From Burkholderia multivorans ATCC BAA-247 (lineage in GTDB: Bacteria; Pseudomonadota; Gammaproteobacteria; Burkholderiales; Burkholderiaceae), in NCBI RefSeq assembly GCF_000959525.1, contig NZ_CP009831.1:1178001-1242000 (forward strand): a stretch of DNA of 64,000 nucleotides. The letters are read 5' to 3'. The translations under genes were made by a program, and so were the position numbers. The stretch's first letter is position 1, and every line of letters starts with the position of its first letter. Under the pieces are notes generated by a model that was not told the DNA's origin, searched no databases, and was given only the letters and a program-made list of their open reading frames with translations. Of this stretch, positions 1 through 64,000 are shown piece by piece.

Positions 1-611
1 TCTTTCTCGCATCGACGTCGATTTCGTTCTACGCGTCGACCAACACCGTGCTGCTGAGCATGGTGGCCGGCAACGTCGCGGCAGGCTACTTTGCCGCCGG
101 CGACAAGCTGATCCGCGCGGCCGTCGGCATGCTGCAGCCGCTGCGGGCGACGACCTATCCGCACATCACGAACCTGATGCATCACGCGCGCGACGAGGCG
201 TTCGCGTTCCTGCGCAAGCTGATCGTCTGGCAGGGCGTGCTCGTGCTCGCGATGTCGGCGACGATCTACGCATTCGCGCCGATGGCGGTCCGGATTCTTT
301 ATGGCGCCTCGTTCGAGCCGACCGTCGCGGTGCTGCGCTGTCTCGCGCTGGTGCCGTTCATGGCCTGCATGACCGACCTGTTCGGCGTTCAGACGATGCT
401 GCCGCTCGGGATGAAGCGCGCATTCAGCACGATCCTGATCTCGTCGGGGCTGCTGAACGTGACGATCCTGCCGCCACTCGCGGCGCTATTCGCGGAACGC
501 GGGGCGGCCATCGCCGTGCTGCTGGTCGAGACGGCCGTGGTGGGGGCGCTCGTGTACGTGCTGTACCGCGAACGCGTCGGCCTGATCGATATGCCGGCGC
601 GCTCACGGTAA
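1..611 (+). CDS. Polysaccharide flippase (Wzx/MATE-like), 3' part
   Basis: This is the C-terminal part of an integral membrane protein; the reading frame is open back to base 3, so the start lies outside the window. About 200 residues are visible, with several hydrophobic helices (for example around VLVLAMSATIYAFAPMAV and the last 40 residues) separated by short basic loops, as in Wzx/RfbX lipid-linked oligosaccharide flippases. Such proteins move undecaprenyl-linked repeat units across the inner membrane. Two glycosyltransferases, ManC and a WcaJ-type transferase nearby support a role in exopolysaccharide export. Another transporter of the MATE superfamily is the main alternative. Bases 612-794, up to the convergent glycosyltransferase, hold no gene. 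Confidence 0.75.
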   Translation, partial: FLASTSISFYASTNTVLLSMVAGNVAAGYFAAGDKLIRAAVGMLQPLRATTYPHITNLMHHARDEAFAFLRKLIVWQGVLVLAMSATIYAFAPMAVRILYGASFEPTVAVLRCLALVPFMACMTDLFGVQTMLPLGMKRAFSTILISSGLLNVTILPPLAALFAERGAAIAVLLVETAVVGALVYVLYRERVGLIDMPARSR

Positions 612-794
612 CGCGATTCGCTGGTCGGCGGTCGTTGCGATCGACGAATCCGCGGGCATGCGAGTCGATGTCTTCGGTGTTGCTTGCGCGGCTTCTGCAA
701 GCGGACGCAACGCCGATATGACACGCGCGCGAATCCTGTCGATCCGCGCGCGAAGACTGCGAGTGGGGAGCAAGAAAGGGCGGCGGCGCGCGTC

Positions 795-1874
795 CTACAG
801 CCGCTCGAATATGGCCTTCATCATTTCGGCGCTGCGGCTCCAGCGATATTTTTCCGCATGCGCGATACCGCGACGTTTGAACTCGTCCCGAAGCTCAGCC
901 GAGTCGAGCAGGCTGCGCAGCTTCGCCGCGATGTCGCCCTCCGAATACGGATCGCAGTACAGCGCGGCGTCGGCGCAGACTTCCGGCAGTGCTGCCGAGT
1001 TCCCGACGACGACCGGGCAGCCGTAGCGCATCGCCTCGAGCGGCGGGATGCCAAACCCTTCGTAGATGGACGGATAGAGGAAGCACGCGGCGTTCTGATA
1101 GAGCGCCTTCAATTGCGCGTCGCTGATGTAGCCGACGTACTTGATGTTCGGTTCGTCGGCCGTCACGTGATCCTGCTTGCCGAACACCGTCTTGTTCTGC
1201 ATCCCGACGATCACGAGATCGACCGACGGATCGTCGAGCTGTCGGAATGCCGCGATCAGACGGCCGAAGTTCTTCGTCGGATTCATGCTGCTGACCGCGA
1301 GCACGAAGCGGCCCGGCTTGATCGCATGGCGCTCGAGCACGCTCGCGTCGGGCTGCACGGCATCGAGATGGTCGGCGCCGAGCGGCACGACGCGGATCTT
1401 GTCGGCCGACACGCGGCAGTGATGCGCGAGCCGGTCGCGCGAGAAATACGAGTTCGTCAGCACGCAGGCGGACGTACGCGCGAGGATCCAGAACATGATC
1501 CGATACCAGACGCGAAACGCACGGGAAAAATGCGCCGGCGTGTCGAACACGGCCGCGTCGTGCATGTAGATGACCTGATTGCCGAGAAAGATCGACGCCG
1601 AGTTGCTGAGATTGACGATGCGGCCGCGGCGCGCGAACAGCGGAAGAACGAGCTGTTCCCACACGACACCCTTGCCGAAGCCGATCCTCACCGTGTTCGC
1701 GCCGCTGACGGCGTCGCTCGGTTGCGGCGGTACCAGCACGGTGACCGGATCGCGCGGATGGATATCGATCAGTGCCGCGATCAGCTCGCGTGCGACGCGC
1801 TGCACACCGGTCGTCTTCTGCGTGGTGAAGCGGCCGTTGTAGACGAGAGGTTTCGGATTCTTCAATGTGCTCAT
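795..1874 (-). CDS. GT4 family glycosyltransferase
   Basis: A 359-residue GT-B fold glycosyltransferase, probably cytoplasmic, adding a sugar to a lipid-linked polysaccharide repeat unit. The C-terminal half carries the GT4 donor-site signature E-x7-E in SIYEGFGIPPLEA near residue 270, followed by a typical GCPVV/LPEVCADAA stretch. The N-terminus contains a TGVQRVARELI segment typical of mannosyltransferase-like GT4 enzymes. Length is normal. It follows the next gene upstream (1896-3053, same strand) by 21 bases, so the two are probably co-transcribed. The donor sugar cannot be read from sequence; GDP-mannose is plausible because manC is nearby. Confidence 0.85.
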   Translation of the reverse strand: MSTLKNPKPLVYNGRFTTQKTTGVQRVARELIAALIDIHPRDPVTVLVPPQPSDAVSGANTVRIGFGKGVVWEQLVLPLFARRGRIVNLSNSASIFLGNQVIYMHDAAVFDTPAHFSRAFRVWYRIMFWILARTSACVLTNSYFSRDRLAHHCRVSADKIRVVPLGADHLDAVQPDASVLERHAIKPGRFVLAVSSMNPTKNFGRLIAAFRQLDDPSVDLVIVGMQNKTVFGKQDHVTADEPNIKYVGYISDAQLKALYQNAACFLYPSIYEGFGIPPLEAMRYGCPVVVGNSAALPEVCADAALYCDPYSEGDIAAKLRSLLDSAELRDEFKRRGIAHAEKYRWSRSAEMMKAIFERL

Positions 1875-1895
1875 GTCGCTTGTCGTCGTTCGAGA

Positions 1896-3053
1896 TCAGG
1901 CTTTGACATGATCGGCCGCAACGGGCTCGAAACCGCGCGTATCGACGCGCACGCCGTCGGTCTTGTCGGTGTCCAGGCCGTAGAGCGCATGCCATTGCCG
2001 GAATATCTCGCTCATCGAAAAACGCTGCATCGCTAGCGTGCGTGCCGCGGTTCCCATTTGCTCGCGAAGCTGACGATCGTCGCGCAGCTTCGCGACATAC
2101 GCCGCCATGTCGTCTTCGCTCGACGCGACGTAACCGGTCACGCCGTGAATGACGACGTCGCGATTGCCGATCACGTCGGTCACGACGGCCGGTATGCCGG
2201 CGATCTGCGCTTCGATGAGCGCGACCGGCATGCCTTCCCAGCGCGACGTCTGCACGTAGATGCTCATGCCGGACGCGAGATCCAGCGCACGCGCGCGCGT
2301 CACCCAGCCGCTGCAGACGACGGCGCGTCGCTCGGCAGGATCGGGAATTTCAGCGGCATTGCCGCCGATCCACAGAAACTCGACGTCGGCGTGCTGCAGC
2401 TTCTGCGCGAGCCGCGCGAACGCTTCATGATTTTTCTGGAACGACGCACGGCCGCTCATCCCGACGACGATCTTGCCGTCGTCGCGCGGTCGGCGCTGCG
2501 GGATCGCGGTCACGTCGACGCCGTTTTCGACGAGCACGGCCGAACGCGCACGCACGCGCTGCTTGATCTCGCCTAGTTCGCTGGCCGAGCATGCGACGAC
2601 GGTGCCGCCGATGCGCGCTGCGATCTGCTCGAAGCCGAGATACGCGTACTGCTTCATACGCGACACGTCGCGGCGCAGATACGACAGGCCGTGCGGCGAA
2701 TAGAACACGGCCGCATGCGGCGTCGCGATGCGCGCGGCAACGCGGCCGAGCACGCCGGCCTTCGACGAATGCAGATGAATCACCTTCGGGTCGTAGCGGC
2801 GCAGGTGCGCGACGAGCGCGCGCAAGCTGCGCAGGTCGTGCTTGACGTCGACCTCGCGTGCCATGTCGACGTAGACGAGCTTCACGTCGGGTCTGAACAA
2901 GGTCGGAAAGTCGGACGGCGTTTCCGCGCGGATCGCGTGCAGCACGGTCACCTCGATGCCGGCCGCAGCCGCATGGTTGGCAAGCTGGGTCAGCATCGAC
3001 AGCACGCCGCCACCGAACGCTTCGGCAATGTGAACGATCTTTTCTTGAGTCAT
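1896..3053 (-). CDS. GT4 family glycosyltransferase
   Basis: A 385-residue GT-B glycosyltransferase. The N-terminal Rossmann half opens with an IAEAFGGG loop, as in enzymes that place an acceptor-binding glycine loop after the first strand. The C-terminal half has the E-x7-E donor signature in SRWEGMPVALIEA near residue 272 and a GIPAVVTDV motif. The last 20 residues are polar and probably disordered. It is the first gene of a two-gene minus-strand unit and faces the beta-helix gene across a 539-base intergenic region. It should act on the same lipid-linked exopolysaccharide precursor as its neighbour; substrate unknown. Confidence 0.85.
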   Translation of the reverse strand: MTQEKIVHIAEAFGGGVLSMLTQLANHAAAAGIEVTVLHAIRAETPSDFPTLFRPDVKLVYVDMAREVDVKHDLRSLRALVAHLRRYDPKVIHLHSSKAGVLGRVAARIATPHAAVFYSPHGLSYLRRDVSRMKQYAYLGFEQIAARIGGTVVACSASELGEIKQRVRARSAVLVENGVDVTAIPQRRPRDDGKIVVGMSGRASFQKNHEAFARLAQKLQHADVEFLWIGGNAAEIPDPAERRAVVCSGWVTRARALDLASGMSIYVQTSRWEGMPVALIEAQIAGIPAVVTDVIGNRDVVIHGVTGYVASSEDDMAAYVAKLRDDRQLREQMGTAARTLAMQRFSMSEIFRQWHALYGLDTDKTDGVRVDTRGFEPVAADHVKA

Positions 3054-3592
3054 CTTCGGGGTCTATCGATTCGATCGTTCGCTGTGTCACGCACGGTGAC
3101 GGCAGCGGCCGGCGAATCGTCAAATCGACATCGGGCCGCACGTCTCGCAACGCGTCGTTGAACGAATTACGTATTCCTGATTTACCGATGCATGTCCGTC
3201 GCGTTCAGCGCATCCGTACTCCGGTTCTCGGTGTCGCGGCCTGTGCGCACGGTTCGGTTTCCGTGCGAGACGCGCGAATCCTGAGGTCCGGATCATTGTG
3301 TGCCGCCCATTTGTCGCGCTGGGTGCGATGGCTTACCGATCAGGCGATTCGGCGCAGAAAGTCCGCGCACGGCGACGTTTATTGAACGATGATTCGTTGT
3401 TTGGCCGAATTGCGAACGCGCGCGAAAGATTGCCGGCAACAAGCGGCGCCGTCGCGATGCGAAGCGCATGCGATCGGCCAACCGGTCGGTCCGGCAACGC
3501 ACCGAGAGACGCCGGTTTCGAATGATTCAATCGCACGTATCGCGCGCCGCATCGACGATTCGCCGCGCGCGCACGACGGAAAAGGATTCGAT
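3054..3592. other. Divergent intergenic region of the polysaccharide cluster
   Basis: No convincing gene lies in these 539 bases; open frames here lack a ribosome site and have arginine-rich, shadow-like composition. The region must hold the promoters of the glycosyltransferase pair (minus) and of the beta-helix gene (plus). The clearest signal is the inverted repeat at 3246-3267, listed separately. Confidence 0.5.
3246..3267. promoter_or_regulatory. Inverted repeat, candidate regulator site
   Basis: Perfect 7-base arms CGCACGG and CCGTGCG are separated by 8 bases (TTCGGTTT). Spacing and size fit a dimeric regulator, and the N8 gap equals that of the TGTG-N8-CACA palindrome at 7371-7388, although the arm bases differ. 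It lies about 190 bases upstream of the glycosyltransferase start and about 330 bases upstream of the beta-helix start. Which protein binds is unknown. Confidence 0.35.
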
Positions 3593-4864
3593 ATGCATCG
3601 CTCACAACGGCTGCTCGTCAGCTACACCGCCATCGTCGGCATGCTGGCGGCCGGCGGACTGTCATGGCCGCAATACGCGATCGCGGCGACCGGCACGTCG
3701 GCAGCGGCCGACGTTCGTCCGAACGTGCCGGACGCGCACGTTCGCCCGGCCGCCGACGGATCGGACCAGGCGGCCGAACTGCAACGCGCGTTCGACATGC
3801 TGCGGCCTGGCCAGCGACTGGTGTTCGCGCCGGGCCGCTATGTCGTCGGCCGCTCGCTCACCGTGCGACAGCCGCACGTCGTGCTGCAGGGCAACGGTGC
3901 GACGCTCGTCGCGACCTCGCCGAACGACCAGACGCTCGAATTGCGCGGCGACGGTACGGCGCTCGTCGGGTTCCGGTTCAAGGGGACCGGAACGACGCGC
4001 CTCGGATCGCGCGAGTCGACGAAGATCCAGGTGACGGGCCACGACGTGCAGGTGCTCGGCAACGTGATCGACGGCGGCGCGAGTGCCGGCATCTTCGTGT
4101 TCGGCGGCAGCGCCGTCGCGATTGTCGGCAACGAAGTGCGCGCGACGCTCGCGGACGGCATCCACATCACGCACGGCGCGCGCGACGTGCTGGTTCAGCG
4201 CAACGTCGTCGGCGACACCGGCGACGACATGATCGCGGTCGTGAGCTATCAGCAGGACGGCGCGCTGAGCCGCAACGTACTGATTACCGGCAACTCGCTG
4301 GAAGGCAATGCGTGGGGCCGCGGCATCACGGTCGTCGGCGGCGCCGACGTGACGATCGCGAACAACGTCGTGCGCAACGTCCAGGTGAGTTCGGGGATTC
4401 TCGTCGGGCAGGAAGACAGTTGGCACACGTACGGCGCATCGAACGTGCGCATCGAGAACAACGTGATCTCGGACATTCAGACGAAAGCTGACCGCACCGA
4501 TCCGCGCCCGGTCACGCAGCAGGGAGCGATCGAAGTCAGCACGTGGTCCGGCAAGATCTCGCGCGTGACGGTGATCGGCAATCGCGTGTCGAATACGCGG
4601 TTCGACGCCATTCGTCTGTGGGGCAACGTGTCCGACGTACGGCTCGCGGACAATCAGCTCGCTGGGATCGGCGCGCAACCGGTGCGGGTCGGTTCGTCGA
4701 ACGGTTGCGCGGCTGGGCGGTTGCCCGGCGTGTCGGCGGCGTCCGCGATGATCGGCACGCTATGCGGCGGTGCGACTCAGGCAATGTCGGCCGCGGCCGA
4801 TGCCGCGGGGGCCGATCCGTCGTCGCTGCCGCGCGTGCGCGAAGCGCTTCGGCAGACGCGCTGA
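3593..4864 (+). CDS. Exported right-handed beta-helix protein
   Basis: A 423-residue protein with a probable Sec signal peptide: basic MHRSQR, a hydrophobic stretch to about residue 28, then an AIAA-type cleavage site. The start at 3593 is chosen because AAAGGA stands 6 bases upstream and the signal peptide begins there; an in-frame start at 3389 would bury it. The body (residues about 60-380) is built of repeated N-x-V and G-N-x-V/I turns such as VLGNVIDG, IVGNEVRA and IENNVISD, the pattern of pectate-lyase/NosD parallel beta-helices. Such periplasmic proteins in polysaccharide clusters are lyases, epimerases or export-associated binding proteins. The activity here is not determined, since no catalytic set could be matched. 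Confidence 0.75.
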   Translation: MHRSQRLLVSYTAIVGMLAAGGLSWPQYAIAATGTSAAADVRPNVPDAHVRPAADGSDQAAELQRAFDMLRPGQRLVFAPGRYVVGRSLTVRQPHVVLQGNGATLVATSPNDQTLELRGDGTALVGFRFKGTGTTRLGSRESTKIQVTGHDVQVLGNVIDGGASAGIFVFGGSAVAIVGNEVRATLADGIHITHGARDVLVQRNVVGDTGDDMIAVVSYQQDGALSRNVLITGNSLEGNAWGRGITVVGGADVTIANNVVRNVQVSSGILVGQEDSWHTYGASNVRIENNVISDIQTKADRTDPRPVTQQGAIEVSTWSGKISRVTVIGNRVSNTRFDAIRLWGNVSDVRLADNQLAGIGAQPVRVGSSNGCAAGRLPGVSAASAMIGTLCGGATQAMSAAADAAGADPSSLPRVREALRQTR

Positions 4865-4865
4865 T

Positions 4866-4912
4866 CGCGATGCGCGATGCTCGGCCGAGCAATCGGTCGA
4901 TCGCGCATCGCG
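4866..4912. terminator. Long hairpin between convergent genes
   Basis: Perfect 13-base arms CGCGATGCGCGAT (4866-4878) and ATCGCGCATCGCG (4900-4912) enclose a second palindrome, GCTCGGCCGAGC (4879-4890). It starts 1 base after the beta-helix stop codon and 107 bases beyond the manC stop, so it is well placed to end transcription from either side. No T-run follows, so intrinsic termination is uncertain; it may act as an mRNA 3'-end stabiliser. Confidence 0.45.
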
Positions 4913-5019
4913 GGCCGCGACGGCCGGCGTTCGAATGCAACGCGCGGGCGACGGGGTGCCAGGCATGGCTGCGCGGCGGCACGCAACCTCTGCGCATGCG
5001 CCGCCGCGAATCGCGCGAC

Positions 5020-6627
5020 TTATCGAACGATGTCGCGCTCGGTCGTTGCCTCGGCCGGTGCCGGCTCGGCCCGCTCGGCAGGTTCGGGCGGCATGATCGA
5101 AGCCGGCCGGCGCGGCGCGCCGGCGTCGACCACCGCGCGTCCGTACTGATCGTCGAAGCGCACGATGTCGTCCTCGCCGAGATAGTCGCCCGACTGCACC
5201 TCGATGATCTCGAGCGGGATGCGCCCGGGATTCTCGAGCCGGTGAACCTCGCCGACCGCGATATACGTCGATTCGTTCTCGCTGAGCAGGAACGTATCGC
5301 TGCCGCGCGTGACGCGCGCGGTGCCGCGCACGACGATCCAGTGCTCGGCGCGGTGATAGTGCATCTGCAGCGACAGCTGCTTGCCGGGTTCGACGACGAT
5401 CCGCTTCACCTGGAAGCGCTCGCCGAGATCGATCGAATCGTAATGCCCCCACGGCCGCTGCACCTTGCGGTGTTCGCTCACTTGCGGGCGCCGATCCATC
5501 TTCAGCCGCGCGACGATGTTCTTCACGCGCTGCCCGTCGTGCTTGTTCGCGACCAGCACCGCATCGGGCGTTTCGATCACGACGACGTCCTTCATGCCGA
5601 CGCACGCGACGAGGCGTCCTTCGGAGCGCACGAGACTGTCGTGCGTATCCTCGAATACGACCGTGCCGCGCGCGACGTTGCCGTGCGCGTCCTTCGGCAT
5701 GATTTCCCAGATCGCATCCCACGTGCCGACGTCGGACCAGCCGGCCGCGAGCGGCACCACGATGCCGTCGATGCCGAGCGTCGGGCTGTCCGCGAGACGC
5801 TCCATGACCGCGTAGTCGATCGAGTCGGACGGACACGCGTCGAACGCCGCCGCATCGATGCGGAAGAACGGATCGTCGGCGACGCCGGCGCGCCACGCGG
5901 CTTCGCACGCCGCATGAATCTCCGGTGCGAGCGCCTCGATCGCCTTCAGCCATACCGACGCGCGCGTGACGAAGATGCCGCTGTTCCACCAGTAGTCGCC
6001 CGATTGCAGATAGCGTTCGGCGAGCGTCGCATCGGGCTTCTCGACGAAGCGTCCGATCGCATAGCCGCCCTGACCGCCAAGGCGGCCCGCACGCGGCTCG
6101 CCGACCTGGATGTAGCCGTAGCCGGTTTCGGCCCGGCGCGGCAGCACGCCGAGCGTGACGATCGCGCCGTCCTGCGCGTAGCGTGCGGCGCGGCCGACTG
6201 CGTCCTGGAAAGCGGCGACGTCGACGATCACATGGTCGGCCGGCATCACGGCCAGCACCGGATCGTCAGCGTCCGCGCATGCGTCGAGCGCGGCGAGCGT
6301 CAGCGCCGGCGCAGTGTTGCGTGCGCTCGGCTCGAGCAGGATGCGCGCGGTACCCGCGCCGCGGCCGACGACCTGTGCGGCGCTCATGAAGCGATGCTGC
6401 TCGCCGCAGACGAGCAGCAGCCGATCGTCGAGCGATGCGTTGGCGATCCCGTTCAGCCGGCGCGCGGTGGCCGACAGCGGCGACTCGTCCGAGACCAGCT
6501 CGATCAGCTGCTTCGGATGCTGTTCGCGCGACAGCGGCCAGAGCCGCGTGCCCGAACCGCCGGCGAGAATGACGGGAAGAATGCGCGGCAGATCGGGCTG
6601 CGGCACCGGGCGGAGCGTGCGCGTCAT
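5020..6627 (-). CDS. manC: Mannose-1-phosphate guanylyltransferase / mannose-6-phosphate isomerase
   Basis: A bifunctional cytosolic enzyme of 535 residues that makes GDP-mannose. The N-terminal nucleotidyltransferase domain begins with GGSGTRLWPLSR near residue 22 and has the sugar-phosphate site FVEKPD in the middle. The C-terminal cupin domain (from about residue 375) has RPWGHYDSID and QMHYHRAEHW, the type II phosphomannose isomerase metal site. The start at 6627 gives the family N-terminus and overlaps the acetyltransferase stop by ATGA; a longer frame to 6951 would run through that gene. It probably supplies GDP-mannose for the exopolysaccharide made by the neighbouring glycosyltransferases. 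The last roughly 35 residues are an unconserved acidic/proline tail. Confidence 0.93.
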   Translation of the reverse strand: MTRTLRPVPQPDLPRILPVILAGGSGTRLWPLSREQHPKQLIELVSDESPLSATARRLNGIANASLDDRLLLVCGEQHRFMSAAQVVGRGAGTARILLEPSARNTAPALTLAALDACADADDPVLAVMPADHVIVDVAAFQDAVGRAARYAQDGAIVTLGVLPRRAETGYGYIQVGEPRAGRLGGQGGYAIGRFVEKPDATLAERYLQSGDYWWNSGIFVTRASVWLKAIEALAPEIHAACEAAWRAGVADDPFFRIDAAAFDACPSDSIDYAVMERLADSPTLGIDGIVVPLAAGWSDVGTWDAIWEIMPKDAHGNVARGTVVFEDTHDSLVRSEGRLVACVGMKDVVVIETPDAVLVANKHDGQRVKNIVARLKMDRRPQVSEHRKVQRPWGHYDSIDLGERFQVKRIVVEPGKQLSLQMHYHRAEHWIVVRGTARVTRGSDTFLLSENESTYIAVGEVHRLENPGRIPLEIIEVQSGDYLGEDDIVRFDDQYGRAVVDAGAPRRPASIMPPEPAERAEPAPAEATTERDIVR

Positions 6628-7208
6628 CGATTTGCTCCCGTGTCGGCCGGCAGGCGTTGCGGCGCGCGGCTGCCCGTGCGCGTATCGTCGTCGCCCGGCG
6701 TGGCTGCCGACACGACGCGCGACAGCAGCGTGCGCAGCGCGCCCGAGGCGCGGTCGGCCGGCCGCACCATGCCGATGAACGGCGCGCCCTGTTCGAGATA
6801 CGGGCCGTATGCCTTGCGAAAGCCGAAGCGTTTGTAGAACGCCTGGCGTGCCGCCGGCACGTGGATGCGGATCGCGGTGTCGGGCCACGCGACGTGCGCG
6901 GCCGCGAGCGCGCGCTCGACGAGCCGCTCGAGCGTGTCGTCGTCGCGGCACGCTTCGCTCGTCAGTACCTTGTCGATCACGACGTCGGGATCGATGTCGT
7001 CGCCGGGCAGGATGCGCGCGTATGCGGCGACTTCGACGCCGTCCTGCGCCGGCACACGCGCATAGACGTGCAGCGCGGCCGTGTCCTTGCCGTCGATGTC
7101 GAGATGCGTATGCGCGTCCTCGACGACGAGCACGGCGTTGCGCGCGCGCAGGATCGCATAGAGATCGACGGCGCCCAGGTGTTCGAATTCACAACAATGC
7201 CATTCCAT
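6624..7208 (-). CDS. ElaA-like GNAT N-acetyltransferase
   Basis: A 194-residue protein with a GNAT fold: VYARVPAQ and VAAYARILP strands, a hydrophobic acetyl-CoA helix region (LERLVERALAAAHVAW), and an AFYKRFGF motif near residue 145, as in ElaA. The final 40 residues are an extra, probably flexible tail. It is the upstream partner of manC, with a 4-base stop/start overlap, so translation of the two is coupled. The CRP-like palindrome at 7371-7388 lies about 165 bases upstream. Co-transcription with manC suggests acetylation of a sugar, lipid intermediate or protein of the exopolysaccharide pathway; substrate unknown. Confidence 0.7.
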   Translation of the reverse strand: MEWHCCEFEHLGAVDLYAILRARNAVLVVEDAHTHLDIDGKDTAALHVYARVPAQDGVEVAAYARILPGDDIDPDVVIDKVLTSEACRDDDTLERLVERALAAAHVAWPDTAIRIHVPAARQAFYKRFGFRKAYGPYLEQGAPFIGMVRPADRASGALRTLLSRVVSAATPGDDDTRTGSRAPQRLPADTGANR

Positions 7209-7370
7209 GATGCAGTCCTCGCGTGATGCCTTGCGCATGTCGCGGCACGAACGTGCGTCCGTTGCGGCGCGACGATACTGATGATGGGCATGCAATGTCG
7301 CGAGGTCTGTTCGAAAGCATACTGACGCAGGCGTTGCGCGCGATTGCCGACGCACCGTCGGCGCGATGCT

Positions 7371-7388
7371 ATGTGCGATAGCACACAT
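7371..7388. promoter_or_regulatory. CRP/FNR-type palindrome upstream of the acetyltransferase-manC operon
   Basis: ATGTG-CGATAGCA-CACAT is a perfect 5-base inverted repeat with an 8-base centre, that is TGTG-N8-CACA, the half-site spacing of CRP-family operators. Two Crp/Fnr-family genes lie 9-10 kb away in the same locus, one of them the BerA candidate. The site is about 163 bases upstream of the acetyltransferase start, a plausible activator position if the transcript has a leader. Binding is inferred only. Confidence 0.5.
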
Positions 7389-8282
7389 CGGCCGTACCGA
7401 CGCTTTTCGATAATGAACGCATTCAGACGCGCTCGTCGAAGACGCGAGCCGTCGATTTCCAATACGAATTCCACATACCGGGGAAGTCCTTGATGATTGC
7501 GATCGTTCAGCGTGAACCGGGCGCGCACGCCGACGCCGTCCGTGCACCGGCGAGTGCGATCGACTGCATGGCGCAGCCGATCGCGTTTCGCGCCGCACGC
7601 TTCATCGAACGCACCGCGCGCGTCGGCGACGTCGATCGCCGGCATGCGCATCCCGCCGTCGCGGCGCGACCGTCGCCGCCTGAGCAGAACGCGCCGAACG
7701 CAGCTATAGTCGCCCATGCTCCGGACGCGCCGCGGCGCCGTCCGCCTGCGCCTGGCGCATCGCAACGAGGCGCGGCCTCGGCCGCCGCCGCGATGGCCGA
7801 CGTGCAAGCGGCGGCCGACGGGCGGGCGCGCAGGTCGGCGGCGCCCGCGATGGGTGTGAATGGGAATCGATTCGCTCCGCCGCGTGCGCGCCGGATGCTG
7901 CGACGTGACGCGCGGGGCCGGGCGCAGCGAGTTCCGTTCCCGGCGAGCCGCGGACGTTACGACGTTGTAACGGCCGGCCGGTGCACGGCGTGCGTCGGGC
8001 GGCAGCGGCGCCCGGACGCCGGCACGATTGTTCGACGATACGAACGGCCGGCGCAACGGCGGCGCGATTCCGGCAACAATCGTCGGCAATCCGCGACGCC
8101 GATCGTGGGGAAAAGTAGTATTTGCCACCGATTGACGCGAATGGTCATAGATAATCAAATCTCAGTCGCTAAAGGGCCGTTTCGGCGGGGGACGCGGCGG
8201 CGTAATCGAATGATTCGATGTTTAGCGTTTGGTAACAAGACCATCTTGGAACGGGGTGTAAATTCAGGAGCGAACGAAAGGG

Positions 8283-8312
8283 GGCGGCCATCCCGAAAGC
8301 GGGTTGGCTGCC
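8283..8312. other. RNA hairpin in the berB upstream region
   Basis: GGCGGCCA (8283-8290) pairs with TGGCTGCC (8305-8312), including one G-U pair. After a T-T mismatch, CCCG and CGGG pair around an AAAG loop. It would fold in RNA read from the plus strand towards berB. No T-run follows. It was compared with the c-di-GMP-I riboswitch core from memory and does not match. Confidence 0.3.
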
Positions 8313-8620
8313 GTCCGGTTCAGCATCGGGCGCGGCTGTCGTGTACGACGCGACGCAAATGCGGACGGAAATCCCGTTTGCCGACGTGCTTGCCTGACGG
8401 CACGTCGCATCAAAGCCGGAACATCGTGACGCAAGAGGTCACGCGTTCCCTTCGAGTACGATAACGGGACCGGGAAACATCCGGCTCGACCTCCGGGGGC
8501 TCTCGCCGTGCGTGGTTTCGATCTTCGCCAAAGCTGCGGAAACGCAGCGCGGACAGGCGCTCATGCGCCCTCCGCAACGCACGCGAACGGTTTCGGGAGT
8601 GGAGAAAGTGACGGTTTGTT

Positions 8621-10012
8621 ATGAATATGCCAATAACGCGCGATAAGAACGCCGGCGGGGAGAGAGACGCGGGGCAGCGCCCGCTGATCTACTGGACGCA
8701 AGCGCCATCCGTCATGCTGCGCAAGGAACTGGCGCGCCGCGACTGGAAGGTCTCGATCGTCACGCATGCGAACGAGCTGCGCGACACCGCCGGCGAGATC
8801 ACCTGCGGCATCCTCGATCTCAGCGGCGGCCACGCCGACGCGATCGGCAGCATCGCATCGACCTGTGCCTCGATGCGCGACGTCGTGTGGGTCGCGCTCG
8901 TCGACGCCGGGCAGACGGCCTCGCCGAACGTTCGTGCGTTATTGCGCGATTATTGTTTCGACTACGTCACGCTGCCGGCCTCGCATCAGCGCATCGCCGA
9001 TACGGTCGGCCACGCGTACGGCATGGAATGCCTGTTCGCGCGCGATCGCGAACGGCTCGAATCCGACGAGCACGGCATCGTCGGCACCTGCAGCGCGATG
9101 CTGCGGCTGTTCGATACCGTGCGGCGTTTCGCGCGCACCGACGCGCCCGTGTTCGTGTTCGGTGAAACGGGAACGGGCAAGGAGCTGACGGCCGTCGCGA
9201 TTCACCGTCATTCGGAACGCCGCAACGGGCCGTTCGTCGCGGTCAACTGCGGCGCGATTCCGCCGCATCTGCTGCAGTCGGAACTGTTCGGCTACGAGCG
9301 CGGTGCGTTTACCGGCGCGAACGCGCGCAAGATCGGCTATGTCGAGGCCGCGAACGGCGGCACGCTGCTGCTCGACGAAATCGGCGATCTGCCGCACGAG
9401 AGTCAGGCGAGCCTGCTGCGATTCCTGCAGGAGCGCGCGATTCACCGGCTCGGCGGTAGCGATCCGGTGCCGGTCGACGTGCGGATCGTGTCGGCGACGC
9501 ACGTCGATCTGCGCGACGCGATGGAAGAAGGGCGCTTCCGCGCTGACTTGTTCCATCGGCTCTGCGTGATGCGGATCGACCAGCCGCCGCTGCGGGCGCG
9601 TGGCAAGGACATCGAACTGCTCGCGCATCACATGCTCGAACGTTTCCGCGGCGACGCGCGTCATCGCGTGCGCGGCTTCTCGACCGATGCCATCACGGCG
9701 CTGTACAAGCACGACTGGCCCGGCAACGTTCGCGAGCTGATCAATCGCGTGCGTCGCGCGGTCGTGATGACCGAAGGGCGCCTGATCACCGCGCGCGATC
9801 TCGAGCTCGAATACTGTCTCGATGCCGCATCGCCGTCGGTCGCCGACATGCGCAAGTCGATCGAGCGCGAGGCGATCGAAACCGCGCTGCTGCGCACGCG
9901 CGGCCGCGTCGCGGCTTCCGCGCGCGAACTCGGCGTGTCTCGCGCGACGCTGTATCGGTGGATGGAAGCCTACGGTATCGAGCGGCCGCGCGGTACCGGA
10001 TCGTCCGACTGA
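8621..10012 (+). CDS. berB: Sigma-54 activator with degenerate receiver, BerB/VpsR-like
   Basis: A 463-residue enhancer-binding protein. Residues about 21-125 form a degenerate receiver: Asp66 in ILDLSG is kept, but the acidic pair of strand 1 is absent (LIYWTQA) and strand 5 has LPAS instead of KP, so phospho-relay is doubtful. The AAA+ domain has Walker A GETGTGKE (181-188), the sigma-54 contact loop GAFTGA (228-233) and Walker B LLLDEIGD. The C-terminus (about 425-455) is a Fis-type helix-turn-helix. VpsR and BerB are c-di-GMP-responsive proteins of this design; BerB is reported to drive RpoN-dependent berA transcription and so exopolysaccharide. The symbol rests on architecture and gene order, including the sigma-54 promoter at 17732. 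Confidence 0.75.
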   Translation: MNMPITRDKNAGGERDAGQRPLIYWTQAPSVMLRKELARRDWKVSIVTHANELRDTAGEITCGILDLSGGHADAIGSIASTCASMRDVVWVALVDAGQTASPNVRALLRDYCFDYVTLPASHQRIADTVGHAYGMECLFARDRERLESDEHGIVGTCSAMLRLFDTVRRFARTDAPVFVFGETGTGKELTAVAIHRHSERRNGPFVAVNCGAIPPHLLQSELFGYERGAFTGANARKIGYVEAANGGTLLLDEIGDLPHESQASLLRFLQERAIHRLGGSDPVPVDVRIVSATHVDLRDAMEEGRFRADLFHRLCVMRIDQPPLRARGKDIELLAHHMLERFRGDARHRVRGFSTDAITALYKHDWPGNVRELINRVRRAVVMTEGRLITARDLELEYCLDAASPSVADMRKSIEREAIETALLRTRGRVAASARELGVSRATLYRWMEAYGIERPRGTGSSD

Positions 10013-10026
10013 CCGACCGCCTTCGC

Positions 10027-10044
10027 CCGCGGCTTGCGCCGCGG
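10027..10044. terminator. Hairpin after berB
   Basis: CCGCGGC (10027-10033) and GCCGCGG (10038-10044) form a 7-bp stem with a TTGC loop, 14 bases after the berB stop and between convergent genes. There is no clear T-run, so termination strength is uncertain. Confidence 0.35.
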
Positions 10045-10125
10045 ACCTTCATCGAACCGATTCGATATGCGCGGCGCAGCGGTGCACCGGTATGCCGGTA
10101 TGCCGCTGCGCACGCTGCGCGTGCG

Positions 10126-12603
10126 TCAGCCGGCCTGCGTCGCGCGCACGGTGCGCGCGGCATTCATCGCACGGATCTCGACGACCGGCGCCGTATCGGC
10201 CGCCGCGCGTGCCGGATCGCCCTCGAGCGGCACGAGCGCGACGCGCGCGGGTGTGTCGGGCGCGAGATGGAACCAGTCGTCGCGCGGCACGAAGCCGGGC
10301 GCGTCGATCTGCACGTGGCGCGCGACGTGGCGCGTGTCGATGTCGACATGCCAGACGTCCCCGGTGCGCGACACGCAGGCCTCGAGGCCGAGCTCGCGAC
10401 GCGCGAACACGACCGGATGCGTGCGCGACGGGAAGTAGAACGCTTGCGACAGCAGGGTGCCGTCGTCCGCGCGCAGCGTCGCGACCGCGGTGTCGTGCTC
10501 GCACGGGCCGAAGCGGTACGCGTAAGTCCAGTCGAAAAACCGGCCGAGCAATTCGGCCGAGCCGAACCGCAGCGTATCGTGCGCGGCGATGCGCACCGGG
10601 CAGCCGGCACGCGCGACCGGCGTGCGGCCGTCGCGCAGCGCGACCAGCTCGACGGTCCCGGACAGCGGCGCCGGGCGCTCGTTGAGCACGTGCACGTCCA
10701 GGCCGTTCAGCCCTTCGTCGACGAGCAGCACCTGCACCGGCTGCAGCACCTGGCGCAACGCATACCATGCCGATTTCGGCCGATGCGAGGCGTCGATCAC
10801 GCCCCAGCCGGCGCCCGGCATCACGTCCTGAAACTGCCAGACGAGCGCGCCGGCGCAGCGCGACCCGTTGCGGCGCCATTCGGAATAGGTGTCGCGCATC
10901 ACGTCGGCGATCACCGCGCGCGACAGCTCGAAGTAGCGTGCCGGATCCTCGCGCCGCAGGCGATCGGGCGTCACGTCGTACAGCGTGCGCAAATAGTGGT
11001 CACGCACATCGTCGAAATCCCACGACGTGCCGGGGTCGCGCGGCACCGCCGCCTTCCAGCGCGGCTCGTGCACGCCCGGCCAGCCGAGCTCGTCGAGCAT
11101 CGCGTTGGACGGCACGTTCGCGAACGCGAGACATTCGCTCGCGAAGCGCACGTCGGCCCGGCGCGCGTCCTCGAGCGGACGCAGATACGCGCCGACGCCG
11201 TAGTAGTGCGACACGCGCTCGCGCGGCACGAACGGCAGCACGCCGCCGTCGGGCGAGTCGGAGACGTACACGACGTCCGGCCGCCGCGCGGCCGCGTGGG
11301 CGGCCAGCCGCTCGGCCGTCAGCTCGAGAAAGCGCTGTTTCGTGCCGAGCCCCGACATCGCGGCCTGCTGCGCGATCTCGCTGCCGCCGCACAGCACCGC
11401 GAGCGACGGGGACGCACGATGACGCAGCAGGAACTGATCGGCTTCGCGATCGACGACCTCGGCGAACGCCGGATCGTCGAGCGCATAGTCGAAGTTTGCA
11501 AACATGAAGTCCTGCCAGACGAGCAGCCCGAGCCGGTCGCACCATGCATGGAACGCATCGGCTTCGTAGGTCATCGTGCCGCCGACGCGAATCATGTTGA
11601 AGCCGGCGTCGCGCGCATAGCCGAGCAGACGCCGGTAGGTCGCGTCGTCCGCATGCAAGGCGAGCGGCGCGGCGCTGCTCCAGCACGCGCCGCGCGCAAA
11701 CACCGGCACGCCGTTGACGCGCAGCGCAAAGCCCTTGCCGTCCGCGCCGGCGTCGGCTTCGATCGTACGAAAACCGGTCGTGCCGAGCGGGCGGCGTTCG
11801 CCGCCGAGATGCAGCTCGACGTCGTACAGCGCGGGTTCGCCGTGCGTATGCGGCCACCAGCGCCTGACGTTCGGTATGGCGACGCTCCCGCGTACGCGGT
11901 CGGGCGCGACGCGTTCGAGCGTCGCGACGTGCTCGCCGCACGCGAGCCGCACGGCATCGTCGTCGGGCAGCGGCGATGCGAAACCGAGCTCCGCGTCGAG
12001 CCAGCCGGTGTCGCCGTCGACGCGTGCCTGCAGGTCGCGATGCACGATCACCGGGCCGAGCGTCGGATCGAGCACGTCGACCGGCCGCCACGGGCCGGTC
12101 GGCACGTAGGGCGGAAACCAGCCGGGCATGTGCCCGAGCAGCGACGTGCGCACCGCGCGCAGGCCGGCCGGTTCGGCGAGCCGCGTGCGCCAGCGTGCGC
12201 GCCGCGCCGCGCGTACCTCGCGCAGATGCGGCGCCAGCGCGCGGAAGCGGACGAAGAGCCGGTGCGCGCCGTCGAGCGAGACGGGAACATCGTGCGAGAC
12301 GAACATGCTGTACGACTGCAGGATCGGCGTGTCGTCGAGCCATACGTCGGCGAGCGTCGCGAGGCCGTGAAAGCGCAGCACGCGCGGCCCGTGACCGTGC
12401 AGTTCCGTCCGGTACCAGTGATCGCGCTCGGCGAGCGACGCGATCTCGTCGGTACGGCCCGCCAGCGCGAGCGCCTGCGCGACCGTACCGGGCACCGGTG
12501 CGTCGATCCAGCCTCGTTCGGCCGGCAGTTCGCGCGGTTCGTCCGCGGCGCCCGCGTCGGTCGTCAGCATCGACCACGCGGGCGCGGCGCCGGACCGCGT
12601 CAT
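10126..12603 (-). CDS. GH2-type glycosidase, beta-mannosidase-like
   Basis: An 825-residue protein with the GH2 beta-mannosidase order: N-terminal jelly-roll sugar-binding domain (about 1-180), an immunoglobulin-like domain, a TIM barrel (about 290-560, with NMIRVGGTMTYE and LLVWQDFMFAN) and C-terminal beta domains. The acid/base Glu409 is present in CGGSE, where family members usually have Asn before Glu, and Glu490 in ASEC fits the nucleophile. No signal peptide is visible, so it is probably cytosolic. It is the last gene of the carrier-protein operon, overlapping the DUF1839 stop by ATGA. It may trim or remodel a mannose-containing glycan; substrate unproven. Confidence 0.75.
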   Translation of the reverse strand: MTRSGAAPAWSMLTTDAGAADEPRELPAERGWIDAPVPGTVAQALALAGRTDEIASLAERDHWYRTELHGHGPRVLRFHGLATLADVWLDDTPILQSYSMFVSHDVPVSLDGAHRLFVRFRALAPHLREVRAARRARWRTRLAEPAGLRAVRTSLLGHMPGWFPPYVPTGPWRPVDVLDPTLGPVIVHRDLQARVDGDTGWLDAELGFASPLPDDDAVRLACGEHVATLERVAPDRVRGSVAIPNVRRWWPHTHGEPALYDVELHLGGERRPLGTTGFRTIEADAGADGKGFALRVNGVPVFARGACWSSAAPLALHADDATYRRLLGYARDAGFNMIRVGGTMTYEADAFHAWCDRLGLLVWQDFMFANFDYALDDPAFAEVVDREADQFLLRHRASPSLAVLCGGSEIAQQAAMSGLGTKQRFLELTAERLAAHAAARRPDVVYVSDSPDGGVLPFVPRERVSHYYGVGAYLRPLEDARRADVRFASECLAFANVPSNAMLDELGWPGVHEPRWKAAVPRDPGTSWDFDDVRDHYLRTLYDVTPDRLRREDPARYFELSRAVIADVMRDTYSEWRRNGSRCAGALVWQFQDVMPGAGWGVIDASHRPKSAWYALRQVLQPVQVLLVDEGLNGLDVHVLNERPAPLSGTVELVALRDGRTPVARAGCPVRIAAHDTLRFGSAELLGRFFDWTYAYRFGPCEHDTAVATLRADDGTLLSQAFYFPSRTHPVVFARRELGLEACVSRTGDVWHVDIDTRHVARHVQIDAPGFVPRDDWFHLAPDTPARVALVPLEGDPARAAADTAPVVEIRAMNAARTVRATQAG

Positions 12604-13655
12604 CGGCCGAGCGGCATCGCCGCCGCGTCGTGGCGTATCGGTGCGCGATGCAGCAGCGGCGGCGCGATCTGCCGCGCGCACGCGATCAGATCGTGATACG
12701 CGGCTTCGATCGCGTCGAGCGTCGCGTCGCCGCGCTCTTCCTTGCCGCGCGAACAGGCGCGCGCGAGCCGGAACTCGAGCACCATCGCTTCGGACGCGAT
12801 GCGCTCGCAGGCACTGCGGATGTCGGCGAACGGACCGATGCAGCCGTTCGCCTGCAGCCAGCGCGCGTAATGACCGAACAGCTCGAAGTTCGCGCCGAGC
12901 TGCCGGACCGAGTTGAACGAATACGCGTGAAAGCGTTCGATCGGCGCGTCGGCGAGACGCTTCGCTTCGTCGCGCAGCTGATACCGGAACGCCGCGATCG
13001 GATCGACGACCGGCAGCCGCCGCAGATGGCGCTGCAGCAGCGCGAGCGACGCTTCGCACAGCGCGCGTTCGTCGAGCGGGGGGAAGCGCCGCTTCGCACA
13101 CTCGACGTACGGCGGCAGCGTCATCGGCGATGCGTCGCCGACGAGCCCGTCGTAATCGTCGCCCTCGGCCACGTAATAGCCGCTGTTGTGGAAGTAGCCG
13201 AGCTGGCGGCGCTCGCGGTCGATCGCATCGATGCCGATCGTCGTCTTCGTGTGCTGCGCGCGATAGCTGATGCCGCGCGTATCGGGCAGGAACCACGCGT
13301 CGACTTCGACGATCATCAGATGGCCGCGCGCGACCTGCGTCTCGATGTGGCGGTCGAGCGGCTCGTAGATCGAATGCTCCTGCACGACGATGCCGTACAG
13401 CCGTTCGAGTTCGTCGAGCGGAAACTTGAAGAACGTGAACTGATCGCCCTCGAAATCGAGCGCGATCGTAAACGGCAGCGCCGCATACGGGTTCAAGCCC
13501 CACCACCGGAGCACCTCGAGCCACATGTCGACGTAGCAGTTGGTCTGCTTCCAGACCATCTCCTGGCCATGCAGCGGATGCGGCAGATAGTGGCGCGCGC
13601 GGTGGCGCACCGCGTCGAACGACGCATCCTCGCCGTCGCGGGACACGAATGTCAT
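12600..13655 (-). CDS. DUF1839 family protein
   Basis: A 351-residue protein that I recognise as DUF1839 from its start, with HYLPHPLHGQEMVWKQTNCY and then YVDMWLEVLRWWGLNP, an N-terminal region rich in Trp and aromatic residues. It has no signal peptide or transmembrane helix. The family has no established activity; a cysteine (NCY) and several His/Asp residues near the N-terminus are candidate functional residues. The start overlaps the ligase stop by ATGA, and its own stop overlaps the glycosidase start the same way. From memory, DUF1839 genes often accompany amino acid:carrier-protein ligases, so it may act on the aminoacyl-carrier protein or accept its cargo. Confidence 0.8.
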   Translation of the reverse strand: MTFVSRDGEDASFDAVRHRARHYLPHPLHGQEMVWKQTNCYVDMWLEVLRWWGLNPYAALPFTIALDFEGDQFTFFKFPLDELERLYGIVVQEHSIYEPLDRHIETQVARGHLMIVEVDAWFLPDTRGISYRAQHTKTTIGIDAIDRERRQLGYFHNSGYYVAEGDDYDGLVGDASPMTLPPYVECAKRRFPPLDERALCEASLALLQRHLRRLPVVDPIAAFRYQLRDEAKRLADAPIERFHAYSFNSVRQLGANFELFGHYARWLQANGCIGPFADIRSACERIASEAMVLEFRLARACSRGKEERGDATLDAIEAAYHDLIACARQIAPPLLHRAPIRHDAAAMPLGR

Positions 13656-14629
13656 GGCGTTCCCCACAGTACGTTGCGCACGTCGGCCGGCCATGCTTCG
13701 ATGTCGAAGCCGTGGTGGCGGAACAGCGCGAGCGTCAGGCGTTCGAGCCCGAAGCCGACGCAGCCGGTGTGCGCGACGTCGTCGGTCGCGGTGCGGATGT
13801 TCCACAGCAGGCCGAAGTGGTCCATGTGGTAGTTGAAGCTCAGGCAGGCGGTCTGCCGGCCGTCGTGTTCGATCGGGATCAGCAGCTCGAACTTGAGGTT
13901 CTGCTCGCGCTGGCTGTCGGCGACGATCTTGCCGCCGCGTCCGAAGAACGGATCGTTCGCGAGATCGATCCCGTTCGGCAGGCCCAGCGAGTCGATCATC
14001 TGCGTGCCGCGTTCGATCCACGTCTGGCGGAACGCGAGAATCTGCTCGGGCGTGCCGATCCGCACGTACTCGCGCATCCGGAACAGCTGCATGCGCGTCG
14101 GATCGAGCGACGGCTCGTGACGGAAGCAGTACGAGAACACGTCGAAGATCCGGCCGTCCGGCGGCAGCGCACCTGCACGCGCGACGACCGGGTAAATCGG
14201 GTAGCACGCGGCCGGCGTCATCACGACGTAGGTCGGCTTCTGGTTCTCGGTCCAGTCCTCGCCGCGCTCGAGGCATTGCAGCAGCCGCTGATGCTGGTGT
14301 TCGTTGCCGCCGAACGAATGCACGCTGCCCGCGAGCTGCGGAAAGCTCTTCATGTATTCGCTGCGCTCGAACTCGAGGCGGCTCATCGCGGGCGGGAAGC
14401 GCAGCACTTCCGCATGCTGGTCCGCGCCGAGGCGCGAGACGTACGCGTCGAGCGCTTCGACGACGCGCTCGAACGCTTCGCTGCGGCCGAACAGGCCCTG
14501 GATGCCGGTCGAGACCAGCAGGCCGGCATCGATCATTTCGTCGCGCAGCGGGTTCACGCCCGCGCGGTCGAGCGGCGCATCCGCGGGAACGGACGGGGCG
14601 GCGGGGGCTACGGAGAGGCGATCGTTCAC
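13652..14629 (-). CDS. Amino acid:[carrier protein] ligase (class II aaRS-like)
   Basis: A 325-residue homologue of the catalytic core of seryl-tRNA synthetase, without a tRNA-binding arm. It contains a probable zinc ligand in PAACYPIYP, a motif 2-like segment FRHEPSLDPTRMQLFRMREY and motif 3 GCVGFGLERLTLALFR. Proteins of this family (described in Bradyrhizobium and Agrobacterium) adenylate a small amino acid and load it onto the phosphopantetheine arm of a dedicated carrier protein rather than onto tRNA. The start is GTG at 14629, overlapping the preceding stop as GTGA. The carrier protein is two genes upstream in the same operon. The amino acid (glycine or alanine in known members) is not determined. 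Confidence 0.87.
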   Translation of the reverse strand: MNDRLSVAPAAPSVPADAPLDRAGVNPLRDEMIDAGLLVSTGIQGLFGRSEAFERVVEALDAYVSRLGADQHAEVLRFPPAMSRLEFERSEYMKSFPQLAGSVHSFGGNEHQHQRLLQCLERGEDWTENQKPTYVVMTPAACYPIYPVVARAGALPPDGRIFDVFSYCFRHEPSLDPTRMQLFRMREYVRIGTPEQILAFRQTWIERGTQMIDSLGLPNGIDLANDPFFGRGGKIVADSQREQNLKFELLIPIEHDGRQTACLSFNYHMDHFGLLWNIRTATDDVAHTGCVGFGLERLTLALFRHHGFDIEAWPADVRNVLWGTP

Positions 14630-15822
14630 GTGTGTTTCTCCAGCGTCGCGGGACGCAGCGCGAGCAGCAGGCTCGAAGTGTTGGTGGCGATGCGGTCGTT
14701 GTTGATCATCAGCGGCGCCGCATGCAGGTCTCGAATATGACGGCCGACGCTGAAGGGCGTGCCGTGCTTGTAGCCGGCCATCCCGCAGATCATCATCGCT
14801 TCGTGTGCGACCTGAAGCGCGGTCGTCGATACGTAGGTCTTCAGCGTGTTGATCTCGGCGGCCCATGCCATGCCGCCCGACCACGAGCGCGGCGCGCCGC
14901 TCTCGTACAGGCGCAGCACGTTGTCGACGCGCGCCTGCATTGCCTGCAGCAGCGCGAGCGATTCGGCGAGACGCCGCGACGCGGGCGACGAGGCGCCGTC
15001 GGTCTGACGCGCCTGCGCGCGGAAGAACTGGTGCGCGCGGTGGAACGCGTCGCCGGCGACGCCGATCCACACGGCGGCCCAGAGGATGTGCGACACGGGC
15101 ACCATCGTCTGTTCGGCGATCTGCGCGAACGGCACGGGCAGGCATTGCACGGTCGCGCCGTGCGCATCGAGCATGAAGCCGTTGCTGCAGGTGCCGCGCA
15201 TGCCGAGCGTGTCCCAGTCGCCGCGGCGCGCGAGCGTATAGCCGTCGCGCAGCAGCGTGACGAGCACCTGCTCCGACGCGGGCGCGTTGGCGTCGCGGCG
15301 TGCGGTGGCCAGAATGCCGTCCGCATATTCGCCGTACGAGATCGTCGGCGCGGCCTTGTGCAGCCGGAATTCGCCGCCGTCCGCTTCGAGCGCGCACTGG
15401 CTCGCGCGCAGGTTGCCGCCGACGCCGTCTTCCGACGTGGCCGACGCGAGCAGCCACTGATGGCGCACGAGCTGCTGCAGAAACAGCTTGTGCCAGCCGT
15501 GGTCGACCGCATGGTCGACGACGCACGCGACCTGGATCTGATGCATCGCGAAGACCATCGCCGACGATGCACATGCGCGACCGAGGATCGTACACGCCGA
15601 TGCGACCTCCGCGAGCGAGGCGCCGATACCGCCGAGCCGCGTCGGCACGAGCGCGCTCAGCAGGCGGCGCGAGCGCATCGCCTCGATCGCTTCGACGGGA
15701 CAGCGCGCATCGCGATCGACGGCGTCCGCGTGCTGCGCGGCGATGCGGGCGACGGCGTGCGCGGCTTCGTCGAGCCGGCCCGCGGTGTCGTCCGCTTCGA
15801 GTTCGGGAAGGATCGCGTTCAT
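14626..15822 (-). CDS. Acyl-CoA dehydrogenase homologue
   Basis: A 398-residue protein with the acyl-CoA dehydrogenase fold: an all-helical N-terminal domain, a central beta domain with a GDWDTLGMRGTCSNGF segment near residue 220, and a helical C-terminal domain. It should bind FAD. Position between a carrier protein and an aminoacyl:carrier-protein ligase suggests that its substrate is carrier-bound, perhaps an aminoacyl thioester, rather than free acyl-CoA; relatives in antibiotic pathways oxidise carrier-bound aminoacyl groups. Its start overlaps the carrier-protein stop by ATGA, and its stop overlaps the GTG start of the ligase. Confidence 0.82.
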   Translation of the reverse strand: MNAILPELEADDTAGRLDEAAHAVARIAAQHADAVDRDARCPVEAIEAMRSRRLLSALVPTRLGGIGASLAEVASACTILGRACASSAMVFAMHQIQVACVVDHAVDHGWHKLFLQQLVRHQWLLASATSEDGVGGNLRASQCALEADGGEFRLHKAAPTISYGEYADGILATARRDANAPASEQVLVTLLRDGYTLARRGDWDTLGMRGTCSNGFMLDAHGATVQCLPVPFAQIAEQTMVPVSHILWAAVWIGVAGDAFHRAHQFFRAQARQTDGASSPASRRLAESLALLQAMQARVDNVLRLYESGAPRSWSGGMAWAAEINTLKTYVSTTALQVAHEAMMICGMAGYKHGTPFSVGRHIRDLHAAPLMINNDRIATNTSSLLLALRPATLEKHT

Positions 15823-16070
15823 GCCGATTGCTCGGTGCGTTGGAGCGTACCGATCGCGTCGGCCAACGAGTCGATGCTGCGGAACAGATTGCGGTTCAGC
15901 ATCTCGTCGGGGATTTCGACGTTGAACTGTCGCTCGAGCGCGAGCATCAGCTGGATCGTGTCGAGCGACGACAGGCCCGCTTCGTAAAGATCGTCGGCGT
16001 CGCCGATCGAATCGATGGCGGCTTCGAGATGGGCGACTTGCTTGAGAACGGCTCTGATTTCGTTTTTCAC
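15819..16070 (-). CDS. Dedicated acyl/aminoacyl carrier protein
   Basis: An 83-residue phosphopantetheine carrier protein. The attachment site is in AGLSSLDT: Ser35 takes the cofactor, while the usual Asp before it is Ser34. A helix II region LMLALERQFNVEIPDE follows, as in carrier proteins. The start is set at the GTG at 16070, preceded by CGGAG with a 6-base gap; an upstream in-frame GTG would add 11 unconserved residues. It is the first gene of the five-gene unit. Bases 16071-16239 upstream should hold the operon promoter but show no recognised motif. The partner ligase two genes on should charge it with an amino acid. Confidence 0.87.
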   Translation of the reverse strand: MKNEIRAVLKQVAHLEAAIDSIGDADDLYEAGLSSLDTIQLMLALERQFNVEIPDEMLNRNLFRSIDSLADAIGTLQRTEQSA

Positions 16071-16239
16071 GTGCAACTCCGGCGTGCGTGGTGTCGTCCG
16101 CACGGGAAGAAGCGGCGCAGCGCGCTGACTCCCCCCCGGCAGTCCTGCGTCAGTAGACCATCCGGGGTCGCCGTGTTCTGTTCGCCAACCTACAGTCGGC
16201 AGGCCCGATGTGCGTTCGAGTACCGACGCATGACAACGG

Positions 16240-17028
16240 TCAAACGCGTGCCGCAGCCGGTACGCCGCTGTCGGCCGACAGGATCCGCTTCATCTCGTCG
16301 CGCACGATGGCGCGACAGCCGCACGACATCTTCTCGAGACCCTGCAGATCGGCGAGCACGATCGAGCTGCGGTATTGCCGGATCAGGCCGAGCTTCTGAA
16401 TCTCGCCGGCCGCATCGGTGACGGTCTCGCGGCGCACGCCGAGCATCTGCGCGAGCATGCTGTGCGTGACCTGAATCTCGATGCTGCGCGAGCGGTCATA
16501 GGCCAGCATGAACCATCTGCATAACTGATGTTTCAGCACGTGATGGCGGCTGCAGAACGTGATTTGCGACACCTGCGCCATCAGCAGGCGCACGCTGACG
16601 AACACCAGATGACGAATCACCGGCGATGCGTCGAACGCCGCGGCGAATGCCTGCCGGTCGAGCCGGTAGACGAAGCCGTCGCGGCAGGCGACCGCGCGGC
16701 ACGGCATCGTGCCGCTGCCGCCGATCACGTCGTCGCAGACGATGCTTTCGCTGCCGATCTCGGCGACCTCGAGCGTCATGCCGCCCGACGACACGTACTG
16801 CAGCGAGATCGCGGTCGTGACGGGCAGGTAGACGGCGGCCAGCCTGGCGCCGGGCTCGCACAGCACTTGCCCCGATTTCAGATGGACCAGTTGAAGCTGA
16901 GGAATCAGCGCTGCGCGTTCGTCGCGGTCGAGCGCGGCGAGAAACCGGTTTGCGTCGAAGCTGTGGGACAGTTCGATCATGCCGCTCGTGCGAGCGGCGC
17001 CATCACGGGCCAGATGGGTCACGGGCAT
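16240..17028 (-). CDS. Crp/Fnr family regulator
   Basis: A regulator with an N-terminal cyclic-nucleotide-binding-like beta roll (LVHLKSGQVLCEPGARLAAV to VYRLDR) and a C-terminal winged helix of the Crp type (THSMLAQMLGVRRETV as recognition region). It belongs to the same subgroup as the protein at 17920, which it resembles in the SRHHVLKHQLCRWFMLAYDR linker helix. The start is uncertain: ATG at 17028 (used) or 16980; 16980 has no good ribosome site and directly follows a GCCGCTCG-TG-CGAGCGGC palindrome. It reads away from the berA gene across an AT-rich region and towards the carrier-protein operon, so it may regulate that operon. Ligand unknown. Confidence 0.82.
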   Translation of the reverse strand: MPVTHLARDGAARTSGMIELSHSFDANRFLAALDRDERAALIPQLQLVHLKSGQVLCEPGARLAAVYLPVTTAISLQYVSSGGMTLEVAEIGSESIVCDDVIGGSGTMPCRAVACRDGFVYRLDRQAFAAAFDASPVIRHLVFVSVRLLMAQVSQITFCSRHHVLKHQLCRWFMLAYDRSRSIEIQVTHSMLAQMLGVRRETVTDAAGEIQKLGLIRQYRSSIVLADLQGLEKMSCGCRAIVRDEMKRILSADSGVPAAARV

Positions 17029-17452
17029 CCTCGATATAAGTGGGCGCACGACGTCGCGGCGGATCTCGCGCAAAGCACGTCGTGTTCGTTTAAATGGATA
17101 GGCGGATAGCGCACGAAGGCTAGCACGGCACTCAATTCCGCTAAACGCACATTACGTCATTTCACAAACTTTGACGATCCAAAAAGAATGAGAACGTTAT
17201 ATGAAATTCGATCTTGCCTTATTTAAGAATTAATCATCCGGAAATGGAATCGACCGATGTAAACGTATTCTCCTATCACCGGTTGCCAATCGCCAGACAT
17301 GAAGCATTGTGCCTCGAAAACAGAAAGACAACATCAAACACTATTTGACATTTAATTGGGGAAGGAGATCTTTCCCATTCGAATCAGGGGTTTGCGACGC
17401 ATTTGTGGGATGGCTAACAAAAGCCCTGATTAGAGCGCCGATTCAAAGATGA

Positions 17453-17469
17453 GACAGTTCGAAACTGTC
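17453..17469. promoter_or_regulatory. Palindrome, candidate enhancer for the sigma-54 activator
   Basis: GACAGTT-CGA-AACTGTC has perfect 7-base arms. It lies about 265 bases upstream of the sigma-54 promoter, a usual range for activator binding with DNA looping. The preceding ATGAGAC (17449-17455) recurs at 17649-17655, again followed by (A/G)GTT, suggesting two sites on the same helical face about 200 bases apart. Binding by the BerB candidate is inferred. Confidence 0.45.
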
Positions 17470-17731
17470 GCGCGGGACCGCGTGCGGACGCGCTGAGACA
17501 GCGGCCGACGTCGCGGAAACGATTGAAAAACAACTGTAAGTATTTGAACGACAAGCCCGGAGCGCCATTCTGCGCGGGCTTCCGCGGTGCCCGCCTATTG
17601 ATCAGTCGAATAGCCGCGAGTGTCTAGCGAATGCCCGAGTGTCCGGAAATGAGACGGTTTTCGATCGTTCCGGAGGCCTCCATTCGGGCGTTCTAAACGG
17701 TCGTCATTCATATATTAAGGACGGACGGCGA

Positions 17732-17748
17732 TTGGCACGCAAATCGCT
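17732..17748 (+). promoter_or_regulatory. Sigma-54 (-24/-12) promoter of the berA candidate
   Basis: TTGGCACGCAAATCGCT matches the RpoN consensus TTGGCACG-N4-TTGC at every conserved position except one (TCGC for TTGC). The diagnostic GG and GC dinucleotides are separated by exactly 10 bases. It is 172 bases upstream of the ATG of the Crp/Fnr gene at 17920 and reads towards it. Reported RpoN- and BerB-dependent transcription of berA in B. cenocepacia fits this site. Confidence 0.8.
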
Positions 17749-17919
17749 TATTACGACTCGCGTGTCGAACGGGGTGATTGACCGACATCGGCGGCGATAA
17801 GCCGCCAATGTCCGATCCGTGGTTGTAGGCCGCAACCGCCGATGGCGCCCGACACGCTTGACGAAAACGAATTCCGCCGACCGTCTGCATGCGGCGCGGA
17901 CAATAAGAGGGATACAGAC

Positions 17920-18702
17920 ATGCTTCATCTTCAATCGAGCTATTCGGCGAATGCCATTCTGGACGCACTGCCGGAGGAGAGCATTCGGGCGATCGCACCG
18001 CATCTCGAACTGGTCCGGGTCAAGCCCGGCATGCTGGACCGGGTCGGCGAACCGATGCGTCACGTGCATTTCCCGACGACGGCGATGATGTCGGTGCAGC
18101 ACTTGATGGAAGACGGCGCGATGGTCGAGGTGGCGGTCGTCGGCCGGGAAGGTGTGGTCGGGCTCGCGACGATGGTCGGCGGGGCGGCGGTGTCTAACCG
18201 CGTCGAGGTGCGTATCGGCGGGATGGCGTACCGCGTGCCGACCTGCGTGATGCGCACGGAATTCGAACGTTCGCCGGCGACGTACCGGCTGCTCCTCAAC
18301 TATTGTCAGGCGACGATGGCGCAGATCTCACGCAGTGCACTCTGCAATCGCCATCATTCGGTCAGCGAGCAACTGAGCCGCTGGTTGCTGCTCGCGCACG
18401 ACCGGATCGAAGGCGACGAGCTCGCCGTCACGCAGCAGACGATCGCAAACATGCTCGGCGTGCGGCGCGAAGGCGTGACGGAAGCGGCCGGCAGCCTGCA
18501 GGAGGCCGGACTGATCCGGCAGCGCCGCGGACGCATCACGGTGCTCGATCGCGGCGGTCTCGAGCGTCACGCATGCGAGTGCTACGACATGATCCGCGCC
18601 GATTATGATCGGCTGCTCGGCTCGCGCAGCGGCGCGCGCCCGATGTCGGTACGTCCGCGTCTGACGGAGGTGCGCTGCGGCGCGGCGGCACACAGCGCGT
18701 GA
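17920..18702 (+). CDS. berA: Crp/Fnr regulator, BerA candidate (c-di-GMP effector)
   Basis: A 260-residue transcription factor. The N-terminal beta roll spans about residues 20-130 (LELVRVKPGMLDRVGEP, then MAYRVPTC), joined by a long dimer helix (residues about 130-175) to a Crp-type winged helix with NMLGVRREGVTEAA near residue 190. The ATG at 17920 is chosen because AGAGG stands 9 bases upstream; an ATG at 17842 would add 26 unconserved residues. Position next to the exopolysaccharide genes, the sigma-54 promoter and the BerB candidate, together with remembered gene order, identify it as the likely BerA, a c-di-GMP-binding activator of exopolysaccharide. The WcaJ-type gene follows 11 bases later. 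Confidence 0.75.
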   Translation: MLHLQSSYSANAILDALPEESIRAIAPHLELVRVKPGMLDRVGEPMRHVHFPTTAMMSVQHLMEDGAMVEVAVVGREGVVGLATMVGGAAVSNRVEVRIGGMAYRVPTCVMRTEFERSPATYRLLLNYCQATMAQISRSALCNRHHSVSEQLSRWLLLAHDRIEGDELAVTQQTIANMLGVRREGVTEAAGSLQEAGLIRQRRGRITVLDRGGLERHACECYDMIRADYDRLLGSRSGARPMSVRPRLTEVRCGAAAHSA

Positions 18703-18713
18703 GGGCGGCGGAG

Positions 18714-20117
18714 ATGAGAGGAACGGGTGTGGCGCGCCGCGCCGGGATCGCGGCGGCCGACGTCGTGCTCGTGCTCGCCGGCGCGCTGGCTGCGCAGGCC
18801 GCGGCCGGGCTCGCATGGAGCGATCTGTCCGACGCGCGCCGCGGCGCGATCGTGTTGCTCTGCGTGCTGAGCGTCGCGCTGCTGCCGCGCGCGCTGCGCG
18901 AGACGGGCGACGGCGCAAGCGCGCGCGAACGCGAGCAGGCATTGAGCGGCACGATTGCCGCGATCGTGTGCGCGAGCGTACTGACGATCGCGACGGGCGT
19001 CTGGATCATGAATCGCGGCGGCACGATCACGATGCAGTGGATCGTCGAAACCGTGCTGGCCGCCGACGCGGCATTGCTGCTCGGCAGGGTCGCGCTGCTC
19101 GCGGTCGCGGCCAGGCGTCCCGAGGCACGCGCGCATCGGCGCCGCGTCGCGGTGGTCGGCGCGACCGGATACGGCCGCGTCGCGATCGAGCGCATGCGGC
19201 TCGCGACGCAGGGGCCGTACGTGCCCGCGTACGTGTTCGACGACGATGCGCCCGGTGCGGCCGCCGATATCGGCGGCGTGCCGGTGATCGGCGACTGGCA
19301 CACGCTGCGGCAGCGAATCCACGACGGCGAAATCGACGAGGTGTGGCTCACGCTGCCGATGTCGCACGAATGGCGGATTCAGCGGATCGTCCGCGAACTG
19401 CGCGACGAGTTCGTGCAATTGCGCCTGCTGCCCGACGTGCGTCATATGTCGATCGTCGACCGTTCCGCGACCGACGTGCTCGGCATGCCGGCGATCAATC
19501 TCGCGACGACGCCGCGCTCCGCGCCGGAGATGTGGGCGAAGTTCGCGTTCGACCGGCTGTTCGCCGCCGCGGTGCTGGTACCGCTGATGCCGCTGATGGC
19601 GGCGCTCGCGATCGCCGTCAAGCTGTCGTCGCCGGGTCCGGTGCTGTTCCGGCAGCGCCGCAAGGGGATCGACGGCCGCGAGTTCCATATCCTGAAGTTC
19701 AGGACGATGCGCGTGCATCGCGAGCAGCCCGGCGTGCTGCGGCAGGCCTCGCGCAATGACTCGCGCGTGACGCCGGTCGGCGCGTTTCTGCGCCGCACGT
19801 CGCTCGACGAGCTGCCGCAATTCTTCAACGTGCTGTTCGGCCAGATGTCGGTCGTCGGCCCGCGGCCGCATGCGATCGAGCACGACGATTTATACCGGCA
19901 GCTGATCGACTGCTACATGTACCGCTATCGCGTGCGGCCCGGCATCACCGGATGGGCGCAGGTGAACGGCTATCGCGGCGAGACGCGCAAGGTCGAGGCG
20001 ATGGCCGCGCGCGTAAAGTTCGACCTGTTCTACATGCAGAACTGGAGCTTCTGGTTCGACATGAAGATCATCCTGATGACGATCGTGCGCGGCTTCATCG
20101 GCCGCAATGCGTTCTGA
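18714..20117 (+). CDS. Undecaprenyl-phosphate sugar-1-phosphate transferase (WcaJ/PssY type)
   Basis: A 467-residue inner-membrane enzyme that starts the lipid-linked repeat unit by moving a hexose-1-phosphate onto undecaprenyl phosphate. It has hydrophobic helices in the first 130 residues, a Rossmann-like CoA-binding_3 domain (VAVVGATGYGRVAIERM near residue 145), then the bacterial sugar-transferase domain with FRQRRKGIDGREFHILKFRTM, PRPHA and the terminal RPGITGWAQVNGYRGE core. The start at 18714 follows GAGGG with good spacing; a GTG at 18699 would overlap the berA stop. Its position directly after the regulator suggests co-transcription. Glucose is the usual sugar for this type; galactose is possible. 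Confidence 0.87.
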   Translation: MRGTGVARRAGIAAADVVLVLAGALAAQAAAGLAWSDLSDARRGAIVLLCVLSVALLPRALRETGDGASAREREQALSGTIAAIVCASVLTIATGVWIMNRGGTITMQWIVETVLAADAALLLGRVALLAVAARRPEARAHRRRVAVVGATGYGRVAIERMRLATQGPYVPAYVFDDDAPGAAADIGGVPVIGDWHTLRQRIHDGEIDEVWLTLPMSHEWRIQRIVRELRDEFVQLRLLPDVRHMSIVDRSATDVLGMPAINLATTPRSAPEMWAKFAFDRLFAAAVLVPLMPLMAALAIAVKLSSPGPVLFRQRRKGIDGREFHILKFRTMRVHREQPGVLRQASRNDSRVTPVGAFLRRTSLDELPQFFNVLFGQMSVVGPRPHAIEHDDLYRQLIDCYMYRYRVRPGITGWAQVNGYRGETRKVEAMAARVKFDLFYMQNWSFWFDMKIILMTIVRGFIGRNAF

Positions 20118-20511
20118 TCGATTCATGAAGGGCACGGTCGAGCGCATTGCGTGGAACGTTGCATGCGCAACCAGATTGCGCAACGCGTGCGGTTTGACAT
20201 CCGGCAATGCGTCGAGCCGCACGATGCCGATGGAGGTCGAAGCAGGGCCGTCCGCCGCGCGTTTCGGCATGCGTGCGCGCTGCGTTTTCGCGTCCGTCCC
20301 CGGTTTTTGCGCCGCCCCTGCTCGGGCGGCGCGCGCAGCCCGTTCGGATCAACACGTGCCGCCCGGTTGGGTTTATGCTGCATCGAATGCGCGCGGCGTG
20401 CCCTGCACGCGCGGCAGCATCCGATCGCAGCGGCGCGCGTCGTTCGCGTTGGCCGCCGCGCCTCGGCGCGTGCGCGGCAGGCGCACGCGAAATCCGGAAC
20501 AGGAGACGACG
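20118..20511. other. Intergenic region with a GC hairpin
   Basis: No gene is supported in these 394 bases. A 9-bp hairpin GCGCCGCCC/GGGCGGCGC occurs at 20309-20332 without a downstream T-run. The promoter of the DksA-like gene should lie here, but I could not assign it. Confidence 0.4.
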
Positions 20512-20904
20512 ATGGCGCTCGACGAACGGCAACGGCACGCACTGCTGCAGCGGCTCAACGAATGCGAGCAGGCATTGCGCGCGGAGCTTCGCGCGAGCGA
20601 AGACCAGCGCGCATCGGAATCGTATGCGGAGCTGGCCGGCGCATCGCCGGACGAAGGCGACGAAGCGAACGCGGATCTTTTCGTCGACGTCGATCACGCG
20701 CTGATCGGCATGAAGCTGGCCGAGCTGCGCGCGATTCGGCGTGCGCAGCAGCGCATGGTCGACGGCAGCTACGGCGAGTGCATCGATTGCGACGGCCCGG
20801 TCGGCTACGCGCGGCTGCGGGCGCGGCCGACGGCCGAACGATGCACGCAGTGCCAGGCGTTGTACGAACGGCGATACGCGACGGCGCCGCGCGCGTCGCT
20901 GTAA
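20512..20904 (+). CDS. DksA/TraR-type zinc-finger protein
   Basis: A 130-residue protein with an N-terminal coiled-coil hairpin (about residues 1-85) and a C-terminal four-cysteine zinc finger, CIDC and CTQC, separated by 17 residues. The tip of the coiled coil contains an acidic stretch SPDEGDEANAD in place of the DPADRA-type tip of DksA. Proteins of this family enter the RNA polymerase secondary channel and modulate initiation, sometimes without ppGpp. The start is preceded by AGGAG. It stands alone between the exopolysaccharide locus and polX. It is shorter than canonical DksA and better described as a DksA-like paralogue. Confidence 0.85.
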   Translation: MALDERQRHALLQRLNECEQALRAELRASEDQRASESYAELAGASPDEGDEANADLFVDVDHALIGMKLAELRAIRRAQQRMVDGSYGECIDCDGPVGYARLRARPTAERCTQCQALYERRYATAPRASL

Positions 20905-21015
20905 CGCGGCGTCGCGGTCGGACGACGCGGCACACATCGCGCGGCGGGCGTACGATGGAAGCGCGGGCCCGACGCCGGGCGGCGTCATCTACGTGGAAGG
21001 GGGGCCACGCCGATC

Positions 21016-22779
21016 ATGCGGATTCACAATGCCGAATGTGCGGCCGTCTTCGCCGAAATCGCGGACATGCTCGAGATTCAGGGCGCGAATCCGTTCCGGG
21101 TCCGCGCGTATCGCAACGCCGCACGCACGATTGCCGACTACGGCCGTGACATTCCGTCGATGCTCGCCGACGGCGGCCAGCTCGTGCGGATTCCGTCGAT
21201 CGGCCCGGATCTCGCGTCGAAGCTGCGCGAGATTGCGCAGACGGGCACCTGCGATTTGCAGCAGACGCTGCGCCGCGCGCTGCCCGGCGCGATCGTTCAG
21301 CTGCTCGACGTGCCGGGGCTCGGTGCGAAACGCGTGAAGGCGCTGCACGATGCCTTGCGAATCGAAACGCTCGAACAGCTGCGCGTCGAAACCAAGAACG
21401 GGCACGTGCGTGCGCTGCCCGGTTTCGGCGCGAAAACCGAAGCGCAGCTGCTCGACGCGCTCGACGAACGCTTGCGCCGTACGCCGCGGCGCTGTCTGCT
21501 ACCGGCCGCGACCGGCGTACTCGCGCCGCTGCTCGAACGGCTGCGCGCGCTGCCGGGCGTAATCGAGGCGGTGGCAGCCGGCAGCGTGCGGCGGCGTCGC
21601 GAGACGGTCGGCGATCTCGACATTCTGGTATCGGCGCGCGACGCGGCCGCCGTCGCCGATGCCTTCACGCGCGGCGACGCGGTCGAACGCGTGCTCGCGA
21701 AGGGCAAGACGCGCTCGAGCATCGTGCTGGCGTGCGGGCTGCAGGTCGACCTGCGCGTCGTCGATGCGGATGCTTTCGGCGCGGCGCTCGTCTACTTCAC
21801 CGGTTCGAAAGCGCACAACATCGCGCTGCGCCGGATCGCCCAGGCGGCCGGGCTGAAGATCAACGAGTACGGCGTGTTTCGCGGCGAAGAGCGGATCGCC
21901 GGTGCGACGGAAGCGTCGGTCTACGACGCGATCGGCCTGCAGTGGGTGCCGCCCGAGCTGCGCGAAGGGCGCGGCGAGATCGACGCGGCGCGCGCCGGCA
22001 CGCTGCCGACGCTCGTCGAGCGCAGCGATCTTCATGGCGACTTCCACGTGCATACCGACGCATCCGGCGGTCGCGACAGCCTGCACGCGATCGCTCGGGC
22101 CGCGCGTTCGCGCGGGCTCGGCTATCTTGCCGTGACCGATCGCGCACCCGATGCGGGCCGCGGCCGTACGGCGGATTTCACGTGGCTGCTCCGGCAGCTC
22201 GACGAGATCGATCGGCTCAACGCATCGTTCGACGACTTCGTGCTGCTGAAAGGCGTCGAGGCCGGCATACGCGACGACGGCAGCCTCGACGTGCCGGCCG
22301 ATGTGCTCGACCGGCTCGAGATCGTCGTCGGTGCGGTGCGCGACGGCTTCGATCTGCCGCGCGACGCACAGACCGCGCGGATGCTGCGCGCGATCGACGA
22401 TCCGCATCTGACGATCGTCGCGCATCCTGCCGGCCGCTTGCTCGGCGAGCGCGACGGATGCGACGTCGATCTGCCGCGCGTGATCGCGCACGCGGCGGCG
22501 CGCGGCTGCAGCGTCGAACTCGATGCGCAGCCGCAGCGGCTCGACTTGCCGGACGTCTGGTGCCGCGAGGCCGCGAAGGCCGGCGTGCCGGTCGCGATCG
22601 GATCGGACGCGATGAGCGCGGACGAACTCGGCTATCTCGACGGCGGCGTCGATCAGGCACGGCGCGGCTGGTTGACGCCGCGCGACGTGCTCAACACACG
22701 CACGCTCGCGCAGCTGCGCCCGCTGCTCGCGCGCGCGGCGGACAGAAGCCCGGCGCAGCGCCGCCGCAACGGCACGTGA
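21016..22779 (+). CDS. polX: Family X DNA polymerase with C-terminal PHP domain
   Basis: A 587-residue PolX. The 8-kDa/HhH region (residues 1-150) has IPSIGPDLASKL and VPGLGAKRVKAL; the polymerase catalytic aspartates are Asp200 and Asp202 in GDLDILV and Asp245 in QVDLRVV. The PHP domain starts near residue 338. It keeps His344, His346, Glu415, His470 and Asp531, but three positions that are normally metal-binding His are changed: TDH to TDR (376), SVH to AVR (442) and DAH to DAM (533). In Bacillus PolX the PHP domain supplies 3'-5' exonuclease and AP-endonuclease activity. Here the polymerase for base-excision repair gap filling should work but the nuclease is probably impaired. Confidence 0.9.
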   Translation: MRIHNAECAAVFAEIADMLEIQGANPFRVRAYRNAARTIADYGRDIPSMLADGGQLVRIPSIGPDLASKLREIAQTGTCDLQQTLRRALPGAIVQLLDVPGLGAKRVKALHDALRIETLEQLRVETKNGHVRALPGFGAKTEAQLLDALDERLRRTPRRCLLPAATGVLAPLLERLRALPGVIEAVAAGSVRRRRETVGDLDILVSARDAAAVADAFTRGDAVERVLAKGKTRSSIVLACGLQVDLRVVDADAFGAALVYFTGSKAHNIALRRIAQAAGLKINEYGVFRGEERIAGATEASVYDAIGLQWVPPELREGRGEIDAARAGTLPTLVERSDLHGDFHVHTDASGGRDSLHAIARAARSRGLGYLAVTDRAPDAGRGRTADFTWLLRQLDEIDRLNASFDDFVLLKGVEAGIRDDGSLDVPADVLDRLEIVVGAVRDGFDLPRDAQTARMLRAIDDPHLTIVAHPAGRLLGERDGCDVDLPRVIAHAAARGCSVELDAQPQRLDLPDVWCREAAKAGVPVAIGSDAMSADELGYLDGGVDQARRGWLTPRDVLNTRTLAQLRPLLARAADRSPAQRRRNGT

Positions 22780-22815
22780 ACGCAACGGGTCGGCGCGTGC
22801 CGCGCCGTCGCGCGA

Positions 22816-23931
22816 TCACGCGAGCACGTCGATCGCCGGCACGTACGGCAGCCGCAGCGCCTGTGCAACTGCTTCGTACGTGATGTGCCCGTCGCAGACG
22901 TTCAGCCCCGCGCGCAGATGCGGATCGTCGATCATCGCCTGTTTCCAGCCCTTGTCGGCGAGCGCGAGTGCGTGGCCGAGCGTCGCGTTGTTCAGCGCGA
23001 ACGTCGACGTGCGTGCGACCGCGCCCGGCATGTTCGCGACGCAGTAGTGAACGACGCCGTCGACGACGAAGGTCGGATCCGCGTGCGTGGTCGGATGCGA
23101 GGTCTCGAAGCAGCCGCCCTGATCGATCGCGACGTCGACGACGACCGCGCCGGCCCGCATCGTCGCGATCATGTCGCGCGTGACGAGCCGCGGTGCCGAC
23201 GCACCGGGTACCAGCACCGCGCCGATCACGACGTCCGCATCGCGGATCGCTTCGTCGATCGTCTGCGCATTCGAGCAGACGGTCGCGATCCGGTTCGCGA
23301 AGATCAGGTCGAGCTGCCGCAGCCGGCTCACGTTGGTATCGAGCACCGTCACGCGCGCGCCGAGGCCGACCGCCATCTGCAAGGCGCCGGTGCCGACGAC
23401 GCCCGCGCCGAGCACGACGACGTGCGCAGCGGGCACGCCGGGCACGCCCGCCATCAGCATGCCGCGCCCGCCGCGCGGGCTTTCGAGATGCGTGGCCGCG
23501 ACCTGGATCGACATGCGGCCGGCGACTTCGCTCATCGGCGCGAGCAGCGGCAGGCCGCCGCCGGGCCCGGTCACGGTTTCGTAGGCGATGCACACGGCGC
23601 CAGACTTCACGAGTGCGGCCGCCTGTTCCGGATCGGGCGCGAGATGCAGATAGGCGTACAGAACCTGGCCGCGCCGCAGCATCGCGCATTCGGCGGGCTG
23701 TGGCTCCTTCACCTTGACGATCATGTCGGCGCGCGCAAACACTTCCTCGGCGCCGTCGCACAGTGCTGCGCCGGCGGCGACGTAGTCGTCGTCGAGCAGG
23801 CCGATCGCGGTGCCCGCACCGCGCTGCACGAGCACCTTGTGGCCATGCCGCGTGAGCTCGCGTGCACCGGCGGGCGTCAGGCCGACGCGGTATTCGTGGT
23901 TCTTGATCTCTTTCGGCACACCGATCAGCAT
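22816..23931 (-). CDS. ald: Alanine dehydrogenase
   Basis: A 371-residue NAD-dependent enzyme converting alanine and pyruvate plus ammonia. The N-terminal domain opens with the family signature IGVPKEIKNHEYRVGLTP; KVKEPQ (about residues 72-77) is the substrate-lysine region and MSIQVAA marks the hinge. The NAD-binding Rossmann fold has VVLGAGVVGTGA near residue 175, and the length matches the family. It is convergent with polX; the 36-base gap contains CGGCGCG-TGC-CGCGCCG (22791-22807), a possible shared terminator. No partner gene or regulator is adjacent. Confidence 0.94.
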   Translation of the reverse strand: MLIGVPKEIKNHEYRVGLTPAGARELTRHGHKVLVQRGAGTAIGLLDDDYVAAGAALCDGAEEVFARADMIVKVKEPQPAECAMLRRGQVLYAYLHLAPDPEQAAALVKSGAVCIAYETVTGPGGGLPLLAPMSEVAGRMSIQVAATHLESPRGGRGMLMAGVPGVPAAHVVVLGAGVVGTGALQMAVGLGARVTVLDTNVSRLRQLDLIFANRIATVCSNAQTIDEAIRDADVVIGAVLVPGASAPRLVTRDMIATMRAGAVVVDVAIDQGGCFETSHPTTHADPTFVVDGVVHYCVANMPGAVARTSTFALNNATLGHALALADKGWKQAMIDDPHLRAGLNVCDGHITYEAVAQALRLPYVPAIDVLA

Positions 23932-24244
23932 GAGTCGTCTCCAACGGTTGTCGTTATCGTCGCCGTGCCGCGGATCGATGGGGCGATGCAGTTGCGTTCG
24001 CGCGTGTCGTTGTGCGACGCGCGTTCCGTCGGCCGGACGCTGCGCGCGCGTCGTGCGCGCGACTGCAGCACAGCTCTAAAAGGTAGCGACGGGCTGACCG
24101 AAGTCAAGCCGCAGTGCGGCACGGCTCGCGCGTGTCGATGCACGAACGGCGGCGTTTCGATATCGTGATGCACACGCGTTGCGTGTGCGCGCCGAAGCGG
24201 CACGACGCGAAGCACTTGTCACACGATACGAGGAACCGCGCGAC
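23932..24244. other. Divergent promoter region of ald and the small membrane protein
   Basis: These 313 bases separate two divergent genes and contain no supportable gene. Promoters for both should lie here, but no clear operator or -35/-10 pair was found. Confidence 0.4.
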
Positions 24245-24661
24245 ATGATCGCTGCGTATTTCAGCGTGCCGACGCTCTGCGCGATCGCGCTTGTCCACGT
24301 CTATTGGGCATGCGGCGGACGGCGCGGCAAGCGTGCGGCGATACCCGAACACGACGGCGTGCCGTTGCTGCATCCGAGCACGGCCGGCACCTGCACGATC
24401 GCGGCCGCGCTGCTCGCAGCGGCATGCGTCGTCGCCGCGCACGCAGGGTGGGTGTGGCCGGGCCGTTATCCGGGCGCGAGCGGCATCGCGATCGTCGTAC
24501 TCGCATTGATGTTCGCGGTGCGCGCCGTCGGCGATTTCCGTTACGTCGGCTTTTTCAAGCGGATTCGCGGCTCGCGCTTTGCCCGGATGGACACGCTGTA
24601 CTACTCGCCGCTGTGCGCGGCGCTCGCGCTGTCGATCGCGTCGATGGCGTGGCGGCGCTGA
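24245..24661 (+). CDS. DUF3995-like small inner-membrane protein
   Basis: A 138-residue protein with four predicted transmembrane helices (about residues 3-20, 48-68, 77-97 and 118-136), joined by short polar loops, including VPLLHPSTAGTC and a FRYVGFFKRIRGSRFARMD loop. The last is characteristic of what I remember as DUF3995. The ATG at 24245 is preceded by GAGGAA, so the in-frame start at 24179 is less likely. No function is known for the family. It stands alone, divergent from ald. Confidence 0.6.
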   Translation: MIAAYFSVPTLCAIALVHVYWACGGRRGKRAAIPEHDGVPLLHPSTAGTCTIAAALLAAACVVAAHAGWVWPGRYPGASGIAIVVLALMFAVRAVGDFRYVGFFKRIRGSRFARMDTLYYSPLCAALALSIASMAWRR

Positions 24662-25132
24662 GCGCTGCGGCGAGCTGCAGCCCACGTGGCCGCCGCCCCG
24701 TTTTTTCAATTGTTGCGGTTTTCGCTGCAATCAATTGCATCTGTTTCGATAGAAATGGAACCGGTTCCATATATAATGCGCGGCACTCGTCGCCCATGTC
24801 TCGAATGAGGGTCGTGCACGTTGCGCTTGCGACACGCAAGTGCGGCGTCTAAGTTGAATGAGAGCCATGGCGACGACGGACGGACGCGGCCGGCAGGCCC
24901 GAGCCGTCCGCCAATCAGGCCCGTGAAGAGGTCGAACCCGCCGCGCGCCGCCGATCGAGCGCGTGGCAGCGTGAGAGGGCGCCGCCGCCTGCGCGGTCGG
25001 CGCCCGTGTCGAATTTGCTCGCAGCACACGGAAAAAACAACGACGGCCTGCCGTACGCGGCCGGTCCGTCGGGCACGCCGCATGCGGGATGCGCGTGTTC
25101 GAACAACGGTCTCCAACGCCCAACATCCGACC
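24662..25132. other. Promoter region and leader of the dehydrogenase operon
   Basis: No gene is supported in these 471 bases. An AT-rich stretch at 24700-24780 contains the 16-base palindrome described separately, followed by TATAAT. About 350 bases of GC-rich leader lie between that -10 box and the first gene. Confidence 0.45.
24755..24777 (+). promoter_or_regulatory. LacI/GntR-type palindromic operator touching a -10 box
   Basis: ATGGAACCGGTTCCAT (24755-24770) is a perfect 16-base palindrome with a central CG, the form of LacI/GalR-family operators and close to the E. coli gluconate repressor site. TATAAT follows at 24772-24777, so the operator overlaps the -35/-10 spacer, a repressing position. 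It faces the three-gene sugar-acid dehydrogenase operon. No regulator gene is adjacent. Confidence 0.55.
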
Positions 25133-25873
25133 ATGTCTACCCCATCTGACAAACCCAATTCGCGCCGCCGGTTTCTGCGCACGTCGGTCGCGCTCGTGCC
25201 GATCGCGTCGGTCGCCGGCTGCGACCTGCGTTCGTCGCCGTCTTCCGCGACGACGGCCGGCCACGCGTCGGCTGCGTCGGCCGACGCCGAACGTTCGCCG
25301 TACAAGCCGACCTTCTTCGATGCGAAGGAGTGGGCGTTCGTCCAGGCCGCGGTCGACCGGCTGATTCCGGCCGACGCCGAAGGCCCGGGCGCGCTCGACG
25401 CCGGCGTGCCGGAATTCATCGATCGCCAGATGGAAACGCCGTATGCGCACGGTGCGACGTGGTACATGCAGGCACCGTTCCAGCAAGGCGTGCCCGAGCT
25501 CGGCTATCAGCTGAAGCTCGTGCCGCGCGACGTGTACCGCCTCGGCATCGCGGCCGTCGATCGCTATTGCGAGAAGACGCACGGCAAGGCATTCGCGGAT
25601 CTCGACGCGGCGACGCGCGACGCGGTGCTCGGCGCGCTCGAAAAGGGCAGCGCGCCGATCGACGACGTGCCGCCCGGCGTGTTCTTCGGCCAGCTGCTGC
25701 AGAACACGCGCGAAGGCTACTTCTGCGATCCGGTGCACGGCGGCAATCGCGGCATGGCGGCATGGAAGATGATCGGCTTTCCGGGCGCGCGCGCCGATTT
25801 CATGGATTTCGTCAACCAGAACGGCAAGCCGTATCCGTACGGCCCCGTGTCGATCAACGGGGAGCGTAGCTGA
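25133..25873 (+). CDS. Gluconate 2-dehydrogenase-type subunit 3 (small subunit)
   Basis: A 246-residue small subunit of a membrane-bound FAD sugar-acid dehydrogenase. It begins with a Tat-type signal SRRRFLRTSVALVPIASVAGC; the Cys after VAG may also serve as a lipoprotein site. The body matches the gluconate_2-dh3 domain (KEWAFVQAAVDRLIPADAEGPG; PGVFFGQLLQNTREGYFCDP). In these complexes the small subunit is needed for Tat export of the flavoprotein, which lacks its own signal. It overlaps the next gene by one base (TGATG), indicating coupling. Substrate could be gluconate, 2-ketogluconate, glucose or another sugar; sequence alone does not decide. Confidence 0.88.
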   Translation: MSTPSDKPNSRRRFLRTSVALVPIASVAGCDLRSSPSSATTAGHASAASADAERSPYKPTFFDAKEWAFVQAAVDRLIPADAEGPGALDAGVPEFIDRQMETPYAHGATWYMQAPFQQGVPELGYQLKLVPRDVYRLGIAAVDRYCEKTHGKAFADLDAATRDAVLGALEKGSAPIDDVPPGVFFGQLLQNTREGYFCDPVHGGNRGMAAWKMIGFPGARADFMDFVNQNGKPYPYGPVSINGERS

Positions 25874-27651
25874 TGGCCGCAGAGAAAAAGCCGCATGTCG
25901 ATGCGGTGATCGTCGGCTTCGGCTGGACCGGCGCGATTCTCGCGAAGGAACTGACCGAAGCAGGACTGAAAGTCGTCGCGCTCGAGCGCGGCGAATATCG
26001 CGATACCTATCCGGACGGCGCGTATCCGAACACGATCGACGAGCTGACCTACAACATCCGCAAGAAGCTGTTCCTTGACCTGTCGAAAACGACCGTGTCG
26101 ATCCGCCACGGCATCAGCGACACGGCGCTGCCGTATCGCCAGCTCGCCGCGTTTCTGCCGGGCGAGGGCGTCGGCGGCGCGGGGCTGCACTGGTCCGGCG
26201 TGCATTTCCGCATCACGCCCGAGGAGCTGCGGCTGCGCAGCCACTATGAAGAGCGCTACGGAAAGAAATTCATTCCGGAAGGGATGACGATCCAGGACAC
26301 CGGCGTCAGCTACGACGAACTCGAGCCGCATTTCGACTTCGCGGAGAAGGTGTTCGGCACGTCGGGGCAGGCGTACAAGGTCGGCGGCAAGGTGGTCGGC
26401 GACGGCAACGTGTTCGAGGCGAACCGCAGCGATCATTTTCCGCTGCCGCCGCAGCTCAACACGTATTCGGCGCAGCGCTTCTACGATGCCGCGAAGTCGC
26501 TCGGGCTGCATCCGTACCGGCTGCCGTCGGCGAACACGTCGGGTCCGTACACGAATCCGTACGGCGTGCAGATGGGGCCGTGCAACTTCTGCGGCTACTG
26601 CAGCGGCTACGCGTGCTACATGTATTCGAAGGCGTCGCCGAACCTGAACATCCTGCCCGCGCTGAAGCAGACGCCGAACTTCGAGCTGCGCTCGAAGTGC
26701 CACGTGCTGCGCGTCGACCTCGACGACACGAAGAAGCGCGCGACCGGCGTCACCTACGTCGATCCGACCGGCCGCGAAGTGCATCAGCCGGCCGATCTCG
26801 TGATCGTTGCCGCGTTCCAGTATCACAACGTGCATCTGCTGCTGCTGTCGGGCATCGGCAAGCCGTACGATCCGATCTCCGGCGAAGGCGTCGTGGGCCG
26901 CAATTTCGCGTACCAGAACCTGTCGACGATCAAGGCGTTCTTCGACCGCGATACGTTCACGAACCCGTTCGTCGGTGCCGGCGGCAACGGTGTCGCGGTC
27001 GACGACTTCAACGCGGACAACTTCGATCACGGCCCGCTCGGCTTCGTCGGCGGCTCGCCGCTGTGGGTGAACCAGGCGGGCGTGAAGCCCGTCAGCGGGA
27101 TCGCGGTGCCGCCCGGCACGCCCGGCTGGGGCTCCGCGTGGAAGAAGGCGGTGAAGGATTACTACGCGCACACGATCTCGATGGACGCGCACGGCACCAA
27201 CATGTCGTACCGCGACGTCTATCTCGATCTCGATCCGACCTATCGCGATTCGTACGGGCAGCCGCTGCTGCGGATGACCTTCGACTGGAAGGACAACGAC
27301 ATCCGGATGGCGCAGTACGTGACGGGCCAGATGAAGAAGATCGCGGAAGCGATGGGGCCGAAGGCGATCAGCGTAACGACGCGCGAGTTCGGCAAGCACT
27401 TCGATACGCGTGCGTACCAGACGACGCACCTGGTCGGCGGCGCGGTGATGGGCACCGATCCGAAGACGAGCGTGCTGAACCGCTATCTGCAGTGCTGGGA
27501 CGTGCACAACGTGTTCGTGATGGGCGCGTCGGCGCTGCCGCAGGGCATCGGCTACAACCCGACCGGCATCGTCGCGGCGCTCGCGTACTGGTCGGCGCGC
27601 GCGATCCGCGAGCAATACCTGAAAAATCCCGCACCGCTGGTGACCGTATGA
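25873..27651 (+). CDS. FAD-dependent GMC-type sugar-acid dehydrogenase, large subunit
   Basis: A 592-residue flavoprotein with an N-terminal FAD site VIVGFGWTGAI (about residues 12-22), an ALERGEYRD strand end, a GEGVGGAGLHWSG motif near residue 97, and a C-terminal GMC active-site region with QTTHLVGGAVMG and ASALPQGIGYNPTG. The cluster CNFCGYCSGYACY near residue 237 is typical of gluconate dehydrogenase-type large subunits. It has no signal peptide and would be exported with the small subunit. Electrons should pass to the tri-heme cytochrome encoded next, then to ubiquinone. It acts in the periplasm on an aldonic acid or sugar. Confidence 0.9.
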   Translation: MAAEKKPHVDAVIVGFGWTGAILAKELTEAGLKVVALERGEYRDTYPDGAYPNTIDELTYNIRKKLFLDLSKTTVSIRHGISDTALPYRQLAAFLPGEGVGGAGLHWSGVHFRITPEELRLRSHYEERYGKKFIPEGMTIQDTGVSYDELEPHFDFAEKVFGTSGQAYKVGGKVVGDGNVFEANRSDHFPLPPQLNTYSAQRFYDAAKSLGLHPYRLPSANTSGPYTNPYGVQMGPCNFCGYCSGYACYMYSKASPNLNILPALKQTPNFELRSKCHVLRVDLDDTKKRATGVTYVDPTGREVHQPADLVIVAAFQYHNVHLLLLSGIGKPYDPISGEGVVGRNFAYQNLSTIKAFFDRDTFTNPFVGAGGNGVAVDDFNADNFDHGPLGFVGGSPLWVNQAGVKPVSGIAVPPGTPGWGSAWKKAVKDYYAHTISMDAHGTNMSYRDVYLDLDPTYRDSYGQPLLRMTFDWKDNDIRMAQYVTGQMKKIAEAMGPKAISVTTREFGKHFDTRAYQTTHLVGGAVMGTDPKTSVLNRYLQCWDVHNVFVMGASALPQGIGYNPTGIVAALAYWSARAIREQYLKNPAPLVTV

Positions 27652-29057
27652 AGAGGATCGTGACCCACCGTATCGCGCGCCGCCTGTCGCGCGCATTGGC
27701 CGCGAGCGCTGCATGCGCGGCGCTCGGCTTCGGCAGCGCGGCGGCCGTCGCGCAACCTGCGGCGACGCCCGCCGCCGCATCGGCCGCGGCTGCAGCCGCG
27801 CCGCAGTCCGCCGATGCGCTGGTCGCGCGCGGCGCGTATCTTGCGCGCGCGGGCGACTGCGTCGCCTGCCACACCGCGGTCGGCGGCAAGCCGTTCGCGG
27901 GCGGGCTGAAGTTCGACACGCCGATCGGCGCGATCTATTCGACGAACATCACGCCGGCGCAGAAGACCGGCATCGGCACGTGGTCGCTCGAGGACTTCGA
28001 CCGCGCGGTGCGCGCCGGCGTGCGCAAGAACGGCGACACGCTGTATCCGGCGATGCCGTTTCCGTCGTACGCGCGCTTGACCGACGACGACGTGAAGGCG
28101 CTGTACGCGTACTTCATGCACGGCGTCGCGCCGGTCGAGCACGAGAACCGCGCGGTCGACATCGTCTGGCCGCTGTCGATGCGCTGGCCGCTCGCGATCT
28201 GGCGCAAGATGTTCGCGCCGTCGCCGAAGCCGTTCGACGCGACGCCGTACGCCGATCCGGTGCTCGCACGCGGGGCCTACCTCGTGCAGGGGCTCGGCCA
28301 CTGCGGCGCGTGCCATACGCCGCGTGCAGTGACGATGCAGGAGCGCGCGCTGACCGACGCGGACGGCCTCGACTTCCTCGCCGGCGGCGCGGCGATCGAC
28401 GGCTGGGTGCCGACGAGCCTGCGCGGCGAACCGCGCACCGGCCTCGGCACGTGGAGCGAAGGCGAGATCGTGCAGTTCCTGAAGACCGGCCGCACGCTGC
28501 GCACGGCCGCGTTCGGCGGGATGACGGACGTGGTCGGCCACAGCATGCAGCACATGAGCGACGACGACTTGACCGCGATCGCGCGCTATCTGAAGACGCT
28601 GCCGCCGCGCGTGCAGGGCGAGCAGCCGCACGTCTACGATGCGGCCGCCGCGAAGGCGCTGCAGACGGGCGACACGAGCAAGCCCGGCGCGGCCGTGTAC
28701 CGCGACAACTGCATGGCCTGCCACCGCAGCGACGGGCACGGCTATACGCGCGTGTTCCCGGCGCTGGCCGGCAACCCGGTCGTGCAGGGCGACGATCCGA
28801 CGTCGCTGATCCACGTGGTGCTCGAAGGCAGCGCGCTGGTCGGCACGCGCACCGCGCCGTCGACGTTCACGATGCCGCCGTTCGGCTGGCGCCTGTCGGA
28901 TCAGGAAGTGGCCGACGTGTCGAACTTCATCCGCACGAGCTGGGGCAACACCGGCTCGCCGGTGACGGCCGCGCAGGTCGCGAAGGTGCGCAAGAGCGTG
29001 CCGTCGACGCGCCCCGAGCCGCCGCCGGGCGCGCGCTTCCCGCAAGCCGCGCGCTGA
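27648..29057 (+). CDS. Tri-heme cytochrome c subunit of the dehydrogenase
   Basis: A 469-residue periplasmic cytochrome c. A signal peptide ends near residue 36 (AVAQPA), followed by an alanine-rich linker. Three CxxCH heme sites are present: CVACH, CGACH and CMACH, spaced about 150 residues apart, with distal methionines such as YPAMPF and TMPPF. The ATG overlaps the flavoprotein stop as ATGA. It matches the membrane-bound cytochrome subunit of gluconate, alcohol and aldehyde dehydrogenases, passing electrons to ubiquinone. The C-terminal tail is proline-rich. Confidence 0.92.
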   Translation: MKRIVTHRIARRLSRALAASAACAALGFGSAAAVAQPAATPAAASAAAAAAPQSADALVARGAYLARAGDCVACHTAVGGKPFAGGLKFDTPIGAIYSTNITPAQKTGIGTWSLEDFDRAVRAGVRKNGDTLYPAMPFPSYARLTDDDVKALYAYFMHGVAPVEHENRAVDIVWPLSMRWPLAIWRKMFAPSPKPFDATPYADPVLARGAYLVQGLGHCGACHTPRAVTMQERALTDADGLDFLAGGAAIDGWVPTSLRGEPRTGLGTWSEGEIVQFLKTGRTLRTAAFGGMTDVVGHSMQHMSDDDLTAIARYLKTLPPRVQGEQPHVYDAAAAKALQTGDTSKPGAAVYRDNCMACHRSDGHGYTRVFPALAGNPVVQGDDPTSLIHVVLEGSALVGTRTAPSTFTMPPFGWRLSDQEVADVSNFIRTSWGNTGSPVTAAQVAKVRKSVPSTRPEPPPGARFPQAAR

Positions 29058-29093
29058 GCGGGCGCGGCGGCCTGCCGCGCTTCGCGTCCGACC

Positions 29094-29126
29094 CGCGCCG
29101 CCGCGTGAATTTTTCGCGGCGGCGCG
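29094..29126 (+). terminator. Strong GC hairpin after the dehydrogenase operon
   Basis: CGCGCCGCCGCG (29094-29105) and CGCGGCGGCGCG (29115-29126) form a perfect 12-bp stem with a 9-base loop, 37 bases after the cytochrome stop codon. The T-run lies in the loop rather than after the stem, so it may stabilise the mRNA end or partly terminate. Confidence 0.5.
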
Positions 29127-29200
29127 CCATTTGCCCGCCTCATCCCTTATCCTTTCGTTCTTGAACCTTACTAAAGCGTTACACGAACCAGGGAGGGGGG

Positions 29201-30916
29201 ATGCCTCATGACGTCAGCCTGATTGCGTTGCTCGCGGCCGGTTTCGGTCTCGCGATGATCTTCGGTTATCTCGCGTCGCTGCTCAAAATGCCGCCGCTCG
29301 TCGGCTATCTGCTGGCCGGGATCGTGATCGGCCCCGGCACGCCGGGCTTCGTCGGCGATCTGTCGCTCGCGCAGCAGCTGGCCGAAGTCGGCGTGATGCT
29401 GCTGATGTTCGGCGTCGGCCTGCATTTCTCGCTCGGCGATCTGCTCGCGGTGCGCAAGATCGCGCTGCCCGGCGCGATCGTGCAGATCACGGTCGCGACG
29501 CTGCTCGGCGGCGGCCTCGCGCTCGCGTGGGGCTGGAGCATCGGCGCGGCGCTCGTGTTCGGTCTCGCGCTGTCGGTCGCGAGCACGGTCGTGCTGCTGC
29601 GCGCGCTCGAAGGGCGCGGGCTCGTCGAAACGGTGAACGGACGGATCGCGGTCGGCTGGCTTGTCGTCGAGGATCTCGTCATGGTGCTCGTGCTCGTGCT
29701 GCTGCCGCCCGTCGCGGGGCTGCTCGGCGGCTCGCCGCCGGGTGGCGAGCATGCGGCCGGCGGCGGCGTGTGGAGCACGCTCGGCGTCACGATGCTGAAG
29801 GTCGCCGCGTTCATCGCGCTGATGCTGATCGTCGGCAAGCGCGTGTTTCCTCGCATTCTGTGGCTCGTCGCGCGCACCGGCTCGCGCGAACTGTTCACGC
29901 TCTGCATGATCGCGGCCGCGGTCGGCATCGCATTCGGTGCGGCGAAGCTGTTCGACGTGTCGTTCGCGCTCGGGGCGTTCTTCGCCGGGATGATGATGCG
30001 CGAATCGGAATTCAGCCGCCGCGCCGCCGACGAAACGCTGCCGTTGCGCGACGCGTTCTCGGTGCTGTTCTTCATTTCGGTCGGGATGCTGTTCGATCCG
30101 AAGGTGCTGCTCGACGAGCCGCTGCACGTCGTCGAGGTCGCGGCGATCGTGCTGATCGGCAAGACGCTGGCGGCCGTCGCGCTCGTCGTCGCATTCCGCT
30201 ATCCGCTGAACACCGCGCTGATCGTCGGCGCGGGGCTCGCGCAAATCGGCGAATTCTCGTTCATCCTCGCCGGGCTCGGCCGCTCGCTCGGGCTGCTGTC
30301 GGCGGAAGGGCAGAACCTGATTCTCGCGGTCGCGCTGATCTCGATCGCGCTGAACTCGGTCGCGTTCGCGGCGATCGATCCGGCGCTCGCATGGATCCGC
30401 AAGCGCTCGGCGTTCGCGCGCCGGCTCGAGGCGCGCGACGATCCGCTCGCCGCGCTGCCGATGTCGACGCCGCAGACGCATCTGACCGGGCAGGTCGTGA
30501 TCGTCGGCTACGGCAAGGTCGGCACGCGGATCGCGCGGGCGCTCGACGAGCACGGCATCGCGTACGTCGTCGTCGAGCAGAACCGCGAGATCGTCGAGAA
30601 GCTGCGCGCCGGCGGCGTCGCCGCGGTGTCGGGCGACGCGATCGAGCCGATCGTGCTCGTGCAGGCGCATATCGCGCGCGCGGGGATGCTCGTCGTCACG
30701 CTGCCGGACGTGTTCGACGTGCGGCAGATCGTCGAGATTTCGCGCACGCTGAATCCGACGCTCGAAGTCGTGCTGTGCACGAACAGCAGCGACGAAGCCG
30801 CGCTGCTGGCGAGCGAGGGCATCGGCACCGTCTTCATGGGCGAGACGGAACTTGCGCGCGGCATGACCGAGCACGTGCTCGGCAGGATGGCGAAGCCGGT
30901 CGCGGCTTCGCATTGA
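29201..30916 (+). CDS. ybaL: CPA2 cation:proton antiporter, YbaL/Kef type
   Basis: A 571-residue inner-membrane antiporter. Twelve or so transmembrane helices fill the first 390 residues, beginning with the conserved LLKMPPLVGYLLAGIVIGP. The C-terminal RCK/TrkA-N domain starts near residue 427 with VVIVGYGKVGTRIARAL and DEHGIAYVVVEQN. This layout is that of E. coli YbaL, which exchanges K+ or Na+ for protons. RCK domains bind nucleotides or ligands that gate transport. GGGAGGGG stands directly before the ATG. It is convergent with ftsI. Confidence 0.88.
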   Translation: MPHDVSLIALLAAGFGLAMIFGYLASLLKMPPLVGYLLAGIVIGPGTPGFVGDLSLAQQLAEVGVMLLMFGVGLHFSLGDLLAVRKIALPGAIVQITVATLLGGGLALAWGWSIGAALVFGLALSVASTVVLLRALEGRGLVETVNGRIAVGWLVVEDLVMVLVLVLLPPVAGLLGGSPPGGEHAAGGGVWSTLGVTMLKVAAFIALMLIVGKRVFPRILWLVARTGSRELFTLCMIAAAVGIAFGAAKLFDVSFALGAFFAGMMMRESEFSRRAADETLPLRDAFSVLFFISVGMLFDPKVLLDEPLHVVEVAAIVLIGKTLAAVALVVAFRYPLNTALIVGAGLAQIGEFSFILAGLGRSLGLLSAEGQNLILAVALISIALNSVAFAAIDPALAWIRKRSAFARRLEARDDPLAALPMSTPQTHLTGQVVIVGYGKVGTRIARALDEHGIAYVVVEQNREIVEKLRAGGVAAVSGDAIEPIVLVQAHIARAGMLVVTLPDVFDVRQIVEISRTLNPTLEVVLCTNSSDEAALLASEGIGTVFMGETELARGMTEHVLGRMAKPVAASH

Positions 30917-30918
30917 CC

Positions 30919-30944
30919 GCGGGCGGGGCGGCCCGCCGTTTCTT
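30919..30944. terminator. Hairpin between convergent ybaL and ftsI
   Basis: GCGGGC (30919-30924) and GCCCGC (30931-30936) form a 6-bp stem, followed on the plus strand by CGTTTCTT. This is a modest intrinsic-type terminator for ybaL, 3 bases after its stop codon. Confidence 0.5.
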
Positions 30945-30951
30945 CACGCAA

Positions 30952-32808
30952 TCAGCCGGCTGCAGCGGGTCTCCGCGCCGCGTCGCCCGATTGCGTGGCC
31001 GTTCGTACCGGCGCCGCGGCCTTCGGCGCCGCGACCGTCTTCTGCGGCACCTTTCTCGTCGGCGTCTCCGTATCGGCTTCGACCGGTGCGTCGGGCGGCA
31101 CGCCGAGCAGTTGCAGCGCGCCGCTCGTCACCGACGCAAACACGGGGCCGGCCACCGTGCCGCCGTAATAGCCCTTGCCGCGCGGCTCGTCGATCATCAC
31201 CGCGACGATCAGGCGCGGGTTGCTCATCGGCGCCATCCCGGCGAACAGCGCGCGATACTTGCCCTTCGCATACGACGAGCCGACCTGTTTGCGCGCCGTA
31301 CCGGTCTTGCCGCCGATCCGGTAGCCGTCGACGCGCGCGCGCCGCCCGGTGCCGCCTTCGCCGACCGCCATCTCGAGCATCGAACGGATCGCGGCCGCCG
31401 TCTGCGGCGACGTCACGCGATGGCCGCGATGCGCGTCGATCGTCTGCTGGTCGGTGCCGTTTTTCAGCAGCGACACCGGATGTAGCGTGCCGTCGCCGGC
31501 ATACGCGGTATACATCTGCGCGATCTGCAGCAGCGACATCGAGAGCCCGTAGCCGTAGGCCATCGTCGCCTGCTCGATGGGCCGCCAGCGCTGGTAGCTG
31601 CGCAGCCGCCCCGACGCGACGCCGGGGAACGTGAGTTCCGGCGCGCGGCCGATCCCGTATTCCTGATATTTGTTCCAGATCGTTTCGGCCGGCAGGTTCA
31701 GCGCCAGCTTCGCGAGTGCGATGTTGCTCGACTTCTGCAGCGCCTGCGCGACGGTCAGCGAACCGTGGTTCGACGTGTCGTGGATCACGGCCGGGCCGAT
31801 CTTGTACGTGCCCGGCGACGTGTTGATGATCGTGTTCGGCGTGACCTTGCGCTGGTCGATCGACAGCGCGACGACGAGCGGCTTGATCGTCGAGCCCGGC
31901 TCGAACGTGTCGATCACCGCGCGGTTGCGCAACTGCTGGCCGGTGAGCCGCGCGCGGTCGTTCGGGTCGAACGTCGGATAGTTCGCGAGCGCGAGGATTT
32001 CGCCGTTCTGCGCATCGAGCACGACGACGCTGCCGGCCACCGCGTTGTTCTCGAGCACGGCGGCCTTCAGCTGGCTGAACGCGAGCTGCTGGATGCGCCG
32101 ATCGATCGTCAGCTCGATCGTCGCGCCGTGCTGCGCGGGCACGAGTGGCCGCGTGTCCGACACGATCCGGCCGAGCCGGTCGCGAATCACCTCGCGCTGG
32201 CCCGACGTGCCGGACAGCAGCGCGTTCGCCGCGAGCTCGACGCCTTCCTGCCCCTGATCCTCGACGTTCGTGAAGCCGACCACGTGTGCGGCCGATTCGC
32301 CTTCCGGATAGAAGCGCTTCGAATCGGCGATCTGCGTGATGCCGTCGATCGCGAGCTTGTCGAGGCGGCTCGCGGTCTCGGCGTCGACCTGACGCTTGAG
32401 CAGCACGAACGTACGGTCGTTGCCGAGGCGGCGCTTCACTTCGGCGAGCGGCATGTCGAGCAGCTTCGCGATTTGCGGATAGTCGGTGTCGGATACCTGC
32501 TTCGGGTTCGCCCAGATCTCGTAGGTCGCGAGGCTGACCGCGAGCATCGCGCCGTTGCGGTCGACGATGCGCCCGCGCATCGCGTCGAGCTCGATCGTGC
32601 GCTGGTAGCGCTTCTGGCCTTGACCGACGTAGAAATCCTGATTCGCGACCTGCACCCAGAAGGCGCGCACGATCAGTGCGGCGAACGCCACGAACACGAG
32701 AATCACGACGAGCTTCGAGCGCCACATCGGCAGGCGCGACGCGAGCATCGGATTCTTGGTCGCGGACGCGTACGGGTCGACGGGGTGGGGCTTTTTCTTC
32801 GCGCTCAT
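30952..32808 (-). CDS. ftsI: Peptidoglycan transpeptidase FtsI/PBP3, non-dcw copy
   Basis: A 618-residue class B penicillin-binding protein: short cytoplasmic N-terminus, one transmembrane helix (about residues 31-50), a non-penicillin-binding domain from RGRIVDRNG, and a transpeptidase domain with Ser306 in STIKP, SSN (360-362) and KTGT (501-504), all intact. It cross-links septal peptidoglycan. It is outside any division/cell-wall cluster, so it should be an additional copy. From memory, B. pseudomallei carries such a PBP3 on chromosome 2, and its loss gives ceftazidime resistance. The last 60 residues are a Pro/Ala/Lys-rich extension. The start at 32808 gives the normal short N-terminus. 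Confidence 0.92.
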   Translation of the reverse strand: MSAKKKPHPVDPYASATKNPMLASRLPMWRSKLVVILVFVAFAALIVRAFWVQVANQDFYVGQGQKRYQRTIELDAMRGRIVDRNGAMLAVSLATYEIWANPKQVSDTDYPQIAKLLDMPLAEVKRRLGNDRTFVLLKRQVDAETASRLDKLAIDGITQIADSKRFYPEGESAAHVVGFTNVEDQGQEGVELAANALLSGTSGQREVIRDRLGRIVSDTRPLVPAQHGATIELTIDRRIQQLAFSQLKAAVLENNAVAGSVVVLDAQNGEILALANYPTFDPNDRARLTGQQLRNRAVIDTFEPGSTIKPLVVALSIDQRKVTPNTIINTSPGTYKIGPAVIHDTSNHGSLTVAQALQKSSNIALAKLALNLPAETIWNKYQEYGIGRAPELTFPGVASGRLRSYQRWRPIEQATMAYGYGLSMSLLQIAQMYTAYAGDGTLHPVSLLKNGTDQQTIDAHRGHRVTSPQTAAAIRSMLEMAVGEGGTGRRARVDGYRIGGKTGTARKQVGSSYAKGKYRALFAGMAPMSNPRLIVAVMIDEPRGKGYYGGTVAGPVFASVTSGALQLLGVPPDAPVEADTETPTRKVPQKTVAAPKAAAPVRTATQSGDAARRPAAAG

Positions 32809-33201
32809 GCAGGGGCCAGGGTCGGTCGCCGGGAGACGGCGGGTCAGTCGGAATAATGGGATTGTAATAAATGAGTAAAGATCATGTGAGGAAACTGTGC
32901 GCGCGCGACGCGCATGGGCGTGAAGGCAAGCGGCGATCGCGGTGAAAACGGCGGGTAAACGACGACGTGGGCGCACGATTGCATCGATGCAGTCGCGAAC
33001 GGCGGCCGGGCGGCGGGGCGGTGGCGTGGACGGAGACGCTGGGCGGTGTCGGTGCGCTACGCCCCATTGGGCACGCATCGGAATGGTGCCGGAATAAAAA
33101 AGCGCCTCGGAAACGAGGCGCCAATTTACTGAATATCGAAATAAAAAATCGCCGGGCGGAATAAGCGATTAAATCTGAATCTGATTTTCGTCAACGAAAA
33201 A
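32809..33201. other. Upstream region of ftsI with a minus-strand terminator
   Basis: These 393 bases lie between two minus-strand genes and contain no supportable gene. The terminator at 33097-33122 isolates ftsI from its upstream neighbour, so ftsI should have its own promoter between about 32810 and 33090; none was clear enough to call. Confidence 0.4.
33097..33122 (-). terminator. Intrinsic terminator of the small minus-strand gene
   Basis: GCGCCTCG-GAAA-CGAGGCGC (33103-33122) is an 8-bp stem with a tetraloop. Read on the minus strand it is followed by TTTTTT (complement of 33097-33102), a classical intrinsic terminator. It lies 80 bases beyond the stop codon of the gene ending at 33202. 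Confidence 0.85.
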
Positions 33202-33549
33202 CTAGCGGGCCACCGTGATGAATTCCTGATATTCCGGCGAGGTGGTGCAGCGGTCGACCGCCTGCAGGCGCCACGCGCCTTCGCGATGCTCGCCCGCGAG
33301 CACCGCCGTGCCCTGGTCGCGCTGCGTTGCGTCGAACGACAGGCCCTGCAACTCGCAAACCGCGTTCCCGCTGTCGGCGGCGCACAGTGCCATCGCGCCC
33401 TCGACGTCGCGGACCTTGCCCCAGGTCGGCAGGTCGATGCCCTGATGTGCCTCGCGTGACCACAGCCCTTCGTCGGTGTCGACCCACAGCACTGCGAACG
33501 ACTGCCGGGTTGCCGCTTCGCTGCCATTAATGCGAATGGTGAGGCGCAT
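33202..33549 (-). CDS. Small protein of unknown function
   Basis: A 115-residue soluble protein I do not recognise. The start at 33549 follows AGGAG with an 8-base gap and gives MRLTIRINGSEAATRQSFAV. The sequence alternates short strands (FAVLWVDTDEGLW; VCELQGLSFDA) and has three cysteines. No signal peptide, membrane helix or known motif is seen. It is a single-gene unit, with its own intrinsic terminator downstream and about 580 bases of non-coding DNA upstream. Base composition is near that of the neighbours, so it is probably a native lineage-specific gene. Confidence 0.65.
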   Translation of the reverse strand: MRLTIRINGSEAATRQSFAVLWVDTDEGLWSREAHQGIDLPTWGKVRDVEGAMALCAADSGNAVCELQGLSFDATQRDQGTAVLAGEHREGAWRLQAVDRCTTSPEYQEFITVAR

Positions 33550-34133
33550 TGGATCGTCTCCTGAGAAATGACAAATTGGACCGTTTGAACTTGAACAGTC
33601 TAGATAGACTGTGCTGAAACGCAAGTGATAACCGACAATAAATGCGCATTGCGTTTATTCGAGATTCGGATGAAACGACGTCAGACGAGGCTCGTCTAAT
33701 TTGGCGACAGAATGCGCGCGCAGACACGACGGCGCCGACGGGGGTGCGACCGCCGATCGTGCGCGCGAGGAGATCGGATGACCGCAAGCGCGTGCGACCG
33801 GAGCGAGTCGCCCACCGCCCAAGTGCGGCACAGCGAACGCGCGCGCGACGCGTCCGAACGCCGCGCGACAGAGCCGGACAATCCCGTACAAATCCACACA
33901 TTTTTACGAAACTTTCAGCACAGACTTCCGCGCGATCGCGCCCCACACTGCGCATTGCCCGACGCTGCGCGCACGGCAACGTATCGCGACCTCCGCGCGG
34001 CGCGACGTGTTCGCAGCAGCGGCCGGTCGCGATCGCCGACGGCGTACATGCCCGTCGTGCGGCTCGCCTCCGCGCAGTGCGCGACTGCCCTGCGCGCGTC
34101 GCCGGTCGGGCCGCTTCCTCGAAGGAGACTACC
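33550..34133. other. Intergenic region without a supported gene
   Basis: These 584 bases separate divergent genes. The first 150 bases are AT-rich and probably hold the promoter of the small minus-strand gene. Open frames running through the rest extend the reductase frame upstream but have no ribosome site and arginine-rich composition. No other signal was seen. Confidence 0.4.
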
Positions 34134-35330
34134 GTGCTGATCTGGAAAACCGCGCTGCCGCTGAACTGGCGCACGAGCCTCGTCTCGCCCGCGAGCGCGC
34201 CGGTCGCGGCGGCGAACGTCGAGCGACTCGTGCTGACCGGTGCAACCGGTTTCCTCGGCAGTACCGTGCTGACGGCGCTCATCAATGCGGGGCTGCTCGA
34301 ACGCGTCGTCTGCATCGTGCGCGCGCAGGACCGCGGACACGCCGTCGCGCGGCTGCGCGATGCGGCGCTCCGCGCGGGCCTCGCGCCGTACTGGGCGGCG
34401 CGCATCGGCGATTCGAACGTCATCGTCGGCGCGCTCGACGACGTGTGGGACCGCGCCGACGCGGGGCGCCTCACGGCCGCGACGCACGTGATTCATTGCG
34501 CGGGGCACGCGTCGGTCGCCGACGGCGCGCATCTGCAGACCGATCTCGACAGCACGCTGCGCTTTGCCGCGCGCTGCACGCAGGCGCCGCATCTGCGGCG
34601 GTTCGTCTACGTCGGCACTGCATTCGCGGGCACGGCCGGCGCCGGCGTCGTGCAGGAAGAGCCGGAGCGTGCGCCCTGCACGGGCGAAACGCCGCGCGGC
34701 GCAGTGCTCACAGCCCGCTATCTGCACGCGAAGGCGGAAACGGAGCGGCGGCTGCGCGCGCTCGGGTTGCCGCTCGTCGTCGTGCGGCCGTCGCACGTCG
34801 TCGGTCACACGGTGCTCGGCACGCGGCCGGCGCCGAATTCGTTCTGGATGTTTCGCGTCGCGCACGCTGCGCGTCGCTTCACCGCGCGGCCGATGACGCG
34901 CATCGACATCGTGTCGGTCGACGACGTCGCGCGTGCGACGATGCTGCTGGCCGTCAAGCCGACGCTCGCGCATCGCGTCTATCACGTGTCGGCGGGCGAG
35001 GATGCACCGATGGTCGCGCAGATCGTGCGCGCGATGGACGAGGCGGTCGGCATCGCGGACGCGCCGCGCTACGCGGCGTGCGCGCCGGCCGATCTGCCGC
35101 AGGTGGTGCGCACCGTGCTCGGCCGCGCGGACCCGGCGCGCGAGCGCGTGATCGGCGACGCGATGCGGCGTTTCGCGGAATTCGCGACGGTCGACCGCGT
35201 GTTCGACAACCGCCGCCTGCGCGACGAAATCGATTTCGAGCCGTTGCCGTTCGTCGATTATGTGGAAGCGTGCATGCGCACGTCGCGCGGGATCCCGGTG
35301 ACCGACCTGATGCGCGGCGCGCGAGACTGA
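34134..35330 (+). CDS. Extended SDR, thioester-reductase-like
   Basis: A 398-residue NAD(P)-dependent protein of the extended short-chain dehydrogenase type. The cofactor motif GATGFLG is near residue 37, and the catalytic YxxxK is visible in YLHAK near residue 200. The N-terminal Rossmann part followed by CIVRAQDRGHAVARL resembles the reductase domains that release carrier-bound or CoA-bound acyl groups (NAD_binding_4). The start is a GTG at 34134, supported by AAGGAG 7 bases upstream; a much longer open frame lacks support. It stands alone between an unknown gene and the Hpa operon. Substrate unknown; a nucleotide-sugar epimerase is less likely. Confidence 0.75.
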   Translation: MLIWKTALPLNWRTSLVSPASAPVAAANVERLVLTGATGFLGSTVLTALINAGLLERVVCIVRAQDRGHAVARLRDAALRAGLAPYWAARIGDSNVIVGALDDVWDRADAGRLTAATHVIHCAGHASVADGAHLQTDLDSTLRFAARCTQAPHLRRFVYVGTAFAGTAGAGVVQEEPERAPCTGETPRGAVLTARYLHAKAETERRLRALGLPLVVVRPSHVVGHTVLGTRPAPNSFWMFRVAHAARRFTARPMTRIDIVSVDDVARATMLLAVKPTLAHRVYHVSAGEDAPMVAQIVRAMDEAVGIADAPRYAACAPADLPQVVRTVLGRADPARERVIGDAMRRFAEFATVDRVFDNRRLRDEIDFEPLPFVDYVEACMRTSRGIPVTDLMRGARD

Positions 35331-35385
35331 CGGTACCACGCGCGTACGTACCGTTCACGCACGGCCACGCCGGCACGCAAGGACG

Positions 35386-35832
35386 TCACGACGACATGCC
35401 GTTGCCGAGCTCGATCAAGCGGTCGAGCGCGCGATAGATGTCGTCGAGGCCGTCCTGGCCGAAGCGCGCTTCGAGCAGCCGATACTGTTCGTCGATGCGC
35501 GGGCCGATCTCCGTGACGAGCTTTCGGCTTTGCGGCGTCAGGCTGACCACGAGCCGACGCTGATCCTCCTGAGCGCGCGTGCGCGTGATCAGCCCGTCGC
35601 GCTCCATGCGTTCGAGCACGCCCGTGAGGCTCGGGCTCAGAATGCAGCAGCGCCGCGCAATCTGTCCCGCTTCGAGGGACTGCCCCGGCTCGCCGTCGAG
35701 CACGCGGATGATCCGCCATTGCTGCTCCGTCAGTGCAAATTCCTTGAGAATGGGGCGGAACAGGCCCATCAGCGTTTCGCGGGCCTCGAGCAGCAGCATG
35801 GCCAGATTGCGATGGTCGAGCGTACGGTTCAT
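35386..35832 (-). CDS. hpaR: MarR-family repressor of the homoprotocatechuate operon
   Basis: A 148-residue MarR/HpaR protein. The winged helix spans about residues 35-105 (LTEQQWRIIRVL, GQIARRCCILSPSLTGVLERMERDGLITR, QEDQRRLVVSLT). HpaR proteins repress the meta-cleavage operon and release DNA on binding homoprotocatechuate or related aromatics. It is divergent from hpaG1, with a 150-base spacer carrying the TACTTAA-GATG-TTAAGTA palindrome. The start at 35832 follows the family N-terminus; a longer upstream frame is a shadow of hpaG1. Confidence 0.9.
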   Translation of the reverse strand: MNRTLDHRNLAMLLLEARETLMGLFRPILKEFALTEQQWRIIRVLDGEPGQSLEAGQIARRCCILSPSLTGVLERMERDGLITRTRAQEDQRRLVVSLTPQSRKLVTEIGPRIDEQYRLLEARFGQDGLDDIYRALDRLIELGNGMSS

Positions 35833-35927
35833 CGGGGGATGCGGTGAATGGGACGGATGAATCTTAACAGCCGACGGTGGTGAAATTCGTCTATCAGGGT
35901 AATCGAGGTTGTCAGCGTCGCTTTGTT

Positions 35928-35945
35928 TACTTAAGATGTTAAGTA
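35928..35945. promoter_or_regulatory. Candidate HpaR operator
   Basis: TACTTAA-GATG-TTAAGTA has perfect 7-base arms in the divergent hpaR/hpaG1 spacer, 38 bases before hpaG1. Size and AT-rich arms fit a MarR-family dimer site. It could control both directions, including hpaR itself. Confidence 0.65.
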
Positions 35946-35982
35946 TTGACGATGCGCCGCGACGCGCGGCAGAGGAGTCCCG

Positions 35983-36672
35983 ATGGAGCTGTGTTGCACG
36001 ACCGCCGCGGCGCCGCCGCTGCCGGTCGCGGTCGGTACCGTTTATGGCGCACTGCTGAACGAGCGCGCGGCGCTCGCCGCGCTCGGCGACGCGGTGCATG
36101 CGGCGCCTTACGGGCGTCCGCCGCAGGCGCCCGTGCTCTACATCAAACCGGCCAATACGCATGCGTCCGACGGCGCGGCCGTCGTCGTGCCGGCCGGCGT
36201 CGAGGCGCTGGAGATCGGCGCGTCGGTGGCTGTCGTGTTCGCGCGCCGTGCGACGCGCGTGCCGGCCGCCCGCGCGCTCGACTACGTGCACGGCTTCACG
36301 CTGGCCAGCGACGTATCCGTTCCGCATCCCGACTACTATCGGCCGGCCGTGCGCTTCAAATGCCGCGACGGCTTCTGTCCGCTGGGCCCGGCGGTCGTGC
36401 CGGCCTCCGCGCTCGCCGACGTCGACGCGATCGCGCTGAGCGTGCGGATCGATGGCGAAGTCGTGGCGCGCACGTCCACCGCGACGCTGATTCGCCCGGT
36501 GCGCGAACTGATCGCCGACATCAGCGCGTTCATGTCGTTCGACGCCGGCGACGTGCTGTTGCTCGGCGTCGCGGGCGGCGCGCCGCATGCACGCGCGGGC
36601 AGCACGGTCGAGATCGCCGCCGACGGCATCGGCACGTTGCGCCACACGCTCGTCGCGGAGGCGGCACGATGA
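35983..36672 (+). CDS. hpaG1: HpaG1, N-terminal-half homologue of the HpaG isomerase/decarboxylase
   Basis: A 229-residue fumarylacetoacetate-hydrolase-fold protein. In E. coli the HpaG protein is a single chain with two homologous halves that decarboxylates OPET and isomerises HHDD; here the halves are separate genes. LYIKPANTH near residue 53 and the DYYRPAVRFKCRDGFCPLGPAVV segment mark the fold. It is the first gene of the operon, with GGAG before the ATG, and overlaps hpaG2 by ATGA. It probably forms a complex with HpaG2. Confidence 0.85.
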   Translation: MELCCTTAAAPPLPVAVGTVYGALLNERAALAALGDAVHAAPYGRPPQAPVLYIKPANTHASDGAAVVVPAGVEALEIGASVAVVFARRATRVPAARALDYVHGFTLASDVSVPHPDYYRPAVRFKCRDGFCPLGPAVVPASALADVDAIALSVRIDGEVVARTSTATLIRPVRELIADISAFMSFDAGDVLLLGVAGGAPHARAGSTVEIAADGIGTLRHTLVAEAAR

Positions 36673-37433
36673 AGACGGCACGCGTCATCTACAACGGCGC
36701 CCTGCATGCAGCCGAACCGGCCGGCGACGGCGCGATCCGCCTCGATACCGGGCGCGTGCTCGCCGAGGAGGCGGTCGCGTGGCTGCCGCCCGTCGCGCCG
36801 CGCACGACCTTCGCGCTCGGCCTCAACTACGCGGATCACGCGAAGGAACTCGCGTTCAACGCGCCGAGCGAGCCGCTGATCTTCCTGAAAGGACCGAACA
36901 CGTTCATCGGCCACCGGTCGCAGACGGTGCGGCCCGCCGATGCGACGCACATGCACTACGAGTGCGAACTCGCCGTCGTGATCGGCCGGCCCGCGCGCAA
37001 CGTCGCGCGCGCGCAGGCGATCGACTACGTGGCCGGCTATACGGTCGCGAACGACTACGCGATCCGCGACTATCTGGAGAACTACTATCGGCCGAACCTG
37101 CGCGTGAAGAATCGCGACACGTGCACGCCGCTCGGGCCGTGGTTCGTGAGCCGCGACGAAGTCGGCGACGCCGGCGATCTCGCGCTGCGCACGACGGTCA
37201 ACGGCCACGAGACGCAACGCGGCAGCACGCGCGACATGATCTTCGACGTGCCCGCGCTGATCGAATACATCAGCGGCTTCATGACGCTCGCGCCGGGCGA
37301 CCTGATTCTGACCGGCACGCCGCAGGGGCTCGCCGACACGAAGCCCGGCGATGTGGTGGTGACGGAAATCGAACGAATCGGCCGGCTCGTGAACACGATC
37401 GTCGGCGAAGCGGACTACTATCGCGCGGGCTGA
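36669..37433 (+). CDS. hpaG2: HpaG2, C-terminal-half homologue of the HpaG isomerase/decarboxylase
   Basis: A 254-residue FAH-superfamily protein. The metal site is clear: FALGLNYADHAKE, then HYECELAVVIG with the E-x-E ligands near residue 100, and DYAIRDYLENYYRPNLRVKN supplying the Asp ligand. ILTGTPQGL is the conserved C-terminal strand. It converts the carboxymethyl-muconate-derived intermediates of homoprotocatechuate breakdown (OPET decarboxylation, HHDD isomerisation) in the cytosol. Translation is coupled to hpaG1; hpaE begins 22 bases later. Confidence 0.9.
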   Translation: MKTARVIYNGALHAAEPAGDGAIRLDTGRVLAEEAVAWLPPVAPRTTFALGLNYADHAKELAFNAPSEPLIFLKGPNTFIGHRSQTVRPADATHMHYECELAVVIGRPARNVARAQAIDYVAGYTVANDYAIRDYLENYYRPNLRVKNRDTCTPLGPWFVSRDEVGDAGDLALRTTVNGHETQRGSTRDMIFDVPALIEYISGFMTLAPGDLILTGTPQGLADTKPGDVVVTEIERIGRLVNTIVGEADYYRAG

Positions 37434-37455
37434 GCCCGTCGCACAAGGAGAGCAG

Positions 37456-38919
37456 ATGACCATCAAGCACTGGATCGACGGCCGCGAGGTCGACAGCCGC
37501 GACAGGTTCGCGACGCTGAATCCGGCGACGGGCGACGTGATCGACGAAGTCGCGTCGGGCGGCGAGGCCGAAGTCGACGCGGCCGTGCGCGCGGCGAAGG
37601 AAGCGTTTCCGAAATGGGCGAACACGCCCGCGAAGGAGCGCGCGAAGCTGATGCGCAGGCTCGGCGAGCTGATCGAGAAGAACGTGCCGACGCTCGCCGC
37701 GCTGGAAACGCAGGACACGGGCCTGCCGATCGCGCAGACCGGCAAGCAGCTGATTCCGCGCGCGTCGGAGAACTTCCATTTCTTCGCGGAAGTGTGCGTG
37801 CAGATGAACGGCCGTACGTATCCCGTCGACGATCAGATGCTGAACTACACGCTGTATCAGCCGGTCGGCGTCTGCGCGCTGATCTCGCCGTGGAACGTGC
37901 CGTTCATGACCGCAACCTGGAAGACGGCGCCGTGCCTCGCGCTCGGCAATACCGCGGTGCTGAAGATGTCGGAGCTGTCGCCGCTGACGGCCGACCAGCT
38001 CGGCCGGCTCGCGCTCGAGGCCGGCATTCCGCCGGGCGTGCTCAACGTCGTGCAGGGCTACGGCGCGACGGCCGGCGATGCGCTCGTGCGTCATCCCGAC
38101 GTGCGCGCGGTGTCGTTTACGGGCGGCACCGTCACGGGCAAGCGGATCATCGAACGCGCGGGACTGAAGAAATACTCGATGGAGCTCGGCGGCAAGTCGC
38201 CGGTGCTGATTTTCGACGACGCCGATTTCGATCGCGCGCTCGACGCGTCGCTGTTCACGATCTTCTCGATCAACGGCGAACGCTGTACCGCGGGCTCGCG
38301 CATCTTCGTGCAGCGCACGATCTACGACCGCTTCGTGCAGGAATTCGCGCGGCGCGCGAACCAGCTCGTGGTCGGCGATCCGTGCGATCCGTCGACGCAG
38401 CTCGGTGCGATGATCACGCGCCAGCATTGGGAAAAGGTGACGGGCTATATCCGCCTTGGCGAACAGGAAGGCGCGCGGATCGTCGCGGGCGGGGCCGACC
38501 AGCCGGCCGGGCTGCCCGAGCGGCTGCGCAACGGCAACTTCGTGCGGCCGACCGTGTTCGCCGACGTCGACAACCGGATGCGCATCGCGCAGGAGGAAAT
38601 TTTCGGGCCCGTCGCGTGCCTGATTCCGTTCGACGACGAAGCGCACGGGCTGCAGCTTGCAAACGACACGGCGTACGGGCTCGCGTCGTACGTGTGGACG
38701 CAGGACGTCGGCAAGGTGCATCGCCTCGCGCGCGGGATCGAGGCCGGCATGGTGTTCGTGAACAGCCAGAACGTGCGCGATCTGCGCCAGCCGTTCGGCG
38801 GCGTCAAAGCGTCCGGCACCGGGCGCGAAGGCGGCGAATACAGCTTCGAGGTGTTCGCGGAAGTGAAGAACGTCTGCATCTCGATGGGCTCGCATCACAT
38901 TCCGCGCTGGGGCGTCTGA
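37456..38919 (+). CDS. hpaE: 5-carboxymethyl-2-hydroxymuconate semialdehyde dehydrogenase
   Basis: A 487-residue NAD-dependent aldehyde dehydrogenase. Motifs in order: the fold signature SPWNVPFMTATWK near residue 150, MELGGKSPV with the general base Glu (about 250), and the catalytic Cys in GERCTAGSRIFVQ (about 285). VFGPV-type EEIFGPVACLIPFD and the C-terminal GGVKASGTGREGG are present. HpaE oxidises the ring-cleavage product CHMS to CHM. AAGGAG stands 9 bases upstream. hpaD follows after 42 bases. Confidence 0.94.
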   Translation: MTIKHWIDGREVDSRDRFATLNPATGDVIDEVASGGEAEVDAAVRAAKEAFPKWANTPAKERAKLMRRLGELIEKNVPTLAALETQDTGLPIAQTGKQLIPRASENFHFFAEVCVQMNGRTYPVDDQMLNYTLYQPVGVCALISPWNVPFMTATWKTAPCLALGNTAVLKMSELSPLTADQLGRLALEAGIPPGVLNVVQGYGATAGDALVRHPDVRAVSFTGGTVTGKRIIERAGLKKYSMELGGKSPVLIFDDADFDRALDASLFTIFSINGERCTAGSRIFVQRTIYDRFVQEFARRANQLVVGDPCDPSTQLGAMITRQHWEKVTGYIRLGEQEGARIVAGGADQPAGLPERLRNGNFVRPTVFADVDNRMRIAQEEIFGPVACLIPFDDEAHGLQLANDTAYGLASYVWTQDVGKVHRLARGIEAGMVFVNSQNVRDLRQPFGGVKASGTGREGGEYSFEVFAEVKNVCISMGSHHIPRWGV

Positions 38920-38961
38920 CGCGCGCCGTTGCGCCGCGACAAGAACGATACGGAGACTACG

Positions 38962-39810
38962 ATGGGCAAACTGTCCCTCGCCGCGAAAATCACGCATGTG
39001 CCGTCGATGTACCTGTCGGAGCTGCCCGGCAAGCATCACGGCTGCCGCGACGCGGCGATCCGCGGCCATCGGCTGATCGGCGAGCGCTGCCGTGCGCTCG
39101 GCGTCGACACGATCGTCGTGTCGGACGTGCACTGGCTCGTCAATGCCGGCTATCACGTGAACTGCAATGCGCGCTTTGCCGGCACGTACACGAGCAATGA
39201 GCTGCCGCATTTCATCCGCGACATGCATTACGCGTATCCGGGCAATCCGGCGCTCGGCCGGCTGATCGCCGAGACGGCGAGCACGCGCGGCATCGCGACG
39301 CGCGCGCACGAGATCGACAGTCTCGAGCTCGAATACGGGACGCTCGTGCCGATGCGCTACATGAACGGCGACCGGCACTTCAAGGTCGTGTCGATCGCCG
39401 GCTGGTGCATGTGGCACACGCTCGACGACAGCCGCCGCTTCGGCGAAGCGCTGCTCGAAGCGATCGAAAAGAGCGATGCGAACGTCGCGTTTCTCGCGAG
39501 CGGTTCGCTCTCGCATCGTTTCAACGACAACGGCAGCCCCGAGGAATCGATTCACGAGATCAGCCGTGAATTCTTTCGGCAGGTCGATCTGCGCGTCGTC
39601 GAACTGTGGAAGCAGGGCGACTTCAAGACGTTCTGCGCGATGCTGCCCGAGTACAACCAGCACTGCCACGGCGAAGGCGGAATGCACGACACCGCGATGC
39701 TGCTCGGCCTGCTCGGCTGGGATCGCTACGACCAGCCGGTCGAAATCGTCACCGACTACTTCGCGAGTTCGGGCACCGGCCAGATCAACGCCATTTTTCC
39801 GCTGCGCTGA
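38962..39810 (+). CDS. hpaD: 3,4-dihydroxyphenylacetate 2,3-dioxygenase
   Basis: A 282-residue extradiol ring-cleaving dioxygenase of the LigB (class III) type. The N-terminus [15 protein letters not shown] carries the first metal His, SDVHW near residue 52 the second, and a downstream Glu in the C-terminal half completes the Fe(II) site. It opens homoprotocatechuate to CHMS. CGGAGACTACG precedes the ATG. Length matches the family. Confidence 0.93.
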
Positions 39811-39845
39811 ACGCGCACGCATCCGAGATCCGACCGGAGACTGCC

Positions 39846-40238
39846 ATGCCGCACATCGTCGTCGAATATACGGCGAACATCCGCGCCGACGCCCGCATCC
39901 CCGCGCTGCTGCGCACGATCAACGCGACGTTGATCGCGCAGGGCGGCGTGTTTCCGATCGGCGGGATTCGTTCGCGCGCGATCGAACTGCACGACTACTG
40001 CGTGGCCGACGGCACCGAAGACGACGCGTTCGTGCACGTGACGCTGAAGATCGGCGCCGGGCGCAGCGAGGCGACGAAGCGCGCCGCATGCGACGCGTTG
40101 TTCGATGCGATCAAGGCGCATTTCGCCGAGCTGTATGCGAAGCGTTATCTCGCGCTGTCGATGGAGCTGACCGAGTTCAGCGAAAGCGGCTCGTACAAGC
40201 ACAACAACATCCACGCCCGCTACAAGCGGGCCGACTGA
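39846..40238 (+). CDS. hpaF: 5-carboxymethyl-2-hydroxymuconate delta-isomerase
   Basis: A 130-residue member of the tautomerase superfamily. After Met removal it begins with the catalytic Pro2 ([12 protein letters not shown]), and [18 protein letters not shown] is typical of CHMI. It isomerises CHM to the dienoate form used by HpaG. It lies 35 bases after hpaD and 14 bases before hpaH. Confidence 0.93.
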
Positions 40239-40252
40239 ATCCGAACCCCACC

Positions 40253-41056
40253 ATGCTCGATACCGCCACCATCGATGCGCTCGCGCAGCGTCTGCACGAC
40301 GCCGAACGCGAACGCACGCAAATCCGCCAGATCTCGCTCGACCATCCGGACATCACGATCGACGACGCATATGCGATCCAGCGCGCGTGGGTCGCGCTGA
40401 AGCTCGCGGAAGGCCGCACGCTGAAGGGGCACAAGATCGGCCTCACGTCGAAGGCGATGCAGAACACGTCGCAGATCGACGAGCCCGACTACGGCGCGCT
40501 GCTCGACGACATGTTCTTCGAAGACGGCGGCACGATTCCGACCGATCGCTTCATCGTGCCGCGCGTCGAGGTCGAACTCGCGTTCGTGCTCGGCAAGCGC
40601 CTGAGCGGCCCGAACTGCACGATCTTCGACGTCTACGACGCGGTGGACTACGTGGTGCCCGCGCTCGAGATCATCGACGCGCGCAGCCAGTCGATCGATC
40701 CCGACACGCAGCGTCCGCGCAAGGTGTTCGACACGATCGCCGACAACGCGGCGAACGCGGGCGTCGTCATCGGCGGGCGGCCGGTGAAGCCGCACGACGT
40801 CGATCTGCGTTGGGTCGCGGCCATCATGTCGCGCAACGGCGTGGTCGAGGAAACGGGCGTCGCGGCGGGCGTGCTGAATCACCCGGCGAACGGCGTCGCG
40901 TGGCTCGCGAACCGGCTCGCGCGCTTCGACGTCGCGCTCGAGCGCGGCCAGATCGTGCTCGGCGGGTCGTTTACGCGGCCGTGCGCGGCGCGCCGCGGCG
41001 ACACCTTCAGTGTCGACTACGGCCCGCTCGGAACGATTCAGTGCTACTTCGGGTGA
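40253..41056 (+). CDS. hpaH: 2-oxo-hept-4-ene-1,7-dioate hydratase
   Basis: A 267-residue hydratase of the HpaH/MhpD family. [14 protein letters not shown] near residue 60 and the metal-binding [14 protein letters not shown] near residue 105 are conserved, as is [13 protein letters not shown]. It adds water to OHED in homoprotocatechuate catabolism. The ATG lies 14 bases after the hpaF stop, and hpaI starts 7 bases after its own stop. Confidence 0.93.
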
Positions 41057-41063
41057 ACTGACG

Positions 41064-41870
41064 ATGCAGATGCCGACGAATACGTTCAAGGCCGCGCTCG
41101 TGCGCGGCGACGCGCAGATCGGGCTGTGGCTCGGTCTGGCCAATCCGTACAGTGCCGAAATCGTCGCGGGCGCCGGTTTCGACTGGCTGCTGATCGACGG
41201 CGAGCACGCGCCGAATACCGTGCCGTCGATCGTCGCGCAGCTGCAGGCGATCGCGCCGTATCGGTCGCAGCCGGTCGTGCGCGTGCCGTGGAACGATCCG
41301 GTGATCGTCAAGCAGGTGCTCGATCTCGGTGCGCAGACGCTGCTCGTGCCGATGGTGCAAAGCGCCGACGAAGCGCGCGCGGCGGTGGCCGCCACACGCT
41401 ATCCGCCACACGGGATTCGCGGCGTCGGCAGCGCGCTCGCGCGTGCGTCGCGGTGGAATCGCGTGGGCGACTACCTGCATCGCGCGAACGACGAGATGGC
41501 CGTGCTCGTGCAGGTCGAGACGCGCGCGGGGCTCGACGCGATCGAGGCGATTGCGCGTGTCGAAGGGGTGGACGGCGTGTTCATAGGGCCCGCGGACCTG
41601 GCCGCCGATCTCGGGCACCTCGGCAATCCCGGGCATCCGGACGTGCAGGCCGCGATCGACGGCGCGATCCGGGCGATCAAGGCGGCCGGGAAGGCGCCGG
41701 GGATTCTCAGTGCGGATGAGGCGGCGGCGCGGCGTTATCTGGAAGCGGGGGCGCTGTTCGTGGCGGTCGGCGTCGATACGACGTTGCTGGCGAGGAGTGC
41801 GGAGCGGTTGGCGGCGCAGTTCAAGGGGAAGGCGGGCGAGGTTGTGAAGAAGGGGGATGGGACGTATTGA
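41064..41870 (+). CDS. hpaI: 4-hydroxy-2-oxo-heptane-1,7-dioate aldolase
   Basis: A 268-residue class II (metal-dependent) aldolase with a TIM barrel. [13 protein letters not shown] (about residues 38-50), [21 protein letters not shown] with a metal Glu, and [13 protein letters not shown] with a metal Asp are all present. It splits the final intermediate into pyruvate and succinate semialdehyde. It ends the operon; no hpaB/hpaC hydroxylase or HpaX transporter is in the window. A second ATG at 41070 is an alternative start. Confidence 0.93.
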
Positions 41871-41914
41871 ACGATGAAGCCGGCTGCGCTCGGAGTATTT
41901 GGGGTTCGTTCAAT

Positions 41915-41946
41915 TTTCGTTTATTGCGAATTTCGTTTATTTCGAA
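41915..41946. repeat. Tandem 16-base repeats before the antitoxin gene
   Basis: TTTCGTTTATTGCGAA (41915-41930) is followed at once by TTTCGTTTATTTCGAA (41931-41946), one mismatch in 16. Each unit contains TTCG...CGAA half-sites. They end 39 bases before the antitoxin start and probably form the autoregulatory operator and part of the promoter. Confidence 0.65.
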
Positions 41947-41985
41947 TAGACTGCTGAAATCCTGAAATTCCGATTGGAGAACGCA

Positions 41986-42453
41986 ATGCATCACGCCACG
42001 ACACCCGACATGATCTTGCCCGTCGAGCGCGAGATGCAGGCGGCCGTCGAGGGGCAACGCATGCTGGCGGCTTATCTCGCAACACGGACCGATACGCAGC
42101 GCATTCAGATTTTTGATGACGAGAACCGAGCCCATCAGGTCGAGCTGCCGACGTCCGCACTTCGTCTGCTGGTGGATATTCTCGCGGAATTGGCGGATGG
42201 CAACGCTGTCAAGGTTGTGCCGGTTCATGCGGAATTGACGACGCAGGAAGCGGCAGATCTGCTCAATGTCTCCCGCCCGCATCTGATCAAGCTGCTTGAG
42301 TCGAATGCATTGCCCTATCACCGGACGGGCAAGCATCGGCGCGTGCGGTTTTCGGATCTGATGCGCTACAAGGCTGAGCGCGACCAAGAGAGTGCTGACG
42401 CAATGGAAGAACTGAGCAAGCAGGCACAGGATCTGCGGATGGGCTACGAATGA
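41986..42453 (+). CDS. Antitoxin with excisionase-type helix-turn-helix
   Basis: A 155-residue protein. The first 80 residues are helical and probably bind the toxin; residues about 87-135 are an excisionase/MerR-like DNA-binding domain (LTTQEAADLLNVSRPHLIKLL, then YHRTGKHRRVRFSDLMRY). The ATG at 41986 follows TTGGAGA with good spacing; the in-frame TTG 12 bases earlier lies inside that ribosome site. The stop overlaps the PIN gene start as ATGA. It should neutralise the toxin and repress the pair from the tandem repeats upstream. Base composition is lower in GC than the Hpa operon. Confidence 0.8.
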   Translation: MHHATTPDMILPVEREMQAAVEGQRMLAAYLATRTDTQRIQIFDDENRAHQVELPTSALRLLVDILAELADGNAVKVVPVHAELTTQEAADLLNVSRPHLIKLLESNALPYHRTGKHRRVRFSDLMRYKAERDQESADAMEELSKQAQDLRMGYE

Positions 42454-43025
42454 CGCATTCGCCATTTACGGCGATCTACGATGCCTGTGTGCTTTATCCC
42501 GCGCCGCTTCGCGATTTCCTGATGCGGCTGGCGTTGAGTGGATGTTTCCGGGCGCGGTGGAGCGCACATATTACCGACGAGTGGAAGCGCAATCTGTTGG
42601 ACAACCGTCCGGATTTGACAGCGGAACAGCTTGATCGAACCTCAAGTTTGATGGATCGAGCGATACCGGATGCCGTCGTGACCGGTTATGAATCGTTGAT
42701 TGCCGGGCTTGTTCTCCCGGATGCCGACGATCGTCACGTGCTTGCCGCTGCAATCCGTTGCAACGCCAGCGTGATCGTGACGTTCAATCGAAAGGACTTT
42801 CCGGAAGAGGCGTTGTTGCCGTACGGCATCGAGGCCCAGCATCCAGACGAGTTCGTCGATGATCTTTTCGACCTCGAACCCGCGGTGGTCGTTGCGGCCG
42901 CGCGACGACAGCGAGAGGCGCTTAAACAACCACCGTTGACTGCAGACCGGTACCTCGAGATCTTGCGACGACAAGGCATGGTGCAGACGTGTCAGTCGCT
43001 CGACGCCTATCGAGCACTTCTTTGA
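42450..43025 (+). CDS. PIN-domain toxin (PIN_3, VapC-like)
   Basis: A 191-residue PIN-domain ribonuclease. Acidic metal residues are visible: Asp11 in YDACVLYP, Glu44 in TDEW, Asp91/Asp93 in PDADDRHVLAAA and Asp116 in NRKDF. The C-terminal 60 residues extend beyond the minimal PIN fold, as usual for PIN_3 proteins. Translation is coupled to the antitoxin by the 4-base overlap. VapC-type toxins cut tRNA or rRNA; the target here is unknown. Gene pair, composition and position beside an operon end suggest acquisition by transfer. Confidence 0.82.
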   Translation: MTHSPFTAIYDACVLYPAPLRDFLMRLALSGCFRARWSAHITDEWKRNLLDNRPDLTAEQLDRTSSLMDRAIPDAVVTGYESLIAGLVLPDADDRHVLAAAIRCNASVIVTFNRKDFPEEALLPYGIEAQHPDEFVDDLFDLEPAVVVAAARRQREALKQPPLTADRYLEILRRQGMVQTCQSLDAYRALL

Positions 43026-43182
43026 ACGGGTGTTGTGCGGTGCGCGGATTCAGTAATGTCATGTGACCGCGCGTCGATGCTTTCGCCATCTAACGTCCAT
43101 ACGTTCCGGCCGGCGTCGTGTTCTGCGATTGCCGTCACCGGTATGCTTCGCGATCACGAACGCGGCGCACGGGTGGCGAACG

Positions 43183-43229
43183 ACGAATTCGCTGCTTGCA
43201 GTTTTCAACAATGCCGTGCGCGTTACATT
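43183..43229. repeat. Short dispersed repeat, copy 1
   Basis: This 47-base stretch matches 45656-45703 with five mismatches and one gap. The two copies are in direct orientation and enclose the AraC, small unknown and oxidoreductase genes plus the porin fragment. No transposase or terminal inverted repeats are seen. The wider gap 43026-43269 holds nothing else. Confidence 0.65.
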
Positions 43230-43269
43230 CGGCGCCGTCTAGCCGATCGGCACCGGCGCTGCATGTGAA

Positions 43270-44079
43270 TCATGACGAAGTTCGCTCCTTGCTGGCTTCA
43301 AGTCGCGTCAGCTCCCCATACTTCCCCGGCGTCGTCCCGAGCGCACGCCGAAACATGTCGATGAACGCGCTCACGTTCTCGTAGCCGAGATCGAGCGCGA
43401 TCGTCGTGACCGGCACACCGTCGGCCACTTTCTCGAGCGCGCGCATCAGCCGCGCCTGCTGACGCCACTGCGCGAACGTCAGCCCCGTCTCCGCGACGAA
43501 GCGCCGGCTCAGCGTGCGCGCGCCGAGCCCGGCCCAGCGCGCCCAGTCTTCGAGGCGGCGGTTGTCGGCCAGATCGGCCGCGAGCGCATCGGTGATTCGC
43601 ACGAGCCGTGGGTCGCGCGGCCGCACGAGCCCGAGCGACTGCGCGTCCGCCGCGGCGATCTCGTCGACGATCACCTCGGCGATCCGCGCCTGCGCGGCGT
43701 CGAGCGCCGATCCATCCCAAGTCGCGGCGCGCCGCACGGCTTCGCGCAGCAACGGCGTCGTGCGGATCGCGCGCGGTTCCGACGGCAAGGCGCCGCAGCG
43801 CGCCTCGGCCACGAACACCGACCATCCCGAAAACGGTCCGAACGACTGCAGCCCGTGCCGGCAGTGCGGCGGAATCCAGATCGCATGGATCGCCGGTACG
43901 ACCCAGTCCTGATCGTCGAGCCCGATCGACAGCAGTCCGCTCAGGGCGCCGACGAGCTGCCCACGCGCATGCGCATGCGGCGCGGTCGTACGCGCATCGC
44001 GCTGCGTGAGCACGGCCGCGGCGACGAACGGACCATCGTCGCCGAGCACGAGCCGCGCGGGAAGAAGGGGGGCGGACAT
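43270..44079 (-). CDS. AraC-family transcriptional regulator
   Basis: A 269-residue regulator with an N-terminal cupin domain (HAHARGQLVGALSG; IHAIWIPPHCRHG) and a C-terminal double helix-turn-helix (LEDWARWAGLGARTLSRRFVAETG and VTTIALDLGYENVSAFIDMFRRALG). The start at 44079 follows GGAG with an 8-base gap; the ORF extends to 44163 without a better start. This type often senses a small hydrophobic molecule and controls an adjacent gene. The divergent genes at 44175 and 44505 are candidate targets. Confidence 0.88.
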   Translation of the reverse strand: MSAPLLPARLVLGDDGPFVAAAVLTQRDARTTAPHAHARGQLVGALSGLLSIGLDDQDWVVPAIHAIWIPPHCRHGLQSFGPFSGWSVFVAEARCGALPSEPRAIRTTPLLREAVRRAATWDGSALDAAQARIAEVIVDEIAAADAQSLGLVRPRDPRLVRITDALAADLADNRRLEDWARWAGLGARTLSRRFVAETGLTFAQWRQQARLMRALEKVADGVPVTTIALDLGYENVSAFIDMFRRALGTTPGKYGELTRLEASKERTSS

Positions 44080-44174
44080 GGCCGAATCTCCGTATCGAAT
44101 GGCTTTTATACCGGAGATCGGCAGCGGCCGCACGCGTAAATTGGGCGCTTCAATCACAGACATGGAGCCGGACG

Positions 44175-44426
44175 ATGCGAGCCGAACAATTGCTTCCCGA
44201 CGATCAGGACCGGCTCGATGCCGGCGACACGACGATCCGCAAGGGCACCGTCGGTGCGTTTCTGATCAACGCGCGCGTGCTGACCGACCCGCATGCGTCG
44301 ACGGCCGAGCGCGCCCGAGCAGAAGCCGACGTGCTCGACGCGTTGCCGGCGCTGCGCGCGCTCGGGCTGTTCGATGTGCTCGACGTGCGCGATCGCGCGC
44401 TGCGCGCGTGGCTTGACGTGCATTGA
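44175..44426 (+). CDS. Small hypothetical protein
   Basis: An 83-residue acidic, helical protein I cannot assign. It begins MRAEQLLPDDQDRLDAGDTT and contains KGTVGAFLINARVLTD, with a Leu-rich C-terminal half. GGAG precedes the ATG. It is divergent from the AraC gene and 78 bases upstream of the oxidoreductase, so it may be part of a two-gene unit under that regulator. Codon use is like the host. Confidence 0.6.
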   Translation: MRAEQLLPDDQDRLDAGDTTIRKGTVGAFLINARVLTDPHASTAERARAEADVLDALPALRALGLFDVLDVRDRALRAWLDVH

Positions 44427-44504
44427 GGGTTGCGCCGCAGCGCGACATCAGGCGTACGCGTGCGGCCAGCCCGGTATTCACATCAGCACATTCGAGGAGT
44501 CGAC

Positions 44505-45470
44505 ATGAAGGCAGCAGTCGTGAAGGGTCCGGGCGAAGGGCCGGTCTTTATGGAATTCGACGCGCCGCACGCGCAGCCGGCTCACCGGCTGATCGACGTG
44601 ACGGCGTCGGCGGTGAGCCGGCTGGCGCAGGGGCGCGCGTCCGGCGCGCACTACTCGTTCGACGGGCGCTATCCGTTCGTCGTCGGCGTCGACGGCGTCG
44701 GGCGGCTCGACGACGGGCAGCGCGTCTACTTCTTCAGCGCCGCGGCGCCGTTCGGCGCGATGGCCGAGCGCACGATCGTGCCCGATACGCAGTGGGTGCC
44801 GCTGCCGGACGATCTCGACGACGTCACGGCCGCCGCGATCGCGAATCCGGCGATGTCGTCGTGGGCCGCGCTGACCGAACGCGCGCGCATGACGGTTGGC
44901 GAGACGGTGCTCGTCAACGGCGCGACGGGCACGTCGGGCCGGCTCGCGGTGCGGGTCGCAAAGCACCTCGGCGCCGCGACGGTGATCGCGACGGGACGCA
45001 ACACGGCCGCGCTCGATGCGTTGCTGGACGCCGGTGCGGATGCCGTCGTGCCGCTGCAGCAGGACGCGGCCGCGCTCGCGCGTGCGCTCGAGCCCCACTG
45101 GCGTGCGGACGTCGACGTCGTGCTCGACTATCTCTGGGGCGAGACCGCGCGCACGCTGCTGGTGAGCGCCGCGCAAAACATGCCGGCGGGCCGCACGCTG
45201 CGCTTTGTGCAGATCGGCTCGATGGGCGGCGGCGACGTGTCGCTGCCGGGCGCCGTGCTGCGCGCCGCGGCGATCGAACTGATGGGCAGCGGGCTCGGCA
45301 GCGTGCCGCTGCCGCGGTTGATCGCGGTCGCGCGCGGCGTGTTCGACGCCGCCGCACGCGCACGACTGACGCTCGACACACGCGTGGTGCCGCTGTCGGC
45401 GGTCGGCGCACACTGGAACGATACGAGCAGTGCCGTTCGTACGGTGTTCACGATGGGAGCGGAACGCTGA
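44505..45470 (+). CDS. Zinc-free quinone oxidoreductase-like alcohol dehydrogenase (MDR)
   Basis: A 321-residue medium-chain dehydrogenase/reductase. The cofactor fold has VLVNGATGTSGRLAVRVAKHLG near residue 145 and VIATGRN at the end of the second strand, suiting NADP(H). Catalytic zinc ligands are not evident, placing it with quinone oxidoreductases. CGAGGAG precedes the ATG. Its neighbours, an AraC regulator and a small protein, suggest inducible detoxification of an aldehyde or quinone; substrate unknown. Confidence 0.85.
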   Translation: MKAAVVKGPGEGPVFMEFDAPHAQPAHRLIDVTASAVSRLAQGRASGAHYSFDGRYPFVVGVDGVGRLDDGQRVYFFSAAAPFGAMAERTIVPDTQWVPLPDDLDDVTAAAIANPAMSSWAALTERARMTVGETVLVNGATGTSGRLAVRVAKHLGAATVIATGRNTAALDALLDAGADAVVPLQQDAAALARALEPHWRADVDVVLDYLWGETARTLLVSAAQNMPAGRTLRFVQIGSMGGGDVSLPGAVLRAAAIELMGSGLGSVPLPRLIAVARGVFDAAARARLTLDTRVVPLSAVGAHWNDTSSAVRTVFTMGAER

Positions 45471-45487
45471 CCGCCGTGCGGCGCCGT

Positions 45488-45645
45488 GGGCGACATGCGT
45501 GCCGTCGCCCGCGTCGTCCAGCGAGGCGTCAAAACCGCTGCTGAATCCCCGCCGTCACGCCCACCTGTGTCGTGCCATACCCGGCGAAATCGCGCGACAC
45601 GCCGACCTTCTGGTCGTGCTTCGCGATTGCAAACGCGTTGGACAG
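45488..45645 (-). pseudogene. Displaced 3' end of the porin gene
   Basis: This 158-base block matches 47693-47850, the 3' end and downstream flank of the porin gene, with 10 mismatches and no gaps (about 94%). On the minus strand it still encodes about 36 C-terminal porin residues ending in GVTAGIQQRF plus the stop codon, but has no upstream coding part. The spacing to the intact copy is exactly 2205 bases. It indicates that the intervening DNA was inserted next to, and duplicated, this porin end. Confidence 0.88.
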
Positions 45646-46004
45646 GCACCGTATGACGAACTCGCTGTTTGCAGTTGTCGACAATGCTCGTGCGCATTAC
45701 ATTGAGCCGTCCGCTTCTCCACCGGATGTTTCAGGAAATGCGTTTCCTCGCGAAAAGGGCGAGCGTATGCGCGATACCTCTATGCAGAGCCGAAAAGACC
45801 CTCGTGCGGGACTCGATCGTGTTGCCCATTCCTGATAAATGGCGGTTGCGCGACATTGCAAGGTTCGGTAAGACGTTCTAAGGTTTCGGATTCTACAGAG
45901 CGAATAAATATATGAAACGCGATATTGATAGGATCCCATATTTAAAGATCAACAAGCTCGTTTGAAAATGGAAACTCTGCGAGGGGCAGGACGGAGGAAT
46001 CCCG
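45646..46004. other. AT-rich leader of the inserted segment
   Basis: No gene is supported here. The stretch starts with repeat copy 2 (45656-45703), then becomes clearly richer in A+T than the host around 45890-45980. It should hold the promoter of the DUF6402-like gene; no exact box was assigned. Confidence 0.45.
45656..45703. repeat. Short dispersed repeat, copy 2
   Basis: A 48-base partner of 43183-43229. It begins 10 bases after the porin fragment ends, so the junction of the insert coincides with this repeat. That placement suggests a role in the rearrangement. Confidence 0.65.
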
Positions 46005-47084
46005 GTGTGCGATGTCGGTCTGTCAATGGCAATGGCTCCCCCGTGGAAAGAGTTGCCCGTCAAGCAATCGGCACCCGTTGTCCCGGCCGGTAAGCGCGAC
46101 TCGCTCGACAAGATGGTGGACGACATCGAAAGGATTGCGAATGCATTTTCACGCTTCCGAAAGTGGCTGGATACGCCTGTCCCACCCGACCAACCGAAGG
46201 CGGAAGGAAATAAAAAAGAAGTGCCGCCTTTTGACATTCAGCAGATTCCTGATGCTATGCGCAAAGAGCATATGCCGATTTCTGCAAGGTTGATGGAACG
46301 ATGGTTTTCCGGGGAACTTAACTATTCGGTTACGTTGGAGGATCAGCGTAACGAGATCAATCAAAAAGGTGAACTCTATTCTGAATCGATGATCGATCGG
46401 ACCACCATAAAAATGGACTGGGTTCTCAGGCATGCGCGCGCAAAGAAGCAATACGATCGTCTCGTAAATTTCGATATATATGGCTTGCGTGCGTATGAAA
46501 CCCTTAAGGATATCCTTGGTCGTTACCGTAGTCGCGGAGACGTATCGCCTTGGACGGTCAGCGACTACGATATCCGCAAGCTACACAGGGAATTCCAGTT
46601 CCAGCGAGCGGCGGTAGAGAGTTCCTTTGAACAGAAGGCTTTGCAGGCCGCGAGACGTCTACCCGATGCTGGTGTCCCTGACGATCTGACGGGCGCGTTG
46701 GGGGCGTTCAACTTCTATGCTGCGGTAGCGGGCGTTACTTTCGACGTCGGTAACAGAAAAGCGACGGTCACGCACATTGTCGTATATGTCCGGGACGGTT
46801 ATTCCTTTGAAGGGGCCGCGGATTCGCGGTCGCAGTACTTGGGCCACTGGAGCAAAAACGGTGTGGCGATCGTACCGAGCTACGTTGCAGCAAATCTCGC
46901 GGATCAGCCGTGGTTCGACTTTCCGATAGTAGTAGGCAGTACGATCGCTAATCTCTATGAGCCAGGGAAAGTCTACTATCCTGTCCGGAATCGCTCGTTC
47001 CGCGAATTGCAAGCCACGCACCGTCAAGGCGGCGACTTCATCATATTTTCCGACTATAGGCCGATCATGTTGAATAAACCATAA
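46005..47084 (+). CDS. DUF6402-like protein, possible effector
   Basis: A 359-residue soluble protein. The start is a GTG at 46005 with GGAGGA 7 bases upstream. The C-terminal half, with [19 protein letters not shown] and [13 protein letters not shown], resembles what I remember as DUF6402, found in Burkholderia near type VI secretion and toxin genes. The N-terminal half is charged and proline-rich with no signal peptide. GC content is lower than the window average and codon choice is mixed, suggesting transfer. The next gene, 13 bases on, encodes a small membrane protein that could be its immunity partner. No PAAR, VgrG or Hcp gene is in the window, so the delivery route is unknown. Confidence 0.6.
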
Positions 47085-47097
47085 CGGTGCATTTCGA

Positions 47098-47598
47098 ATG
47101 AACGGATTGGCGATAGGTGTGCAAGCGGCCGGCATGATCGCACTCGCGGCCGTCGTGCTGCTCGGAATCACGGTAGGTCTGTTGATCGTCGTCCTATACA
47201 GCTTCTCGCGCCATGAGGGACGCCTCGAACGAATGAAGTCGGGAATGAAAGCGCTCGGTTCCGCTCTGGCAATTGTCATCTTGCTGTTCTGCGCCGGCGT
47301 CTACTACAAGGACGCTCGATTACGCGCACGCGCGACGCAGTTCGTCACCGAACCTTCCCGGGGCGACGGGGGACGCTACACCGCGCGATATGCGTACCTC
47401 GGAGGGGAGCGAATCCTTTTGCGGCTCTATCGGACCTCCGATATGCGATTGCTTGCCGAGCGCACGTACGCGTACCCGGATGCCGTTCGCTTGATATGGA
47501 CCAAGGAATCGCTGATCTTCGATACCGCCGTCGACCATGATGGCGAGATCCCGTTGCCGCCCACCGGCTTTGATCGACTCAAAGCCATGTTGCCGTAG
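47098..47598 (+). CDS. Small two-helix membrane protein, possible immunity protein
   Basis: A 166-residue protein with two transmembrane helices (about residues 9-35 and 56-73), a short basic cytoplasmic loop between them, and a C-terminal domain of about 90 residues with [20 protein letters not shown] and [16 protein letters not shown] do not recognise the family. It follows the DUF6402-like gene by 13 bases and shares its lower-GC context. The pair layout, large soluble protein then small membrane protein, is common for toxin and immunity genes. Confidence 0.6.
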
Positions 47599-47733
47599 TA
47601 GGCGGCGCTCCTGCGTGAGTGACTTCTTGCGAGCGCGGAAGGGCAGCGCACGGCGGCGCGCGAGCGCAAGTGACCGCATCGCATGGAGGCACGGGCGACG
47701 TGCGTGCCGTCGCCCGCGTCGTCGAGCGAGGCG

Positions 47734-48816
47734 TCAAAACCGCTGCTGAATCCCCGCCGTCACGCCCACCTGCGTCGTTCCATACCCGGCGAAATCGCGC
47801 GACACGCCGAGCTTCTGGTCGTGCTTCGCGATCGCGAACGCGCCCGACAGATACAGCATCGTACGCTTCGACAGCGCGTAATTGGCGCGCATCGACACGA
47901 GCGTCGGATCGGCGTCGGTGCCGCCCTTGATGTCCTGGTGATAGACGGCTGCGATCAGCGAGAACGTCGGCGTGAACTGGTACGATCCGCCGAGCCAGTA
48001 CGTATCGCTCAACTGGTTCGCGGCACTCGTGTGAAACGTGCGCCGATAGTTGCGATAACCGGCCATCGTCTTCAGGTTGCCGAAGTCGTAGCTGAGGCCC
48101 GCGTGGATCCCCTGGATGTAGTTGACCGTGTCGGCGGGCGTCACGCTGTCGGCCGCGCCGTTTTGCCGGTCGAACGTGACCACGGCCGCGAACGGTCCGC
48201 TCTCGTAGCCGAGCGCGACGTCGTATTTCGAGCTGGTCTTCACGCTGCCCGGCACGTTGCCGAAGCCGTACAGCGCGCCGAACTTGAAGCCGCTGAACTC
48301 GCCGTCGTAGCGCACCGCGTTCGACGAGCGCGTGAACATGCCGTCCTTGCGGCCGCCGGTCGCCATCGACGCGCTCGCCCACGAGTAGTTCTGCGCATAA
48401 CCCATCGGGTCGAACGGCAGCAGGTAGTCGTAGGTGACGGTGTAGTTGCGGCCGAGCGTCAACTCGCCCCATTTGCCTTTCAGGCCGACCGTCGCACGGC
48501 GCGCGAAGATCGAGTCGGGGCCGTCGTCGAGTGCGCCGTTCGCGAGATCGATGCCGCTTTCGAGCCGGAATACGGCCTTCAGGCCGCCGCCGAGATCCTC
48601 GACGCCGCGCAAACCCCAGCGCGACGTGTTCTTGTTGCCCGACTTCAGCTTGACGGAGCTGCCGCCTTCTGGCGCCGCGTGGTTCGTGTACTCGATGCCG
48701 GCATCCATGATCCCGTACAGCGTGACCGACGATTGCGCGTGCGCGGCGCCGGCCGCGAGACCGGCGACGGCGGCCGAGCCGGTCAGGACGGCGGCGCGAA
48801 GGGAACGTGACTTCAT
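47734..48816 (-). CDS. Gram-negative trimeric porin (OmpC/Burkholderia type)
   Basis: A 360-residue outer-membrane porin. The signal peptide MKSRSLRAAVLTGSAAVAG... is cut after AHAQ; the mature protein starts SSVTLYGIMDAGIEY, the hallmark of beta-proteobacterial 16-strand porins, and ends with the Phe needed for assembly (GVTAGIQQRF). The loop 3 region with the TLGRNYTVTYDYLLPFDP segment constricts the pore. AAGGAG precedes the start at 48816. It is downstream of, and on the same strand as, an ABC importer, so it may serve uptake of the same solute. Its 3' end is duplicated at 45488. Confidence 0.92.
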   Translation of the reverse strand: MKSRSLRAAVLTGSAAVAGLAAGAAHAQSSVTLYGIMDAGIEYTNHAAPEGGSSVKLKSGNKNTSRWGLRGVEDLGGGLKAVFRLESGIDLANGALDDGPDSIFARRATVGLKGKWGELTLGRNYTVTYDYLLPFDPMGYAQNYSWASASMATGGRKDGMFTRSSNAVRYDGEFSGFKFGALYGFGNVPGSVKTSSKYDVALGYESGPFAAVVTFDRQNGAADSVTPADTVNYIQGIHAGLSYDFGNLKTMAGYRNYRRTFHTSAANQLSDTYWLGGSYQFTPTFSLIAAVYHQDIKGGTDADPTLVSMRANYALSKRTMLYLSGAFAIAKHDQKLGVSRDFAGYGTTQVGVTAGIQQRF

Positions 48817-48988
48817 TGACGGTGTCTCCTTGGTTCTTGTGGTTGAGGTGAAACGGATGCGGCGCGCAGCCGACCGCGGCGGACGCCGCCGGCCGTCCGC
48901 GCGCAAATGTGCACAAGCGCGTGGTGCGATGGGGGGCGGCGTGCAGACGTGCGGCGTGCATACGTGCGCCACGCACACGCCGCCCGGT

Positions 48989-50056
48989 TCAGCCCGCTTT
49001 CGCGAACGCCCAGCAGTCGTTGGCCGGAAACTCGATCCAGTGCTTGCCCGCCGCACGCGGCGCGTGGCCGAACGCGCGCAGCCGCATGTCGCCGCAATGG
49101 AACAGGTATTCCCAGCGATCGCCGAGATACATCGACGTGACGAGGTCGGCCTGCAGCCGGTTGGCGCCGGGGCCGTCGGCGACCTGCACGCGTTCGAGGC
49201 GGATCACGGCCTGCGCATCCTGGCCCGGCGCGAGCGTGTCGCGCGCGAGCGCGCGCAGCTCCCAGCCGTCGCCGGCGAGCGTCACGCAGTCGCCGTCGAC
49301 GGCCGCGACACGCGCGTCGATCCGGTTGTTGCTGCCCATGAACTCGGCCGTATACAGCGAGCGCGGCGCGCCGTACAGCTCGGCTGGCGTGCCTTCCTGC
49401 TCGATGCGGCCGTTGCGCAGCAGCAGGATGCGGTCTGACATCGCCATCGCCTCGGTCTGGTCGTGCGTCACGCAGAGCGCGGACAGCCCGAGCGACACGA
49501 TCAGCTCGCGCAGCCACGCGCGCGCTTCCTCGCGCAGCTTCGCGTCGAGGTTCGAGAGCGGCTCGTCGAGCAGGATCACGGGCGGGTTGTAGACGAGTGC
49601 GCGCGCGATCGCCACGCGCTGCTGCTGGCCGCCCGACAGCTGATGCGGAAAGCGTTCCGCGAGGTGCGCGAGGCCGAGCTGCTCGAGCGCGTTCTGCACG
49701 CGGCGTTTCTGTTCGGCCGCGGCGACGCGGCGCAGCTTCAGGCCGTAGCCGACGTTGTCGGCGACGGTGCGATGCGGCCACAGCGCATATGACTGGAACA
49801 CGAGGCCGAGCGAGCGCTGCTCGACGGGCAGATCGACGCGCTGCGCGCCGTCGAAGAACACGCGATCGTCGAGCTGGATGCGGCCGTCGGACGGCTGTTC
49901 GAGGCCGGCCACCGCGCGCAGCAGCGTCGTCTTGCCGCTGCCCGACGCGCCGAGCAGACACACGACTTCGCCGGCCTTCAGTTCGAACGACACGCCTTTC
50001 AGGATCGGATTGGCGCCGTAGCTGAGATGCAGATCGTCGACGATGAGCTTATCCAT
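48989..50056 (-). CDS. ABC importer ATP-binding protein (FbpC/AfuC-like)
   Basis: A 355-residue ATPase with Walker A GASGSGKTT near residue 35, signature LSGGQQQRVAIARAL (about 140), Walker B VILLDEP and H-loop VTHDQTEAMAMSD. The C-terminal 110 residues form a TOBE-type regulatory domain (ELYGAPRSLYTAEFMG). It overlaps the permease gene by 8 bases. It powers the importer made with the next two genes upstream. Confidence 0.93.
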   Translation of the reverse strand: MDKLIVDDLHLSYGANPILKGVSFELKAGEVVCLLGASGSGKTTLLRAVAGLEQPSDGRIQLDDRVFFDGAQRVDLPVEQRSLGLVFQSYALWPHRTVADNVGYGLKLRRVAAAEQKRRVQNALEQLGLAHLAERFPHQLSGGQQQRVAIARALVYNPPVILLDEPLSNLDAKLREEARAWLRELIVSLGLSALCVTHDQTEAMAMSDRILLLRNGRIEQEGTPAELYGAPRSLYTAEFMGSNNRIDARVAAVDGDCVTLAGDGWELRALARDTLAPGQDAQAVIRLERVQVADGPGANRLQADLVTSMYLGDRWEYLFHCGDMRLRAFGHAPRAAGKHWIEFPANDCWAFAKAG

Positions 50057-51821
50057 GAAGTTTCACTCCGAAACGCAGGGCCACGCCGAGACCGACGCCG
50101 ACCATCGCAATGTTGATGACAGAGAGCGCGGCGACCTGATCGACCGCGCCGGTCGCCCACAGCGACACGAGCAGCGCGCCGATCACTTCGGTGCCGGGCG
50201 ACAGCAGATAGACGGCGGTCGAGTATTCGCGCTCGAAGATCATGAAGATCAGCAGCCACGCGGCGAGCAGCCCGAAGCGCACGAGCGGCAGCGTCACGTC
50301 GAGCGACACGCGGCTGCGCGTCGCGCCGACGCTGCGTCCGGCTTCCTCGAGCTCGGGGCCGACCTGCAGCAGCGCGCTCTGGATCAGCCGCATCCCGTAC
50401 GCGAGCCACACGACCGTATACGCGATCCAGATGCTCCACATCGAGTTCTTCAGCTCGCGCAGCCCGGGCACGAACAGGAAAATCCAGAGGAACGCGAGAC
50501 CGGCGAGCAGGCCCGGCACCGCGCGCGGCAGCAGCACGACGTAGTCGAGCAGCTTCGTCGCCCAGTCGTGGCGGCGATGGCCCGCGAACGCGACCAGCGA
50601 GTAGAAGCCGACCGCGAGGGCGCCGCCGATCACGCCGATGCCGAGCGTGTTGACGATCGCGCGCACGAGGTTGTCCTGTTCGAACAGCTCGGTGAAGTTC
50701 GCGAGTGTCAGCACTTCGCCGAGCGCGACGCCTTCGCCCCAGTTGGTGACGAACGCGCGCAGCACGATCCCGGAGATCGGCACGATCACGGTCAGCGCGA
50801 GCCACAGCGCGACGATCGCGAGCGCGACCCAGCGCCACACGCCGAGCGGCAGCACGGTCGAACGGCCGGCCTTGCCCTTCACGGTGACGAAGCGGTTGGC
50901 CGTCTTCAGCAGGCGGCGCTGCAGCAGCACGAGCGGAAACGTGATCGCGACGATGCACACCGCGACCGCGGCCATCAGGTGATACGACGGCACGCCGAGC
51001 TTGTTGGTCAGCTTGTACAGATAGGTGGCGAGTACGAGATGGCCTTCCGGATCGCCGAGCACGAGCGGCAGCCCGAACACCTCGAAGCCGAGGAAGAACA
51101 CGAGCACGCCGGCGAACAGCAGCGCGGGCATCGTCATCGGCAGGCTCACGTCGAGCGCGACGCGGAACGGCCGCGCGCCCGTCACGCGCGCCGCTTCCTC
51201 GACGTCCGAGCCGAGGTTGCGCAGCGCGGCCGACGAGTACAGGTACACGTGCGGCACGTGCGTGAGGCCGACGATTACCGTGATCGCGAAGATCGAATAG
51301 ACGTTCCACGGCACGCTCTGCGCGCCGAACAGTTCCTTGAACCACACCGAGTAGAAGCCGACCGGGCCGGCCGCGACCACGTAGCCGAACGCGAGCACCA
51401 TCGGCGACACGAACACGGGCGTGAGCAGCAGCGGTTCGAGCCAGCGGCGGCCGGGCAGGTCGGTGCGCACCATCAGGAATGCGAGGATGCCGCCGAGCGG
51501 GATCGAGATGAACAGCATCCCGCCGGCGATGATGAACGAGTTCTTCACGGCCGACCAGAAGTCGGGGTCGCGGAAGATGAAACGGAAGCCTTCGATGCCG
51601 AGCGTCTTGCTGGCGTCGAAGAACGGCGCGGACAGCAGGCTCTGGAACAGGATGAAGCCGAGCGGCAGCGCGACCGCGACGGTCAGCACCGCGACGACGA
51701 TCCAGCGCAGCATGCCGGCGAGCGGCTGCAGGCTGCGTGCGGGCAGCGCGGGAATCGCGTCGCCGTTGCCGGCGTGAGGCGGAACGGCGGCGGCCGCTCC
51801 GCGTGTGCTGGTTGAAAGCAT
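50049..51821 (-). CDS. ABC importer permease, duplicated (FbpB/AfuB-like)
   Basis: A 590-residue permease with about 12 transmembrane helices in two homologous binding-protein-dependent-transport domains. Each half has an EAA-type loop: SDVEEAARVTGARPFRVALDV (first half) and PELEEAGRSVGATRSRVSLDV (second half). This fused form is typical of iron(III), putrescine-like and aminoethylphosphonate importers. It overlaps the ATPase start and follows the binding protein gene by 98 bases. Confidence 0.92.
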   Translation of the reverse strand: MLSTSTRGAAAAVPPHAGNGDAIPALPARSLQPLAGMLRWIVVAVLTVAVALPLGFILFQSLLSAPFFDASKTLGIEGFRFIFRDPDFWSAVKNSFIIAGGMLFISIPLGGILAFLMVRTDLPGRRWLEPLLLTPVFVSPMVLAFGYVVAAGPVGFYSVWFKELFGAQSVPWNVYSIFAITVIVGLTHVPHVYLYSSAALRNLGSDVEEAARVTGARPFRVALDVSLPMTMPALLFAGVLVFFLGFEVFGLPLVLGDPEGHLVLATYLYKLTNKLGVPSYHLMAAVAVCIVAITFPLVLLQRRLLKTANRFVTVKGKAGRSTVLPLGVWRWVALAIVALWLALTVIVPISGIVLRAFVTNWGEGVALGEVLTLANFTELFEQDNLVRAIVNTLGIGVIGGALAVGFYSLVAFAGHRRHDWATKLLDYVVLLPRAVPGLLAGLAFLWIFLFVPGLRELKNSMWSIWIAYTVVWLAYGMRLIQSALLQVGPELEEAGRSVGATRSRVSLDVTLPLVRFGLLAAWLLIFMIFEREYSTAVYLLSPGTEVIGALLVSLWATGAVDQVAALSVINIAMVGVGLGVALRFGVKLHG

Positions 51822-51919
51822 GAGTTCGCCCCTGCGGCCATCGGAATGGCCGCCGCAAGGAAAATCGGAAAGGGGAAGGGTGCGGCCCGCGCGGCGTCGC
51901 GCGGGCGGCCGTCAGCGGA

Positions 51920-53020
51920 TCAGCGCTTGATCGCCTGCTGCCATTGCTTCAGGAAGGCGAGCCGCTTCGACTGGTCGAGATAGACGAGCAGGCCCGTGCC
52001 GATCGGGATCGGCTTCAGCGAATCGCCGAGTTCCTTCGTGAGGCTCGCGGCCGACGTTTCGCCGGTCACGTCCGTGCGGATCGCGTACAGGTTCGCCTGG
52101 TTCGCGATCAGCGTCTGGCCGCGCTTCGACAGCAGATAGTCGACCCACAGCTTCGCGGCGTTCGGATTCTTCGCCTTCTTCGAGATCGTCGCGAGACGGC
52201 TCACGACCTGCGTATAGTCCTTCGGAAACACGTAGCCGATCGACTTGTCCTTCTTCGCCTTCGCGTACGCGTAGGAGCCGATGATGTTGTAGCCGATCAG
52301 GTTCTCGCCCGACGAGATCCGCTCCATCATCGCGCCCGTGCTCGACTGCAGCTTCGGGCCGGTCGCGCCGATTGCCTTCACGAGCTCCCACGTGACCTTC
52401 TCGTTCAGGTGCGCGTCCTGCGTCAGTGCGTTGAAGCCGACGCCGGACTTCTCTACGTCGTACGTCGTCAGCTTGCCCTTGAACCTGTCGGGCTGCGACG
52501 CAAGGAGCTTGATCAGGTCGGTGCGCGTCTTCGGCACTTCGTTTTCGGGGATGAGCCGCTTGTTGTAGACGATCGCAAGCGGCTCGAACGTCGTGCCGTA
52601 CGCCTGCTTCTGGTATTGCGCCCACGACGGTACGTGCGCACTTTCCGGCGAGTCGTACGACGCCATCAGGCCGTCGTTGACGAGCTTCACCTGCAGGTCC
52701 ATCGCCGAGCTCCACAGTACGTCGGCGCTCGTGCTGCTCGCCGCGTTCTCGCTGATATAGCGGTTGTACAGCTCGGTGCTGTTCATGTCGTTGTACTCGA
52801 CCTTGACGCCGTACAGGCTTTCGAAGTCCTTGATCAGCGGCCGCACGAGGCCCGTGTCGGTCGTCGAGTAGACGATCAGCTTGCCTTCCTGCTTCGCGGC
52901 GTCGATCACGCCTTGGTAGTTGCCCGGATACCCGGCCGGGACCTGCGCGGCTGCCGTGCCGGCGGCCGCGCCCGTGACGATCGCCAGCGCGGCGGCGAGA
53001 TGCTTCGGTGCAAACGGCAT
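51920..53020 (-). CDS. ABC importer solute-binding protein (AfuA/PotD-like)
   Basis: A 366-residue periplasmic binding protein: signal peptide to about residue 25 (GTAAAQV), then GKLIVYSTTDTGLVRPLIKDFE and VKVEYNDMNSTELYNRY, the family 1 N-terminal lobe. No conserved Tyr pair typical of ferric-binding proteins could be confirmed, so the solute may be a phosphonate, phosphoglycerate-like or other anion. It is the first gene of the importer unit and divergent from the two-component system at 53714, which may sense the same solute. Confidence 0.88.
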   Translation of the reverse strand: MPFAPKHLAAALAIVTGAAAGTAAAQVPAGYPGNYQGVIDAAKQEGKLIVYSTTDTGLVRPLIKDFESLYGVKVEYNDMNSTELYNRYISENAASSTSADVLWSSAMDLQVKLVNDGLMASYDSPESAHVPSWAQYQKQAYGTTFEPLAIVYNKRLIPENEVPKTRTDLIKLLASQPDRFKGKLTTYDVEKSGVGFNALTQDAHLNEKVTWELVKAIGATGPKLQSSTGAMMERISSGENLIGYNIIGSYAYAKAKKDKSIGYVFPKDYTQVVSRLATISKKAKNPNAAKLWVDYLLSKRGQTLIANQANLYAIRTDVTGETSAASLTKELGDSLKPIPIGTGLLVYLDQSKRLAFLKQWQQAIKR

Positions 53021-53299
53021 GTCTTCCTCCAGTTACGTTTTCTGTTGTGTCGTTCGAGTGACGCGGATGTTAAGTGCGATGCACTTTCAGCCTGCTTTCA
53101 TTTCCGTTGACGATTGTGTCGTCCGCGTCATGGATTTCCCGAGGTCGATGCGGCGAGGCCGCAGTTTGTCGCGGCTCGCGGCAGGGATGGCGGGCAGGGC
53201 AAGGGGGCGCGTGCCATGCGCACGGCGACGGCACGGCGAGCATCGGCGCGAAAGCCGCCAACGCGCGCGACGCGCGGCCAACGCGTCGCCGCGAGCCGT

Positions 53300-53543
53300 T
53301 ACCGACGCCGCGCAATCGATAGCCGCCGCCGCACATGACTTCCGGCATGGCCGAAGCGCCCGCGCATTGGAGCCTCCTGCGCAGCCGGCCGATATGACTG
53401 TCGACGGTGCGCTCCAGCGCGTCGGCATCCGCGTCCAGCCCGCGCAGAATCGTGCGGATGCGCGCCACGACGTCGGCCCGGTCGAACGGCTTCGTGATGT
53501 AGTCGTCGGCGCCGAAGCGCAGTCCTTGCAAGCGATCGAGGCG
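53300..53543 (-). pseudogene. Relic of an OmpR-type response regulator
   Basis: Within a minus-strand frame, about 28 residues match the end of a receiver domain (GLRFGADDYITKPFDRADVVARIRTILR) and join straight to the end of a winged helix (ERTVDSHIGRLRRRL, then CGGGYRLR). Roughly 80-90 residues that should separate them, and the first three quarters of the receiver, are missing, so it cannot function. It lies in the 693-base gap between the importer and the intact two-component system; the rest of that gap shows no gene. Confidence 0.75.
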
Positions 53544-53713
53544 ATGGCCTGCCGCGGACATGCTTCGATCTGCTTCGCGAGCGCCGTTTCGTGCGTGACT
53601 CGCCGGCGATCGGCTGCGCTGCATGCGACCGCGCAACCGGGGTTTGTGCGAGGCGTCGGTGCGGAAAGGATCATGTAATGTAGCGGCCTGACGTTTGCCT
53701 GACCGGAATCGCC

Positions 53714-54388
53714 ATGCGTGTGCTGCTCGTCGAAGACAATCCCCTCCTTGCGCAGTCGCTGAACGACGCGCTGAGTGCCGCGCGGTTCGCGGTCGACCAC
53801 ATGGCGGACGGCGAGGCGGCGGACCACGTGCTGCGCACACAGGACTACGCGCTGGTGATCCTCGATCTCGGGCTGCCGAAGCTCGACGGGCTCGAGGTGC
53901 TGCGGCGGCTGCGTGCACGCCGCAATCCGGTGCCGGTGCTGATCCTTACGGCGCACGGATCGGTCGAGGATCGCGTGAAGGGTCTCGACCTCGGCGCCGA
54001 CGACTATCTCGCGAAGCCGTTCGAGTTGACCGAGCTCGAGGCGCGCGCCCGCGCGCTGATCCGGCGCAGCCTCGGCCACGAGCATTCGCGCGTCGAATGC
54101 GGGCCGCTCGCCTACGACAGCGTCGATCGCAGCTTCCGGCTCGCCGACGAGCCGCTGCCGCTCACGCCGCGCGAGCGCTCGGTGCTCGAGGTGCTGATCC
54201 TGCGCAACGGCCGCGCGATCAACAAGGAAACGCTGTCGGAAAAGATCTTCGGCCTCGACGAATCCGTCAACGCCGACGCGATCGAGATCTACGTGTACCG
54301 GCTGCGCAAGAAGCTAGAGAACAGCGGCGTCGCGATCGTCACGCTGCGCGGGCTCGGCTATCTGCTCGAAGCGAAGGCCGACGCGTGA
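53714..54388 (+). CDS. OmpR/TctD-type response regulator
   Basis: A 224-residue regulator. The receiver has VEDNPLL, phospho-acceptor Asp51 in ILDLGLPKLDG, Thr79 and Lys101 in LAKPF; the C-terminal winged helix (about 130-220) contains LTPRERSVLEVLILRNGRAI and ADAIEIYVYRLRKKLE. It overlaps the kinase gene by GTGA. TctD-type regulators control anion-uptake systems and outer-membrane porins; the divergent importer/porin unit is the likely target. Confidence 0.92.
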   Translation: MRVLLVEDNPLLAQSLNDALSAARFAVDHMADGEAADHVLRTQDYALVILDLGLPKLDGLEVLRRLRARRNPVPVLILTAHGSVEDRVKGLDLGADDYLAKPFELTELEARARALIRRSLGHEHSRVECGPLAYDSVDRSFRLADEPLPLTPRERSVLEVLILRNGRAINKETLSEKIFGLDESVNADAIEIYVYRLRKKLENSGVAIVTLRGLGYLLEAKADA

Positions 54389-55806
54389 AGCAGCCGAACC
54401 TGCGGGCCCAGGTCGCGCTGTGGTTGCTGCTGCCGCTGCTCGGCCTGCTCGCCTTCGATTCCTGGCTCACATACCAGCGCGCGATGAGCGCCGCACACGT
54501 CGCGTTCGATCGCACGCTGTCCTCGTCGCTGAAGTCGATCCGCGAAGGCGTACGGCTCAACGATGGCGACATCGAAGTCGACCTGCCGTATCTCGCGCTC
54601 GAGATGTTCGAATCCGGCGACGGAGGCAAGATCTACTACCTGATCCGCGAGGACAACGGCCGCACGATCACCGGCTATCCCGACCTGCCGCTGCCGCCCG
54701 GCGACGACGCGGCCGGCGATCGCACCCTGTTCGTCACGCACTACTACGACGTCGTCTATCGCGGCGAGCAGCTGCGCATGGCCGCGCTGCGCGTGCCGGT
54801 GCACGACGTGCCGACCGCACAGACGCGCATCGTCTGGGTGATGGTCGGCGAGACGATCGAGGCGCGCCAGGCGCTGGCGCGGCAGATTCTCGTCGGCTCG
54901 CTGCTGCAGGAAGGGCTGCTCGTCGTGCTCGCGCTCGGCATCGTATGGCTCGGCGTCGGGCGCGGGCTGCGGCCGCTGAATCGGCTCTCGGCGACGGTCG
55001 CCGCGCGCAGCGAGGACGACCCGACGCCGCTCGATACGGGCGGGATGCCGAGCGAACTCGCGCCGCTCGTCGAGTCGATCAATCAGTACATCGGTCGCAC
55101 GCAGCGGATGCAGGTCGCGCGGCGGCGCTTCTTCGCGGACGCCGCGCATCAACTGAAGACGCCGCTCGCGGCCGTGCAGGCCGGCGTCGAACTGGCGCTG
55201 CGCCCCGACGAGCAGCCGCGCGTGAACGTGCATCTGCGTCGCGTGAACGGCGCGGTGCGGCAGGCCGCGAAGATCGTCCAGCAACTGCTGTCGTTGTCGC
55301 GGCTCGATTCGGACAGCGGCCATGCGGTCGCGCACAAGACGGTCGCGCTGCATCGGCTCGCGCGCAGCGTGACGCTCGACTGGTCGCCGGTCGCGCGCGC
55401 ACGCGACATCGATCTCGGCTTCGAGCACGATGCGGACGTCACGGTGCTCGGCCAGCCCGATCTGCTCGGCGAGATGATCGGCAACCTGATCGACAACGCG
55501 ATCCGCTATGCGGGCGACCGCGCGGTGATCACGGTGCGCGTGTCGCGCGAGGGCGAGTGCGCGCGGCTCGACGTGATCGACAATGGGCCCGGTATTCCCG
55601 AAGACGAGCGCGATGCCGTGTTCGAGCGCTTCCATCGCGGCAGCACGACGCAGACGGTGGAAGGCACGGGGCTCGGGTTGTCGATCGTGCGCGAGATCGC
55701 GCGCGTGCATCGAGGCAGCGTGGCGCTGGCCGGTGCGGCGGGCGGCGGGTTGATCGTCACGGTGAGTTTGCCGGCAGTGGACGACGAGGCGTCGCGCGTG
55801 CGCTGA
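54385..55806 (+). CDS. TctE-type sensor histidine kinase
   Basis: A 473-residue inner-membrane kinase starting with GTG. One transmembrane helix near residues 9-27, a periplasmic 2CSK_N sensor domain (about 30-165), a second helix (about 170-190), HAMP, then H-box FFADAAHQLKTPLA with His255, N-box NLIDNAIRYA, and G-boxes IDNGPGIP and GTGLGLSIV. It is co-translated with the response regulator. Such kinases sense citrate or other carboxylates, or divalent cations; the ligand here is unknown. Confidence 0.92.
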   Translation: MKQPNLRAQVALWLLLPLLGLLAFDSWLTYQRAMSAAHVAFDRTLSSSLKSIREGVRLNDGDIEVDLPYLALEMFESGDGGKIYYLIREDNGRTITGYPDLPLPPGDDAAGDRTLFVTHYYDVVYRGEQLRMAALRVPVHDVPTAQTRIVWVMVGETIEARQALARQILVGSLLQEGLLVVLALGIVWLGVGRGLRPLNRLSATVAARSEDDPTPLDTGGMPSELAPLVESINQYIGRTQRMQVARRRFFADAAHQLKTPLAAVQAGVELALRPDEQPRVNVHLRRVNGAVRQAAKIVQQLLSLSRLDSDSGHAVAHKTVALHRLARSVTLDWSPVARARDIDLGFEHDADVTVLGQPDLLGEMIGNLIDNAIRYAGDRAVITVRVSREGECARLDVIDNGPGIPEDERDAVFERFHRGSTTQTVEGTGLGLSIVREIARVHRGSVALAGAAGGGLIVTVSLPAVDDEASRVR

Positions 55807-55817
55807 GCGCGACTAAA

Positions 55818-56684
55818 TTAATCGCCGAAGCCGATCTCCGCATCGAGCGGCTGGCCGACCTCGAGCCACGCACCAGCGCCTTCGACGACGATCGCGTTGA
55901 TGCCGAACGTCAGCGCACCGTCGTAGTTCGGATTCGCGCGATAGGTCTGCAGCGTATCGGTCGGTTCGTGCGGCCATGCCGGATCGGGCGCGCCGGTGCG
56001 CTGGTCGATCGTCGGCATCGGGCAGCGCGTGCAGAGCTTCACGAGACGCAGCCGCACGCGCGTCGCGCCGTCGGCATCGAGGTGCTCGACGAAATCCTCT
56101 TCATACGCCTCGAGGTCGGACACGACGAGGTTCGGCCGGAAGCGGTTCATCGGAATCGCGGGCGCGCCCTTTGCGGCGAGTCGCGCATTCAGATCGTCGA
56201 GCGACGCCTGCCCGATCACAAGCAGCGGATAGCCGTCGGCGAACTGCGTATGCGCGTCGACGTCGCCTGTCCATTTGGCGCTGCACGCGCGCCGCGCGTC
56301 GCGCGCGAAGCGCACGAGTTTCGCGGGTTCGCCGAGCCATTCGCTGAACCACGCCGACGTGTCCGTGCCGGTATCGATCGCATCGACGGTGTCGCGCCAC
56401 ACGGTGGCGGCGATCGTCGGCGTGGCCGGCGTCGCGTCGCCGTCGAGCGGCGTGCGCAGTTCGCGCATGCCGGGCGCGTTCAGCACGAGCGTGTCGCCGT
56501 CGAACGCGGGCTGCACGAGCGCGAGGCGCGGATGCGTGCGCTGCGTGATCATTCGGCCGTGCGCGTCGGTCACCATCCAGTGGCGGTCGTACGCGAGGCC
56601 GGTATCGAGCAGTTGCGCACGCGGCAGCGCGATACCGCCGCAGGATTTGATCGGATAGACGTGGAGTTCGGCGATGGCTGGCAT
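55818..56684 (-). CDS. MOSC domain protein (YcbX-like)
   Basis: A 288-residue protein with an N-terminal MOSC beta-barrel domain (ELHVYPIKSCGGIALPRAQL) and a C-terminal MOSC domain containing the conserved Cys in LCTRCPMPTID (about residue 230), the region that binds the molybdenum cofactor in YcbX and mARC. NRFRPNLVV is the typical connecting motif. It could reduce N-hydroxylated compounds or handle sulfur on Moco. It is the last gene of the sulfonate-type minus-strand unit, 74 bases after the binding protein gene, and convergent with the kinase gene. The start at 56684 gives the family N-terminus. Confidence 0.87.
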   Translation of the reverse strand: MPAIAELHVYPIKSCGGIALPRAQLLDTGLAYDRHWMVTDAHGRMITQRTHPRLALVQPAFDGDTLVLNAPGMRELRTPLDGDATPATPTIAATVWRDTVDAIDTGTDTSAWFSEWLGEPAKLVRFARDARRACSAKWTGDVDAHTQFADGYPLLVIGQASLDDLNARLAAKGAPAIPMNRFRPNLVVSDLEAYEEDFVEHLDADGATRVRLRLVKLCTRCPMPTIDQRTGAPDPAWPHEPTDTLQTYRANPNYDGALTFGINAIVVEGAGAWLEVGQPLDAEIGFGD

Positions 56685-56758
56685 GACGCTGGCTGAGGTG
56701 GACGAAACGGTCGAGTCGCGATTGTGCCAGATCGCACGACGGCCGTCCGTGCGGGCGG

Positions 56759-57721
56759 TCACGCGAGCGGGAAGCCGAGATCGAACGTCGTGCGCACGTC
56801 GAGCGGCTGGCGCAGCAGCCCGGACTTGAGGTAGAAATCCGCGGTGCGCTGCTGTTCGGCGATCACCGTTGCATCGATCGCCTGCCAGCGCGTGGCGCGA
56901 CGCTGGAACTGCAGTTTCGCGGCTGCCGGCGGAATGCCGATGATCCGCGCGAGCGTCGCGGAATACGTGTCGACATGCCGGTACGACCATTGCTGCGCGC
57001 GCACGACGCGTTGCAGGAAATCGCGCAGCACGTCGCGCTTCGATGCGATCGCGGCGTCGGTCGCGGCGAGGTAGCTGAGCCCCGACCACAGGCCGCGGCC
57101 GTTGACGAGCACGCGCGCGCGGCCGCTCGTTTCGGCGAGCGCCGTATAGGGCTCCCAGGTCGCCCACGCGTCGATCGAGCCGGTCGCGAGCGCGAGCATC
57201 GTATCGGCCGGCGGCAGGAAGCGGAACGACACGGCGTCGGGCGGCAGGCCGGCCGCGTCGAGCGCCTTCAGCGTGACGAAATGGCCGATCGATCCGCGCG
57301 TGGTGCCGATCTGCTTGCCTTTCAGATCGGCCGCCCGTTTCAGCGTCGCGTCGGGCCGCACGAGCACCGCGGTGCCGAACGGATCCGAGCGGTTCGCGCC
57401 GATCACCTTGATGCGTGCGCCCGAGGCGAGCGCGAAGATCACCGGCGCGTCGCCGATCGGCCCGCAATCGACGGCCGCCGCATTCAGCGCTTCGGCGAGC
57501 GGCGCGGCCGCCGGAAATTCGGTCCACGCGATGTCGTAGGCGAGGTCGTGCAGTTCGCCGGCCGCTTCGAGCAGCGCGCGCAGCCCGCCTTTCTGGTCGC
57601 CGGCACGCAGCAGCGGTCGTGCACCGGCCTGCGCGCGCAGCGCGGCGGGCGCGACGGTCAGCGTGGCGGCGGTGGCGAGCGCACCGGCGTGCGCGAGGAA
57701 GTGGCGTCGGGTCGGATTCAT
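56759..57721 (-). CDS. ABC binding protein, NMT1/SsuA-like
   Basis: A 320-residue periplasmic protein with a Tat-like or Sec signal (RRHFLAHAGALATAATLTVAPA, shortened here to its pattern). The body matches the NMT1/SsuA family: GPIGDAPVIFALASGARIKVIGA, LKGKQIGTTRGSIGHF and GSIDAWATWEPY. Such proteins bind aliphatic sulfonates, taurine, nitrate or pyrimidine precursors. It is the second binding protein of the unit; the other is at 60890. It lies 37 bases after the cytochrome gene, so one importer may use two binding proteins. Confidence 0.85.
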   Translation of the reverse strand: MNPTRRHFLAHAGALATAATLTVAPAALRAQAGARPLLRAGDQKGGLRALLEAAGELHDLAYDIAWTEFPAAAPLAEALNAAAVDCGPIGDAPVIFALASGARIKVIGANRSDPFGTAVLVRPDATLKRAADLKGKQIGTTRGSIGHFVTLKALDAAGLPPDAVSFRFLPPADTMLALATGSIDAWATWEPYTALAETSGRARVLVNGRGLWSGLSYLAATDAAIASKRDVLRDFLQRVVRAQQWSYRHVDTYSATLARIIGIPPAAAKLQFQRRATRWQAIDATVIAEQQRTADFYLKSGLLRQPLDVRTTFDLGFPLA

Positions 57722-57758
57722 CGTCAGGAGCGATCGTCGGAGAGAGGGTTCGGGGAAG

Positions 57759-58940
57759 TCAATGCGGCAGGCCGGCCTGCACGTCGCGTACGGGTTCGGC
57801 GTCGATGCGCAGCAGCAGCGCGGTCAGCGAATCGGCGGCGCCCGTTGCGCGCGACGGGCCTGCGCCGGCGTCCGCGCCGCAGAGCAGATCGGCGGTCGAC
57901 CAGCCCGTGCTGCCCGGCAACGCACGCATCCGCAGCCAGCCGCGGCGGTCCGCGAACAGCTGCGTGCCGCCGAGCGCATCGGCCGGCACGCCGGCGATCG
58001 TCGCGAACGTGCGCCACGCGCCGGGCGTCGCGGCGACGCAGTTGGCCCGCGCGGCCGTCGACGGCGGCATCGGCGCGTCGTCGGTCGTGACGAGCAGCGT
58101 CTGCCAGCGCGGGTCTTCGGGCGGCGGCGCGCTGCCGGGCCGCAGCGCGACGATGCGTACGCGCTGTCCTTCGCGCCAGCGCGCGAGCGGCTGCGCCGTC
58201 GCCTCGCCGCAGCGCACGTCGAGTGCCGGCAGCGGGACCGGCACCGGCCACGCGCCGGCCGTCCGCGCGCTGCTGCCGGCCGACAGCGCTTTCAGGTAAT
58301 CGAGCACGGCCCACGTGTCGGCGGCATCGAGCGTCGCGGCGAAGCCGGGCATCGACGGCGCATCGTGCGCGTCGCGCATGCCGTGCCGCACGTGCCAATA
58401 CAGCTCGCCGTCGAGTCGCCGCGCGAGCAGCGTGCCCGCGAAGGTCGGCGGCCAATGCGCGAGCGTCGCGGCGAGCGGCCCTTCGCCGCGGCCGTCCGCG
58501 CCGTGACAGGCCGCACAGTGCCGCGCATACAGATTTGCGCCGTGCATCACGGTCGCGACCGAAAACGGCACCGGGCTGCGCTGGAAACTCGTCGGCACGG
58601 CCGGCGCAAGCCACAGCGACGCGGGCGGCCACGGCGTGCACCACGCGAGCGCGAGCGCGCCGATCGCTGCGGTCACGCGCCATCTGCGCGAAGCGACCGC
58701 GACGCAGCCGAGCGCCACCGCGAGCGCCGTCGCCGCACAGGCGAGCGCCAGCTGTCGCGTGAGTCCCGCATCGATGCGCAACGTCTCGAGCGCGATCCGC
58801 CGTGCCCACGGCCACGCGGCCTGTCCGTCGGCGTCGCCGGTCAGGCCGACCGCGTGCAACGCGCGCGCGAGCGCGACCTGCGCGCGATACAGCGACTGCA
58901 GGAACACGAGCGCCCAGTCGGCGAACGGCGGCACCGTCAT
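57759..58940 (-). CDS. Membrane cytochrome c with a possible redoxin-like end
   Basis: A 393-residue protein. Transmembrane helices lie near residues 63-80 and 90-105. One heme site CAACHG (about 139-144) follows HGANLYARH, and a distal MPGF is present. The last 150 residues resemble a thioredoxin-like fold (TIAGVPADALGGTQLFADRRGW), but no CxxC is seen. Placement inside a sulfonate importer unit is odd: such units seldom carry cytochromes. It may pass electrons from sulfite or another sulfur compound to the respiratory chain. Function is inferred only from context. Confidence 0.7.
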   Translation of the reverse strand: MTVPPFADWALVFLQSLYRAQVALARALHAVGLTGDADGQAAWPWARRIALETLRIDAGLTRQLALACAATALAVALGCVAVASRRWRVTAAIGALALAWCTPWPPASLWLAPAVPTSFQRSPVPFSVATVMHGANLYARHCAACHGADGRGEGPLAATLAHWPPTFAGTLLARRLDGELYWHVRHGMRDAHDAPSMPGFAATLDAADTWAVLDYLKALSAGSSARTAGAWPVPVPLPALDVRCGEATAQPLARWREGQRVRIVALRPGSAPPPEDPRWQTLLVTTDDAPMPPSTAARANCVAATPGAWRTFATIAGVPADALGGTQLFADRRGWLRMRALPGSTGWSTADLLCGADAGAGPSRATGAADSLTALLLRIDAEPVRDVQAGLPH

Positions 58941-58999
58941 CGGCGCTCCGATTGCCGCGCACGGCCGATGCTGTCTACCCGGCGAACGACAGCCCGCAT

Positions 59000-59800
59000 C
59001 TACCAGCTCGCATCAAGCCCGAGATGCCGCAGCGCTTCGTGACGCAGCGCTGCGAGGCGTGGGTCGCCGCGATGGCGCGGATACGGCAGGTCCACCTGCA
59101 GTTCGGCGACGATGCGCGCGGGACGCGGCCCGAACACGATCACGCGCTGCGCGAGGAACAGCGCTTCCTCGACGTCGTGCGTAACGAGCAGCGCGGAGAA
59201 ACCGTCGCGTTGCCACAGCGCGGTCAGCTCGGCCTGCATCGTCAGCCGCGTCAGCGAATCGAGCTTGCCGAGCGGCTCGTCGAGGATCAGCAGGCGCGGA
59301 TCGTTGACGAGCGCGCGGGCGAGGGCGACGCGCTGCGCCATCCCGCCGGACAGCTGGTGCGGAAACGCGTTCGAGAACGCCTGCAGCCCGACGCGCGCGA
59401 GCGCGTCGTCGACACGATACTGCGCCGTACGCGCCATGCCGCGCGCTTCGAGGCCGAGCGCGACGTTGGCGCGGACGCGGCGCCACGGGTAGAGCGTCGG
59501 ATCCTGGAACACGACGATGCGCGACGGGTCGGGGCGCGCGATCGGCACGCCGTCCTGCGCGATCGTGCCGGCGCGCGCGGCGTCGAGGCCGGCGACGAGC
59601 CGCAGCAGCGTCGACTTGCCACAGCCGCTCGGCCCGAGCAGCGCGACGAATTCGCCGGCGCCGACCGACAGCGACACGTCGTCGAGCACCGGCAGCGAGC
59701 CGTCGGGGCCGTCGAATGCATGGCTCACGCGACGAATGTCGATGCGCGCGCCGCGCGGCACGGCAACGGCGGGCGTAATGGTGGGGGCGGCGCTTACCAT
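59000..59800 (-). CDS. ABC ATP-binding protein, SsuB/TauB-like
   Basis: A 266-residue ATPase: Walker A GPSGCGKST (about 55), Q-loop VFQDPTLYPWRRV, signature LSGGMAQRVALARAL, Walker B LLILDEPLGKLD and VTHDVEEALFLAQ. The pattern is that of sulfonate/nitrate/taurine importers. The start at 59800 overlaps the permease stop by 7 bases. It energises uptake through the permease at 59794-60885. Confidence 0.93.
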   Translation of the reverse strand: MVSAAPTITPAVAVPRGARIDIRRVSHAFDGPDGSLPVLDDVSLSVGAGEFVALLGPSGCGKSTLLRLVAGLDAARAGTIAQDGVPIARPDPSRIVVFQDPTLYPWRRVRANVALGLEARGMARTAQYRVDDALARVGLQAFSNAFPHQLSGGMAQRVALARALVNDPRLLILDEPLGKLDSLTRLTMQAELTALWQRDGFSALLVTHDVEEALFLAQRVIVFGPRPARIVAELQVDLPYPRHRGDPRLAALRHEALRHLGLDASW

Positions 59801-60885
59801 TGGACGGTTCCCTTTTGCCAGGCGAGCACGCGGTCGCGCAGCGCGAACAGCAACGCGATCAGGCCGGAAAACAGCAGCGCCATCACGATCAGCGCCGCAT
59901 ACATGTTCACGTACGACGCCCAGCCCTGCGCCCAGCTCAGATACCAGCCGAGCCCCGATTTCACGCCCATCATTTCGGCGACGACGAGCACCGTGAACGA
60001 CGCGCTGAGTCCCATGAAGATGCCGACGAACACGTGCGGCAGCGCGGCCGGAATCGCGACGCGCAGCACGAGGAATCGCGCGCTCGCGCCGAACGTGCGC
60101 GCGACGTCGTAGTACTGCCGGTTCACGCTCGCGACGCCGGACCACGTGAGCACGGCGACCGGAAAGCCGGTGGCCAGCGCGATCAGGAACGCGGCGGCCG
60201 AATAGCTGGTCGGGAAGAAGTAGAACGTCAGCGGCAGCAGCGCGGTGGCCGGCACGGGGCCGAGCACGCGCAGCACGGGATGCACCCAGTAGCCGATGCG
60301 GCGCGACCAGCCGATCGACACGCCGACCGCGAAGCCGACGGCGACGCCGTACGCGAAACCGAGCGCGAGCAGTTTCAGCGTGTTGACGGCGCTGCCCGCG
60401 AGGCGCGGCCAATCGTCGACGTAGACCTCGATCAACGCCTGCGGCGGCGCGAAGAACGGCGTAGGCAGCCAGCCGGTCTTTGCGGTCGCGATTTCCCAGG
60501 CGGCGAGCACGAGCGGCAGCGCGACGAGCCAGGGGCCCGCACCGTGCACGCGCGCGAGCGGCGCGCGTACGGCCCGCACGAGCGGCCCGAGCGTCGCGGC
60601 GACGAGCAGCAGCACGGCGAACGCGCCGGCGGCGATCGCGAACGTGTCCGTGTAGGCCCAGTCGGTGAAGCCGACGACGCGGTTCGGCCACAGCTGTGTG
60701 ACGGCCGCGAGCAGCGTCCATGCGAGCGCGGCCGCGATGCCGGCGGGCCACACGCGCGTGCGCCGCGCGTCGGCCGCGGATGCCGCGTCGCACGCGCTGC
60801 ATGCGACGCGCGACGCTGCGGCGCCAGCGCCGCCGGCGGGTGCCGGCGCAGTGCGTGCGGAGGAAGCGGATTCGATCGTCGACAT
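59794..60885 (-). CDS. ABC permease, SsuC/TauC-like
   Basis: A 363-residue permease. The N-terminal 110 residues carry two extra transmembrane helices not seen in minimal SsuC; the C-terminal 240 residues form the usual six-helix domain with the EAA loop SVNRQYYDVARTFGASARFLVLRVAIPAALP (pattern YYDVARTFGA). The start at 60885 follows GGGGTGA. It forms the membrane channel of the sulfonate-type importer. Confidence 0.9.
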   Translation of the reverse strand: MSTIESASSARTAPAPAGGAGAAASRVACSACDAASAADARRTRVWPAGIAAALAWTLLAAVTQLWPNRVVGFTDWAYTDTFAIAAGAFAVLLLVAATLGPLVRAVRAPLARVHGAGPWLVALPLVLAAWEIATAKTGWLPTPFFAPPQALIEVYVDDWPRLAGSAVNTLKLLALGFAYGVAVGFAVGVSIGWSRRIGYWVHPVLRVLGPVPATALLPLTFYFFPTSYSAAAFLIALATGFPVAVLTWSGVASVNRQYYDVARTFGASARFLVLRVAIPAALPHVFVGIFMGLSASFTVLVVAEMMGVKSGLGWYLSWAQGWASYVNMYAALIVMALLFSGLIALLFALRDRVLAWQKGTVQW

Positions 60886-60889
60886 CGCG

Positions 60890-61924
60890 TCACCCCAGCA
60901 CGTTTGCATAGACCTGCTGCGCGAAGCGCTGCGGATCCGTGCTCTTTTTCAGCACGTTGATGCGACGGAAATCGTCCGCATAGAACGCGATTTCCTGCTG
61001 CAGGTCGACGTTGGTCGGGTGGTGCGTATAGGTCAGCGTCGCATAGAGCTTGCGCAGGTCTTCCGTACTGATCTTCGGCGAATACTTCGCGAATACCTTG
61101 GCGGCTTCGTTCGGATTGTCGTGCGTGTATTCGGTCGCCTGCACGATCGAGCGCGCGAGCGCGGCGGCCGCCGGGCGGTCGTTGCGCACGAGATCGCCGC
61201 GCGCGCCGATCACGCAGCAGACCTTGCGCGCATATTCGCCGGACAGGTTCGTCGCGAGCTCCGCATAGGCGCCCTGGCTGCGCTTCTCGAGCAGATAGAG
61301 GTTCGGGTCGCCGTCGGCGATCGCCTGGATCTCGCCCTTGTCGACCGCGACGCCGAGCAGGTCGGCCGGATACTGCCGCCACGCGATGTCGCGTTCGGGA
61401 TCGATGCCGTTCTTCGCGAGCAGGATCGAGAAGAAGTGCTTGCCGGGCGCGGCGAGATCGCTGACGCCGACCGTCTTGCCCTTGAGCGCCTGCAGCGACG
61501 TCACGCCGGCGGCTTTGGCGCCGACGAGCCGCACGCAGCCGCCGTGCGAGCTGCCGATGATCTTCACGTCGAAGCCGGCTTCGAGCGGCTTCAGCCAGCG
61601 ATGGATCATCCCGACCGCCGCATCGGCCTTGCCGGTCGCGATCGATTCGAGCAGCTGGTCGGTCGAGCCGCTGTAGTTGATGAGCTCGACCTGCAGGCCG
61701 TTGCGTTCGAAGAAGCCGCGCTCCTGCGCGACGACGATCGGCGTCAGGCAGAACGCGTTCTGGTTCCAGGCGAACGTGAGCTTCTTCAGCGGCGGCGCCG
61801 ACCACGCGCGGCGGCCGAGCGTGATCGCCGGCGCGGCGAGCGCGGCGGCGCCGGCCGCGCGCAGCAGCCGGCGGCGTGTGGCGTCGTGCGCGTCGGAACG
61901 CGCGAGAACGGGGGTATCGGTCAT
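60890..61924 (-). CDS. ABC binding protein, SsuA-like
   Basis: A 344-residue periplasmic protein with a Tat-type signal (TRRRLLRAAGAAALAAPA). The mature part has LTFAWNQNAFCLTPIVVAQERGFF and GKADAAVGMIHRWLKPLEAG, the SsuA/NMT1 two-lobe pattern. It lies 4 bases upstream of the permease gene, so it is probably the main binding protein of that importer. Aliphatic sulfonates are likely substrates because an SsuD-like monooxygenase is in the same unit. Confidence 0.9.
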   Translation of the reverse strand: MTDTPVLARSDAHDATRRRLLRAAGAAALAAPAITLGRRAWSAPPLKKLTFAWNQNAFCLTPIVVAQERGFFERNGLQVELINYSGSTDQLLESIATGKADAAVGMIHRWLKPLEAGFDVKIIGSSHGGCVRLVGAKAAGVTSLQALKGKTVGVSDLAAPGKHFFSILLAKNGIDPERDIAWRQYPADLLGVAVDKGEIQAIADGDPNLYLLEKRSQGAYAELATNLSGEYARKVCCVIGARGDLVRNDRPAAAALARSIVQATEYTHDNPNEAAKVFAKYSPKISTEDLRKLYATLTYTHHPTNVDLQQEIAFYADDFRRINVLKKSTDPQRFAQQVYANVLG

Positions 61925-61959
61925 CGTGGGTCTCCGGGGCCGGTCGTGCGGAACGGCGC

Positions 61960-62799
61960 TCAGTCGAGCAGGTCGGGTTCGTCGGCAACGACGCGCGCGT
62001 ACAGGCTGTCGAACGCATGCAGCGCGCCGTCGGGGCCGCCGATCTGCCCGTGCGTGTGACGCGCGGTCGCGTGATCGATCGGCTGCGGCGTGCCGGCCGC
62101 TTCGGCGAGCAATTGCGTATGCGCGGCGTTGTCGAGCGCGATGTACCACCATGCGGCAGCCTCGACCGTCGGGCCGGCCGTCAGGATGCCGTGATTCTTC
62201 AGAATCACGCCCTTGTGCGTGCCGCCGTCGGGCTTCGCGAGCGCATGCGCGATGCGCGCACCTTCGCTCGTGTCGACCACCATCCCCGTGAAATCGTCGA
62301 ACAGCGCATGGTCTTCGTAGAACACGCAGGCGTCCTGCGTGAGCGGATCGAGCGGACGACCGAGCGTCGACCATGCCTTGCCGTAGGTCGAATGCGTATG
62401 CGCAGCGGCGACGACGTGCGGATGCGCGTCATGAATCGCGGCATGGATCGCGAACGCGGCCTTGTTGAGCGGCCGCGTGCCGATCACGGTTTCGCCGCGC
62501 GCGTTGACGAGCAGCAGATCCGACACGCGGATCTGCGAGAAATGCACGCCGAGCGGATTCACCCAGAAGTGATCGGGCAGCTCCGGATCGCGTGCCGTGA
62601 TGTGGCCCGCGAGCCCCGACGCGAAGCCGAAGCGCGCGAACAGGCGGAACGCGGCCGCCAGCCGCTCCTGCCGGTGACGGCGCTCGGCCGCGACGTCGAT
62701 GCGCGGTGCGGACGGATCGAACCAGAAATGCTGGCGCGGCGTATCGGCGAGCACGAGGCCCGACGCGGTGCGCGTGGGCGGGGAAAGGACGGCGGACAT
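61960..62799 (-). CDS. Class II aldolase/adducin family protein
   Basis: A 279-residue zinc-type aldolase-fold protein. Metal-binding His residues appear in AAAHTHSTYGKAW (about residues 135-140) and in VILKNHGILTAG, with a catalytic acid in the YEDHALFDD segment. GLAGHITARDP near residue 62 fits the family phosphate-binding region. Related proteins act on C-S or C-C bonds in sulfonate or thio-sugar breakdown. It follows the monooxygenase by 20 bases. The reaction here is not known. Confidence 0.83.
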   Translation of the reverse strand: MSAVLSPPTRTASGLVLADTPRQHFWFDPSAPRIDVAAERRHRQERLAAAFRLFARFGFASGLAGHITARDPELPDHFWVNPLGVHFSQIRVSDLLLVNARGETVIGTRPLNKAAFAIHAAIHDAHPHVVAAAHTHSTYGKAWSTLGRPLDPLTQDACVFYEDHALFDDFTGMVVDTSEGARIAHALAKPDGGTHKGVILKNHGILTAGPTVEAAAWWYIALDNAAHTQLLAEAAGTPQPIDHATARHTHGQIGGPDGALHAFDSLYARVVADEPDLLD

Positions 62800-62819
62800 C
62801 GTCGGCGTCTCCCGTGGAA

Positions 62820-63905
62820 TCAGGCTGCGCGGCGCGACGCGTCGCGTGCGGCGACGGCGCTGCGCACGCGCGGAATCAGTTCGCGGCCGTAGTCGATCGC
62901 GTCTTCGAGCGGATCGAAGCCGCGGATCAGGAAGGTCGTCACGCCGAGGTCGTAATAGTCGAGCAGCGCATCGGCGACCTGTTCGGGCGTGCCGACCAGC
63001 GCGGTGGAATTCGAGCGCGCGCCGGTGAGCTTCGCGATCTCGGTCCACAGCCGCTTGTCGACGCGCGAGCCGCGTTCCGCGGCGGCGAGCAGGCGCCGCG
63101 CGCCTTCGCTCTGCTGCGGGCTGCCGGCGCCGAGGCCGGCCGCTTCGCGCAGCCGGCGCGCTTCGTCGAGGATCCGGTGTGCGCGCGCCCACGCGGCGTC
63201 CTCGGTCGCCGCGAGGATCGGGCGGAACGACACCGAGAACCGGACCTGTCGGCTGTGCTTCGCGGCTTCCGCGCGCACGCGCGTCGTCAGGTCGCGCACC
63301 TGGTCGAGCGATTCGCCCCACAGCGCATAGACGTCGGCATGCTTGCCGGCGACCGCGAGCGCCGCGTCCGATGCGCCGCCGAAATAGATCGGCACATGCG
63401 GCTGCTGGAACGGCTTCACCTCGGAAAAGCCCTGCGTGAAACGGTAGTACGTGCCGGCGTGATCGAACGGCTGGGGCTCGGTCCAGATGCGCCGCAGGAT
63501 GCCGAGATATTCGTCGGTGCGGGCGTAGCGCGCATCGTGATCGAGAAAGTCGCCGTCGCGCTGCTGTTCGCTGTCGGAGCCGCCGGAGATCACGTGCACC
63601 GCGAGCCGGCCGCCGCTGAACTGGTCGAGCGTCGCGATTTGCCGCGCGGCGAGCGTCGGGGCCGTAAAGCCCGGGCGATGCGCGAGCATGAAATGGATGC
63701 GCTCGGTCGCGGCGGCCGCGAACGCGATCGTCAGCGTTGCCGACGGGCCGGTCGAATGATGCGGAACGAGGATCCGGTCGAAGCCGGCCGCTTCATGCGC
63801 GCGGGCGAACTCGCGCACATAGTCGGGATCGACGACGCGGCCGGACGGCGGATGGATTTCCGACTGCTTCTGGCTCTGGATCATGCCGATGAATTCGACG
63901 CTCAT
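62820..63905 (-). CDS. LLM-class FMN-dependent monooxygenase, SsuD-like
   Basis: A 361-residue flavin monooxygenase of the bacterial luciferase type. AAGFDRILVPHH and LAHRPGFTAPTLAARQIATLDQFSGGRLAVHVISGGSD are the SsuD core; GTYYRFTQGFSEVKPFQQPHVPIYFGGASD lines the flavin site. SsuD releases sulfite from alkanesulfonates using reduced flavin. It is the first gene of the minus-strand sulfonate unit. No flavin reductase (SsuE) is visible in the window. Confidence 0.9.
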   Translation of the reverse strand: MSVEFIGMIQSQKQSEIHPPSGRVVDPDYVREFARAHEAAGFDRILVPHHSTGPSATLTIAFAAAATERIHFMLAHRPGFTAPTLAARQIATLDQFSGGRLAVHVISGGSDSEQQRDGDFLDHDARYARTDEYLGILRRIWTEPQPFDHAGTYYRFTQGFSEVKPFQQPHVPIYFGGASDAALAVAGKHADVYALWGESLDQVRDLTTRVRAEAAKHSRQVRFSVSFRPILAATEDAAWARAHRILDEARRLREAAGLGAGSPQQSEGARRLLAAAERGSRVDKRLWTEIAKLTGARSNSTALVGTPEQVADALLDYYDLGVTTFLIRGFDPLEDAIDYGRELIPRVRSAVAARDASRRAA

Positions 63906-64000
63906 CTGGGTCTCCGGGAGAGGTACACGGCCCGCGCGGCCGTCGTCGGCCGCCGGGCGGGAATGGAGCGCAGATTACCGCCGCCATCATGCGGAATGGA

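Follow-up and report, generated by a model that had tools for sequence, protein, structure and literature searches.

In butirosin biosynthesis, a carrier (BtrI), a ligase (BtrJ), a flavin oxygenase (BtrO) and a papain-fold transferase (BtrH) place an aminoacyl side chain on an aminoglycoside; the ligase and the flavoenzyme belong to families other than those of the Burkholderia cassette described here. CtaG and AziU3 also serve antibiotic pathways. BtrH has been described as an ACP:aminoglycoside acyltransferase, and CcbD, also from an antibiotic pathway, uses a Cys active site to pass carrier-bound proline to an amino sugar. In the DltA-DltC and AlmE-AlmF-AlmG systems, an amino acid is loaded onto a dedicated carrier and then transferred to an envelope molecule. 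For the amino acid:[carrier protein] (aa:CP) ligases, a note of 2010 listed as partners an ACP, a redox enzyme, the conserved ORF Atu2574 and a glycosidase, and predicted the scheme considered below, in which the redox step would probably be a monooxygenation. A review of 2022 described the biological role of carrier aminoacylation by these enzymes as unknown.

Results

The window, which is the whole stretch of 64,000 nucleotides of Burkholderia multivorans DNA analysed in this work, carries five genes, all on the minus strand and of the families given in a preliminary description of this DNA. These genes encode a carrier protein (CP; 15819-16070, GTG start, 83 aa), a protein with the N and C domains of Acyl-CoA_dh (ACAD; 14626-15822), a ligase (13652-14629, GTG start, 325 aa, PRK07080), a DUF1839 protein (12600-13655; PF08893, 429.8 bits) and a GH2 protein with the GH2 N-terminal domain (10126-12603; PF22666). 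The stop/start overlaps at the four junctions read ATGA, GTGA, ATGA and ATGA, as had been described. The interval proposed earlier (12600-16070) covers four of the genes but leaves out GH2, which extends down to 10126, and the five-gene set is real but a sixth gene had been overlooked: an alpha/beta hydrolase fusion that lies apart from the cassette in the B. multivorans genome, outside the window and about 2.2 kb ahead of its first position. Depending on the junction, between 27 and 41 of 75 loci show a 4-base overlap there, so the exact overlap is common and not essential.

The five-gene arrangement recurs more often than by chance. All five genes stand in the same order and on one strand at 75 of the 80 loci from genome contigs, which rules out free assortment; in the phylum-wide sample, each of the 16 genomes with DUF1839 (window included) has the five genes at one locus, and so do the six annotated plasmid loci, picked from 59 matching records. 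A stricter ORF script resolved 14 of the 15 non-window loci of the phylum sample, missing the ligase of L141. Paraburkholderia xenovorans LB400 is among the bacteria that carry the cassette (L055). The co-occurrence check suggested for DUF1839, ligase and carrier thus uncovered a conserved unit. Among 120 family genomes, at a ligase limit of 1e-60, DUF1839 and the ligase occurred together in 42, DUF1839 only in three and the ligase only in five, which excludes an absolute dependence between them; one of the three DUF1839-only genomes (G425) has a weak ligase homologue at 1e-5 (113.6 bits). Equal copy numbers of ligase and Cys40-bearing DUF1839 are excluded by G435, which has two ligases and one DUF1839.

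In the phylum sample, ACAD stands beside the ligase in every one of the 28 genomes whose ligase scores over the cut-off. Its presence next to the ligase is not invariable, since L184 and L186, among five extra family-sample ligase loci (L184-L188), have no ACAD; an ORF of L184 labelled DUF1839 was unsupported, with no DUF1839 match in that genome or locus. Three weak ligase homologues (L157-L159), checked from the 15 below-cut-off genomes, have no ACAD alongside, and the 12 loci with a second type of ligase, to which Bll0957 itself would belong, showed no DUF1839 and no GH2 match. Three genomes retain CP, ACAD and DUF1839 in the absence of both an over-cut-off ligase and Cys40, one of them also lacking CP Ser36. 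Pfam look-ups of chosen cassette neighbours returned no recognisable shared acceptor-making enzyme.

The carrier protein matches PP-binding PF00550 and PRK07081/NF005480 (138.8 bits against a cut-off of 72), and its closest solved chains are those of Agrobacterium Atu2571. Ser36, the phosphopantetheine site, is invariant in all 21 aligned carrier proteins, with residues numbered from an 84-residue query that started one codon earlier, at 16073; the carrier protein of L181, outside that alignment, has Pro at this position. The ligase falls in the characterised aa:CP family, as proposed, with 549.4 bits against NF005479 (cut-off 357). Its residues 26-322 align with the Bll0957 structures 4h2w and 3mey, comprising a class II synthetase core devoid of the tRNA-binding domain, and C142, E187 and C290, which we take to be zinc ligands, are invariant in 18 of 18 sequences. 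Judged by family membership, charging of the carrier protein is its putative function.

The ACAD protein has the acyl-CoA dehydrogenase fold and lacks the catalytic Glu at both known positions, which presumably correspond to residues 244 and 373 in the register taken from the alignment with 3pfd. Each of the 127 type A rows and each of the 12 type B rows, a few genes being represented twice, has Ile at position 373, and position 244 is Ser in 87% of type A and Ala in 67% of type B rows. With these residues in place of the catalytic Glu, the dehydrogenase-type oxidation first proposed is no more than a possibility. The best matches in a single-sequence PDB search were DnmZ, MsuC, TdsC and KijD3, whereas a profile search placed dehydrogenases on top, and fold searches fail to separate dehydrogenases from monooxygenases. 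Many ACAD residues are invariant among 25 diverse sequences.

The AF2 model of the DUF1839 protein (pLDDT 84.5) has a predicted papain-like fold with a C-terminal helical part, as in the CcbD/CtaG/BtrH amide synthases, and its Foldseek/VIA matches are AziU3, CtaG and CcbD. This predicted fold favours the idea that DUF1839 moves the aminoacyl group, and the protein is likely an aminoacyl transferase; the linkage of its gene to that of a CP makes the carrier a candidate acyl donor. DUF1839 was the only Pfam match, BtrH_N not being detected, and hhalign against the BtrH_N set gave about 1% probability. No sequence kinship with BtrH_N was thus found, and the proposed kinship with the transferases is one of predicted fold. 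The DUF1839 profile found a single chance-level match among PDB sequences. Candidate functional residues are Cys40, His135 and His156, present in 26, 31 and 30 of 32 non-redundant sequences, respectively, and a C(T/S)H triad was predicted for this family when papain-like cysteine proteinases were classified in 2023. All 42 ligase-bearing genomes have at least one Cys40 copy, although in seven of them the ligase-adjacent DUF1839 lacks Cys40, which is found in another copy. Of 45 genomes, 18 keep Cys-less copies, 15 of them together with a Cys-bearing one and three with no other, and this retention suggests that DUF1839 may have a further, non-catalytic role. Extra copies (L175-L178, L129) were found near polysaccharide-type genes and away from the rest of the cassette.

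In a profile search, GH2 matched the beta-mannosidase 5n6u along its whole length (284 bits, profile positions 28-811). Its residues E409 and E490, which we assume to be the catalytic Glu, align with the Glu of 7op6 and are invariant in 24 of 24 sequences, and the protein is a putative beta-mannosidase-like glycosidase as regards substrate class. By a crude hydropathy index, a strongly hydrophobic N-terminus is absent from all five cassette proteins, and that of GH2 does not resemble a signal peptide.

The cassette is flanked by a BerB-like sigma-54 activator with a VpsR domain (8621-10012, plus strand; PF00158, PF20161) and by a CRP/FNR-type regulator in the BerA position (17842-18702, plus strand; PF13545); these agree by position with berB (BCAM1342) and berA (BCAM1349) of B. 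cenocepacia, which supports the described placement between two regulators of a c-di-GMP-controlled polysaccharide. Another CRP/FNR-type regulator lies upstream of the operon (16240-17073, minus strand; PF13545, PF00027; start codon uncertain), and the exopolysaccharide context includes a bacterial sugar transferase (18699-20117, plus strand; PF02397, 222.7 bits) and the mannose-1-phosphate guanylyltransferase ManC (5020-6951, minus strand; PF01050, PF00483). A sigma-54-like site with one mismatch (17733-17748) precedes the BerA-position regulator, and is not significant on its own, since with as many as two mismatches allowed the window has 11 matches where 13.5 would be expected; at the same limit, no sigma-54 match was found in the gap upstream of CP. 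Polysaccharide-type matches lie near 33 of 35 loci (L002-L036) and 43 of 45 (L037-L081), counts that carry no background rate, and the fetched flanks of five of six plasmid and six of 15 non-window phylum-sample cassettes show none.

Isolated Bep consists of Gal, Glc and Man, with no amino sugar and alpha linkages only, a structure that shows neither an amine to accept the group nor a bond for a beta-mannosidase-type GH2 to act on; the published extraction used 0.3 M NaOH. In view of this composition and of the cassettes with no polysaccharide-type match nearby, the glycan or envelope target of the preliminary description is a hypothetical one. The passages of the published work drawn on here name three complemented mutants, becG not among them, and polarity of the becG mutation on downstream genes is possible. 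The passages retrieved from PMC9040570 for becG and the becA-R genes contain nothing on the five-gene operon, and no mention of BCAM1343-1348 was found in the open-licence literature searched for the six locus tags.

Discussion

Our findings suggest that the operon is probably a carrier-protein thiotemplate that moves a modified amino acid, with transfer by DUF1839, trimming of a glycoside and, in Burkholderia, service to the Bep system. The loading, modification and transfer of an aminoacyl group, as proposed in the preliminary description, is consistent with the families and their linkage, but the amino-acid-loading machine had already been predicted in 2010, with monooxygenation, and is now better supported. 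In this mechanism, the tRNA-synthetase-like ligase would use ATP to activate a small amino acid, which family precedent suggests to be glycine or alanine, and load it on CP as a thioester. The ACAD-fold flavoenzyme would then alter the tethered group, either by oxygenation or by an oxidation that dispenses with the usual Glu base. Cys40 of DUF1839 would accept the acyl group from the carrier and hand it to an acceptor amine or, less likely, a hydroxyl, as CcbD does with proline and an amino sugar, after which GH2 and the alpha/beta hydrolase fusion would trim or release the glycoside product in the cytoplasm. The cassette would serve the c-di-GMP-regulated bep polysaccharide system in Burkholderia, and in other bacteria it could run with no such system nearby.

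Alternatively, the cassette could make a small diffusible aminoacyl-glycoside or amide, similar to lincosamides or mycothiol, its place in a polysaccharide locus reflecting shared regulation and not shared chemistry. The plasmid cassettes of Azospirillum, Rhizobium and Caballeronia, which lie among genes of no evident polysaccharide role, the loci with no polysaccharide-type match in their flanks, the antibiotic pathways of CcbD, CtaG and AziU3 and the lack of strongly hydrophobic N-termini agree with such a product; however, most of the 80 genome-contig loci do have polysaccharide-type matches nearby (again with no background rate), the extra DUF1839 copies keep the same company, and the cassette has no glycosyltransferase, so we regard this explanation as rather unlikely.

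Less probable still is that DUF1839 acts as a thioesterase or peptidase hydrolysing the modified aminoacyl-CP to a free oxidised amino acid, with no transfer, an activity that the papain-like fold and the predicted C(T/S)H triad would also allow. The three genomes that keep CP, ACAD and DUF1839 but neither an over-cut-off ligase nor Cys40, and the Cys-less copies of 18 genomes, could further indicate that these three proteins act together as a complex whose part in polysaccharide production is structural or regulatory, the catalytic chain being secondary; yet every ligase genome has a Cys40 copy and many ACAD residues are invariant, which makes this very improbable. Within the thiotemplate reading, a more specific version is possible though doubtful: a lincosamide-synthetase-like thiotemplate with a repurposed tRNA synthetase would put an oxidised glycyl-type group on a component of the Bep system, base-labile and lost in 0.3 M NaOH if an ester, with the DUF1839 Cys retained only in company of the ligase, and the Cys-less sister copies serving as partner subunits.

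If DUF1839 is the transferase of the aa:CP ligases, a handful of purified proteins and one candidate class of acceptors would allow a direct test of what these ligases are for. Genes found in a polysaccharide locus for biofilms would then acquire a chemical role, and an enzyme of translation would be connected with NRPS-like chemistry and with the control of biofilms.

Among the known systems, the Agrobacterium Atu2571/Atu2574 neighbourhood and Bll0957 have the ligase family and CP in common with the Burkholderia cassette, and a CP close to Atu2571 (L101, 130 bits) occurs in the five-gene cassette of G253 (L133). Unlike that neighbourhood, the Burkholderia cassette lies between c-di-GMP/Bep-linked regulators and has its sixth gene apart. 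The Dlt and Alm systems resemble it in the use of a dedicated carrier for an amino acid, but their ligase and transferase families differ, and none of the five cassette proteins matched a membrane acyltransferase family. Butirosin BtrH is set apart by its BtrH_N profile, which has no match in DUF1839. The lincosamide synthetase CcbD/LmbD shares its fold with the DUF1839 model over about 285 residues, at 13-14% identity in the structural alignment, whereas its triad is Cys-His-Glu instead of the proposed Cys-Thr/Ser-His, and its carrier is loaded by an NRPS-type adenylation enzyme, in contrast to the tRNA-synthetase-like ligase of the Burkholderia cassette.

Organization and Genomic Setting of the Cassette

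The cassette is encoded on the minus strand and comprises the carrier protein (CP, 15819-16070), an acyl-CoA-dehydrogenase-fold flavoenzyme (ACAD, 14626-15822), the amino acid:[carrier protein] ligase (13652-14629), DUF1839 (12600-13655), a putative aminoacyl transferase 99.4% identical to a Burkholderia multivorans protein, and the glycosidase GH2 (10126-12603). The preliminary description had assigned these five families and reported 4-base overlaps at all four junctions (ATGA, GTGA, ATGA, ATGA), and both points were upheld; the five genes it placed within 12600-16070 are present, but GH2 falls outside that interval. The profile of the GH2 family matches beta-mannosidases over almost its full length, and E409 and E490 were invariant in 24 sequences. 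A crude hydropathy index showed no strongly hydrophobic N-terminus in any of the five proteins, and GH2 therefore likely acts in the cytoplasm.

A plus-strand sigma-54 activator carrying a VpsR domain lies 3' of the operon, with two regulators of the CRP/FNR type and one sugar transferase on its 5' side, and ManC and two glycosyltransferases are found close to the window start. Since berB and berA, the regulators of the c-di-GMP-controlled bep system, are BCAM1342 and BCAM1349 in B. cenocepacia (PMC9684580), BCAM1343-1348 are the positional counterparts of the operon together with the closer CRP gene. A search of the open-licence literature for these six tags returned no paper.

In Mycetohabitans and Azospirillum, the gene after GH2 encodes an alpha/beta hydrolase resembling a fusion of exosortase-A-associated hydrolases 2 and 1, both matches falling below the family cut-offs. 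The genome of the window encodes a relative 47% identical to the Mycetohabitans protein some 2.2 kb ahead of the window start (L240:11935-13755), and this fusion is likely a sixth cassette member. By position, it would be the same gene as BCAM1334, the TIGR03100 hydrolase of the B. cenocepacia bep cluster (PMC3584217).

Conservation of the Cassette

A DUF1839 scan of genome_contigs (one genome per species, 84,980 species) gave 164 loci, and among the best 80, the five genes were ordered on the same strand in 75, while three cassettes (L010, L021, L030) were broken off at contig borders. Degenerate-looking cassettes were seen in Caballeronia sordidicola S170 (L056) and Burkholderia sp. S171 (L059), where the DUF1839 match persists and the remaining genes are fragmentary or absent. 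Paraburkholderia ginsengisoli NBRC 100965 carries two full cassettes (L036, L049), with DUF1839 proteins 59 and 49% identical to that of the window.

Among 398 evenly drawn Pseudomonadota genomes, DUF1839 occurred in 16 and an over-cut-off ligase in 28, a number that rises to 43 when matches with E up to 1e-30 are counted; the G197 ligase match contains one internal stop. The ligase was present, and adjacent by coordinates, in all 16 DUF1839 genomes (hypergeometric 2e-21, kinship ignored), two of which (G255, G328) have a second DUF1839 copy. In each of the 16, window included, a single locus held all five genes. The other 12 over-cut-off ligase genomes yielded no DUF1839 or GH2 match, and in them ACAD adjoins the ligase. 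One genus is represented by six of these second-type genomes, and in five of them (L144-L147, L149) a 290-360 aa protein comes after the ligase; one representative had no Pfam match, and the protein is a possible alternative transferase.

The Candidate Catalytic Cysteine and the Ligase

Among 120 Burkholderiaceae genomes, 45 had DUF1839, 47 the ligase and 42 both. All 62 DUF1839 copies from the 45 genomes were aligned to identify residue 40: at least one copy had Cys40 in 42/42 genomes with the ligase and in 0/3 without an over-cut-off ligase (G402, G425 and G485, which carry three genus labels), where Arg, Ser and Ala occur, a split that would give p = 7e-5 only if the genomes were independent, which they are not. 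The loci of these three genomes (L179 in G425, L180 in G402, L181 in G485) hold CP, ACAD, DUF1839 and the alpha/beta hydrolase, neither ligase nor GH2 being seen there, and in G485 the phosphopantetheine Ser36 of CP is replaced by Pro. The carrier system is thus retained, though apparently unloaded.

A Cys-less copy accompanies a Cys copy in 15 Burkholderiaceae genomes, and 14 of 15 two-copy genomes have one copy with and one without Cys40, which suggests a division of labour or a heteromer. The simplest reading, with one gene, is disfavoured and a paired or divided role favoured, because the copy beside the ligase is the Cys-less one, and the other has Cys40, in 7/15 (G255, G328, G434, G456, G474, G476, G494). 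Some second copies (L175-L178, L129, L130, L183) lie close to polysaccharide genes.

Is Bep the Target?

Polysaccharide-type matches (tblastn of eight query proteins on fetched flanks, above 50 bits) were found near 33/35 (L002-L036) and 43/45 (L037-L081) of the best 80 of 164 loci, counts made without a background control; these matches, and the extra DUF1839 copies near such genes, speak for Bep. So does becG, annotated as an ACAD gene of the 18-gene B. pseudomallei becA-R cluster, 14 genes of which are homologous to BCAM1334-1350: its transposon mutant formed less biofilm (0.84 vs. 1.25) and smooth colonies (PMC5507470). Against Bep, such matches accompanied only 9/15 phylum-sample cassettes (window excluded; 10/16 loci with second-copy locus L129) and 1/6 plasmid cassettes; for second-type ligase loci the figure was 3/12. 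The composition reported for isolated Bep, Gal2GlcMan without amino sugar and with alpha linkages throughout, also counts against it (PMC7084887). Because extraction used 0.3 M NaOH (PMC7084887), ester-bound groups would have been lost; amide-bound groups would probably survive.

Comparison with Known Systems

Four cassettes of one family (f51; L131, L133, L135, L137) have as neighbours a class II synthetase paralogue of the tRNA-synt_2 type together with a radical SAM protein, a combination that resembles EF-P modification genes.

The role of the ligase was still termed unknown in a 2022 review (PMC9437257). The preliminary idea that an aminoacyl group is loaded on CP, oxidised by ACAD and transferred by DUF1839 is largely an independent repeat of a prediction by Iyer et al. 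(2010; PMC2922099), who proposed in a note added in proof that an amino acid becomes amide-linked to an amino sugar of the cell surface, with Atu2574 as the predicted amide-forming enzyme and with a redox partner whose action would probably be monooxygenation. New here are the association of Cys40 with the ligase, the sixth gene, the cassettes found where nearby polysaccharide-type genes went undetected and, as judged from sequence alignment, the absence of the Glu base from ACAD. Also new is the modelled fold match of DUF1839 to CcbD, CtaG and AziU3, which would relate it to an enzyme of exactly the predicted reaction type, as CcbD joins a carrier-bound amino acid to an amino sugar as an amide.
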